Shown here one piece after another: positions 1-64,000 of a stretch of 64,000 nucleotides of DNA. The notes below the pieces were generated by a model. It was not told where the DNA came from and ran no database searches. It saw only the letters and a list, made by a program, of their open reading frames with translations. The position numbers and the translations under genes were made by a program. The stretch's first letter is position 1. The number at the start of each line of letters is the position of its first letter. The stretch comes from Xiphias gladius. Its lineage: Eukaryota > Chordata > Actinopteri > Istiophoriformes > Xiphiidae. The stretch is taken from positions 2,039,017 through 2,103,016 of the forward strand of contig NC_053414.1 in the NCBI RefSeq assembly GCF_016859285.1, given 5' to 3'.

Positions 1-69
1 ACTCAAACAGCTCACGAGCATCGAACCATAATTTCCAGGTGTGGAAAAAGGAACCCAGGTGAGTCTCAC

Positions 70-3000
70 CCCTCTCCGGTCTGGACATAGGGCTCCTGGC
101 AGGGGTTTCTGGGATAGCAGCGGTAACCACCAAAGTAGTTCCAACACATCTGGTCCTCACGGCAGTTCGTTCCGGTTTCGCACTCGTTTATGTCTGTGAA
201 CAGAACCGGAACATCCACATCAGCACCCAAACACACTTTTCAGTCCTTTAAGAGAATCGGGTCCAGATCGGTGCAGTTCTTCTGCAGGAGGATGACTCTG
301 TTCTGTGGACCGACAGATCAAAAGACCACAAGATCACACCCTACTTACCTTTTCTTTTTTTTTTTTAAATCAGAAATGGATTTTTAATGTGTTTTTATAC
401 TGATTTAAAACACTTACTACTGTGTTCTGGAAGGCAGAAAATATTTCTTTTAAAAGTTGAATTTTAATATTGTGCAGTGGACTATGCATCTGCCGTTGTC
501 CCAAAGCTCCTTATGGTGGTGACATTGCAGTGATCCTACACCGTTGTCTCTCTGGCAGCCCCTGACCTTTGTTTTGCTTTGCTGTTTTCGGTGGATTTTT
601 CAAAAATGTTGTGATTAATTTAATTTGACATAAATGAGTCCGTTAAATAAATGAATATACTTGACATAGATCTACATTTGAATGAACACCAGCGGGCAGT
701 ACTTGGTCAGGGATCGTTGTTTCCACTGGGCTACAGCCTACAAGACCTACCTAACTGCAGCATGGAAAGAAAACGGAAATCTGGTGCACAGACACGTTAA
801 CACGCAGAAGATTTCTTGCCAATCCTTGTGAGTTCTTCCACTTTTTTCAGAGTCATTGGCAGGTTAGTATGCAACAGGAGGATGGACAGTAACTTGTATT
901 TACTTGGTTGTTTGAAGTTAGGTTCAGGTATTCTTGAGAAATACCCAGAGCCAGCTGAGTAAAAAAAACGTGCGGGTGTTTCTTAGAGGTGCGACAGTAG
1001 AAAAACAGAGACCAGTTGAACAGTTTAGTGTGGTGGATGTGAATTTTATGAAATCTGAATCCCTTGTTGAATCCATTGGGTTTTTATGTAACGATGGTTA
1101 AAAACTCAAAGGCTGCATTGACTCTCTGGCCGCTGTCGGGTTGGTTGGTTGTACCTATCGTCAGGAGTTGATTCGCTCTACACTTTTTATGACAAAATAA
1201 AGTCTTTGGGCTTGCGGATGATATCGAGTCATTCCAGTCAAAAGGTTTAAGTCCGACTGAAGTCACGAGTCATTGGTGTCAAAGTCCGAGTCCAGTTGTG
1301 AGTCTTTTAGGATTTTGTCAAGTCTAAGATGATCAGATTCATGGCTCGAGTCTGACTCTACCGCTGGAAGATGGTAGTTTTTGTTGCTGCGGACTAAAAT
1401 CTTGTTTATTGATAAAATCAGACCTGTGGTGTGTGTTCTCCTGGGTACAGCAGTGATTGTTTTATCGACATCACTACTATCAAGATACCGAACCCCAAAT
1501 TGCCCCCGATGTATCATTGGTGTGCGACCGTGTGTGAATGGGTGAATGTGGCATGTGCGGTGTAAAGCGCTTTGAGTGGTCGGTGAGACTAGAAACGCTC
1601 TAAAGAGCAGTCAGCTTCACCATATCATCATGTCATCTGAGAGAAAGAATCACAAACTCGCTGTTGGGTACAACAGCTACAAACCAATGTACATTATTAT
1701 ATGATATGATCAGCCAATACTAAGATGATGATATTGATCTGTATTATCGCTATATAAAGAAACCTAACGACCGGTTTATCGATCTGTATTATCGCTATAT
1801 AAAGAAACCTAACGACCGGTTTATCGATCTGTATTATCGCAATATAAAGAAACCTAACGACCGGTTTATCGATCTGTATTATCGCTATATAAAGAAACCT
1901 AACGACCGGTTTATCGATCTGTATTATCGCAATATAAAGAAACCTAACGACCTGTTTATCGATCTGTATTATCGCTATATAAAGACATAATAAACAGTTC
2001 CTAACAGACTCTGACGCAGCTGTGACCAGATCCCAGTGTTTCCTAACGTCTCTGTTACCGGCTCTAACTCCTCCTGCGGACACTCGTCCGCGGAGGCTGC
2101 TGGTTGAACAGACGATGAACGACAATACAGTAAAGTCAAAATACAGTATGTCAATAAACCAGTTATTACATGTTTGTATAATGATTCTATAGAATCAATA
2201 GTGGGACTTAGGTGTTACTGTGAAGTGTGTGATGTTTTTAGACCTGAACAGAGATTCGGTGTGTCTGGACCCTGGTGACTGCAGGCGTGTACCTTGGCAC
2301 ACGCGTGTTCCCTGCAGCTGGTATCCTTCAGGACAGATGCAGCTGTAGGAGCCGGGCTGGTTCACACACTGCCACTGACACATGTAGGAGGACAGCAGGC
2401 ACTCGTCCACGTCTGATCAACAACAGCAGGAAACAGCAGCACCGGGTGAAGGTTAAAGGTCACCTGCATCAGTTACTGAACTAAAGCGAGTCAGTCTGCT
2501 GTTACCAGAGTTTAACAGCTTGTTATACTGACACGAATGTTTACAGGTTCAACTCATATCATAGATGTGTGCGTTCAGACCGTGGCAGCTGAGCTGGTCC
2601 GGAGTCAGCTCGTAGCCCTGATCACACTGACACATGAAGGATCCCGGCAGGTTGTAGCACAGATGTTGGCAGGGGCTGTTGGGAACACACTCGTTCACAT
2701 CTGGAACAAACATCAACAATAAACACAAGGTTTACCATTACGTCAGTCCTCCTTCAACATCCGGCCGCCTTAAGCATCGGTCTGCCTTGAACACAGTTAC
2801 TTCCTCTGTGGTTGCTCTGAGTTGCTCTAATTGGTCTGTGGTCGCGTTTAGTGATCAAGGTACCGGTGATGTTCAGATTAAAGATATTTTGATGGAACAA
2901 TTTAACCCTATTTCAGACCATCCGGAACAGTAAACTCACCTCGGCAGAAGTTGAACTCGTCAGCAGTGAATCCGACTGGACACTGGACGGAGTTCAGCCT

Positions 3001-5456
3001 GGCCTGGCTGCCGGCAGCCTCGGTATTGCTGCGGTGATTGGGTACGGCAGGGAGGGGGATGAAGTGTGTAGGGGGGGGCCGGGTGGTGGTGGAGGTGGGT
3101 TCTTCCTCTCCGTTGCTGATAATGATCTGAGCATTCTGCGGCAGACAGAAGTATCCTCCGTAGTGGTTGATGCAACCCATCCCTCCTTTACAGGCATCTG
3201 GCAAGGTCTCGCACTCGTTGATGTCTGGGAAATGTAGTCCAACAACACTGGGCTGAAAATGCAGCACTTCACAGGAACATCAGTCTTCACCTCAAAACTC
3301 TGACAACAAACTGTTCTTTCTATTTCCCTGAATTTCAATTTTTTCCCTGCTTTTTCTCATTTCATCTCAGACTTTATCGTATTCATGTTTCTTGAGGTGA
3401 TCAGACATTTCAAACTAGAACTGACAAAATAAAATGTTTTCCATGTGCCGCTGATCCAACGAAACGCCATAATAATAAGCAACTGCAGCTTTAACCGTTA
3501 ATTGATCACTTAGTCGTTGATGTGACGAACTCGGACTTTCATGGACCATGATGAGAGAAAAAAAAAAGAAATAGAAATCATTTACCAAATAATTGATGTT
3601 TAGCCTTTTTTTCTTCAGGATTTGTTTTGACTGAAAAACTGAAATTTCACAGTTTGATATTTTTCTTTCAAACCATTTTCATCTTTACTCTGAAGCTTCT
3701 TCAGGTTTGTTTGTATCTTTATTATTGATCTAAAATCATTGATCAGTGGTTAAATGTCTTTCACCTTTACATTCTTGATCTTCAACGTTGAACTCGTAGC
3801 CCTCCGTACACTGTCAGAGAACATAGGTCAGGTTATTGATCGATCAGATATTGATCAGGTGAATTATTAGTCGAATTAATGAAATGGACAAACAACATAA
3901 TCAAGAGGAGTTTTCAATACTGATGCTGCCCCTGAAATCTGACACTATCATTACTTCCTCTGTGGTTGCTCTGAGTTGCTCTAATTGGTCTGTGGTCGCG
4001 TTTAGTGATCAAGGTACCGGTGATGTTCAGATTAAAGATATTTTGATGGAACAATTTAACCCTATTTCAGACCATCCGGAACAGTAAACTCACCTCGGCA
4101 GAAGTTGAACTCGTCAGCAGTGAATCCGACTGGACACTGGACGGAGTTCAGCCTGGCCTGGCTGCCGGCCTGGCTGCCGGCAGCCTCGGTATTGCTGCGG
4201 TGATTGGGTACGGCAGGGAGGGGGATGAAGTGTGTAGGGGGGGGCCGGGTGGTGGTGGAGGTGGGTTCTTCCTCTCCGTTGCTGATAATGATCTGAGCAT
4301 TCTGCGGCAGACAGAAGTATCCTCCGTAGTGGTTGATGCAACCCATCCCTCCTTTACAGGCATCTGGCAAGGTCTCGCACTCGTTGATGTCTGGGAAATG
4401 TAGTCCAACAACACTGGGCTGAAAATGCAGCACTTCACAGGAACATCAGTCTTCACCTCAAAACTCTGACAACAAACTGTTCTTTCTATTTCCCTGAATT
4501 TCAATTTTTTCCCTGCTTTTTCTCATTTCATCTCAGACTTTATCGTATTCATGTTTCTTGAGGTGATCAGACATTTCAAACTAGAACTGACAAAATAAAA
4601 TGTTTTCCATGTGCCGCTGATCCAACGAAACGCCATAATAATAAGCAACTGCAGCTTTAACCGTTAATTGATCACTTAGTCGTTGATGTGACGAACTCGG
4701 ACTTTCATGGACCATGATGAGAGAAAAAAAAAAGAAATAGAAATCATTTACCAAATAATTGATGTTTAGCCTTTTTTTCTTCAGGATTTGTTTTGAATGA
4801 AAAACTGAAATTTCACAGTTTGATATTTTTCTTTCAAACCATTTTCATCTTTACTCTGAAGCTTCTTCAGGTTTGTTTGTATCTTTATTATTTGTTATTG
4901 ATCTAAAATTATTGATCAGTGGTTAAATGTCTTTCACCTTTACATTCTTGATCTTCAACGTTGAACTCGTAGCCCTCCGTACACTGTCAGAGAACATAGG
5001 TCAGGTTATTGATCGATCAGATATTGATCAGGTGAATTATTATTTGAACGAATGAAATGGACAAACAACATAATCAAGAGGAGTTTTCAATACTGATGCT
5101 GCCCCTGAAATCTGACACTATCATTACTTCCTCTGTGAATACTGCAAACAGAGTACACCCCAAAAATCACGAGCTACTCCACAGCAACCACCCTGAGTCA
5201 CCATGGCAACCACCTCATCCACCCTAGCAACCCCTCAGGACTGATCCAGATTCCCCTGGGCCTCTGTTCTGAATGCAAGGTTTGGACTTGTAACCGAGCG
5301 TTTGTGTGTATGTGACGTGGGAGAAGAGCGTGAGGTGGGTTATGGGAGTTGTAGTGTTTGGATGCTTACCGAGTAGGTGACGGGTTCGTCCACCTGCTGA
5401 GCAGAAACCATGAAGATAAAAACACTCAGAAGGAGGAAAACCTGCAGCGTCTCCAT
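70..5456 (-). CDS. efemp1: efemp1 (EGF-containing fibulin-like extracellular matrix protein 1, fibulin-3), 5' part, 3' end beyond window
   Basis: Secreted elastic-fibre and basement-membrane glycoprotein built of calcium-binding EGF modules. Coding exons on the minus strand, 5' to 3': 5370-5456 (start codon and a 20-residue hydrophobic signal peptide ending near VSAQ), 4938-4983 ([14 protein letters not shown]), 4094-4390 ([16 protein letters not shown] plus Pro/Thr linker), 3765-3810 and 2940-3224 (second copies of those two exons), 2581-2700 (EGF, DVNEC), 2293-2412 ([17 protein letters not shown]) and 70-193 ([29 protein letters not shown]). Linker text ([12 protein letters not shown]) and the last exon resemble fibulin-3 more than fibulin-4. 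From linker exon onward all EGF exons are phase 1-1. The two EGF exons that normally follow the linker are not visible between 2701 and 2939. The final exon ends at a GTGAGA donor at 69. The fibulin C-terminal domain lies outside the window. Confidence 0.86.
1735..1990. repeat. 45-bp minisatellite in an efemp1 intron (about 5.6 units)
   Basis: Units beginning GATCTGTATTATCGC recur every 45 bp at about 1736, 1781, 1826, 1871, 1916 and 1961, with a CTATAT/CAATAT variant alternating between units. Because 45 is divisible by 3, the minus strand stays open and reads a repeated 15-residue peptide ([15 protein letters not shown]). It lies between the exons at 70-193 and 2293-2412 without splice support, so it is taken as intronic. 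Confidence 0.9.
2811..5137. repeat. tandem duplication of a 1.15-kb efemp1 segment carrying exons 2 and 3
   Basis: Copy A occupies 2811-3964 and copy B 3965-5137. The boundary word TTACTTCCTCTGTG occurs at about 2797, 3951 and 5124. The copies are nearly identical. Copy B has a 12-bp insertion in the linker exon (adds GSQA in frame), an extra TTTGTTA-type insertion in the intron and scattered substitutions. Each copy contains one 46-bp exon and one linker exon with intact splice sites. Confidence 0.93.
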
Positions 5457-6154
5457 CCTCCTGAAGACACAACACACAGAAACTCAGAGACAAAGATCGA
5501 GCTGAGAGACGGGGCTGCAACTGCTCATTGGTTTTACAGTCACTTAGTCAATGATGTGTTTGATTAATCGGTGAATTGTTTGGGTCTATGAAACATCAGC
5601 AAACAGTGAAAAATGTCCACCTCAGTTTCTCAGAGTCCAGCGTGAAGTCTTCAGCCAGATTCTGGTTCCTGTGATTTAAAACGAGGAAAAGCATCAAATC
5701 TGAGCCGGAAAATCGACTGAGACGATTCACATCAAAACACTGGGCAGTTATTTTCGGTGGATTCATAAGTGTCGACTAATTGATTAACTGACTAATCGTT
5801 GCAGCTCTAAAGTGACGTGGTTCGTCTCTCGGTTCATCCACACAGACCCTCATTTAAACTAAAAGTCCCTGTAATCTCCTCCAGTCCAGTTCCAGTCCAG
5901 ACCTCTGTACCTGCAGTCTAACAAACCGTTTCACAGTCTCAGCTCTTTAGTCCTGCACCTTTCCCCTCTCGATACACCTGAGACCGACTCAGACTGTCAG
6001 AGACCGTACAGTCATCCTGCACCGGGTAACTGCAGTCCACCACAGACCCTGGTCCTCCTCCGCAATGATCCACAGCAGGATCATCGTGCAGGTATCACCC
6101 AGGTGTTCCCGGTTCAGGAGAACACCGTGTGTCGTCAAAGCGAGGGGTCTTACC

Positions 6155-6330
6155 TGGACTCTCCGGTGTCGGATCCTGATCTGTAGGTGTGTTTGATCCG
6201 GGGAAGCAGGAGGCGGACAGGCGGGCGGTGTTTGTGTTTCGGCCGCTCGGGAGGCTCTGTGCTCCGGCAGCGCGTCTGCAGCCCCGCCGCTGCCGAGGAT
6301 GGAGCGGTGCGGAGCAGCGCGGAGCGGTGC
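6155..6330 (-). promoter_or_regulatory. efemp1: probable non-coding first exon and promoter area of efemp1
   Basis: Read on the minus strand, a good donor (CCAG|GTAAGACC) lies with its exon edge at 6155. The coding exon that carries the efemp1 start codon is preceded by a strong acceptor (TGTCTTCAG) with the exon beginning at 5460. A spliced 5' UTR starting in the GC- and CpG-rich block around 6180-6350 therefore fits. The transcription start is not resolvable by eye. This is inference from splice signals only. Confidence 0.4.
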
Positions 6331-6957
6331 CGCCCCCTGCAGGCTGCTGTGTGACAGCGACTAAACCAGAGTCAGTGCGAAGGACACCGTGCGCCTCACC
6401 TGCAGCGTTTTCAGATCACATGGTCAAAGTGAGGCATCTCAGCGTCAGTGACTCCAAACATCTACATCAGAGGGACAACAACGGGGACAGAGGAGGCTGA
6501 CATCCGGCGCTCAGCACACAATGCTACCAAGAACGCCTGGCTGGATTCAGGACTCACAGGGGAACTCAGAGCTGTGGGCTGATTAACAGGTCAAATGATT
6601 CACCTGTTACAGGTAAACATTCAGAAGGTGGCATCACAGCTACAGCTGCAGGAAAGTAAGCCCAGATCGCTAAGGATTGTGGGTTGAAGGAGACTCCTGA
6701 GTTTCACACTACAAAAAAATCTCTCATTTTATTTTAGAACCGCTCAGGTCAGTCTGTGTCCTCTTCTAAATCTCAAACAGCCGGCGCTGGTTTTCGTTTC
6801 CTTCTCTTATTCAGACGATTGAACCCATGTTTAGCTCCATTTAACTTGTAAGATGCTGTTTCGCAAACATCATCTCTCCCCGATGTTTTAAAAAAGTTTT
6901 CAGCTCAGTCACAGATTTATTTTTACAGTCCGAATAAGGCTCCTCGGCAGGAACCCT

Positions 6958-6994
6958 TCCTCCTCCTCCTCCTCCTCCTCCTCCTCCTCCTCCT
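6958..6994. repeat. (TCC)n microsatellite
   Basis: About twelve uninterrupted TCC triplets in the spacer upstream of the opsin gene. Confidence 0.9.
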
Positions 6995-7249
6995 TTGCAC
7001 TCAGTAATCTGTGGGGTCAGAGGTCAACCTGCAGGTCGGACGGCAGAGGATTATTCTGAGGCTGAATCAGGATCAGTTCCCTGCCTCCACACGCAGTGAA
7101 ACGCAGGGGCCTCTCCACAGGATCAGCTGATCGGTTGATACGTTACTTTGTTGTTATAAATTTCCTGAAAATTTCGCAATTGATCAAATTATCAAAACTA
7201 TTTGATTTTATATATTATATATACGTAAACAGATGTCGGTTCCTGGCTG

Positions 7250-7725
7250 ACAGGAGTGGAATCTGACGTGGAGATGCCTTTCTACTCGCCACAGCTGTAA
7301 ACGGTGGTTACCTGAGTTACCGTAGCCTCTGTCAGCTCCAGCCGGTCCGGCCGGTCTCCTCTGACCTCTCTCACCAACAAGGCGTTTCCATCCACAGAGC
7401 TGCTGCTCGCTGGATTTTTTTTGGTTTGTTTTTGGCTCCACTCTGAGTAAAAACTCTAGAGACCGTTGTGCGTGAAAATCCCAGGACACCAGCAGTTTCA
7501 GAAACACTCAAACCAGCCCGCCTGGAACCAACGGTCGTGCTACGGTCAAAGTCACTGAGGTCACATTTTTGCTTCCCTTCTGAACAGTGAACATTGTATG
7601 AGGCTCCTGACCTGGATCTGCACTGGGTTGGTAATTGGACTGCTGCCACATGATTGGCTGATTGGATAACGGCATGAACGAGCAGGTGGAAAGGTGTTCC
7701 TAATAAACTGCTCAGTGAGTGTATG
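7250..7725 (-). mobile_element. Tc1/mariner-type DNA transposon remnant (transposase N-terminal part)
   Basis: The minus strand reads CDLSDFDRSTTVGSRRAG followed by LSVSETAGVLGFSRTTVSRV, a helix-turn-helix typical of fish Tc1/mariner transposases. The end sequence GGAACACCTTTCCACCTGC, next to an AGCAGTTTATTA word, matches a widely dispersed fish element family as I remember it. Only the N-terminal part is present, no catalytic DDE region follows, and the frame is broken downstream. Confidence 0.72.
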
Positions 7726-8119
7726 TCACTGAAATGGAAATACTCCCTGCAGTACAGCACTTGAGTAATTGTACTTAGTTACTCTCTGCCACTCATCACA
7801 GTTCATACAAAATGACTCAGGTCAAAACAAATCAACAATGGAACTGAGTTTAAATCTGTTTACCTGCTGAGAGTGGTTATTACATCACCAATTAATCGAC
7901 CAATCAGAGATCTACTCTTTACAGTGACCTGTGATCTCTGACCTCCTCTCTCTGGTTTTCTGGTTTGATGCCAGTTCCCCTGCTGGTGAGCTGGGAGCTG
8001 AACCAGGATCAGGTGTCTATATTTACCTCAGATTAAGAGCAGAGAGACTTCCTGTTGTTGGTCAGAGCAGCAGCTCATCGCGCGCTTCAGGAACAGCAGC
8101 TCAGATTTCATAGGAAGAC

Positions 8120-11100
8120 ATGTCGTTCGGCAGCAGCTCGGCAGCAGGTGGCCCCCCCTGGAGGAACAACAGCTTCGTCCTGGGGGGGAGCCGAGACCCT
8201 CCTCTGTCCGACCAGGGAGAGACCATCATCGGAGTCTACCTGCTGCTGCTGGGTGGGTACACACACTGCAAGACACACTCTCCACACACTGACTGAACTG
8301 CAGCACCAATACACAGGAATACTACGCAGTAAGAGTACTCTGTCAGGGGAAAACCTGAGTTTTCACTGTAGAGACTCATCTTCGGTTTCAGGACTGTTCC
8401 TTTTCAAGTCCATTGAAACCTCGCATTAGGAAGAGCTGGACGTCCTCCAGCAGCCGGAGAGTTTCCTTTCAACTAAAAAACTAAAATCACATTCAGAGCT
8501 GCAGCAGAGGAGCTGAGACGTGTTCGGCTGTTAAAGAAACCAGGCGTCCGTCAATGCCTGCAGGAGGGGTCCTGCAGCTGAAGACGGTCGGAGACTCTGC
8601 TGTCCTGACTTCAGGTCAGTCCTCCGCTGGGGATCCGGAACAGACAAGAGTCCGTCCCAGATGAGGAGCCACCGGGTCCTCTGAGTGACGGAACGGCTAA
8701 ATGTCCAGAGGCAGAGGCGGCGGTGGTCGGGGGGGTAGAGTTTGCCAGTGGACTAGAGGTAGGAGGGATCGGTTCCCTTTACCACCCTGTAGACCAGCAC
8801 CTGAACTGGATGAAGCTGCTGCTGGAACCAGTGTAGTGATCAGACAAGAGGATCTGGATCTGGATCTGATGGCAGACAACGAGGAGGGAGGTGCAGTAGT
8901 CCAGGCCAGAGACGACACCTGGATGAGCATCTGGGCCGCCTCCCTGGTGAGACAGGGGTTCATCCCCCTGACGATGTGGACTGGTCTACTACTGCCATGT
9001 TTGATGAAGGCAACAGTTCATCATCCAGGGTCACTCCAGGTCCTTCATCACCATGGTGATGGACAGGTCTCAGTGAGCCTCCCCTGGGAGAACAGAACCT
9101 CAGTCTGGTCCAGGGGGAGCTTTAGGTGGAGCCTTGTGATTCAGACACCCATCCTCTTACCTGGTCCGGGCGACCTGGCAGAGTGCAGAGCTGGAGACAC
9201 CCAGTCCTTTAAGGGTGGAGAGGAGGATCTGCTGGTGTCAAAAGTTACTGTCAGAGGAAAATCTTGCATCCACCTATCAGGACATCCACTCTGAACAACA
9301 TGCTCTACTATACATACGTTTCAGACTGAAGTTAAGAAACTGTGATTCCGCATCTGTCACGGTTTTATTCTTGCTTGTTTGTTCTTGTGTGCAAATACTG
9401 TATATCCCTGTGTGTGTCAGGACTGTGGACTCATACCTGACCCGTTTCTCTGTGCTGGTTTCAGGCTGGTTGTCCTGGTTTGGAAACAGCATTGTGCTCT
9501 TCGTCCTGTACAGACAGAGAGCCACGCTGCAGCCCACCGACTACCTGACCTTTAACCTGGCCGTCTCCGACGCTAGCATCTCAGTGTTTGGATACTCCAG
9601 AGGCATCATCGAAATCTTCAACGTGTTCCAGGCCAGCGGCTACTTCATCTCCTCCATCTGGACCTGCCAGGTACCACACTCGAGACACACCTGAGACTAT
9701 GGTTTGTACGGAAAAGAAAAAGGTTTAGCTGAGTGGTTGGAGTGCATACCGCCGCTTTCTTTCCCCACATTTCCTGTCTGTCTTTACTGCCCCTATTGAA
9801 TAAAGGCATAAAATTGCCCCAGAAAAGAAAGGACCCTCGTTGTGCTACTACGATGGGCTCACCTGAACCTCCACACACTAGTAACCTGTCCTTTTTGTCT
9901 GCTCCAGGTGGATGGTTTCTTCACACTGGGGTTCGGTCTGGGCAGCATCAACACACTGACAGTGATCAGCATCACCCGCTACATCAAAGGATGTCACCCC
10001 AGCAGAGGTCTCAGTCTTAACCTTCATATTTACCGTCAGTGTATCCAGCAGCAGCAGGGGACCACACAATGTCCACCTTAATGTCTCGGGGCTTTATTCC
10101 TATTCATATTAACAGTGAATCAACAATCAGGTTTGGTAGCTCTGAGAGTTGTAATACTTTAACTTTAACGCGGAGGCTTAGAGAGAACAGCAGACCTGAC
10201 CTACAGCTACATGACAACAGATCGGATGAGCTTTTACAGGCTCTTCCTCGATGTCTTTCGTTTTTTCTGTTGTCATGTTGGTTCCCAAACAGGTCTGTAT
10301 GTTGGCGTCAGCATGTTTCATCAGATCAGCAGAAACAATTTAACTTCTTCCATTCTCACACAAAGTCAAGTTTCACTCTGAGCTGATAAAAAAAAGACAC
10401 AAGGAAAAAAAACTCAAATCCACTTTAAAATCCAAGTTCGGGGCTCTGGACGGGATTTAAATGACAGGAGGAGGCTGTGGCTGCAATTACAGTATTATTG
10501 GTGGGGGAAGGGTGAAACAGTGGAGGATTAAAATGAAAAAGTTAAAAACACCCCCCACCACAGACAGAAATCCAGTCTGAACGTGGGTTAAAGGTTCTAT
10601 TGTTGATTTTAATTCCTTTAAAACCTTTCCCAGGTTTTGAAAAGGGTTTGTTTAAATAAATCAGTGTTTAAATGAGTGTGTGTGTTGTGTTTCAGCCCAT
10701 CACATCAACAGGACCAGCGTGTCCCTGTGTCTGCTGCTGATCTGGATCACGGCAGGATTCTGGTCTGGAGCGCCGCTGCTCGGCTGGGGGAGCTACACAG
10801 GCAGGAAACCGACAAATAAACGTTCTGTTACAAACTCAGTAAAAGTTAACTGATCTGACCTTCTAACCCCTGACCCACGACCTCTGACTTCTCTGTGGTC
10901 CTCCCCTCTGCAGATCGTGGGTACGGGACCTGTGAGATCGACTGGGCTAAAGCAAACTACTCCAGCGTCTACAGGTCCTACATCATCTCCATCTTCATCT
11001 TCTGCTTCTTCGTCCCTGTGCTCATCATGCTCTTCTGCTACGTGTCCATCATCAACATGGTGAAGAGAGGCAACGCTCTCTCAGCAGAGGGAGACCTGAG

Positions 11101-11740
11101 CGACCGCCAGAGGAAGATCGAGAGAGACGTCACCATAGTGAGTCTGTACTACCCACAAGTCGTCATGTCATGCTTTGTCCTAAGGTTCAGCAGTATTTGA
11201 TCTGGCGTAGCTTCTTATTGGTAGAATGCCGACCTGTCCTGCTGTCTCCTCCAGGTTTCAATAGTGATTTGTACAGCCTTCATCCTGGCCTGGTCTCCGT
11301 ACGCTGTGGTGTCCATGTGGTCCGCCTGGGGCTTCCATGTGCCGAACCTCACCAGCATCTTCACTCGACTCTTTGCCAAGTCCGCCAGTTTCTATAACCC
11401 CCTCATCTACTTTGGACTCAGCTCCAAGTTCCGTAAAGATGTCTCGGTCCTGCTGCCCTGTGCCCGTGACGCCAAAGACACAGTAAAGCTGAAGCGCTTC
11501 AAGCCGAAGGCCGACGGCCATGGCCGCCCAGCCGCAGGAGGAGGAGCCAGACTCAAAGTTCCTCTGAACCAGATCGAGAAGAAGTACTCACCCGGGAACC
11601 AGCCCAAGCCGGCCCCCAGCCCGGACTCTGGGATGGGAAGTCCACCCTGCACGCCACCGCCTGTCAACAAGGAGGTGTTCTACATCGACATGTCCCGGCC
11701 CTCTGAGACGGGCTCTGAGTTTGAATGTGAGAGACTCTGA
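8120..11740 (+). CDS. non-visual opsin, neuropsin (OPN5-like) group
   Basis: Seven-helix retinal-binding GPCR of the OPN5-related group (teleost opn5/6/7/8/9 not resolved). Coding exons: 8120-8252, 9465-9670, 9908-10007, 10696-10800, 10914-11137, 11255-11740, in phase, 417 aa. The N-terminus has an NNS glycosylation site. TM7 reads FAKSASFYNPLIY, so the retinal Schiff-base lysine (bovine K296 position) and NPxxY are present. The disulphide cysteines are kept (WTC before TM3, YGTCEIDW in loop 2). By ungapped alignment, position 113 is Asp and position 181 Asp, and the E/DRY motif reads TRY. WSPYAVVSMWSAWG is close to OPN5. The C-tail is long and Pro/Lys-rich. The exon 4 donor is GC rather than GT (ACAG|GCAGGA), required by phase. 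Exon 1 could differ if an upstream UTR exon exists. Confidence 0.88.
8640..9300. other. long open frame in opsin intron 1, probably a repeat relic
   Basis: A plus-strand frame of 197 codons runs 8701-9294 with Gly/Arg-rich then unremarkable sequence. On the other strand a short SLAWTTAPPSSL-type stretch may be a frame-shifted echo of a LINE-like LDYCNSLL block. Position inside an opsin intron, lack of family resemblance and lack of splice sites argue against a gene. The sequence type (GTGCAGTAGTCCAGGCCAGA) recalls dispersed fish repeats, but I cannot name the family. Confidence 0.3.
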
Positions 11741-13590
11741 GGAATTCACTGGACCTAGAGAACGACCGGCTGTTGGTCTCTGATGGAGCCAACCAGGCTG
11801 GTTAAACCATGAACACATGAAGTGTGACGGAGTGATTGACTTCTGATCAGATCAGACTGACATCAGCAGAGGGCACTGATGTCACTGGGTCATGATTCCC
11901 AGCGTAGAGAAGAAGAAGACATGACAGTTTCTGTACAACATGTAGAACAAGTTTCTGGTGAGGGTTGCTGCAGGTTCACCAAGTTAAATTTAAGACTTTT
12001 TGATCTCACAGAGAATTAAATTCAATAGCTGTTTCACTGTCATACCATCCAAAGTGTGAAATTATGACTGAAAACCAGAAGGGACTGTATGGACTACAAT
12101 TAATTACTTCATCATCATCAATTTTTTTCAGCACTTCCCAGCTGTATGTAATGATAATTCCTAATGATATAATTAAATCAATACAAATGGAAAATATAAG
12201 AATGGATCAACCAATTAAAAATGATAAATTCATTTAAGTTCAGCAGCTCAGTCCACTGTCACAACCAGACCAGTGTTAGTGTGAAGGTGGAGAACGTCTC
12301 CTGACAGACGCAGCCCCAGACACAAACATTTAGAACTAATGTCACTGTCCACAGCAGCCAAGAAAGAAATATTCAAGACCTTTGTAAATGAAATTGAAGA
12401 CTTTTAATACCTTCTACTGCCTTTTTTTGAGGGAACTGAATTCTCTCCCACGGGACTTTTTAAGACCTGCAGATCCCCTGCCCTTGGACAGCCTTCTGAC
12501 TTGTTGCTGCTGGTTGAAAGCTGGATTTGAAATGTACTTTGCTCACGCTAGAGAGGCTTTCTGAATCAGGTCCAACCTTCCTGTCCCAATAAATCAATAG
12601 GCCTACAAACATATTACTAAAAGACACTATGAAAACTATTATTATAGGAGACGACTGGAAAACCTTGAGCTGTTCACAGTAATTAAAACAAAATATATTG
12701 TGGGTGATGGAGACGGGGAGAGATGGGTTGTAATGTGATAGAAAAAAAAAAATCTCCCCCACCCTGGAGGTGGCGCTGCTGCAGCTCTTCAGCACCCCTA
12801 CATCTCTCAGCTGACCTACTCACTCACTCACCCTCTCTCCAAAATAACCAGTCATCTATCGCATACAAATGACAATCAGCATATTTTCATAACCATTTTG
12901 GGGATGAATCTCTTAATAGTGTCACCTACGTGTGGAAGATGAAATACAAGAATGTTAGAAAGAAAACACATGGGTTTGATAGTAGAATGAGTAAAAGGCA
13001 CAGAATGAGTTATAGCTTGTAGGCTCCCGCATACACCTGACGCCTCTAAGTCAGACTGATGAAGCTTCACATTAACTTCAGATAAAGTTTAGAAAATACT
13101 TCACACAGAATGAGGACTGTGGACTTTGGCTCCATCACTTCCATCAGAAATATGTTGTGCAGAGACCTGTTAAGATGTTCATATGGACACACGAGTTTTG
13201 GTTTTAGAATGACTTGTAAATACACAAAAATACAATATGCACAGTTCAACTAAAGCACACCAACATTAATCAAAAGGTTTTTCATGCTCAACATTTTAGT
13301 AACTGTCTCAGAGGATATTGCAGTAACTCAGCTGATAAATTAAATTCTAAAATAAAACAGCAATAAAGCCTTTTGTGCATGTTTCATGCTTTGTCTGCAT
13401 CAGTAGTTAACTTCATTTAGGGCTTGTAGCTCCTTTACAAATATTGTGCAGATCAACGTTTTGAGATGTTGTCCTAATTTGGTAATCTGAAGCTGACTAT
13501 GCTGAAGTCTACATCTACTCAATTCAGTTTACGCAGACTGAGCATGCTGAGTTTCTGCCTCATGGCATTATAGATTTTAGGTGTAAATCT
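11741..13590. other. opsin 3' UTR and spacer without recognised genes
   Basis: AT-rich sequence after the opsin stop codon. No AATAAA in a convincing position, no coding similarity, and only short open frames on either strand. Confidence 0.5.
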
Positions 13591-15560
13591 AAACCATCAA
13601 CCTGTCTCTTAGACCCGATCCCAACTAGGCAGCTTAAGGAAGATTTACCCTTAGTTAGGATTTCCGTTACTAGATATAATCAAACTGTCTTTATTAACAG
13701 GCTGTGTACCACAGTCCTTTAAAGTAGCTGTAATTAAACCTCTTCTTAAAAAGCCTACTCTTGATCCAGATGTTTTAGCCGACCATAGACCCATGTCTAA
13801 CCTCCCCTTTCTCTCTAAGATCTTTGAGAAAGCTGTCGCCAACTAGTTGTGTGACTTTTTACATAATGACAGTTTGTTTTAGGATTTTCAGTCAGGATTT
13901 TCAGTGCGTCATAGCACAGAGACAGCACTGGTGAAAGTTACAAATGATCTAATAAATATATCGGACAAAGGACTTGTCTCTGTACTTGTCTTGTTAGATC
14001 TTAGTGCTGCATTTTATACCATTGACCATCATATCCTATTACAGAGACTGGAACATTTAATTGGCATTAAAGGAACCACTCTAAGCTGATTTAAGTCCTA
14101 TTTATCAGGGGTTCAGCAGTACCAGTTCCATTCACCTTATATATGCCTCCTTTAGGCAATATCATTAGGAAACACTCCATAAAGTCCCACTGTTATGCAG
14201 ATGATGCCCAACTGTACTTGTCAATGAAGCCTGGTGAAACCAATCAGTTGGCTAAACTTCAAGCTTTCCTTAAGGAAATAAAGACCTGGATGACCAGCAA
14301 CTTTCTGCTGTTAAACTCGGACAAAACTGAAGTTACTGTACTTGGCCCCCAACACCTCAGAAACACATTATCTAATGATATACTAACTCTAAATAGCATT
14401 GCCCAGGCCTCCAGCACCACAGATGGAAAATCTCTGAGTTATCTTTGATCAGGATACGTCCTTTAACTTCCAAGTAAAACAAACTTCAAGCTCTGCCTTT
14501 TTTCACCTACATAACACTGCAAAAATCAGGAACATCCTGTCTCAAAAGGACGCTGAAAAACTAGTCCATGCTTTTGTTACCTCTAGTCTGGATTATTGTA
14601 ATTCCTTATTATGAGGCTGTCCCACCAAGTCTCTAAATACTCTCCAGCTGATCCAGAATCCTGCAGCACGAGTACTTTTAGGAACTAGGAAAAGAGTACA
14701 TTTCTCCTGTGTTAGCTTCTCTGCATTGGCTCCCTGTAAAATCCAGAATAGAATTTGAAATCCTCCTCGTCACCTACAAAGCTCTTAATGGTCAGGAACC
14801 ATCATATCTTAAAGAGCTCATAGAACCCTATTACCCCACTAGAACACTGCGCTCCCAGAACTCAGGCTTGCTTGTGGTTCCTGGAGTCTCCAAAAGTAGA
14901 ATGGGAGGCAGAGCCTTCAGTTATCAGGCTCCTCTACTGTGGAACCATCTTCCGGTTTGGGTCTGGGAGACAGAGACCCTCTCCAGGTTTAAGAGTAGGC
15001 TTAAAACATTCCTTTTTGATAAAGCTTACAGTCAGGGCTGGCTAAGGCTTGGCTTGAACCACCCCCTAGTTATGCTGCTATAGGTCTAGACTGGTGGGGG
15101 AGTTCCCATGATGCACCAAGCTCTTCTCTCCTCCTGTCGCTCTCTGCAGGTGTTTCTGCCCCTGGTGCTGCAGAGTCTTGATCCGTGACTGTAAACCACC
15201 TACTGTCCCCTTGATCCTGCTCAACACCCACTGCTTGAATTATTATGATTATGATTACTATTATTATATTTAGTTTTATTATTATTATTATTACTTCCAT
15301 TACTATTATACATCTTGATGTGGAACCTGCATTGTCCTATGTTCTCCTTCCTCCTGCTCTCTCGCTCTTTCTCCTGTTAAAAGTTAGTTTTTTCTTGTCG
15401 CTGTCGCCAAGCTCTTGCTCATGGGGGAATGATGGGTCTCTGTAAACACAACTATAAAGAGTCCTGGTCTAGACCTGCTCTACATGAAAAGTGTCCTGAG
15501 ACAACCTCTGTTATGATTTGGTGCTATATGGACAAAACTCAATTGAACAGAATTGAATAT
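13590..15560 (+). mobile_element. L2-type LINE, decayed (reverse transcriptase C-terminal half and 3' end)
   Basis: Plus-strand pieces include [15 protein letters not shown] with [19 protein letters not shown] (RT core), the catalytic box CHYADDAQLYLSMKPGE, then LHWLPVKSRIEFEILLVTYK and NHLPVWVWETETLSRFKSRL from the C-terminal region. Frames are interrupted by stops and indels (for example TAG near 13843 and TGA near 14087). The 3' terminus ends in GATTTGGTGCTATATGGAC and TTGAA-type repeats near 15545, typical of fish L2 tails. It is dead as an autonomous element. Confidence 0.85.
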
Positions 15561-15699
15561 AGGCACTCCATTTTTCCAGCATTGGTGGAGGTAATAATAG
15601 TAGTCCAAATAAATGCCAATATATTTATTAGCTATATCATGCATCTATCAGTCAGTGAATCTGTGTGTCTGGGTCATTCAGATGTGAGCAGCTCTCCTG

Positions 15700-15969
15700 T
15701 TTACTGTGCTTCACTGAAGCCTTTGACAAACGTATCAACACTGAGCAGCCGAAGTTTCCCGGCAAAAGCCGAGGAGATCCGATGAGCCGACAGAAGCCGA
15801 GGAGCTCCGATGAACCGACAGGAGGAGAGTGAGATTGGCTCCCTACTCTGTCTCTCTCCGTATCCATTCCCGGTCAGAGGGTCGGAGGAGTCCGCCGCCC
15901 GCAGCTCTGTGACGGACGAGCCTCAGCAGAACGAACCGCACACCGGAGTAGAACCCTCCTCAACCCGCG
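15700..15969 (+). promoter_or_regulatory. wasf3: probable non-coding first exon and promoter of wasf3
   Basis: A CpG-rich block with a good donor (CCGCG|GTGAGT, exon edge 15969) lies upstream of the first wasf3 coding exon, which itself starts behind an acceptor (CTGTCTCCAG ending at 20680) seven bases before the start codon. The gene must therefore have an upstream UTR exon, and this is the best candidate seen. The transcript start is not defined. Confidence 0.4.
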
Positions 15970-16205
15970 GTGAGTTTCATCGGTCGGTTACTGGCTCTTA
16001 CCGGTTTCGAACTGGCCTGTACCCTACAGATCAGCGCCGTGATCGATCCGCGGGCCGTTACGGTCGTACAGAAACTCATCCTGTCAGTCATCCGGTACCG
16101 GTGATGACATCATCACCGGTCATTACGAACGGACCGTGATGGACGCAGATCGACTGATCAGCTAATCGATAGACCGATCGAGTGTCAGCAGGTGTATGAA
16201 CAGGC

Positions 16206-16208
<3 letters not shown>

Positions 16209-16245
<37 letters not shown>

Positions 16246-16296
16246 CTCCATTACACTGTGCTGACTGCATGACGTAATGCAGCCAGACTGCTTCAT

Positions 16297-16330
<34 letters not shown>
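16209..16330. repeat. (CA)n and (TG)n microsatellites facing each other
   Basis: (CA)n at 16209-16241 and (TG)n at 16299-16329 are separated by about 57 bp and are mutually complementary, so a single strand could fold into a stem of about 30 bp. Confidence 0.85.
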
Positions 16331-17739
16331 GGACATGTCATCTAATTACCTGTGTGAGGGCGGAGCTTATATCTGTGACCTCTTATCACCTTTGAAATAT
16401 GAAGTCATGTTTTCATGTGATGCTTTAACAGGAGCTGATCACTCGTGAGATGCTGTTTCACACACCTGATGTTTAGACCCTGAACAGGTGCGGTTGTGTT
16501 TACACCACACTGGGGCTGTCTGCATCGGTAGACCTGTTCACAAGGACCCCGTCCGCTCCATGTGTCTGAAGTTTGGACACGGAAACAGATTTCAGTCCCG
16601 GTCGACTTGGTGACACCCGTGGTAACCATGGTAGCAGCAGTGGTTTAATGCAGTCGCCGAGCAGACAGTTTGTCAGGAATCCGACATTAGACCAGCTGGT
16701 GTATCTGTCTAATGCAAAAAATTCAGGCAAAAATTAGGTTGGAATGAACTAAATCTGAAAGATTTTAACTTAAAGTGAGCAGGGAGATTCACCACTTCAC
16801 TCATAACTCACATTGATCTGCTCTGGATGTGTCTGGTACATCTCACGTCCACAGAGAAATAAGGGGTCTGTGTGACGTAAATGCCATCACCTGCCAAGGA
16901 TGCAAACAAAAATGACGGACTGTATGAACAACCCCACTGTGTGAACACATTCTCCTTCACAGATGCTCGTGGTGTAGACAGAACCGTGTCTGCGTTGGAG
17001 TACGTCAGGGGCTGTATTCTCAACAGTGGGAACGTTCTCCATCAGTACACAGAGTTTACAGCGGTGGTGTATTGTCTGGATATATATGTTATTAGGAGGT
17101 TTTCAGAGGACAGATCAGACTCATGTGATGTGTAAAGAATCTGCCACAGGCCACATGATTCACCGCTTCACACGTCACGCCAGCAGCCAATCACTGCCTC
17201 AGGATGATTATCTGATCCAGAGGACTGCACCAAGTGAAGAACAGGACACTCCAGATGTGGACATGGGCATGTCCTTCAGCCTTCAGAGGACTGAAGGCTG
17301 AATGAGACACATAAGACTCGTCCTCAGCCAAATAGTTCCAGGAACTAAACTCCTTGCACATTCCTGTTTGTGTTTCCATCTCATCTGGAAACCATCTAGA
17401 TTACGTAAATTAAGATACGTGACGGCCTCAAAACCGACGGTGACGTCTGAGCCGCAATTTTCACGCACTAGAAAACAACAACACAGAGCTGCTGTTTGTG
17501 TGAAACGTCTTGTCCACTTATCAAGAGTCCTCACATACAGCGATTGTACAGAGTCCCCACAAGGACAGCAAGATGAGCTTGAGTGTGTTTCTTGAGTGTC
17601 TGAGCATGCTCACAGCATGGAGGAGTGCTGGTTTCCATGGTCACCATTCGTTAGGCAGCTGAGCTCTAAAACGAGTTGAAAGGAGTCGTGGAGTCTGAGG
17701 GACCTGCGTGAGGATCAGTTCAGATTAAACACAATCTGG

Positions 17740-17900
17740 ACCCTGACTCTTCTTATTAGTGGGAACAGATCCTTCACCTGAACTCAGAATCTGAACATGT
17801 CCAGTTTGTCCTGAAGGGGGCGCTACAGGAAACATCGGGAAGGCACTAACATCTGAAGGGTTCATCCTCTGGAGAACAGGAAGGAGAGTTTCAGGACAAT
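17740..17900 (-). repeat. dispersed repeat, copy 1 (minus orientation)
   Basis: Shares words such as CCTCTGGAGAACAGG, GTCCTGAAGGGGGCGCTACA and AGGAAACATC, in reverse complement, with 28290-28440 and more loosely with 33490-33565. This suggests an old interspersed repeat family. No coding capacity. Confidence 0.55.
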
Positions 17901-18316
17901 CTGACCAGCAGATGTCTGGTGTTAAAATAATCAAAACTGTGATACCTGTTTTAGTTGCAGTTATATACTAAAAATATTTCAGCCAGCGGTAAGGAAAAGC
18001 TAGACAGCTGCGAGTGCTAATAATAGCCACGTTTGTCTTTTATGGTCGTTATGATAATGTTTGGTGTTTTCTTACATGTGAATGAGACATGAGGTAGTTG
18101 GTTACGGTCAGCGATGACAACTCTCTCTCTCGTGGACTCGTCCTCCAGCAGCAGTCACGCAGTGCACATTCATGTGTTTTGGTGGAAGGCCTGAAGGGAG
18201 GGGCTGGGATTTTCTCTGTGAGATACTTCAAAATGTAGCCTTCTCTTGCTGGTTTCTCCAAAGTTGCCTATCCCAGCTTTAATCCTTCAGGTACATGCAA
18301 AATACGTAGGCAGGTA

Positions 18317-19320
18317 TGGTCCAGACCTTGAGTATTTGGGCAGTTACACATGCTTGGTTCTTCAGGCTCTGAGCTTCAGCACAGTCAATTTGAAATAAAA
18401 TAATGGAAACTACATTAAGGTGCCGAGTCTCATCTTTAATTTGAATTGGTTTACATTAATATAAAATTAACAGTGTTGGAGATATAACCCTTTAAACACA
18501 CAGTGTCCAGAGTTTAGGGTTTCAAAAGTAGTTGGACACTTGACTACTAAATGTGTCTTGAGCAGCTGTGTGTCGTGTCAATGTTAGTTCAGCAGAAAAT
18601 CATTTGCGTGGATAAGAAAAACCCCTTTATGTCTGCACGGAAAGTCAAGAACGCTCTCCAGGATGTAGCTGGAAATGTTTCCTTGTCAGCGATCAAGAGA
18701 AGACTTCATGACCAGAACCCCGGAGGATTCACCACAAGATGCAAACCCCTGCTAAACCTCAAAAACAGAAAGACCAGGCTGCAGTTCACCACCTCATCTG
18801 TCAAACATGGTGGTGGTTCTGTTGTGGCTTGGGCTTGTATCGCTCCAATGGAACCAGCCCACTGGCGTTTACTGATGATTTCACTGCTGATGGAAGCAAC
18901 AGGATGAATGCAGAGGTTTACAGGAGCATTCTGTGAGCTAAAATTCAGTCAAATGCATCAAAAGCCGTTGGAAGACATTTCATCATTCAGCAGGACAACG
19001 ATCCTAAACATGTGGCCAAAACAACCACAGACCTTTTCAGGGTGAATAGGTGGAAGATCCTCCACTGTCTGAGTCAGTCACCTTATCTCAGTCTGACTGA
19101 GCAGCGGTCCACTTGATGAACACTATGTGGACATTGTGTTTTTAAAGGGCTCTATCCCCCAAACAGTTCTTTCTACACTGATGTAAACCTGCTCAAATTT
19201 AAGCTGAGACTTGGCTCTTTAATGTAGTATCCATTATTTTATTTCAAACTGAATGTGCTGAGGGTCAGAGTCTATAAAACAAAAATGTGAAATTTTCCAA
19301 ATACTTACGGTCTGGACTGC
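18317..19320 (+). mobile_element. Tc1/mariner element, about 1 kb, inactivated
   Basis: Imperfect terminal inverted repeats: TGGTCCAGACCTTGAGTAT at the left and the complement of TACTTACGGTCTGGACTGC at the right. Plus-strand fragments in different frames include SAIKRRLHDQNPGGFTTRCK, GGSVVAWACIAPM and FIIQQDNDPKHVAKTTTDLF, covering the DNA-binding and central transposase region. Several stops and frameshifts break it. It sits in the first intron of wasf3. Confidence 0.85.
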
Positions 19321-20687
19321 ATGTGAACAATGACACATCACAGCTACTCGTGATGGTACTTTACCAAGGTTTTGGTTGTTGTGCTATGTGTGTTGTTTTG
19401 GTAAAATCGAGTTCTCTAGGAGCTCTCTAAATCGAGTTGTACTAGCATTTTACTAACAAACATGAGCTGCACCACCAGCATCACTGGAAGGTTCCAAGGT
19501 TTGTGAAACAGCACAGCCCGCTGAACAATCTGTGTCACTGAGTGATGATGTAGGATTATTCGACTCTGTCCTGCAGTCCTTTCCTGGGACAGCTCTGAAT
19601 CCAGACCAGCCTGAAAAAACACTGAATGTAAATATCTGTAGAAACATGTTTAAAACCTCTGTAACACATCAAAAAGGAAACCAAACAGAACGGGTGATCG
19701 CAGTAATCTGATTATAGTGTCAGTTACCTCTTGTTTGCAGTAACATTACATAATGTGATGTAGGACCTCCCACTCCGTCTCTTAGCAACAGTAACTATAG
19801 TCTTTTCTTTGGGCAGCAGAGCGTGATGTACAAGGCTGACTGTGTTACCATGGAGATGCCTTCTGAGACTCCAGCACACAAACACACACACAGTATATGT
19901 ATGTATGTGTACTGACATCCAGATGTGCACTTACACACATTTATGTTTTTATACTTCTGAGGACATCCCAGTACTGATAAACACCTGTCAATCAAGGCAG
20001 ATAAACGTCCCAAACAAATCCTCTTTAATAATTGCTGATAAAAAAACAGTGAGTCCAACAGCAGAAGAAGCTCAGTGAATCTGCTGAGAGCTGAACTTGT
20101 GGACATTTGAGGAACTGCAGCATTACAAGATCTTCACACTAAAAGCATGAGTTCAGCGTTGTGTAGAGCAAAACCTTTATTTCCAACAAATGCTGACCTT
20201 CAGAACACATGTTCAATAGGATTTTGTCACTGATTTGAGGCAAATGTGATGACAGAAACAATTTCCCTGTAGAGAAGAACGGAGGAAAAATGAATCCACC
20301 TCTGAGTTCTGTAACTCTGCTCTGTAATCTGTGGAATAGTAGTTAGCTGCTTTGTAGGAGTATTCGTTGCTCTTCATTCTATGCACTGCCTCATGCAAAA
20401 TATTCACACACACATTTGGGATCATCCTGGTTTATCAGACCTTTCATATCACTTTTTCAAGTCCAACAGTTGAAGGAACGCCAGCAGACGGAAAATCAGA
20501 CTGGTTATACATCACACAAAACCAACAGTTCGTCCAGATAATCTAAAGCGATTCATTTGGAGGTCAAACTGAAAGGCAGCACCCCAGAAATGTTGGTAAT
20601 AATCCCAGTGATTTTAACCACTCTGGACACCAAGCAGAGAGAGAAAACACAAGTTAAGGTTTCTCCGTCTCTGTCTCCAGTTCAGCC

Positions 20688-23600
20688 ATGCCGTTGGTGA
20701 AGCGGATTATTGAACCCAGATACTTGTGCCGTGGTACTCTGCCTGACGGGGTTGCCAGTGAGCTGGAATGTGTGACCAACAGCACCCTGGCTGCTGTCAT
20801 CAAACAGCTCGGAGGACTCAGTGAGTGGTGATGGCTATCACTGTAACTCCAGTTCTATGAACACAGGAGAATCTCACCTTACATCAGTCCTTAATGTTAC
20901 TGTATTGTTGATTACATTGTGTTGTTGTTGTGTGTTGTTTGATGTTGATGGCGTGCAGGTCGTCATGCCGAGGACATCTTTGGTGAGCTGTTCACAGAGG
21001 CCAACAGTTTCTACCTGAGGATGAACAGCCTGCAGGAGAGAGTGGACCTGCTTGCAGTGAAGGTTACACAGCTGGACTCCACCGTGGAGGAAGGTGGATA
21101 ACAAACACTGCTGCTGGATACTCACTGTTGTCAGACCATTAGTCAACGTAATAAAACCTACATCTACAAAAGCCAACACTTAATATCACATTTTACATTT
21201 GGCCACTTACAGGGCCACATTAGTGCTTTAGGATGCTTCATTCCATCCATCCAGCCATCCTTCACCTTCGGGTTCAGCCCTCTTTTCACCTTGACACCAC
21301 ACCACTGGATGGATCCAGTCTCATGCTCCATCTTATCGCCATTCATAATCAACATTTCAAAACATTAAAACATTTTTAGGGCAAAAACTAATTCCTGACT
21401 AGTAGGGAACAATCCTCTTCCCAGCAGAGTACCATGGTCTGAGACTGAAGTGCTAACTGTCACCCTAACTGGTTTAATTTCTCCCCAGAACACACTGGAG
21501 TTCGGGGTCTGAGCCTTTAGATTCTGTCCATGAAAATAACAAACAGTATCAGGGACAAGGTGCAACTCTGGTGCAGTCCAATGCCCATCAAAAATATGTT
21601 TGACTTATTGTTGGGAGAATACAAACACAGCTCTCACTCTGGTTGTACAAGCACCAAGGATCTCCTAGTAAAGGCCCTAGCACCCCATATTCCAAATGTA
21701 CCCCCACAAGACACCTTCGGGAAATCAGTCATAGGCCTTCTCCAAGTCCACAAAACATATGTTGACTGGATGGAGAAACTCCCATGGCCTCTTCAGTATC
21801 CCTGCGAGAGTAAACAGTTGGTCTATTTATCCACGATGAGGAAATAATCTACATTGCTCCTTCTGAGTCTGACGTGTGACAGTCCAAATCACTTTTCCAC
21901 TACCCTGATAGAAACTTCCCCAGGGAGGCTGGGTAGTGGCATACACTAAAACTTGGAGCGCACCCGTAGGTCTCCCTTTTTTGGAAATGGGAACCAGTAC
22001 CCCAGTCTGCCAGTCTACTGGCACTGTCCCCGACTGCCATGAGATGTTGAAGAAGCATGTCAACTGAGACAGCCCAACAATATCCAGAGCCTGGGTGAGG
22101 CTTTCAAAGAGTCCAACTCATCTACAAAGGCTGTTGGATTTAGGAGTTACTTAGTGTTTCTTTGATCACCCGACAACATTCCCAGTCAAGGTCAACATAC
22201 CTCAAAGTAAAGGCTGTTTAAAGCTCTAACTACCCTTCCTGAGTTGACTGATGGTTTGCCAGAACCTCTTTGAGGCCGACTGAAAGTCCAAAAGTTTGTG
22301 GCCTTCCCAAACTCCTCCGGCACCTGAGTTTTTGCTTAAGGTAGACAGAACTTGTTGTCTTTCTGCACTGCAATTAGCTGTTTGATTTTTTTTAGATTAC
22401 CCAGGCCCAAACAAGCCCAAAGCTCCCTCCAAAGCTTGACTACTTCCTTAACTGATTGAGCCCACCAGCAAGATCTTGCTTAGTTGTAACAACAGACAAG
22501 GATGACTTTGTCATCACTACTCCAAGTAGCCACTCCAGCATTTGAGACTTTGAACATGGATGATCAGATGTCATGTCTCCAACCTCCCCTGGGATTCAGG
22601 AAACTTCCTCTGAAAAAGGCAGTTAAAGACTTTTTAGACAAGGGCTTCAGCCAGATGTTTCCAGTCCCACTATGAACATGTTTGGGTTTACTGCATCTGC
22701 AGAAATTTCTTCACATACCACTTGATTTAACTGACAACCAGGTGGCGACCAGCTAAGCTCTGCTTCTGTCTTTATATTCACCAATGAAGTTACATTTCTT
22801 CATGCACTCACGCCTTTGAGTGCGAACACCCTGTTACACAGTTACACATAATAAAAGAGGAACAAGCACTGCTCTTTCACTTATCCTGCCCAGATTTATC
22901 TGATCAAACCAGACACCTTCCTTTCAGAAGCCTGCTTTTCTAACCTTAGGACGCTACTGCCCATTACTCTCCGTATCCATGGCCCATCTTTGCCTGGTAA
23001 ACTTCAGGCAGGGCACATTACCCTGCAGGTGGTAGACCCACACTGCGCTGGCCCTGTGGGTTTTTTGGGCTGAATTGTGGGTATCAGGTGCTTATCTGGG
23101 AGCACAGCTCAACAGACTTGTCCCTGAAGGTCGTCTTTTTCTGGTGGTCAGATTGCACTTTACTCTCCGCTGTTGCCAATTAATAAGGTTTCCTGAATTG
23201 CTTGTATTCTAGTCCATCACAACCGTGTTTTGCTGTCTTTATCTCCACTACACCTAGAGATTCTCAACATGAAAAAAACAGAATCTGTGACTTGTTGTGT
23301 TTTCCTTCATGAACCACAGTTAGTATTATTGCCAAACTTTTTGTGTAGACATTTTAAAATAAATCACAACACTACTACTATTCCTGTTGTTTAGTAATAG
23401 TACTGCTTGTGGCGTAGTATCTCTGCAGGACATCAACATGAGGAAGGCTTTCAGGAGCAGCACTATCCAGGACCAGCAGGTGGTATCAAGGAGCTCCATC
23501 CTCAACCCGGTGCTGGAGATGTACCAACGCTGCGACAAACCCCCCCCCCTCAACATCCTGACACCTTACAGGTCAGACTAAACCACCTCCTCCCAGATCC

Positions 23601-26600
23601 TACAGACTGGACTAAACTGCCATACCTCGCCAAGTAGTCTGTTGTGGCACAACACCTAAACCAGTCAGCAGTGTAAGCTTCACTAGCTCAAAACAACAGG
23701 AACTGATGTCTGCAAATTTAACCACTTTAGTATACTTGCTTCTTAGTGGCTGCAACTAAACATCCAACTCTGACACCATTAAAGGTCAGGTCCTGTATTT
23801 CCGAAAGTATAGGTTTAAAAATAATGGATAATAAGTCAATAAAAACTTAAGTGTGTGTTTGTGTGTAGGGATGATAAAAAGGATGGGCTGAAGTTCTACA
23901 CTGACCCATCCTACTTCTTCAATCTGTGGAGGGAAAAGATGCTGCAGGCCACCGAGAACAAACGCAAAGAGAAGAGACGGCAGAAGGTTTGTCTGTCTGT
24001 CTGTCTCTCTGACTGTCTCTCAGTCTCACTGTCTGTCTCTGTCTGTCTGTGTCCCTCTGTCTGTCTCTGTCTGTCTGTCTGTGCGTCTGTCTCTCTGTCT
24101 ATGTGTTTCTGTCTGTCTCAGTCTGTTTGTCTGTCTGTCTCTGTCTGTCTGTTTCTGTCGGTCGGTCTGTCTGGCATCCTGTTCCTCTACATGAAAATTC
24201 ATACCCCACATGTCTGAAAACAGCAATGTGGCAGAATAAAAACAAAATGTTCATATCCAGGAGCAGAAGCATGTGGAGGAGTCTTCAGGACGGGAGGTGA
24301 AGAAGGTGAGATTTCTGTTCTATTCCGTTATTCATATTCACTCTATTCAATATTCCATCGTTTTATTTTTTTGGTCAAAGATACATTAAGTGTTTTTCTT
24401 CTTCCTGTGAAGGTTCGGAAAGCTCGTAACAGGCGGCAGGAGTGGAACCTGATGGCCTATGACAAGGAGCTCCGCCCAGATGCTCGAGTGACACCATCAC
24501 CTTACCACACCTCAGACGGCTCAATGTCACCTGACAGGTAAATAAATACAAGAATTCAAACTAATGTGAAGTCACATTACAACTTCCTGTTCCAACCCCC
24601 GTCAGTGTAAAAGCATGTAGAGGAAGTGGAACAGTCAACTCATAAGTCAGGTTTCCTTCCAAACGAAGCTCGTAATTTCACCAAATTAACAGAAAATGGT
24701 CCAAATGCGAGTGAAGTCTTGTTTCCCTCGGCTGCTGCCGAGTGAATATGAGCTGATAAATAGCTGGTGGAGCTGATTCTCCTGATGCTGCCATTAAACC
24801 ACCACAGAAGAAAAGGACACGGCAAGATGAGGTCATTAGAAGAGCCGCAGTCAAAGCTCAGACGATGAAAAACCACGTGGAGAACATGATGGAAATCTGA
24901 CGTTTCTGTTGGTTTCATTTGTTGATGTGACGAGGGTTCCAGCCTCCTCATGGCTCCTCACAGACCTGATGGTCTCCTCTCTTCATCAGCGTTTTTTCAC
25001 TCAGGCTGTTTTAGCCACAGCTGCTGTTACACCAAACACAGCAGACACTTTTTACACTGATTTTAGATTGAGATTTTCTTAAATCTCTTTTTCATGCACT
25101 TATTAAAAATGTGCGTTAAACAGGAGGATGGGAACAGACTTATTGACTATTGTCTCATCAGTCCAAACCAGAGTTCAAGCTACACCACCTGTAGAAGAAA
25201 TGAGAGGCAAATGAAATCCAATCTGAAATGATGCAGGGATCGTTCTTTGAAATAACAAAAAATGCTGTTTGTAAAAAGACCTCAGAACAACTGACACTCA
25301 GATGTCTTATTAACCCCCCCCAATTCCAGGTCGGGTATGTCAGATGACACCTCCTTCCCTGCCAGCCCCCACCACCATGATGCCCAGGGGCATGATGGGA
25401 AGGATCACGTCAGTGTGGCAACTAGTGGAAGTGGTCAGACTCAGTCATTGGACCGCGTTCTCCGACCCACCTCTGCGTCCTCTGCAGTTGCGGTGGCAAC
25501 TGCCCGCCAGCACTCTCTGGGCCGCAACCAGCCGCATCATCACCACCACCACCCTCTACCTCTCGCTGGCTCAGCCAATCAGAACGGAGCACGGACCAAC
25601 GCTGCCAAGGAGGCCAAGTACACACACACATTTTTGACTGTTTTTTCCTATATTACGGTGAGGCACTTCAGATATCTTGTACAGCTAAATAACTCTGCAT
25701 TAAAAGACACAATACTTTATTTAGTGTCCTATAGTATTTTCTATAATCTCCACAGAGTGTCAGTGTGAATGTGCTGCAGGTTGGTCTGTTCAGGATTTAC
25801 AGAGACACTCATTAACCTGATACTGGCTCTGGTCTGACTCATGTTTGACGTTTGACATCCGTCTCTCCTCAGTGACCATCAGATCCCTCCGGCCCCTCCG
25901 CCACCCCCACCTCTCATGCCGTCAGCGGGACAGATGGGATTCCCCAAAAGCTCCACCCATACTGCTCCCATGGCAACACCGCTGCACCCTGCAGCTGCTC
26001 CTGGTAACCAAGATAATGGACAATTTGATTTTGTTTGTCTGACTGGGATCCAGATGAAAACATCAATTATTCATTAATTATTCATTAATTATTAAATTAA
26101 ACATCTTCTTTTATGTCTCTAGGTGGTTCTGCCACCCTCTCTCGTCCCTATAGCCCCTCTCCTCCCCCGCCTCCCCCAGCCAACTATGTCCCCTCCCCCT
26201 CCCGGCCCGGAGGCCAAGCCCCACCCTCGGCCACTGCTGCACCCCCATTGCCCCCAGTGATGGATGGCAGGAAGCCTCCTGGCGGACCAAACGTGCCGAC
26301 GAACGACGCCCGCAGTGACCTACTGGCTGCCATACGCAGAGGTCAGCTGGTACACTGTTAGCAACAAATTGTGTTTATGTGCTGTATTAGCTGAGTGTAT
26401 GACAAGGAAGTTTGTTGCTAATGGCTACCCAGCTAACTGGTAATGACAATTTATTCTGCTTCTCGGTCTCATATATTATACAGAACATACCTGAGAGTAG
26501 CCGTCGCTGTTTATTATTTGTGTGTAATGATATTTGTGCTGTTTGTACAGACAGTCATGGTTTGTTTCACAGTAAACTATTAGGCTCTGCGCAGTGGCAA

Positions 26601-27285
26601 AGTAGCCATAGCTTAGCTTCTCACAGCTATGAGAATTTGACTACTTCAAAAATCTTTGTTACTGATAAAATATCAGCTGGGAGAATGAAACCTGAGACTT
26701 GTTAAACCAGAGTTACATACTGTCTCTGGAGGTTATCAGGACTCATAGAACCAGAGTTACATACTGTCTCTGGAGGTTATCAGGACTCATAGAACCAGAG
26801 TTACATACTGTCTCTGGAGGTTATCAGGACTCATAGAACCAGAGTTACATACTGTCTCTGGAGGTTATCAGGACTCATAGAACCAGAGTTACATACTGTC
26901 TCTGGAGGTTATCAGGACTCATAGAACCAGAGTTACATACTGTCTCTGGAGGTTATCAGGACTCATAGAACCAGAGTTACATACTGTCTCTGGAGGTTAT
27001 CAGGACTCATAGAACCAGAGTTACATACCGTCTTTGTAAGGTCAACAGAACTCGTAGAACCAGAGCTACATAGTGTCCTGTAGTTTATGCCGTTGAGGTT
27101 CTGTTTTCTCTTGGTCTGCAGGGATCCAGCTGAGGAAGGTTCAGGAGCAGCGTGAACAGGAGGAGGCCAAGAAGCGAGAGCCCACAGGAAATGACGTCGC
27201 CACCATCCTGTCACGGCGCATTGCCGTTGAGTACAGCGAATCAGAGGAGGAGTCCGAACCTGAGGACCAGGAGTGGTCCGACTGA
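20688..27285 (+). CDS. wasf3: wasf3 (WAVE3, WASP family member 3, actin regulator)
   Basis: Scaffold subunit of the WAVE regulatory complex that passes Rac signals to Arp2/3 to nucleate branched actin at lamellipodia. Coding exons: 20688-20820, 20959-21093, 23418-23571, 23869-23986, 24261-24305, 24413-24537, 25330-25617, 25873-26003, 26123-26341, 27122-27285; all phases join, giving 503 aa (the mammalian protein is about 502). The N-terminal WAVE homology domain ([41 protein letters not shown]) is followed by YFNLW-type and basic KRKEKRRQK segments. Then come a His/Pro-rich linker, a polyproline stretch, a WH2 motif ([12 protein letters not shown], about residues 438-455) and the acidic tail ending [24 protein letters not shown] points to WASF3 rather than WASF1 or WASF2. 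Two AATAAA signals follow (27383, 27468). Teleost a/b paralogue not resolved. Confidence 0.95.
21390..23180 (-). mobile_element. non-LTR retrotransposon relic in wasf3 intron
   Basis: The minus strand reads [20 protein letters not shown] followed by SKKGRPT (21850-22060), a reverse-transcriptase block common in fish LINEs. Upstream and downstream sequence keeps a LINE-like look without an open frame. Family not assigned. Boundaries are estimated from where the text stops resembling coding-derived sequence. Confidence 0.55.
23987..24172. repeat. (TGTC)n / (TGTCTC)n microsatellite directly after a wasf3 exon
   Basis: An imperfect TGTC tract starts within a few bases of the donor of the exon ending at 23986. 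It keeps long open frames on both strands (poly-Cys/Leu/Ser plus, poly-Asp/Arg/Gln minus) that have no biological meaning. Confidence 0.9.
26705..27075. repeat. 44-bp minisatellite in the last wasf3 intron
   Basis: The word AGTTACATACTGTCTCTGG recurs at 26711, 26755, 26799, 26843, 26887, 26931 and 26975 with exact 44-bp spacing, followed by one or two decayed units (27019, 27063). The array ends about 45 bp before the final coding exon at 27122. Confidence 0.93.
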
Positions 27286-27669
27286 GGAGATGAGGAGGAA
27301 GCTCACAGTCTGACACTTCATTAACACAAAGACGGACCCCGGATCAGTCCTGACACGGTTGAAACGTAAAACTAACAGAGCAAATAAAACACCAATGAAG
27401 TCACTGGGACGAAGTTTTGGATGGACGATAAACTGATGAATAATAACACAATTTTCCAAAGTTTGAAAATAAAGATACTAAGATCATTCAAAACTAGTTT
27501 ATATAAAATCAGTTAATTATTCTCATTTACCTTTTTATTACTTTCAACCCACTGGAGGTGGAGCCTGGGTGTCGACATGTTTGTCTTTTGGTCCAACATT
27601 TTAGTCTAGATGAAGAGCTCTTCACCAAGCCTGCTCCAGTCACCGACATTTCTATGAGTCAGAGAGAAA

Positions 27670-28280
27670 TCATATTGAGAATGTGTATATATGGCATCAC
27701 ACATAACACAAATTCATTTATGTACCTACAGTGACTGCAGCTCAAGAAGATCCCTAATGCAAATTTACACATGTATGTAACCTCAACTAAAGGAGGGCAT
27801 ACGTCTCAAATGTGTGTAAATCACATCTAACACAAATGTATCTGCGTACACAGCTACAAATAAAGGATGGTGTATATTACACTTTTATATAAGTATGTAA
27901 CTACAATTCAAGGAGTGTTAATTCCTAATGTGTGTGTATCACAAATGACACAAATTTATGTACATACGTAACTACAGCTAAGAGAGTAATATATTACAAA
28001 TTTGTACCTATGACATACTGTAGCAAACGGAATCACTGCAAATTCAAGGAGAGAGTACATCGTAAACTTGTGTATATCGCATATAGCAGAAATGTAGTAC
28101 TTACATAATTCCAATTGACCTGAAATCCCAAAGTTCCATACGTATGTAACTGCAGCTACAGGAGCCCGTATGTAACAAATTTGTATTATGGCATCATGAA
28201 GGACATTTGTATACATATATAACTGCTATTAAGGGACAGTGCATATTGTAAATTGGCATCATTCTTACACAAAAAATTCC
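27670..28280. repeat. degenerate tandem repeat downstream of wasf3
   Basis: Phrases such as GTATGTAACTGCAGCTA, CATCACACATAACACAAAT and TGTGTATATGGCATC return with variation roughly every 60-130 bp (27700, 27770, 27840, 27890, 27960, 28140, 28210). Units are too diverged to give an exact period by eye. Confidence 0.6.
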
Positions 28281-28289
28281 AAATTTAAG

Positions 28290-28440
28290 AGACAGCTTGT
28301 CCTGAAATCTGCTGATCACTGTCCCGATCTCCAGAGGATGAACCCTTGAGATTTTAATGACTCCCTGATGTTTCCTGTAGCGCCCCCCTCAGGACAAACT
28401 TTACACGTTCAGATTCTGAGGACAGGTAAATGATCAGGAT
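28290..28440 (+). repeat. dispersed repeat, copy 2
   Basis: Contains CCAGAGGATGAACCCTTGAG, CTGATGTTTCCTGTAGCGCC and CCTCAGGACAAACTTTACAC, matching the reverse complement of 17740-17900. Confidence 0.55.
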
Positions 28441-31400
28441 GTTTGTAAGGAACTGTGAAGCCTGTAGGGGGCGCTGACAGGAGTTAAGACTGATTTATAT
28501 TGACTTATACAATTGGTAAAAATAATGATAATGACAGTAAATATTTGGTATTATTACTTGAAACTGATTAAACTGGAGTCTCAAACACTGATCAGTTATT
28601 TGACCGTGAGCCGCAGGTGGTCCAGCAGGTGGCGCTCTGCTGTTTCTATAAACTAACAAGAAGACGTTAACGAGGTGTCCGGCAGCTGTGAAACTGTTCA
28701 TGTCGTTATTCCCTGGTCCTTGCTGTGTTTCCTGTGTTCTGGAAAAACTGCAGATCTTCTTCCTCATGAATAAAAAGTATTTCTGGTTCGACTTCCTCTG
28801 CTGAAGGACCGAGTGTAACCACAGCTCTGTTGAATTTAGTTCGATTTGTGTTCTTTTTTACAGTTTTTAAAAGTTGTTCAGTGGAATCAAAACATTTCAT
28901 TTTATTAACTTGGCAAAGGAACTTATTTTTGTCAGCGGGATTACGCTAAAACTACTGAACTGGTTTGCACCGAACTTGGTGGAGGGACGGGGCCTGGTCC
29001 AGGGAAGAACCTGTTACGTTTTGGTGCGGATCCGGTCAAATGGACGGATTCAGGAATTTAATTTTTTATCACTTTGCGTAACATTGTAAGATGGGTGTTT
29101 TTTGCATCTGAAAGGCTCTGCGCTCTGCTAGGTGTCAGTCTAGTTTATAGATTTATAGATTTATTTTGCTGCTTAAACAGGAAAACGAATCATATTTTTC
29201 TTACTTCAGATATTATTTGTTCACGTTTTTTGGCTTCATTTTCATTATATATTACAAAACCGTTGTATTAATGTCTCCAATTGCTAATGTCTCCAATTTT
29301 AAGTTTCTGATGTTTTTGTCAAATTGCCAAATTTTGATTTTTACTCTAAAATGTTTAATTTTGGAAAATGATTTATTACATATTTTATTTATGGTTTGGG
29401 TTTTTGCATTTTGTGATTGTTTCCTGACTTTTGGGGGATTTTCTTTGTGTCTTGTAAATATTTTCTTTGTCCTCTAATGTAGTTGACCAACAGTATTTTG
29501 TAGCTGTGAACATCGATGTGTTTCCTCGTGTTCTCTGCTGGTTTTCTTGTACAGCTGGTTTCAGCATCTGATTCGTTAGTTGCTATGGTAACCAGAGAAG
29601 ATCTTGTTAATGGTCTTTCTGAAATACATCACGATTCTTAATGAGTTCGGAGACTGACGACAGTCTGAGACGCCACACAGCCACATGCTGCTTTTTATTA
29701 CTCATTTTTCTATTTATTAGATTTTTTCTTCATTCAATGTCACACAAAGTGCCAGTTGGCATCCCATGATGCATTTTGTTCTACTTACGTGATGTTATTT
29801 TGCAAGGTGAGACATGTGCGTTAGATTCATCAGTGTGATGTAGTGATGACATAATCCAGTAGACAGCGCCCCCTGGCAGGAAACTGCTTTCAATGTTTCA
29901 TGTCAACTGAATTTTTTGATGCAGTATTTCCTGTCTAGTGATGTCATCGCTGATGCTGATGATGTAAACAATGATCTGTCTTCAGAAAAAATATATAATG
30001 AGGGGGCGTGTGCTTCCTGTCCTGTACCATCTGTGATTGGCTGTAGAGATTTATTGCTTTATTGATCTGTGCTGTGTTCTCTGCTCTGTGATTTGCATGT
30101 TGGTGGAAAAAAATAGCAAATTCATAAAACAAATGAAAACACTGTGAAACAAGTCTGTCTTCAAAAGAAAGAAAAACTTTATTAACAACATCAGTTGTGA
30201 GTTATGTTTATTTGTGATCTTTGTTCGGAGCAGCTGATTGGATTCATGTTGTTACATTAGAGTTTTTGTGTTATTAGTTTTGTTATATTTAAAATTACAG
30301 TATTTTTCAAATTCAGTTCAAACAAGGTTAATAGATTTAAATAGATTTGTAAGTAGTTCATTTTTGGTTTGTTCTTACAGATTGTATTTGCTCATTTCCA
30401 ATTTTAATCTTAATTTTAATGTGATGTAACTGCTTTCCTTCTAAAATTGCATAAAAAAGGTTTCAAGGTTTTGCACAGGAGCAGTTTAGGGGTCAGAGCT
30501 GCAGCAGCCACTGAGCTTCACTGGGATCTTTTTATTTTATTTTACATAGTATTTTTAGACTGTTTAAATGTGATTATTTCTTACTGGGTTGGCCTAAACG
30601 TACGAGTTTCAGTATTTTTCTGCCAGAATGTCATTCTTGTGTCAGTGTGGAGAAGGTTTATCTTCTTATTGCTGAATAAAATGTACAGAAAGTGTAGTCG
30701 AGCAGTGAGCTAAATAAATGAAACAGAAACAATGCACGGGATTTAAAAACCAGAGCTGCGAGTGGTCCGAGGGGGTTCTCGTCACCACAGCAGGTACAGA
30801 TGTTTGTTCAGCAGTTTAAAGGTTTGTGATGTGGCTCTGAGTTTTCTGATCAGCTGCCTGTTCCTGCACGTGTTTAAAAGTGACACGGAACCAGATGTGA
30901 ACCAGATGTCCTGTATCCCGAAGTCGGATCAGTGGGTTCATCAGGTATATCTGTGGAGTTCTGTGGGTCCTGACGCCAAAAACAAAACCGCTAACATTTT
31001 ACTAGGAAGTATTATTTGAATGTTTGGTGTGTTTATCGGAGAGCTGACAGGAAATGAGGGCTGGAACTTTAAGAGCTGGGGGACAGCACTGCCTCAGCAT
31101 CTAAAACCACTGGGCCACCAGAGCAGCCCCCACGTTTCAGAGCCTTTCTCCTCCACCCTGTCAGCCGTGGAGCGGACATTCAGGCCAGCGCTGCACTCAT
31201 TTCCGCTTTCTTCTGCTTCGACAGCTGCAGTTCCTGGTGACTGTCCAGATCAAGACTGTACAAAACATATGATGAGTTTATAGAACACGACTTTTACGGA
31301 TGAAACTACCTGAAGAAAGACCAGCTACAGCATTAAGATGTTAATGTATCAGCAGTGACAATATCCAATATCATAGTAACACAATAACAACTTCAAACCT

Positions 31401-32762
31401 CCTGTAGCCTAACATTTTACGTGCAGGATGGTAAATGGAGGCCGAGCATTGCGTGGTGCTGCTACTCTGACTGAGGTGAAAGCTCAGGTACGTCATCACC
31501 GCTGCATTCCGCCGTCCCAGATGTTGGAGTCTGGCTGATGAAACGTACACGAGTTAGTTTGTAACGGGGAAATGAGGACGTGACCTCGGCGTCATCAACC
31601 AACACCAACGCGGTCTGAGGGCTGAACCCCGGAGTTCAGCCGGAGCTTGTGTCCTCGGGAGGGCAGTGTAACCGCCGAGCCGTGTGTTGTATGCACAGCA
31701 ATTTCACATTGAGAGGAAGAAGCGATCTGAAGAGGAAGCGACTCAAAGAAGCCAAAAGAGCGGCGGAGTCCGGAGCTCGTTGGACGTCGCGAAGACCGTC
31801 ACGCGGATACTTGTAACTAAAACGATATTTACTGACAATTAGAGCCGTTAAGCTTTGACCTAGCTGGAGGTTTTAAGCGAGGATCGACAAAGACTTTTCA
31901 TCTCTCCTCATATCCCGCCCTGTACGGAAAACGGTCCGTGCCAAACTCCGTTCAAATATTCGGCAAATGAATGTTTCCTCGTTTGTCTACGGACACATCT
32001 GTTATGCTGGAAGATGAAATAACTTCCACGAACAGCTGCAGTTCCTTCAGTAAAATAATCAGTGAGCTGAAGGTTCCTGCAGTCGTGGAACATTGACGGG
32101 AGGAACATGAGTCTGTACAGGCCCACGTGTGGAACCAACGCAGTCTGACCTCTGACCCCCACTCAGCGCTTTCAGTCTAACAGCCAACTCCATTCAAAAG
32201 AGCAAAATTACTTCATGACAAATCAGAGAGCGTGAGGTTATAAGGCTCTTATGAAACAGGGCTTTTGATTCTATCGAATTGATCTGCTGGTTTTATTTCT
32301 GCCGGAGCAGTGAGATTCGTCCTCTGATGTCACAGTGCATCGTGACATCAGATTCCTGAGACACAGCTGTGACGTCATTGAGCCCGCTGCGTAGGGTTAT
32401 ATAGATTATCGTGCGTCTGCATTTTCGATTTTCTCAGAACCGCTGATCCAAAAACCTTCAGTCGACACTGCGGGTCTTCAGGTCCTCAGCGATACAGCTG
32501 TCAAACCGCCAAGGTTGACGTCAATCGGTTGTCCCGAAAATGGCAAACAAAGACAGACGGACAGAGACAGAGGTCCCTCCGTTTAGGTGTAGAGACTGGA
32601 GTCAGGTTTCCACTTGATGCTTAATGTCTCACCTCTGGTTAATTTGCCAGAAGATTCTTCCATTTTGATCTTTCACATAAATGTGACTTTTTCAAAACGT
32701 ATCAGACACACATTGTCTGGTGGCACCTACAATAAAACCAGAACCTGGTGTCGGACTCATAG

Positions 32763-33357
<595 letters not shown>

Positions 33358-35271
33358 CGACGCACAATGCACACTGATTACTATGTGTTTTCGGACCAAC
33401 TTTTTAAAAACGTCTTCATGTATTTGGAACAGCAGAGTTTTTGTTTTCAGCTCTGTGTGTGTGACTGTCATGGAACTTTACACAGTCACGTTCTCCAGGG
33501 GATGAATCCTCTGACTTTTCATGTAGCCCCACCACCAGGTCAAACTTCACACTTGCCCAAGGCTTCACTTCCTCTGAACCATCTCTTTAACTGGATTTAT
33601 TGAGATGAATGCTAATGGGGCATGCTAACGTGCTAACACTTTATATTGGGAAATGTTAAAATACTTGAACAAAATAAACAAGTTGTAAGATGTTTGTTTC
33701 TTCATGTTTGCTGAATGAATGATTGTCATTGATACTGAAGAAACTGGCAGATATTCATCATCCTGGCCTTTACCTACGTCCAAGGTGCAGGAGGGAAAAG
33801 TATGAAGTGCTCAGGACGCCAGCAACACCTATAGGTTAAAGAACAACTTTACTCTGAGACCAGCGTCTTTCTGCTCGTGGCCTTCATCAAGGTCGTCATA
33901 CGACACAACTAAGAACAAATTATCATACACAGAGTTTTTATAGTGGAGCTTCATGAATTCTGAAGTGTTTTTATGATGCTCTTGGATGTGAAGTGCAAAA
34001 ACAAAAACACATTACAGTCGGATGCAGCAGCCGTTCTTTAGTTCTAACCTCAGTGTTCACTAAGTTTTAGCAGCACTGGATTAAAACTGGTTGCACCAAC
34101 CAAACCAGTTACTTAGAAATTAACTATTTACACCCAGAAACTGCAGGAGGAGCTTTTATGCAGTCAACTCAACCAACTAACAAAGCTAATGTTAGGGTCA
34201 GATTTTAGCAAGCTATCAGATATTTCCCGCGGATTAGAAACTGTATAAAACGTAAACAGACTTCTGTGTGCGCAATTAAACTAACACCCACTTATACTAA
34301 AGGTCTTTGAACGTCTGAAAACATTTGCTAGGAAAACTGCAGTAATAGAGACATTTATCAAGTTTTTAAATGGTGCCACATTTTTCACTAAGGAGAAGGA
34401 TTTATGAGGATGAGCAGAGTCCTGAACCAGGTGTCAACTGTGATCATTTGACCATCGACACCAGTGAAACGGAAACAAACTGGGTCAACACAGTCGTCCG
34501 TCTGCTGATGAAAAAAACTTTATTCTCCCAGGAACAAAACAAATCACCGTCACCAGTTTGGACGTAACGTCAACATAAATACATCCCCTCATCAATAAAC
34601 AGGGACTGAGCATGCCCAGCCTGCAGCCCCACCCCTCTCTCTGATTGGCTGGCTGATGCTCTAAAGATAAACTCAATTAACCGACTGACGAACTTTAACA
34701 AACAAAAATCTGTCGTTTTTCTCAGGCAGCTGCGCCGACTCCGTCGCTACGACAACGTGGAGGCATGTGTGTCCCTTTAACGAGGTGCCCACTAACTAAT
34801 GAAAGGTCCAAACGAACATTTTGAACAGGAAGTGATTCTGAGGCAGATGAGTTGTGTCTTAGGTATTTAAGATTTTTGGAAACAAAAACACTGACATAGG
34901 TAATTTAGCCACGAGCTAACAGCAAATCTGAGCAGAAATCTTCCATTGTTTTCAATGTGAAGCTAACATGCTAACCTGCTACCACAGGAAAACCTTGACA
35001 TCAAAATTGATTACCTCATTAATTTTTTTTACGCATTTATTCTAATTTTTGTTTTTAATATTTGTTTTTTTTTTTTCAATTATAATTTATCTTTATGTTG
35101 AAATTTGCTCAGATTTTTACTTAAGTTCATCCTCTAGAAACCTTCCACTTGAGTGGAGATATGAGGTTTTCCTGCTGACAGGGACTTGCGTTAGCACACA
35201 GCAAAGGGTGCGGTTAGCTGTGCATTAAAGAGTGAGGTGTGAGGAGTGTGAGTTTCAGTGTGATGTGTGTG
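33358..35271. other. convergent spacer between EOLA and alg13
   Basis: Contains the EOLA 3' UTR, a third weak dispersed-repeat copy (33490-33565, CCAGGGGATGAATCCTCTGA) and AT-rich sequence. TTTATT at 35036-35041 could be the alg13 polyadenylation signal on the minus strand. No gene seen. Confidence 0.5.
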
Positions 35272-38200
35272 TTAGATGGTGGGGGGGATGTAGTGTGTGG
35301 CCGTGTGGTGCGGGGGCGGGGCTGTAATGTAACCGACCACGTGGGCAGGGTTAGGGGTGGGGCAGTAAACCCGCGGGGCGTGGCCTCCGGTCTGGAGTGT
35401 CCCCCAGTGAGCGGATGGGGGGAGGCAGTGGTAGGAGGAGTGATGGGGGAGGTGGGCAGGGTGGGGATGAACAGGGTGAGGGGCGGAGGGCAGGTAGGTG
35501 GCCAGGGGCGGAGCTTCATATGGCAGGTGCATCATCGGTGGCGGGGGGAGATGTGTCTGGTCCGGGTACAGGAGCGCAGCAGAGGGGGCGGAACCCGGAG
35601 GGGCGGAGCTGATTGAGGGAGGGGGGGCTTCCAGAGATGGGGCGGGGCCTGTGGAGGGGGGAGGAGACAAAGCAAATCAAACACGTCACCGAGCCTCTAG
35701 ATTGTGTTCGTTTGTTGTGCAGACGGATTTTTACTGGACAGAATCATCGAGGAGATACAGGTGTTCCGTCCAACGTGTCTCCACAGGTAAAGGTGTGTCA
35801 TCAACACTGACCACTGCTGTGTCCGTCTGTCTGTCCATCTCCTGCCCTGCTGGATTCCGGGTAGGAGGAGGGGGGCTGATGGGAGCTTCGACCTGTCTCA
35901 GGGTAGGACTGAGGGGCAACTGGGGGCAGAAGACCAGCACTGGGTCAGATAGTTTAAAATTATGAAACTTCCTCACCTACTAACCCACTGCCCTACTAAC
36001 TAACCCAGTAACTACCTCACTATCTCCCATGAGGACTAACTAAATAACCCACTAACTAACCGACCAAACCACTGACACCACAGCTGACTGCTGAAACTCA
36101 ACCCTTCCAACGTCTCAGTAGCTTCACGGTGAAAGCTCTGTTATTGTGACGGCCTCCCCCCTGATGACATGCTGAACCATCAGCTGTAAGAACCTTCCTG
36201 ACTGTGTTGTAGAGTTTGATCCCAGCAGAATCTGATGGCAGCTGCAGCGGAGGAGGCTGCCGATTGGTGGTTGAAACCTGCAGCCTGTCCGACCACCGCC
36301 AATCAACTTTTTATTCCTCAAGGAGCCATTCAGAGGCAGTGTGGACCTTACCGTGCAGGGGGTCCTGGGTCAGGTAGGGGGAGTAGTGTTGGTAGGTGTA
36401 GGGGGCCTCCGGTGAGGCGGGGGGGTACGTCTGCTGCTGCTGCTGCCAACAGCTCTGATGGTACCACTGTGGGGAGGGAAGAAGGTTAACTTTGCGAGAA
36501 CACCGGCAGCTCAATGAGACCTGATATTTCAAAAGGAACATTCTGCTGTTTGTCAGGTGTTAATGATCAGAGGATCCAGACACTGATGACTTTGCAGCTC
36601 TGTGCACCTCTTACCTGGACTCCTAAGTTGAAGTAATACTGAAGGACTCTGCAGTCTGCGCGCACACACACACAAACACACACACACACACAGTGTAAAA
36701 TGGGTGATAAAAGCAGATCAGTGTGGGAGGTCTAACAGTAGATTACAGCTGAATGACCTCTGACCTCGAGGTAAATCACTGCCGTTAGGGTCGTAGGAGT
36801 AAGGGGGCGGAGCGACCACGGTGCAGAGAGGCTCACCCAGCTCGTTAACCAACCAGGGAGAAGTAGATGGGATGGCCATGGCAGCTAAAGACAGAAAACA
36901 TCTCGCTTCATTAATCTGGCAGATGCTTTTTTTTTTCCCAAAAGTGACTCAATAAAATGACATCCAGGTACTAAAATCAGGCCTTATAATTATGTTGGTT
37001 TGTCCAATTACCTTTGAGCCTCTGAAAATGAGGGACTACATATAAAAATGGCTGTAATTCCTTAATGCAATATCTTTGTTAAATCCCATGAATTAAAGCT
37101 CAAAGTCTAAATTTAAAATCACATCTTGCTGGTTTTGTTTCAATCCATTGTGGTGGTGAACAGAGGCAAAGTTTTGAAAATTGCTTCACTGTCCAAATAC
37201 TTGAGTACAGTTTTCACCCCTGATTTTACTTCCCCTTTGAGACCGATGACAATGATGAAGAAGACATTAATAAAGCAGAGTTATTATGAGCTGCAGTCTC
37301 CGTTTTTACAGTGCAAAAGTTTGTTATCCAGTAAAACATGCTGAATTTACCTCAAAACCAATGTTGTGTCCAGTCCAACATCTAAATCAACTTGTATCAA
37401 ATTCAACAGATCCACAGAGAAAGTGAAGGAAACAAGACAGACTGATGACATTGGTCAGGCTGTGGCAGAAGATGTGTAGTGACTCTGCTTACCTGACTTC
37501 AATGGTGTGTGTGCGCGTGTACGTGTGCACCTGAGCGTGGTTGTGTGTGCGCAGGTGGCGGCAGGTGAGCGGCTGCAGGTACATGTGATGATGGAGAGGA
37601 GGGTGAGGAGGAGGAAGAGGAGGGTGAAGAGCAGATGACGGCTAATGGCTTCACTACCTGAAACACACACACACACACACACACAGAGTTACCAGCTGAG
37701 TAACATAAGAAAAACAACAGCAGCCAATCAGTGACTGAGTCAGTGCGAAGACCCACTAAGGTGCAGAAGAGCAGCCTGTTTCGATAAAGCTAAAAGGAGC
37801 CTCATGACCATGAAGGTGCCGCCGGACAGTGAGCGGCTGCCACCTCCACTGTTTCTGCGTGAGACAAATAACTAGAGTGAGAGTTGGTATCCGTTTCATA
37901 CAACGTGAAGCCGCGGAGATATGGAGATGTATCTATTGTACAGTTATTTATTCCACCAGCAGAGAGCAGACAGATCAATGAGGAGAAACATCTGTAATTG
38001 TGTCTTACTGATAACCACCTCCTCAGTTTTACACGATTTAACTGCGTGATGAGGTTACAGTAGGTGGACAGCAGCAGTGTGTGATGGATGGAACAGGTTG
38101 TTTCCTTGATCAGGGGTAGCTGGGAATTCTGCCACCGTCAGCGGGAGACGGAACCAGCAGCAACCGCTCGCTGTCTGAAAGCAGCTTTACGGTCATGCAT

Positions 38201-41200
38201 ATGTTCACTGTATTGATATATCCCCTTATTCACTATTTTTTATTAATATTTATTGCATTGGAGCTCATATTGCTATCTTTGTGAGGACCAATTTCAGTTT
38301 TAAAACATCGTAGTGATGACATTTCTGCATTGTGAAGACATTTTGGCCAGTCCTCACAACACCACCACAAGGTTCAGACTTGGTTTTAGGGATCAGGTTA
38401 GAATCAGGTTTAGAAGCCGGTGAAGGCATTATGTCAACGAGTGTCCTCACAAAAATAGAAGTAAAAATGGTGAATGGGCTCCACTTATATAGCTCTTTTC
38501 TAGTCTTATCAATCACTCAAAGCACTTTAAACTACAGGCCACATTCTCCAAGTACAAGCAGGTGTGTGTGTGTGTGTGTGTGTGTGTGTCTCATGGGCTA
38601 CTTTTGGGGACGCATTTCAGACTAAAGACCAGTTAATTGGGGACTGCTTGTCCAATTGGGGACAAAAGCCGTGTCCCCAGTTGGGAAAAAGCTGTTTTTT
38701 TTTTAGGTCACTGGTTAATGTTAGGGTCAGGGTAAGTCTCCAGGAATGCAAGTCCCCAAAAGTGACGAAGGTCAGCGTGTGAAGGTTGCGTGCGTGCATG
38801 TACCTGCTGTGTGTAGTTGTAGTTCATGTCTGGTCTCGGTGGAGAGCCGGCAGTACCTCCTTCCTGCTCATCCTTTCACATTAAGAGAAAACACAAGAAA
38901 CCCTTTCTGTCCTCTCTCCCTCACTGTAGCTTTGTGACATCAATGAACATCACCTGAACTTCAAACCGTGGTGTTTCTCTCTGGGCAGTGTTACACTACA
39001 TGAGTTTTAGCTGCAAATTCCTAGCTATTCAAGTCATTACCATTTTTAAGTTAGATAACACCAAACACTAAATTTCTCTGCGTGCTGACGATACCCTGCT
39101 CTTTGGCCAGAATCCCCCAAATATCTTTGAGACAGATCTTTGGATAGAAAATTAACCGGGGCCTCTGTCAGGTTGTCAGCTTCCCCATTTAACATTTCTG
39201 TGGTCCAGACCCTCAAATATTTGCAAGTTTCAATCACCCCTTCGCTTATATTCTACCATCACCTCCACCTGAAAACCCAGACTCAAACTCTCTGTTGCTC
39301 TTGTGCCTTTTAGCCTCCTAGGGGAGAACATTATGCTTCCTCACAGGTTCCAAGGCCTGGTTTCCTCCTACATCCACCATACCACCGGTTGGCCTTGGTA
39401 GTGCTACTTCAGGTTTGTTTTGGTCTGTACTGGACTCAGTCCTCACACAAACTTGACGAGGTATACAGAGTATGAAAGCTTCAAGTCCCCTTATCCTGCT
39501 CCAAAGTGTTTTCCACAATAAAAGGTCCGACTACGGGTCTTAGATTCCCTTTGTAGGGCCAAGGAAGAAAAAAAAAAAATAATTACATGTTTACTATGTT
39601 TGTGCCACTGTAACTTTGCTTCAGTGTCTCTTATCTTCATTCTAACCTTTTGGTTGTAAAATTTAAAGAGCTTCCTTTCAGAGAAGACCAGGGTTATGGC
39701 TGTGATCAGAAACGTTGAACAGCAGTAACCTTTTTATTTTGGTTTGTCATGAGGGTCTGTTAAGGGGTTAAACATTTACAGACATTTGGCTTCATGGTAT
39801 AGTTAATCACTGTTCTATAAACTGATCCCAAACTTCAATCACCCACAATAACAACAATAAAATTAAAGACCATGTGCTTAAGGTTGGAGTATTTCTAACA
39901 GTCACTATTCATTCTCTTTGTGGCTCAAGAAATTTGCTACCACACCACAAAAAAAATGTATTCAACCCAGAGATCTACAGCGACCGTAAACCCCGCAGGT
40001 CAGAGATCAGGTGTGTTACCTGGTTGGTGGAGGGCTCAGCAGCAGTGTAAACACCTGAAGTCTGGTAGCTCTGATCTGAAACCGTTTAAACTCAAAGTCA
40101 ACAGCTGATGTGAACACCAAACTGACTTTCTACACCCAGACAGCATTACTCACCCTGAGTGCTGTAGATGTACTCCTCTGTGTACTCAGCCGATAGAAAG
40201 AGAAAAATGAATCATTTTAGGCGGGTTAGAGAAATAATGTTGACCGTCAAATAAAAGCTGTCCAACAACTGGTACAAGCAAATAAAGGCCTGGTAGAAGA
40301 TTCAGCATAGAATACATTTCAACTGCTCTCAACAACAACACACTCACTCAGTTATTCTACTTTACAATTAATAAAACTCAACACTTCCTGCAGAGTTTTC
40401 CAGATTAAAAGCCTGCCAGGCGTGGGAAGGATTACGCCCTTTGAGTCATTGGTTGACTTTTAATGTGAAACATCTGCAGGAAGTGTAAATTAAAGAATGG
40501 CAAAGTGGAAGAGACTGGGGATAATGAATGACAACAGTATTTTTGTTAGAGCAGCAGAGTCAGTGGCCACAAAATACCACAAAATAATTAAAATATACAT
40601 ATAAAACAGGAAACTCAAGAAATAAAAGGTGTGGTTCTCTGCAGCTTAGGTGAGTTAAGGCCCTGACTATTCTGAGAATTTACGGTGCTGCAAATGTTTA
40701 ATTCCTCTGTTTGCTCCATTTTATCCCTTCTAAAAATGTATTTATTGGTTGATTATTTTTATTTGATTTATTTTAACACATTTATAACGTAATATGAATT
40801 ACTCCCTCCTCACCCTGGTCCTCGACGGTGCTCGTGTCCTCCTGGTCCTCCTCTGAAGAGCAGACAGGGGTGTTTCCAGGTGGAGGTGCAGGTGAGAGGG
40901 GCCCCGGGCCTCTCTGAACCCTGTAGGAGGAGCCAGGGGGAGGTGGAGGGGCTCCCATGGTGGGGGGTGGGGCCACAGCCGGGCCCTGTGGGAAGAGTGA
41001 GATATTATCTTGTTAAACACACACTTTTACTTTACTGCGGAAACAATGCAGTTTACTGTATCTGTCGTCACGTTCACATGACAAACACCAGACTTGGACC
41101 TGTAGCTCGAGTCACTCAAGTCTTTCAGGTCGAGTTCCGCCTGAAAGTCCAAGTGTCCAAAGCCATCGTCTCTGAAGTCATGTATGCGGTCACGTGAACC

Positions 41201-43870
41201 GGCCAACATAACACATGACACTGTCACCTCAGTATTCAGTAGCTAAAAAGGTATTTACCTATTTGTCTCAGAATTTTTTCCTAAGGTGTAGATGGCTGTA
41301 CCTGACATGAGGATGGTAACCAGAAGTCTGCAGAGCTAACACTTCACATAAAATCCTTTATTTAAATTTAAGCTATACTGAACAACACTCAACGAAGATC
41401 ATGTTTGTCCAGGTTTGTAAATACACTTTCATATTTCTGTATCATCTGGTTTTGTAGTTTTGGTTCTCTCACCGGCAGTGGCGGGAAGACTGCGTCGCTG
41501 GCGTCATCCAGCTGGTAGTATGCAATAGCTGCATCAAGATCAGCCGGCTCCTCCACTGTCTCCGCCGGGAAACCAAACTGACACTCTTTATTCAGAGCTG
41601 CTACCAGTTGACGCCGGCTACGACTGAACAAACAGATATAAATTAGTGATTACATTCTCATTGATGTCCAAATGTCACGTTCATGATTTCTGAATAAATA
41701 AATAACCTACTTTCCTGTATGTGTAAAGGAAATTTTTACTTTATTGTAGTGTTGTCTGTCAGAGCAACTTTGATATGACAACTGTGGGGGCGCCAAAGCC
41801 TGACGTCTTTATTTCTACATAGAGCTGTATTACTAAAAGATTGACTGAGCTATGTGAAATAATGTGCTACTGTTCTGATGTGTCGTTAGAAGAAATACTT
41901 ACATAGAGTTGCATAAAAAGGGTTTCGCCACCCCTGGTAAAAGTTTTGACCAGGGGTGCCAAAGCTTATTTTTCTATTTCCATCTTTTACATTTTTAAAA
42001 CAACAAAAGGATAAAGGGCCCAAAACAAAGGTTTGGGCACCCTGCATGGTCAATACATAGTAACACCCCCTTTGGCGGGTTTCACAGCTTTTAGGCACTT
42101 TTTGTAGCAGCTAAGAGTCTTTCAGTTCTTGTTTGATGGATTTTCGCCCAGTCTTCCTGCAAAAGGCTTCTAGTTCTGAGAGATTCCTTGGTCGTCTTGC
42201 ATGCACTGCTCTTTTGAGGTGTAGCCACAGATTTTAGATAATGTTTAGGTCGGGGGACTGTGAGGGCCATGGCAAAACCTTCAGCTTGTTGCTCGAGTTA
42301 GTCCATTGTGGATTTTGAGGTGTGTTTAGGATCATTATCCTGTTATAGAAGCCTCCTCTTTTAATCTTCCGCTTTTGTACAGACTGATGTTTGCTCCCAG
42401 AATCTGCTGGTATTTAACTGAATCCATTCTTCCCTCTACCAGTGAAACGTTCCCTGTACCACTGGCTGCAACACAAGCCCAAAGCATGATGATCCACCGC
42501 AGTTCTTAACAGGTGGAGGTGTGGTCTCTTCATGAAACTCTGCTCCTTTTTCTCCAAACATAACTTTGCTCATTTTGTTTCCAAAATGCATCAGGCTTGT
42601 TGAGATGTTTCTTTTGCAAACATCTGATGCTGAATGTTGTGGTGATGGATCAGGAGAGGTTTTCTTCTGATGACTCTTCCATGAGGGTCACATTAATGCA
42701 GGTGTCGCTGCCCAGTAGAACAGTGCACCACCGCTCCAGAGTCTGATGAGTCTTCCTGAAGGTCTCTGGCAGTCAGACGGGGGTCTTGGTTCGTCTTTCT
42801 AGCGATCCCACCAGCGGTTCTCTCTGAACGTCTTCTTGGTCTTCCAGACCTCAACTTGACCTCCACCGTTCCTGGTGGCACACTGAGGAAACTGCTTCCT
42901 GAAAACACTCTGCTCCCTTCTTCTAGCCTTCTCCTGCTTTGTGGCCATCAGTTATTCTAATTTCCGGAGCTAGGCAGCTGCTTAGCGGAGCCCACGGCTG
43001 CTGATTGTTGGGACGAGGTTTGAGGAGTCAGAGTATTTATAAAGCTTTGACATTAGCATCACCTGGCCTTTGCTAACCATGACTGTGACCAAGCCAAAGC
43101 CCTGACAAGCTCATTAAGGTCTGAGACCTTGGTAAAAGTTCTGAGAGCTCAAATCTCTTGGGGGCTCAAGCTTTTGCATGGTGCTCTTATCTTGCTTTAA
43201 ATGTTTTAAAGAATGTTTCATCTTTAACTTTATGCCTTTTGGAAATCAGTTCATCTTCTACTCACTTAACTATTCACAGTAAGACATTTTGACCAGTGGT
43301 GCCCGAACCTTTTCATGCCACCGTAATTTAAACAAATTAACAGCATTATAATTTAAAATTCTATTCACGTCAACATATCTGGTGATACTCAGTATCAATA
43401 ATATTGTCAGGCTAAAGGATGGCGCCAAAGTCAAATTATTGCAATGTCTCCAACATCAGTTGAAAACACACTTCAACTTCTGACTCAAAGTGAGAATAAT
43501 GGATTTGAAGCAGACAATCTGTCTGGGGACTGATTTAAAGGGACTGTAGAATTTGTTTGCAGTTGCAGTCCCCCAGTAGTTGTATCAAAAAAGACACTGT
43601 GGCAGACAAATATGTTGATTTAGACCAAAATTTTTATTTCAAATACATTTTCAAAATATTCTAATTTTCACATTTCAGTGCATGGTCTAATGGCAATAAA
43701 GTTAAAAAAAAAAATAAATAATAATGTTTACCGTGACCTGAAGGCGTAGTTCTCGTAGTCATGGTAATATCGTCGGCTGGGGTGGTAGTAGGTCAGCTGT
43801 GGACCAATCAGGTGACGGTTCAGGAAACGGGTTGAGCTTCTGACCGCAATCCATGAGACAGGTAGACATA

Positions 43871-43923
<53 letters not shown>

Positions 43924-46900
43924 CAGTATCAGTGTGTTTTTGAAATTCTGACAGTCTAAGGTCTTGTTCAGACTGCCAGCCAAAATCAGTTTTTTTGGCT
44001 TATCCAGATTGTAATCCGGATAGATTCTAGAAAGTCTGGACAAGAAAAAAAAACCCACATGAAATGTGATTTTTGCAAACTGGATCCAAACCACATTTGG
44101 AGGTGGTTTGAAATGCGATTCCTCTAGACGCTCCGACTGCTCAAATCGGATTTCAAAGTGTCTTTTGCAACACAACACACAACCACGACGTCAAATCCAG
44201 AACAACATTAGCTATGTAGTTACTGATGGCTACATCAACCCATGCAAATAAGTGTGCGAGGTCCGGAGACACAAATCCGATCTGATCACTTGCAAACAAC
44301 AATCTGAACATCTATCTTACAGATCTGATCTGAGAAACAAATCTTATTTGCCTGCAGTCTGAACAAAGCCTAAATCAAAACGTAGTCTCGATGAAAAAAG
44401 TTTTCTGATAAGCTCTGGTCTCTTATGGTATGACTGGTCTGAGCAGATAAATGACAGGTATCAACTCCCACCTGGAGGCTCCATAGCGAGGAGGTCTAGC
44501 TGTAGGGGGGTGGTGGTGAGGTGGGGGGTAGGGGTCATAGGTCATCGTTCCGGGTGATGGAGGAGGGGGTGGGCGGGGGTGACCTGCCGGCTGGAAGCGA
44601 GGGGGCAGGGTGGATGTGGCTGGGCCTCCATATGAAGAGGGTGGCGGCATCAACAGCTCTGCCCCCTTCACCCCACTGCTGCCCCGAGACTTCCTAAAGT
44701 AACGATGGCGGTGATGACGCTGACCACGAGGATCTGAATCTAAGAGAGACAGGATGAGGACAGATACAAGGGCAGAGCATTACAGAAGGATTTTATGCTA
44801 ATGAGGAGGACGTTAAAGTAAATCAGACGTTATGGTAGAAGGTCGTTACGGTAGAGGGTAGGTCTGAAGGTCAGGAGGGCGTTACGGAAGGGCGTTACAG
44901 TAGGTCAGAAATACGTTACGGTAGATCAGAAGGACGTTACAGTGGGTCAGAAGGTCAAGATAACGTTACGTAGGGTCAGCAGGTCTGGGGGATGTGAACA
45001 GTAGGTCAGAAAGATGTTACAGAAGGGAATTACGATAGGTCTGAAGGTCAGGAGGACTTTACAGTGTGTGATTAAGTTGTTTTCACACTTCATTGAAAAT
45101 GGAATTAAAGACTGAAATGACACAGCTACTTCCGTACTTGAAGGAAAGTCATTTATTTCTGAATTTTTACAACTGAAATGAAGAAAACATCTTCAGTGAG
45201 CAGAAGCATGTGGAAAAGCAGAAATGAAACTGGATCTCAGAGTAAACGTACCCAGATCTCCTTTTCTAGTGGAAGCAGCAACATTCCAGGCGGGAACTGG
45301 ATTCACTGGTTTGAGATCAGTCAGAGGAACCAGGTGTCTGAGAGAGCAACATATTAGATTAACCGTTTTATATCAAAACTGAAGGCTGTAACTCAAAGAC
45401 AAACTCTCCTGCTCAGAATTTGTGAAAGCTGTAAAAGCTGTGAAAATGTGTTCATTTGCTCAGCCTCTTTATGATGACCAGTTTAACTTTAAGACAATTT
45501 AATCCAGTCCTCACTGGTTCAAAGGGCTGTTTGAGGGTTCAGACTTGGTTTTAGGGTTCAGGTAAGTATCAGGTTTAGGTTGAGTGTGTTACTTCTCTCC
45601 AAGCTCCTCAATGAAGACGGTGACAGCGGATGAGTGTGTTCCTACTTCCTGGATGAAAGCGTTGTAGTACTTCCCCTTTGGCTCCAGACGCACCTGAAAA
45701 AAAAAAAAAAAAAACCACACACACACACAAGATTGGATTCTATTTTTATTGGACTTTTTAAGAGTAACATTTTTTGTTCATTTGAGCTAAGTGTGTGATT
45801 GGCCTGTCACTTGGACACCAGGTAACATCCCAGAATTCCTGGTTATGACGGGGCTCATATCTTGTACATCATATGATAAACTGACAGAACAACAGGATTA
45901 GAAGCTGGTTCTTTAGCATACTAACATTAGCTTTAAGCTCCAAGCCCAGTCTTAGAGTATGGATCTGACTGACAGTCTGAGATGTCCTAAAAAGGCCACC
46001 GTAGAGAGGAAAAACCCCTTGGTTTTGTTGACAACATGACTTTTGCCCTGGAGCCACCCTCAGGACAGAGGAGATGTGGGGGTGGAGCTTTAAGGTGAAG
46101 CTTTTGAAGGTGTTGAAGTGGCAGTTGATGTTGTAGCACTGAAATGGTTTCAAGTGTCTTTTTGAAGCATAAGCCTAACGAGGTGTGAGCTGAAGGGTAA
46201 GTTGAACCCCTGTAAAACTAAAGAAAACTAAAGTTTAATACAGTTGTCACCGTGTTTCAGTTTGGAGTGTCTGCTCACACTGATTACTACGGCAGGCCAG
46301 TAAAATGTGACTAAACGGTTGAACTGAGTACAGTTGTCAGTGTATTGATGTGTTTTGTTACCTGACACTTGTCTCCCAGGAAGTACTGCCTCCCTGCAAA
46401 CACCATGTAGTCCGTCTTCTGCATCTCTGTCAGTCACAGACAGCACGGTAATCTGATTACTACAGTCTGACTCATAACATCAGATTTGCAAAGGTGTCTG
46501 TAACCAGATTACACATCTGTCAGTAATCAAACCAAAGATTTAAAGCCTCTGGTCGACTGCCTGCCTTGTTCTGGATTAACTCTGCCAATCAGTCTCAGGT
46601 TGTGTAACATAATTCCTCAGAACTGCAGGTAGCGGGGCGTGTTACATTTCCACCTGGACCATCTGGCTGTGGTAAAAAACTTACATGAATCAACTATATG
46701 AATGTTGTGTTTTCAGATTTTGGGCCATTTTATATGGAAACTGTGTGGACAAAATCAGACATTGTCGAAACAAAACTATTTCACTTCACATTAATGTTTC
46801 AAATTGGTATCAGAAACATGTACATTGTCTATTTCAAATATATAAAAAACAAACTTCAGGACTGTCGCTGTGTGACAGTCTGCTACCTTTGCAGGTGTCC

Positions 46901-48599
46901 TGCCACACGTCAAACTCCAGGTTTCTGTAAACTTCTCCGTCCAGAGACTTCATCACTTTGTAAGGCAGAGAGAGTCTGGAGGGTGGTGGAACCTCTGCCG
47001 GAGGCTGAACAACAAAAACAATACAATCAACAATGAGTGTGTTGCTGTCTGACATACGGTATCTCTGCTGAGTTTAAGGTTCTGGTGTTTCAGTTCTGAT
47101 GAGTTGTGGTCCAATGATTCTCCATCATCGGTCCCATCAGGAGGCGTTCAATTATATCAGACTCATCCTGCAGCAGGACAACGAGTCCAAACACACAGCC
47201 CTGAGCCGTAAAGAGCTGTCTTCAGAGAGCAGAAGAAGAAAGTCCTGCAGCAGATGGTCTGTCCCCCACAGAGACCTGATCTCAACATCATGGAGTCAGT
47301 CTGAGATCACATGAAGAGACAGAGGACACAGACAGACTAAATCCACAGAAGAGCTGTGGCAGGTTCTCCAAGAACCTGGAACAACCTACTTACCAGAACC
47401 TGAAAAACTGTACAGATGTATCAAGGAGAACTGGTACTGGTTTAAAGGAAGGGGGACGAGAAAATCCTGATCTGAATTAGGTTTTTTACTCTTTACTGCA
47501 CTTTGGATGAAGTTCACTGAGAAATAACTGTTCACGACATCCTCACTTTCCTTTTAGAGCTTTAGGCTCTTTTAGGGTGATGAAATGTGCTCTTGGTTTG
47601 GTTTCATTTTTTATCCCTTTGGAAATTCCTTCAATGTCTGTAGCAACTGTTCATCAACACAACAACAAAGTACACAGTTAAAGATCGACAGCACAGTGCT
47701 TCACAACATCACCAACAACAAAACATCGAGCAAAATAAAGAGTGACCGACAACTTCATGTCAGTGTCTTGTTTCCCTGGGTAGTACTGGGAGGTATGGAG
47801 GCTCCTGGTGATAACAACTCGTATATAATGCAGATATGTCACCTTTGTGTCATCCGTCACAGCTCTGGGTTTCTCCTCAGCACCTCCACCCAACTCCACC
47901 TCCTCCCTGCAGGATAAAACAAACACCTGTCTGTGACTTTTACCATCATGCAGGTGAGGCAGTTGAACCCCCCAACACCAACAACAAACAGTGAGTGATC
48001 AGGTTCAGTAGATGAATGAGGCTAGTGGAGGAACCAGATTGGATCCACCAACGCTAAACAGTAACACCAGCGCTGGAGGGCGAGATCAACTGCTCTCTGC
48101 CATGTGAACATATTATTAGAAATTTAGCTGTGAGGTCATCATTTCCACAGTCATCTGCAATAGATTTATGATATTATGGAAGTTTGTGTGTGTATCTTTC
48201 CATGTTGTGTGGACAAATTTTGGTTTGAAACCATCATTGTGAGGACATTTTGTACGGTCCTCACACCTTCAAAGGGCTGTTTGAGGATGCGGACCTGTTT
48301 TTAGGGTTCAGGTCAGAACCAGGTTTAGGTCAGGGTTAGGGTAAAGGGATGCATTCTGGCAAGAAGTGTCCCTGAAAGTCATGCAAGACAAGTATGTGTG
48401 TGAGTGTGAGTGTGAGAGTGTGTGTGTTCGCACCTTTGTCCTCGGTCCTCAGGTGTGTCGTAGCCGATGTCGACATCACTACACACTGATGGACTGTTTC
48501 TATAGCGACGACCTCCGACCCTGAAGGCTTCCATGGCCTGACAGAGCTCTGCCTCCTCCACCCCAAACACCTGAGTGTAGAGCAGCTCGTACAGGAGAG

Positions 48600-48650
<51 letters not shown>

Positions 48651-48791
48651 TTGTGCAGCTATCCTTGTTAGGACATTGTATTGATTTCCATTAATTGTGG
48701 ACAGCCTAACTCAAACCCAGACCTCAGAAATGATGCTTTGTCTGTACCAGAAAAGGTCCCTAAGAGGTAACAAAAAAGTATGTGTATATGT

Positions 48792-48846
<55 letters not shown>

Positions 48847-51800
48847 CCCGATTACAGTTTTGAGGCTTTGACAGGGTGGCGGTAGGGGAGGCTTCCAAAA
48901 CTTCTGCCGTGGTAACTGACATCCTAATCAGTATATGAACGCTGTGTTTGTTTTTATTGCTACATATGAATTACCACAGAAATCCCAACTAGTCCATGAA
49001 ATCAGAAAAAGTAATCATCATCATCATCGTTCACTATGCGTCAACATTAATTACTAGTTATTCTCAGACAGACCACATTTAATCTTAGTTGTAGTTCTGT
49101 GCGTCACAGCTCTCATCGAACGTTACCAGCACTGACGGTGGGACAGTGACACGTGACCACGTGACAGATTTCCAACTTACGGCTACGCCAGCAAGATGCG
49201 GAAAAAGTCGAGTCGGGAATAACGTCTAGATTTGTGAAGGCGACGACCAAAAAGTCGAGCGGCAGATACGACAAAGGAAACGGGCAGATCACTGATGGGC
49301 TACGAGTTTGGTAAATCACCGTTGAACTGTCAGTAACAGCTGAGCGTCTTCGCAACTGCTAGAATTTGTGTTTTCCTATTATGGCTGATGTTAGTGCGAC
49401 CTCCATGCTAACAAAGTATAACACCAAAGTCAGATTTTTGTCCTGGTCTCTCTCTGTTCCCCTGTTGAAGCCTCGAATATTCATGGGCAATTCTCACTGA
49501 AGCTTCGAAGCCCCCAAAATAGTATTCGGGTCAGTCCTAATAAAACACACACCTGAGTGCAGAGCAGCTAGTACAGGAGAGCCCCACACACACACACACA
49601 CACTTCTATTTTTGTGAGGACACTCATAATGCATTCCCCATCCCCTAGCCTGAGCCTGATTGTAAACCGAACCATAAAAGCAGGTCTGAACCCTCAAAAC
49701 AGCCTTTGAAGGTGTGGGGACCAGACAAAATGTCCTCACTCTGTAAGGACTGTAACGCAAACTGGTCCACACAAAGATAGAAGTACAAGTACACAAACAC
49801 AAACACTCTGAATGACCAATCACTGATCAGTACTCACATTGACAGAGGGCGGCGGAGGCGGGGTAACTCCTCGGGTAAACAATGTCATAGTGACCATTGA
49901 TTGAGCAACAAAGTGTCACCTAGGCAACACAGAAGACTGACAGTCAGCACTGAGCAATCAAATCACAGTTTAATGTCATGTGACCTGCAGCAGAGGACGT
50001 GGTTTTCTGCTCCGTCTGTTTTTAGCCTTTAGTTGAGTCGGAGACGTTAACGTCTCGTTTCAGATTCGTCACATTTTCACAGTTTAAACTGTTTTTCATC
50101 CGAGTCACACAAAACAATTAAATACGAGTTTCTGATCAGACTGAGTCACCTGGATGTTTACAGAGCCACAACAGGTGAACAGACACAAGGAGGAAAGTCT
50201 TCAACAACAGACCTCCACCTGAGGACCACAGGTGAGAGAGCCAATGAGAGGAGAGCAGGCGCTCCAGGGAGGTGGCATGTCACTATCCCTGTTACACTAC
50301 TATTGTAATTGCAGCCTTTGTAACTAGAACTTGTTTTAGGTACGTTTTGATTCATTAGAACTTTTTAATGAAATGAGGCACATCTTTCTTTGTTCATTCA
50401 CTTTGTTCATACTCAGTTTTTATTATTTCTGCTCTGACTGTGCAAACTAAACAGTCTTGTGTTCCCTCTATACTGAATATGGAGAGAATGACAATAAATC
50501 CAACCTCATGTCACTTCCTCTAGTGGCCTCTCTCCACCCACAGACCTTTAACAAAACTTTAGTTTGACATTTTGCCTCTTCAGAACATTTTAATTACATG
50601 CATCAGAAGACTGTTTGGCAGTTGTGTTTCTTTTCACCTTGTCCACAAAGTCGTCCTCTGAGATCACGGTGGCTGGTTTCCCCGGGTAACGATAGATTAG
50701 GAAACAACGTCTAAACACACACACACACACACACAGTTTACCATTTAAACTGTACGAAAGGTTTATCATCAAAACATTGTTTTGCCATTGAGGTGATGCA
50801 ATGTGTAATCTGATAATGTCACATCTCATAATCCTCCATGTGATCACAAGATGCTCATCACACACTTCTGACTTCATGAAAATCCATAACCTTAAAAACA
50901 GAACAACTATGGCGACCTGCGAACGTACACACTGACTCGGTGGAAACAGCAGCCTCAGTTACATCTGGGAAACGGGATTTTTTATTGCAGTTGATTTTCA
51001 GCGTGTACGCTGTAATGATCCTGGTGTGAACATGAGTTTTTCTCACCTGTAGAGCTGAGACAGAGCCTTTATCTCCACCTGACCCACCGTCTCCTGAAAA
51101 CACACACTCACTGTTACACACTGTTATACACTGATCAGCCACAACATTAAAACCAGTTACCGGTTTTAATGTTGAGGCTGTACCTTTTTACATAGAACAC
51201 ACCTACAGCTGTCAGCGGACTGAAAGGTCAAAGGTCACAGTTCACCTTCGGGTCCTCCAGACGCTCCAGATATTTCTCAAACGAACCTTCGACAAACTGA
51301 AAGAGAAAACGGACACAGATCTGAAATGTAGCAGCCGGCAGTCGGCCATCAGCTGGTATCAACATGAACCTCCCCTGCCTCAATCATCAAAACTATTGGA
51401 CTACTGACTGACAGACTCATGGCCAGGTGTGGCCTTTTCCCTCGTTATTTCATGACAAATTAAGCAGATAAAAAGGTCTGGAGTTGATTCAAAGTGTTGA
51501 ATTTGCATTTGGTTCATGGGAACTCTCAATATGTGGTCCAAACAGGTGTCGATGCAAATGAAGGAGGCCGTCATTAGCCTGAGAAAACAAAACAAATCCA
51601 TCAAACAGAGCAGAAACTGTAGAAGTGGCCATATTCTTAATACCTGACCTTTGCGGTCAGTGGCTGCCTGAAGTCTGGAACCCGTGGACGTCAGCAAATG
51701 CTGAGTTTCCTCCCTTGAGATGGTTTGTCAGGCCTTTACTCAAGCCGCCTTCAGTTAATGCTTGTTTGTGGGACTTTCTGCCCTAAGTTTTGTCTTCAGG

Positions 51801-52985
51801 AAGTGAAAAGCCTGCTCAGTTGGGTTGAGGTCCTGTGACTGACTTGGCCATTGAAAAATATCCCAATTCTTGCCTTGAGAAAATCTTGGTTATCAATATG
51901 CTTTGGGTCATTATCAATCTCTACTGTGAAGAACCATCCAATCAGTTCTGCAGCATTTGGCTGAACCTGAGCAGATGGTTTAGAACTATACACTTCAGAC
52001 TTCATCCTGCTCCTTTCACCAGCAGTCACATCATCAATAAACACCAGTGACCCGGTTCCACTGGCAGCCATACATGTCCACGGCATTACACTGCCTCCAC
52101 CATGATTGACAGATAATGTGGTGGCTTTGGATCATGAGCCGCTCCTTTCCTTCTCCAGATTCTTATCATCCTGGTAAAAAATCATCAGGGTTTCACATCT
52201 GTCCCAAGAATCTGGTCCCAGAACTGGGCAGGTGTTTTTAGATGTTTTCTGGCAAAGTATAATCTGGCCTCTCTTTTCTTGAGTCTCACCAGTGGTTTGC
52301 ACCTTGTAGTAAACCGTCTGTATTTACATTCATCGAGTCATCTCTTGACTGTAGACTTTGACAATGATACACCTGCCTCCTCCAGAGTGTTGCTGACCTG
52401 GCCAGATGTTGTGAAGAGGTTTTTCTTCACCAAGGAAAGAATTCAGCGATCATCCACTTTCGTTGTCTTCCAGGCCTTTTGGTTCTGCTGAGCTCGCTAG
52501 TTCATTCCTTCTGTTTAAGGATGAACCTAATTGTTGACTCTGCCACTTCTACAGTTTCTGCTCTGTTTGATGGATTTGTTTTGTTTTCTCAGGCTAATGA
52601 CGGCCTCCTTCATTTGCATCGACACCTGTTTGGACCACATATTGAGAGTTCCCATGAACCAAATGCAAATTCAACACTTTGAATCAACTCCAGACCTTTT
52701 ATCTGCTTAATTTGTCATGAACAAAAAAAAACAACGGATCGGGACACACCTGGCCATGAGCCCTTTTCTCCAATTACTTTGAGGGACTTACTAAATGAGG
52801 GACTACGTATAAAAACGGCTGTAATTCCTAAACGGTTAATGTGATATTTTTGTTGAAACCCTTGAATTACAGTTTAAGTCTTCACCTCAATCCCATCTTG
52901 ATGGCTTCGTTTCAAATCAACTGTGGTGGTTAAGAGAGGCACATTTAAGAAAATTGTTTCACTGTCCAAATACTTATGGACCTAA

Positions 52986-53024
<39 letters not shown>

Positions 53025-54538
53025 GACTGACTGCTTTCTCACCAAACCAAACCGGATTAAATAGGCTGGTACTCAGTAAAACTCAGTGTGTGAACTTATC
53101 GGGGATAAGGTTTCCGTAATATGAGGTCAGAGGTGCTGTGGAGATAAACACTGAGTTTTAAAACCACACTGACAAACTGTGTTTGGTGGATCACACCTGA
53201 TTAACAAGTCTGTGCTGATACTGATCAGGTGTATCAGATCTAGTTAGTTAGTGGTGAACTCACCGGTTCAAAGTTGCATCTGTTGGCTCTCATGAAGTTG
53301 GCACAGTCCTGACGGATCTTCTGATGGTAATTCTGAGAGTAATACAACTACACACACACAAAGTAAGTTCAACGTACGCAGGATATCGTTTCCTTATCTG
53401 GCTTCGCTGAGCCTGTATCAGGAAGCTGGTTATCAACTGGCTCCGTGAACTCTGGATTTTCCAGTGATCCGGTTTGTTGGATGTTAATTACAAGCAACAT
53501 GGTCAGAACTATGAGCAAAGTACTATCTGATGATGAACAAAGTGATGAAAATGCGATGCAGATAAAAAAGGGTAAAGCGACGTCCGACTGTTTCTGGAGA
53601 GAAAAGTAGTTTGTGTCTGATGAGGTCAGTCTGGATGAAATGTTCATTCATAATCATGAGACATATTCAACAGCGTGTGGACAATAAAAGACATCAGAGG
53701 GTTTAGTTGTTATTTCCATTCATCGTCACAGACTCTCCTCACATTATTCTGAGCTGCAGTGAGAGAATCAGTAAAACCGTTGACGCCGTCAGGGATCCGG
53801 CGATGGACCCCGGTAGGAAGCAAACCACCGCAGTAACCCTGAAAACCCAGGGTTAAACCTAAAGTTACCTCACCAACCACAAATCCTGCTGCGGCGTCTC
53901 AGGTCCGACTGGATCCAGACTGGGACTGACCCAGAACAACGTCATGGTGAATTTTCAGTCTAAATCAGAGCCAGTATCTGCAGCTGTCGGACCAGCGTGG
54001 TGAGTAAAACCACTTCCTCTGACCTGTGTCGGAGCAAAACTCTAAAGAAGCAGCAGAAGACGCAAACACTAAAGGACAAGGTCCTCAAAACTGTACCGAA
54101 GTACAGTACTCGAGTAAATATACTTGTCCACCTGTGTCCAGAGATTAAAAAAACCCCACAAAAACAGAAAACAGCCACAGGAGACACCTGAGTTATGCTG
54201 ATGACTCTGGACTTTTCATGCAGGGCATTTACTTGCAACTGAGTACTTTTACTCAGTTTACTTTTTACTGTGCTGGCACTTTTATCTCAGGGACAGGGGT
54301 GAGTACCTCCTCCACCTCTGGTCTGCTCGGCCAGTTTCCATGGTAACAGTAAAATTAGTCTGAGACTGGTGTAACTGGTGGTGCCCCACCCCAGGATGTT
54401 AGCGTTAGCCGGGCTCACCTGCTCTGACACGGCTCGGAACAGACTGGACGCGTCCCGGGCCACCATCTTCCTGTAGAGTCCCAGACTGGACAGGTACTCG
54501 TCCATGTTGACGAAGTACTTCTTCAGGCCTTTCTGCAT
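35272..54538 (-). CDS. alg13: alg13-type protein: OTU-like domain, Tudor domain and proline-rich tail (no glycosyltransferase domain attached)
   Basis: Homologous to the C-terminal portion of vertebrate ALG13. 25 minus-strand exons, phases consistent, 927 aa: 54419-54538, 53264-53347, 51246-51296, 51047-51093, 50638-50710, 49838-49919, 48434-48599, 47843-47906, 46887-47004, 46362-46426, 45593-45693, 45252-45337, 44472-44739, 43732-43839, 41473-41623, 40814-40985, 40154-40177, 40020-40075, 38804-38863, 37531-37657, 36765-36884, 36615-36655, 36352-36466, 35812-35919, 35272-35648. The OTU fold spans residues 13-150 ([43 protein letters not shown]). Human DASCLF reads DASSLF, so the nucleophile position is Ser32; His135 is kept. 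The Tudor domain ([12 protein letters not shown]...[12 protein letters not shown]) is near 278-335. The tail has [19 protein letters not shown] and ends HYIPPTI. The start is set by an in-frame TAG six codons upstream and G at -3. The weakest exon edges are 36765, 37531 and 35812. Confidence 0.88.
37000..37205. mobile_element. Tc1-type element end fragment in alg13 intron
   Basis: Text GAGGGACTACATATAAAAAT, GGCTGTAATTCC, CATTGTGGTGGT and TTCACTGTCCAAATACTT matches the right end of the Tc1 element at 52780-52985. A second, truncated copy of the same terminal region. Confidence 0.65.
38200..38460 (+). repeat. interspersed GGTTTAGG/GTCCTCAC repeat copy with adjoining (GT)n
   Basis: Contains GACATTTTGGCCAGTCCTCA, TTCAGACTTGGTTTTAGGG and CAGGTTAGAATCAGGTTTAG. 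Related copies stand at 45500-45590, 48200-48370 and, inverted, 49600-49765. A (GT)n tract follows at 38562-38588. Confidence 0.6.
41930..43325 (-). mobile_element. Tc1/mariner transposon, about 1.4 kb, inactivated
   Basis: Ends are related inverted repeats (CCCTGGTAAAAGTTTTGACC at the left, TTTTGACCAGTGGTGCCCGA at the right). On the minus strand, [20 protein letters not shown] with [13 protein letters not shown] is the paired-type DNA-binding region. [14 protein letters not shown] followed by a stop, then a shifted [17 protein letters not shown], is the catalytic region. Frameshifts and stops leave it inactive. It sits between alg13 exons at 41473 and 43732. Confidence 0.85.
43870..43920. 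repeat. (CA)n microsatellite
   Basis: About 25 uninterrupted CA dinucleotides some 30 bp upstream (minus sense) of an alg13 acceptor at 43840. Confidence 0.95.
44790..45065. repeat. degenerate tandem repeat of about 25-35 bp in alg13 intron
   Basis: The words CGTTACGGTAG, GGTCAGAAGGACGTTACAG and TAGGTCTGAAGGTCAGGAGG return about eight to nine times with variable spacing. The units are diverged and the array lies between coding exons at 44739 and 45252. Confidence 0.75.
45500..45590 (+). repeat. interspersed GGTTTAGG/GTCCTCAC repeat copy (short)
   Basis: Contains TTCAAAGGGCTGTTTGAGGG, TTCAGACTTGGTTTTAGGG and CAGGTTTAGG, the same phrase order as at 38370 and 48270. Confidence 0.55.
47095..47470 (+). 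mobile_element. Tc1/mariner transposase fragment
   Basis: Plus-strand [19 protein letters not shown] resembles the catalytic QDNDPKHTS block. [13 protein letters not shown] and [14 protein letters not shown] resemble the transposase C-terminus. Several frameshifts, no termini recognised. Confidence 0.7.
48200..48370 (+). repeat. interspersed GGTTTAGG/GTCCTCAC repeat copy
   Basis: Contains GTGAGGACATTTTGTACGGT, TTCAAAGGGCTGTTTGAGG and GGTTCAGGTCAGAACCAGG. It ends just before a TGTG-rich tract and an alg13 exon at 48434. Confidence 0.65.
48602..48649. repeat. (CA)n microsatellite directly at an alg13 splice acceptor
   Basis: On the minus strand the tract reads (TG)n and runs straight into the TAG acceptor of the exon beginning at 48599, so it takes the place of the usual polypyrimidine tract. 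Confidence 0.92.
48795..48843. repeat. (CA)n microsatellite
   Basis: About 24 CA dinucleotides in the same alg13 intron as the tract at 48602. Confidence 0.95.
49600..49765 (-). repeat. interspersed GGTTTAGG/GTCCTCAC repeat copy (inverted)
   Basis: Carries the family's phrases in reverse complement: CCTCAAAACAGCCTTTGAAG, GACCAGACAAAATGTCCTCA and CATAATGCATTCCCCATCCC. A short (CA)n tract stands at 49585. Confidence 0.65.
51130..51183. repeat. short palindrome, probable transposon-end remnant
   Basis: CAACATTAAAACC and GGTTTTAATGTTG face each other with a few bases between them. The AACATTAAAACC word is a familiar end of dispersed fish DNA elements, but no internal part remains here. Confidence 0.55.
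51385..52985 (-). mobile_element. Tc1-type transposon with long (about 215 bp) inverted repeats, inactivated
   Basis: Left repeat about 51414-51630 is the reverse complement of about 52540-52762 (shared words TCATGGCCAGGTGTG, CAAATTAAGCAGATAAAAGG with small differences, ATGCAAATGAAGGAGGCCGT). Inside, the minus strand reads [20 protein letters not shown] and [20 protein letters not shown], the catalytic DDE neighbourhood. The long repeats resemble the IR/DR class of fish Tc1 elements. The right side continues to TCCAAATACTTATGGACC near 52985; the left end looks truncated. Confidence 0.82.
52988..53020. repeat. (CA)n microsatellite at a Tc1 element end
   Basis: CA tract immediately following the right terminus of the Tc1 relic. 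Confidence 0.9.
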
Positions 54539-54951
54539 CCCGCCGCCGGTAAACTAACCTCAGCGTCCGCGGTAAACTCGATGAGCTCGGTCCGGTTCAG
54601 ATACGACGGCACGAGCCGCTGCCGCTACGCCGACAGGTGAGTTTAATCAGGTCTGATGAGCGCGAGGCCGCTCACCTCTGCTGAGGCGTTCAGGGACCAA
54701 CCCAGGCTCAGAAATACAGAGGTCGGAGAACACAACTAACTGCATTTACGACTCGTCTCAGACAATATTCACCATAATCACACCATGCGTGTCATTTCTA
54801 TCAGCCCGGTCTTCTTAAACAGCGACAGGCCGGTTTAGACGATACATCGCATCTTGGATTACAACAAAAGAAATCAATGAAGTATCGATCCTTCCATATA
54901 CTTAATCATATCGAACGGTTAAACATTGCTGTAGTGGCTAGTTATTAGTTT

Positions 54952-55263
54952 GTGTAGTTTATTAGGTGGTGATGATGATGTGAAGAGGACGAAGGAGACT
55001 CCGCTGACACCGTCTTGATTGCATATAAAGGTTTATTACAAAGAAGAACAGCGTCAAGTCAAGCACCTGCAGATCTGCTTGTGAGAGGCTGTGAAGCCAA
55101 TGAACCAGTCTGGAAATCAGTCTTGACCACCGACTCTTAAATAAGGCCGTTGTCTTCCTAGGACACGTCTCCAACATATGTTTTAATCATAAAGTGTTAC
55201 CTCAGTTTCCAGAATGCGAGGCCCCCTCTGAGGCCCCCCGATCTAGGGCCTCTATGATAACAC
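54952..55263 (-). mobile_element. candidate solo LTR
   Basis: On the minus strand the block begins TGTTATCATAGAGG and ends CTACACA (TG...CA type). It has TTATTTAAGAG as a possible promoter core and AATAAACCTTTATATGCAAT as a polyadenylation region followed by a short U5-like tail. No internal retroelement sequence and no clear target-site duplication was seen, so this is tentative. Confidence 0.35.
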
Positions 55264-55959
55264 ATAGTCTACCTCTGCATATTTAACTGTACACCTCATT
55301 TGTTTTTCTAACATTTACAACTTTGGATTCCTTTTAAATATTTGCTTTATTTAGATTTGATTTTGATTGTATTTTTCTTTTGCTAGTCATTGTTTTAGTT
55401 TTGTCATTTTCTTATTTAGCTCATTTAATTTTCGTTAACTCGTATTTCATTTACTGTGGTTTTGTTTTTATAAATTGGGCACCTCAATGGGCAGCCGAGG
55501 TTATTTAGGGGGGCAGGTGTAGGACCAGCATGTACCTGGGTGGGCCTGTGGTTTTGTACCAGAGCTAGAGAGGCAGCAGGGAACCTGATGGCTTCGTTCT
55601 TTAGCCTGCGTGAACCACATCTCCTCGGTGCAACAGTGGCCTTTTGATTTTATGTTGGATTGAAGTTTGTTTGAAGACGAGCAGCCACTACAGCAGGTCA
55701 GCGGATTATTTCCAGTAATGTGTCTCGGTTCACTACAGACCAGCAGGTAGTACACCAGCCAGGGTCTAAGACCTGGTGTTTTTGGATCTCGGCCCTTTCA
55801 GTGTTTCGGGGATAAAATGTGAATCGTCTGATCAGATGATGTGAGATCACAGCTGTAAAAACAGTTTCTGTTTATGTAATGGAAAGAGGAGCGATTGTGA
55901 ATGTGCTCAGTATTTTAGTTAATATGTGCTCTTTGTGTAATGAGTAATACTGGATCTGC

Positions 55960-56230
55960 CACTCCACTGGCCACCTGTTCACTACAGGACTGGCTTTGAG
56001 GTTTTGCTCCTGGTCTACAGAGCACTGAGTGGTTTCACTCCCAATTAAATATCCAACATGCTCCCAGTTTATCAGCCCGGCAAAGTTCTCCGGTCACAGG
56101 ACGAGTCCGGCGTTTCTGCACCAAACGCTTAACGGACAGAGGGATTTACTCTCTACCTCTCACCCAAAGAGGACAAGAGGAGCCGGGGATCGAACCTCCG
56201 ACCCCGTGGTTAGTGGATGACCGGGTCCAC
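55960..56230. mobile_element. LINE C-terminal remnant plus tRNA-like (SINE-type) block
   Basis: Plus-strand PLHWPPVHYRTGFEVLLLVY and RALSGFTPN resemble the LHWLPVxxRIxFKxLLLVYK box of fish LINEs. Directly after it, the minus strand carries GGTCGGAGGTTCGATCCCCG, a good pol III B box in a tRNA-like context (about 56145-56230). This could be a tRNA-derived SINE head or one composite element; boundaries are uncertain. Confidence 0.5.
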
Positions 56231-56772
56231 CTGCCGAGACACAGTTTGTACCTACGCCGTCTTCTTGTAAGGATGAGATTAAGACGTGGCACTGTGGCTG
56301 TTTATGTGTGCACTCTGTCTGAATTTAGAACTTCTTCTCTACTGATCCCTCACCTGGTAAAAACTCTGATACTTTGCTTTACAGATAAACCTGAACTTGA
56401 CAGAATTAACGCTGCCTGTCAAGACTTTGACAGAGTCAGAATCAGAGGCTCAATAGTCTGTGTGGTGATGATGATCAGTGGATCAATGTGGAAATAATCT
56501 ATTCGAACCTTGAGCGTTTTCATCCCGTGAAGCTTCAGGTTTAAACAGAAGGTTTTGTTTCACGCTGTTGCGTCTTATCGTGGCTTCACGTCCGCGTCTC
56601 CTGTTGGACTGAATCTGTGTCTGTCTCTGGTGAGTGTTCGGACAGATCCAGGCTGCAGGTTGTTTTGTGACAGACTGAAACTGAAAGATGATTCACTGTC
56701 TACGAGAGATGAATTCGATTATGTCCATGAAAACCTTTGGATTAGTCTGTGTAATGCTGGACTGTAAAATGA

Positions 56773-59462
56773 TTAACGTGGTACAATCAATACTTTGGCT
56801 CATTGATCGGAGGAATGAGGGTGAATCTCTGTGCTTACTGTTCCTGAAAGACTCAGGCTTCTCTATAGTCACCTGATCCACGCTCCAGTCCAGGAGGTGG
56901 CGGTAGCGCGCCTCAAAGCTGCTTAAAAACCACCACATTTACACTTGATTAACAGGTAGACTGTTTAAAACACAGTTTGTTGAAACCTTTACGTATGAAG
57001 ATGGAAAAACTGGTGATTTCACTGTGTTTTCTCCTTCAGACCAGATCTCTCTTAAAAACCACCACATTTACACTTGATTAACAGGTAGACTGTTTAAAAC
57101 ACAGTTTGTTGAAACCTTTACGTATGAAGATGGAAAAACTGGTGATTTCACTGTGTTTTCTCCTTCAGACCAGATCTCTCTTAAAAACCACCACATTTAC
57201 ACTTGATTAACAGGTAGACTGTTTAAAACACAGTTTGTTGAAACCTTTACGTATGAAGATGGAAAAACTGGTGATTTCACTGTGTTTTCTCCTTCAGACC
57301 AGATCTCTCTTAAAAACCACCACATTTACACTTGATTAACAGGTAGACTGTTTAAAACACAGTTTGTTGAAACCTTTACGTATGAAGATGGAAAAACTGG
57401 TGATTTCACTGTGTTTTCTCCTTCAGACCAGATCTCTCTTAAAAACCACCACATTTACACTTGATTAACAGGTAGACTGTTTAAAACACAGTTTGTTGAA
57501 ACCTTTACGTATGAAGATGGAAAAACTGGTGATTTCACTGTGTTTTCTCCTTCAGACCAGATCTCTCTTAAAAACCACCACATTTACACTTGATTAACAG
57601 GTAGACTGTTTAAAACACAGTTTGTTGAAACCTTTACGTATGAAGATGGAAAAACTGGTGATTTCACTGTGTTTTCTCCTTCAGACCAGATCTCTCTTAA
57701 AAACCACCACATTTACACTTGATTAACAGGTAGACTGTTTAAAACACAGTTTGTTGAAACCTTTACGTATGAAGATGGAAAAACTGGTGATTTCACTGTG
57801 TTTTCTCCTTCAGACCAGATCTCTCTTAAAAACCACCACATTTACACTTGATTAACAGGTAGACTGTTTAAAACACAGTTTGTTGAAACCTTTACGTATG
57901 AAGATGGAAAAACTGGTGATTTCACTGTGTTTTCTCCTTCAGACCAGATCTCTCTTAAAAACCACCACATTTACACTTGATTAACAGGTAGACTGTTTAA
58001 AACACAGTTTGTTGAAACCTTTACGTATGAAGATGGAAAAACTGGTGATTTCACTGTGTTTTCTCCTTCAGACCAGATCTCTCTTAAAAACCACCACATT
58101 TACACTTGATTAACAGGTAGACTGTTTAAAACACAGTTTGTTGAAACCTTTACGTATGAAGATGGAAAAACTGGTGATTTCACTGTGTTTTCTCCTTCAG
58201 ACCAGATCTCTCTTAAAAACCACCACATTTACACTTGATTAACAGGTAGACTGTTTAAAACACAGTTTGTTGAAACCTTTACGTATGAAGATGGAAAAAC
58301 TGGTGATTTCACTGTGTTTTCTCCTTCAGACCAGATCTCTCTTAAAAACCACCACATTTACACTTGATTAACAGGTAGACTGTTTAAAACACAGTTTGTT
58401 GAAACCTTTACGTATGAAGATGGAAAAACTGGTGATTTCACTGTGTTTTCTCCTTCAGACCAGATCTCTCTTAAAAACCACCACATTTACACTTGATTAA
58501 CAGGTAGACTGTTTAAAACACAGTTTGTTGAAACCTTTACGTATGAAGATGGAAAAACTGGTGATTTCACTGTGTTTTCTCCTTCAGACCAGATCTCTCT
58601 TAAAAACCACCACATTTACACTTGATTAACAGGTAGACTGTTTAAAACACAGTTTGTTGAAACCTTTACGTATGAAGATGGAAAAACTGGTGATTTCACT
58701 GTGTTTTCTCCTTCAGACCAGATCTCTCTTAAAAACCACCACATTTACACTTGATTAACAGGTAGACTGTTTAAAACACAGTTTGTTGAAACCTTTACGT
58801 ATGAAGATGGAAAAACTGGTGATTTCACTGTGTTTTCTCCTTCAGACCAGATCTCTCTTAAAAACCACCACATTTACACTTGATTAACAGGTAGACTGTT
58901 TAAAACACAGTTTGTTGAAACCTTTACGTATGAAGATGGAAAAACTGGTGATTTCACTGTGTTTTCTCCTTCAGACCAGATCTCTCTTAAAAACCACCAC
59001 ATTTACACTTGATTAACAGGTAGACTGTTTAAAACACAGTTTGTTGAAACCTTTACGTATGAAGATGGAAAAACTGGTGATTTCACTGTGTTTTCTCCTT
59101 CAGACCAGATCTCTCTTAAAAACCACCACATTTACACTTGATTAACAGGTAGACTGTTTAAAACACAGTTTGTTGAAACCTTTACGTATGAAGATGGAAA
59201 AACTGGTGATTTCACTGTGTTTTCTCCTTCAGACCAGATCTCTCTTAAAAACCACCACATTTACACTTGATTAACAGGTAGACTGTTTAAAACACAGTTT
59301 GTTGAAACCTTAACGTGGTACAATCAATACTTTGGCTCATTGATCGGAGGAATGAGGGTGAATCTCTGTGCTTACTGTTCCTGAAAGACTCAGGCTTCTC
59401 TATAGTCACCTGATCCACGCTCCAGTCCAGGAGGTGGCGGTAGCGCGCCTCAAAGCTGCTTA
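56773..59462. repeat. 129-bp tandem array (about 18 units) bracketed by a 150-bp direct repeat
   Basis: CTTAAAAACCACCACATTTA recurs from 56922 to 59244 with exact 129-bp spacing (18 intervals); by eye the units are identical. The array is bracketed by two copies of a block of about 150 bp, 56773-56924 and 59311-59462 (TAACGTGGTACAATCAATAC ... GCGCCTCAAAGCTGCTTA). A single unit, one base longer and with a few differences, stands inside aars2 intron 1 at 60224-60353. All three plus-strand frames of the unit contain stops. Confidence 0.96.
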
Positions 59463-59606
59463 ATGAACAGGAAGGAGAAGTAGAAGCGGCCAGAATGCGC
59501 ATGTGCATCATAACAACCTGTAGTCACTGACAGGGTCGAAATGGCCCAGGTTCGGTCTGGGTCTGTCTCCGGGTCTGTCAGAGTTTGATCCGGGTCCGTG
59601 GTCCAG

Positions 59607-63703
<4,097 letters not shown>

Positions 63704-64000
63704 GTATGCAAGTCCAGCATGACATCAGGTGCTCCAGGACACCACATAGAGTACACCATGACACCAAGTGCATCCCCCAGGTACATACGGACAAAACACA
63801 ATGACGCTGAATACACCAGAACAGCACATTCACCACAGACACATGGGGTGTTTCATAGAGCAGATTACCAGTTAAACCAGGCTACTTTTCAGGAAATTCT
63901 GTTTCAAAAAGGAGGTTTAGATCTGATCTCAGCTACCATGGAAACGGATCCAGCAGACCCACCTGGTCCTGCTCAGGTTCGGCAGAATCCAAACCTGCTC

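Follow-up and report, generated by a model that had tools for sequence, protein, structure and literature searches.

We characterized a homogeneous tandem array that lies ahead of aars2 in the swordfish, Xiphias gladius, and consider it probable, at roughly 0.7, that the array is a young minisatellite born from a fragment of a transposon. A monomer residing in intron 1 of the gene would have become a concatemer, which was then joined in upstream with duplication of 154 bp of flanking DNA. Coordinates throughout are positions within the window, the whole stretch of 64,000 nt that was analyzed (NC_053414.1, GCF_016859285.1), and refer to this one assembly.

The array, its junctions and its gene setting

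The array and the blocks that bracket it comprise the following features.

56773..56926 (+), upstream block, distal copy, 154 bp; 154/154 bp identical to 59310-59463
56922..56926 (+), left junction, CTTAA (5 bp) common to block and unit (sequence overlap)
56922..59311 (+), homogeneous tandem array, 129-bp unit, 18.527 copies (self-comparison and TRF)
59310..59311 (+), right junction, TT (2 bp) common to unit and block (sequence overlap)
59310..59463 (+), upstream block, proximal copy, same sequence as the distal block; adjoins the aars2 promoter region

The period is exactly 129 bp across 56922-59311, and in a unit comparison all 18 full units were free of mismatches (TRF estimated 18.6 copies). 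The array runs from unit phase 1 to phase 68 and contains 19 occurrences of the junction word. Both bracketing blocks are direct copies of the aars2 flank and are 100% identical to each other. Overlaps of at least 5 bp arose at random breakpoints in 0.7% of trials (P = 0.007) and overlaps of at least 2 bp in 16% (P = 0.16). Judged from its layout, the block-array-block structure is no product of chance. A sequence-only reading of this DNA had described a homogeneous 129-bp array between direct blocks, inserted with flank duplication and short overlaps, and the 18/18 identical units, the 154/154 bp block identity and the CTTAA and TT overlaps bear this out. It had named CTTA as the word shared at the left junction, which holds and is in full CTTAA, and TTA/ACGT at the right, where the overlap is TT only.

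Minisatellites, or VNTRs, are kilobase-size arrays of units set head to tail, each about 10 bp or longer, and 18.5 copies of 129 bp form an array of this kind. Within the window, further copies of the unit beyond the array and intron 1 did not rise above chance-level words of 12-17 bp. A coding role is ruled out by the longest frames across the array, which reach 42 aa, every one of them closing once in each unit. That the unit forms structured DNA was likewise rejected, folding z-scores being 0.60, 1.27, and -0.27 relative to shuffles. Rfam gave no match over 50-64 kb, and no tRNA genes were found in the whole window. Every unit carries an acceptor-like word, TTCTCCTTCAG, and a donor-like word, CAGGTAGA, about whose role in splicing one might speculate.

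Other tandem repeats served as controls, namely 29 TRF rows with a period of at least 20 and a score of at least 100, four in the window and 25 in the 200 kb around it. Only the 129-bp array reached 99% matches; the next, at 98%, has 2.6 copies, and the remaining rows (25 nearby and three in the window) span 59-98%. Flank duplication was likewise confined to the 129-bp array among the 29 rows, leaving aside one repeat cluster 40-50 kb left of the window (L024 2240-3293), which is made up of dense, diverged, nested tandem repeats. A looser look at nine window arrays found a 27-bp flank match at 93% and a 29-bp outside match for the array at 44887-44954, and a 21-bp outside match for one further array. 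The short arrays at 1732-1985 (45 bp x 5.6 at 97%) and 26705-27088 (44 bp x 8.7 at 94%) have neither flank duplication nor an outside copy in the window.

To the right of the array lie a putative promoter and the first exon of the gene.

56890-56904 and 59427-59441 (+), CTCF-like words in the distal and the proximal block, each with 1 mismatch to the consensus
59496..59507 (+), NRF1-like word, a single palindromic site within the putative promoter of aars2 that departs from the consensus at 1 base
59607..59840 (+), coding part of aars2 exon 1, 78 codons, GT donor at 59841 (translation and splice site)

Exons 1 and 2 together match tRNA-synt_2c in Pfam (2.1e-50) and alanine-tRNA ligases among solved structures in the PDB (1.7e-45); from the N-terminal extension we infer that the gene is aars2, the mitochondrial paralogue. 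Its ATG at 59607 lies 295 bp past the array end, and the last 154 bp ahead of the promoter region are retained, as the proximal block directly precedes that region. Near 54.5, 53.3, and 51.3 kb the minus strand carries three exon pieces that, when joined, match the OTU domain in Pfam (4.8e-6), and we take the gene to which they belong to be alg13. Since these pieces are on the minus strand, the two genes appear to stand head-to-head on opposite strands with the array between them, and the earlier statement that aars2 and alg13 share a direction is to be dropped. The open frame at 51796-52131 (-), which gave no match in Pfam, resembles to our eye a Tc1-type transposase fragment. As for the promoter motifs, the scans used consensus patterns for CTCF and NRF1. 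CTCF-like matches numbered six in the window against 0.32 expected, two of the six being the block copies, and the count of NRF1-like matches was reached in 7 of 100 window shuffles. The word at 28622-28636 fits the CTCF core pattern perfectly.

The intron 1 copy and its dispersed family

A search of 691 Mb of genome (1298 contigs), in which the counts for the unit are lower bounds, placed the full unit at the aars2 locus only, among the matches listed; a short extra match was a 33-bp piece on contig C23 at 97%. With 331 bp around the intron copy as query, contigs C24 and C21 matched at 71-72%, and these matches start left of the unit. The C23 element as query yielded 99 diverged matches, with several pieces to a locus, spread over 20 numbered contigs; 40 of 101 candidates were scored. 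By homology, then, the 129-bp unit belongs, as an internal monomer, to a foldback/MITE-like family that is old and dispersed, and the array is transposon-derived in that its monomer is homologous to such a family. It does not lie inside an element, being bounded by aars2-flank blocks that match no family locus, nor is it a high-copy genome-wide satellite, the full unit being listed for this locus alone. The claim that intron 1 holds the only other copy is correct for close copies, bar the C23 piece, but not for the family, whose diverged relatives are dispersed; what had been taken for an orphan intronic unit is one monomer of that transposon-like family. Genome-wide dispersal of the unit had been named as what would speak against the sequence-only reading, and in part it is seen: diverged relatives are dispersed, the full unit, among the matches listed, being at aars2 only. 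An exact 22-base word of the unit was sought in viral contigs and, as expected, nothing was found. Matches of L010 and L022 near the locus failed on closer check.

We mapped the family on 18 further loci drawn from the better matches, plus C23; the fetched stretches were short. The parts follow one another as head, arm, core, mod, and arm. At least two same-strand arms occur in 11 of the 18 fetched loci (9 of 18 without matches at E 0.001), and among the 13 family loci in which a mod was mapped, C23 included, 9 carry an arm on the same strand no more than 25 bp beyond it. Five of the 18 (L042, L051, L052, L057, and L058) have arm-mod-arm on one strand with arms about 156-187 bp apart. Inverted pairs are present in 6/18 loci, the longest being 138, 161, and 209 bp at 68-69% (L043, L054, and L058), and L054 and L058 each have a pair of inverted heads, one at either end. 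The family thus combines the long inverted repeats of foldback elements and MITEs with direct repeats in its interior. The two arms of C23 are on opposite strands. A 22-bp tandem array of 77.8 copies at 78% matches lies about 3 kb from the related element on that contig (L009 1-1701). At G000:C20:17515569-17516188 several family arms on one strand are spaced roughly 150-190 bp apart, which suggests a small array of this family that is older and has diverged.

Three parts of the element can be read in aars2 intron 1.

60165..60222 (+), the old element's 'head', adjoining the intron unit on its left; best family match 82% over 56 bp
60223..60353 (+), probable source monomer (arm-core-mod); core and mod found by search, arm by alignment only
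60352..60378 (+), partial second arm in direct orientation, from alignment to C23; 12 bp of C23 absent

The intron copy is the nearest relative of the array. It spans one unit plus 1 bp and differs by one substitution and one 1-bp insertion, so that array and intron unit are 98% identical over full length, compared with 71-72% for the next genomic matches. The 100 bp to its left match 9 of 19 family loci in BLAST (E <= 0.01); none of the 19 is matched at that threshold by the block, by the 773 bp on the left side of the array, or by the 637 bp on its right. When scores were set against the best of 30 shuffles, 18/19 loci came out higher for the 82 bp left of the intron unit (one narrowly) and 18/19 for the unit itself (with one tie). 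For the 87 bp to the right, 14/19 did so, mostly narrowly, and right-hand homology scored without position was not significant (34.6 vs. a shuffle maximum of 44.8). At 60352-60378, where the second arm was expected, 22 of 27 bases agree with C23, a number reached by none of 20000 random placements. Neither arm of the present intron copy scores in the part search of family loci; the arms are visible only in alignments. In alignment A1 the intron copy tracks the family from head through mod, and the array only arm-core-mod. Because family sequence adjoins the intron copy and not the array, the intron 1 monomer is likely to be the source and the direction to be from intron to flank, as the sequence-only reading had it.

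The join between units points to how the monomer was delimited. In the array, mod passes into arm as GGTAGACTGTTTAAAAC, and C23 carries this unit junction at 32/33 bases. No gap separates mod and arm in the array, C23, or L053; the other 7 of the 9 mod-arm loci have gaps of 7-24 bp, and 12 bp are missing here from the intron copy as it now stands. A 1-bp overlap in the present intron was rejected as the origin of the junction, which is present in family member C23. The ancestral intron element may instead have borne an intact second direct arm, the array unit being the segment between the two. Such a two-arm arrangement would supply 15 bp of homology for slippage or circularization, and it needs an older or different allele, as the present intron copy is without 12 bp of the second arm. 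A counterpoint is that in the five arm-mod-arm loci the arms are spaced about 156-187 bp, vs. 129 in the array.

Formation of the array and its age

In the formation that we favor, an old foldback/MITE-like element in aars2 intron 1 would have contained the 129-bp monomer, arm-core-mod, between two direct arms having CTGTTTAAAACACAG in common. Slippage, or circularization of the monomer at these arms, would have produced a concatemer. By way of the 5-bp and 2-bp overlaps it would then have been joined in 0.9 kb upstream, where the DNA had broken or a fork had stalled. There 154 bp of flank would have been copied twice, either because a restarted fork went over it again or because staggered ends were filled in. 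Copy number was perhaps altered later by unequal exchange. The locus shows a probable nearby source, short overlaps, and a duplicated target flank, which together point to a process of templated insertion. The free template switching proposed earlier fits less well, since a concatemer is more readily reached through the direct repeats of the family. Break repair by overhang filling has been documented for small tandem duplications (PMC8355091), and template switching with microhomology for germline insertions (PMC7615360). The founding insert would have held at least 1.5 units, because an insert of 0.53 unit has no internal repeat and cannot slip; the template would therefore already have been circular, tandem, or slipping.

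In one assembly, arrival of all 18.5 copies at one time and later growth look alike. Arrival of the whole array in one event, by some 18.5 rounds of a 129-nt circle or slipping fork on the intronic transposon monomer and capture through two short-overlap joins at the 5' flank, is conceivable, and we rate it as a rather doubtful proposition. Were it true, the array would be a natural and nearly unmutated record of the birth of a satellite by rolling replication at a gene, and also a segregating promoter-length variant. This single step is opposed by gradual growth, to which we give somewhat less than an even chance and which is itself compatible with an intronic origin: an insert of about 1.5-2 units from intron 1 would have expanded by unequal sister exchange or slippage and been homogenized. 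Ordinary unequal exchange also yields homogeneous arrays. Identity among the copies is equally expected under gradual growth; the array is moreover uniform yet two positions off the intron, and small diverged arm runs exist at other family loci. Gradual expansion often leaves diverged units at array ends, however, and no diverged edge units are seen here, the 18/18 units being identical up to both junctions.

The remaining explanations leave less room. An array inflated or invented by the assembler from an unresolved repeat is unlikely, even if perfect identity over 2.39 kb and duplicated blocks could stem from mis-assembly: repeating the intron sequence gives neither two distinct short-overlap junctions nor a two-position difference, and the other repeats here, at 59-98% matches, betray no general collapse to perfection. 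It is distinctly improbable that a second family member inserted upstream and amplified its own monomer there, with intron 1 not the source. The family is dispersed and has internal direct repeats, as this would demand, but the array equals the intron unit at 98% over full length where the next matches reach 71-72%, and no family sequence adjoins it at E <= 0.01. Selection of the array as a regulatory element of aars2 or alg13, be it a repeat enhancer or an insulator between the duplicated CTCF-like sites, seems highly improbable to us. Its end 295 bp ahead of the aars2 ATG, the CTCF-like words in both blocks, and the NRF1-like site alongside are what such a role would build on, but the motifs depend on consensus patterns and the unit folds no better than shuffles. 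Most likely the array has no function beyond length variation, with neutrality as the default.

Across the 2390 bp of the array and the 308 bp of the blocks the number of differences is zero, and the identical units agree with the recent amplification or homogenization that had been proposed. If homogenization never took place, the age of the array would be below 0.11-0.37 million years at assumed substitution rates of 1e-8 to 3e-9 per site per year. The intron copy does not match a simple clock: it differs from the array at two positions plus a 12-bp gap, and the chance that both of two differences land in the intron copy is 0.002, or 0.09 counting the blocks only. Because of this misfit, either homogenization or another source allele must be assumed.

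Comparable systems and significance of the locus

The foldback transposon Tetris of Drosophila virilis has internal tandem repeats that seed homogeneous arrays of kilobase size, the TIR-220 satellite (PMC4079207). As there, an inverted-repeat element with internal repeats would have had a monomer amplified into a homogeneous array; the likeness concerns the process, and no kinship of the elements is claimed. TIR-220 arrays are described there as arising within Tetris, favored by beta-heterochromatin, whereas the swordfish array lies outside the element, 0.9 kb off, between 154-bp flank duplications and by the start of a gene (PMC4079207). Xstir and miDNA4 of Xenopus, as described in a review, are satellites borne by MITEs, in which part of a miniature inverted-repeat element likewise turns into a tandem array; compared with what the review relates of them, the aars2 array is single-locus and outside the element (PMC9659126). 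Tandem duplications from break repair resemble the present case in that the flank of the breakpoint is directly duplicated, as by fill-in of overhangs before joining. The duplications in the account given there are small, however (insertions <100 bp; 43-bp overhangs in the assay), with no 2.4-kb concatemer between the copies (PMC8355091). Closer in setting is myostatin-2 of Sparus aurata, with repeat-length alleles in promoter and intron 1 that are inherited in Mendelian fashion (PMC3045353). This too is a fish gene with intron 1 repeat copies of about 150 bp and rearranged promoter alleles, but the copies are one or two and diverged rather than a homogeneous array, and the promoter and intron blocks are not described, in the part of the paper drawn on here, as the same sequence (PMC3045353).

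The literature searched on an array in the aars2 flank gave no report of the locus, by which absence is not proven. The early stage of tandem arrays is usually masked by later turnover, and here a single assembly displays the likely source, the junctions, the target duplication, and the family of the parental element. Zero divergence among the units points to an event so recent that it could still segregate in the swordfish. If it does, empty, single-unit, and array alleles would separate rolling replication in one step from stepwise exchange, and they would show whether a 2.5-kb insert 295 bp from the start codon of a housekeeping gene matters.
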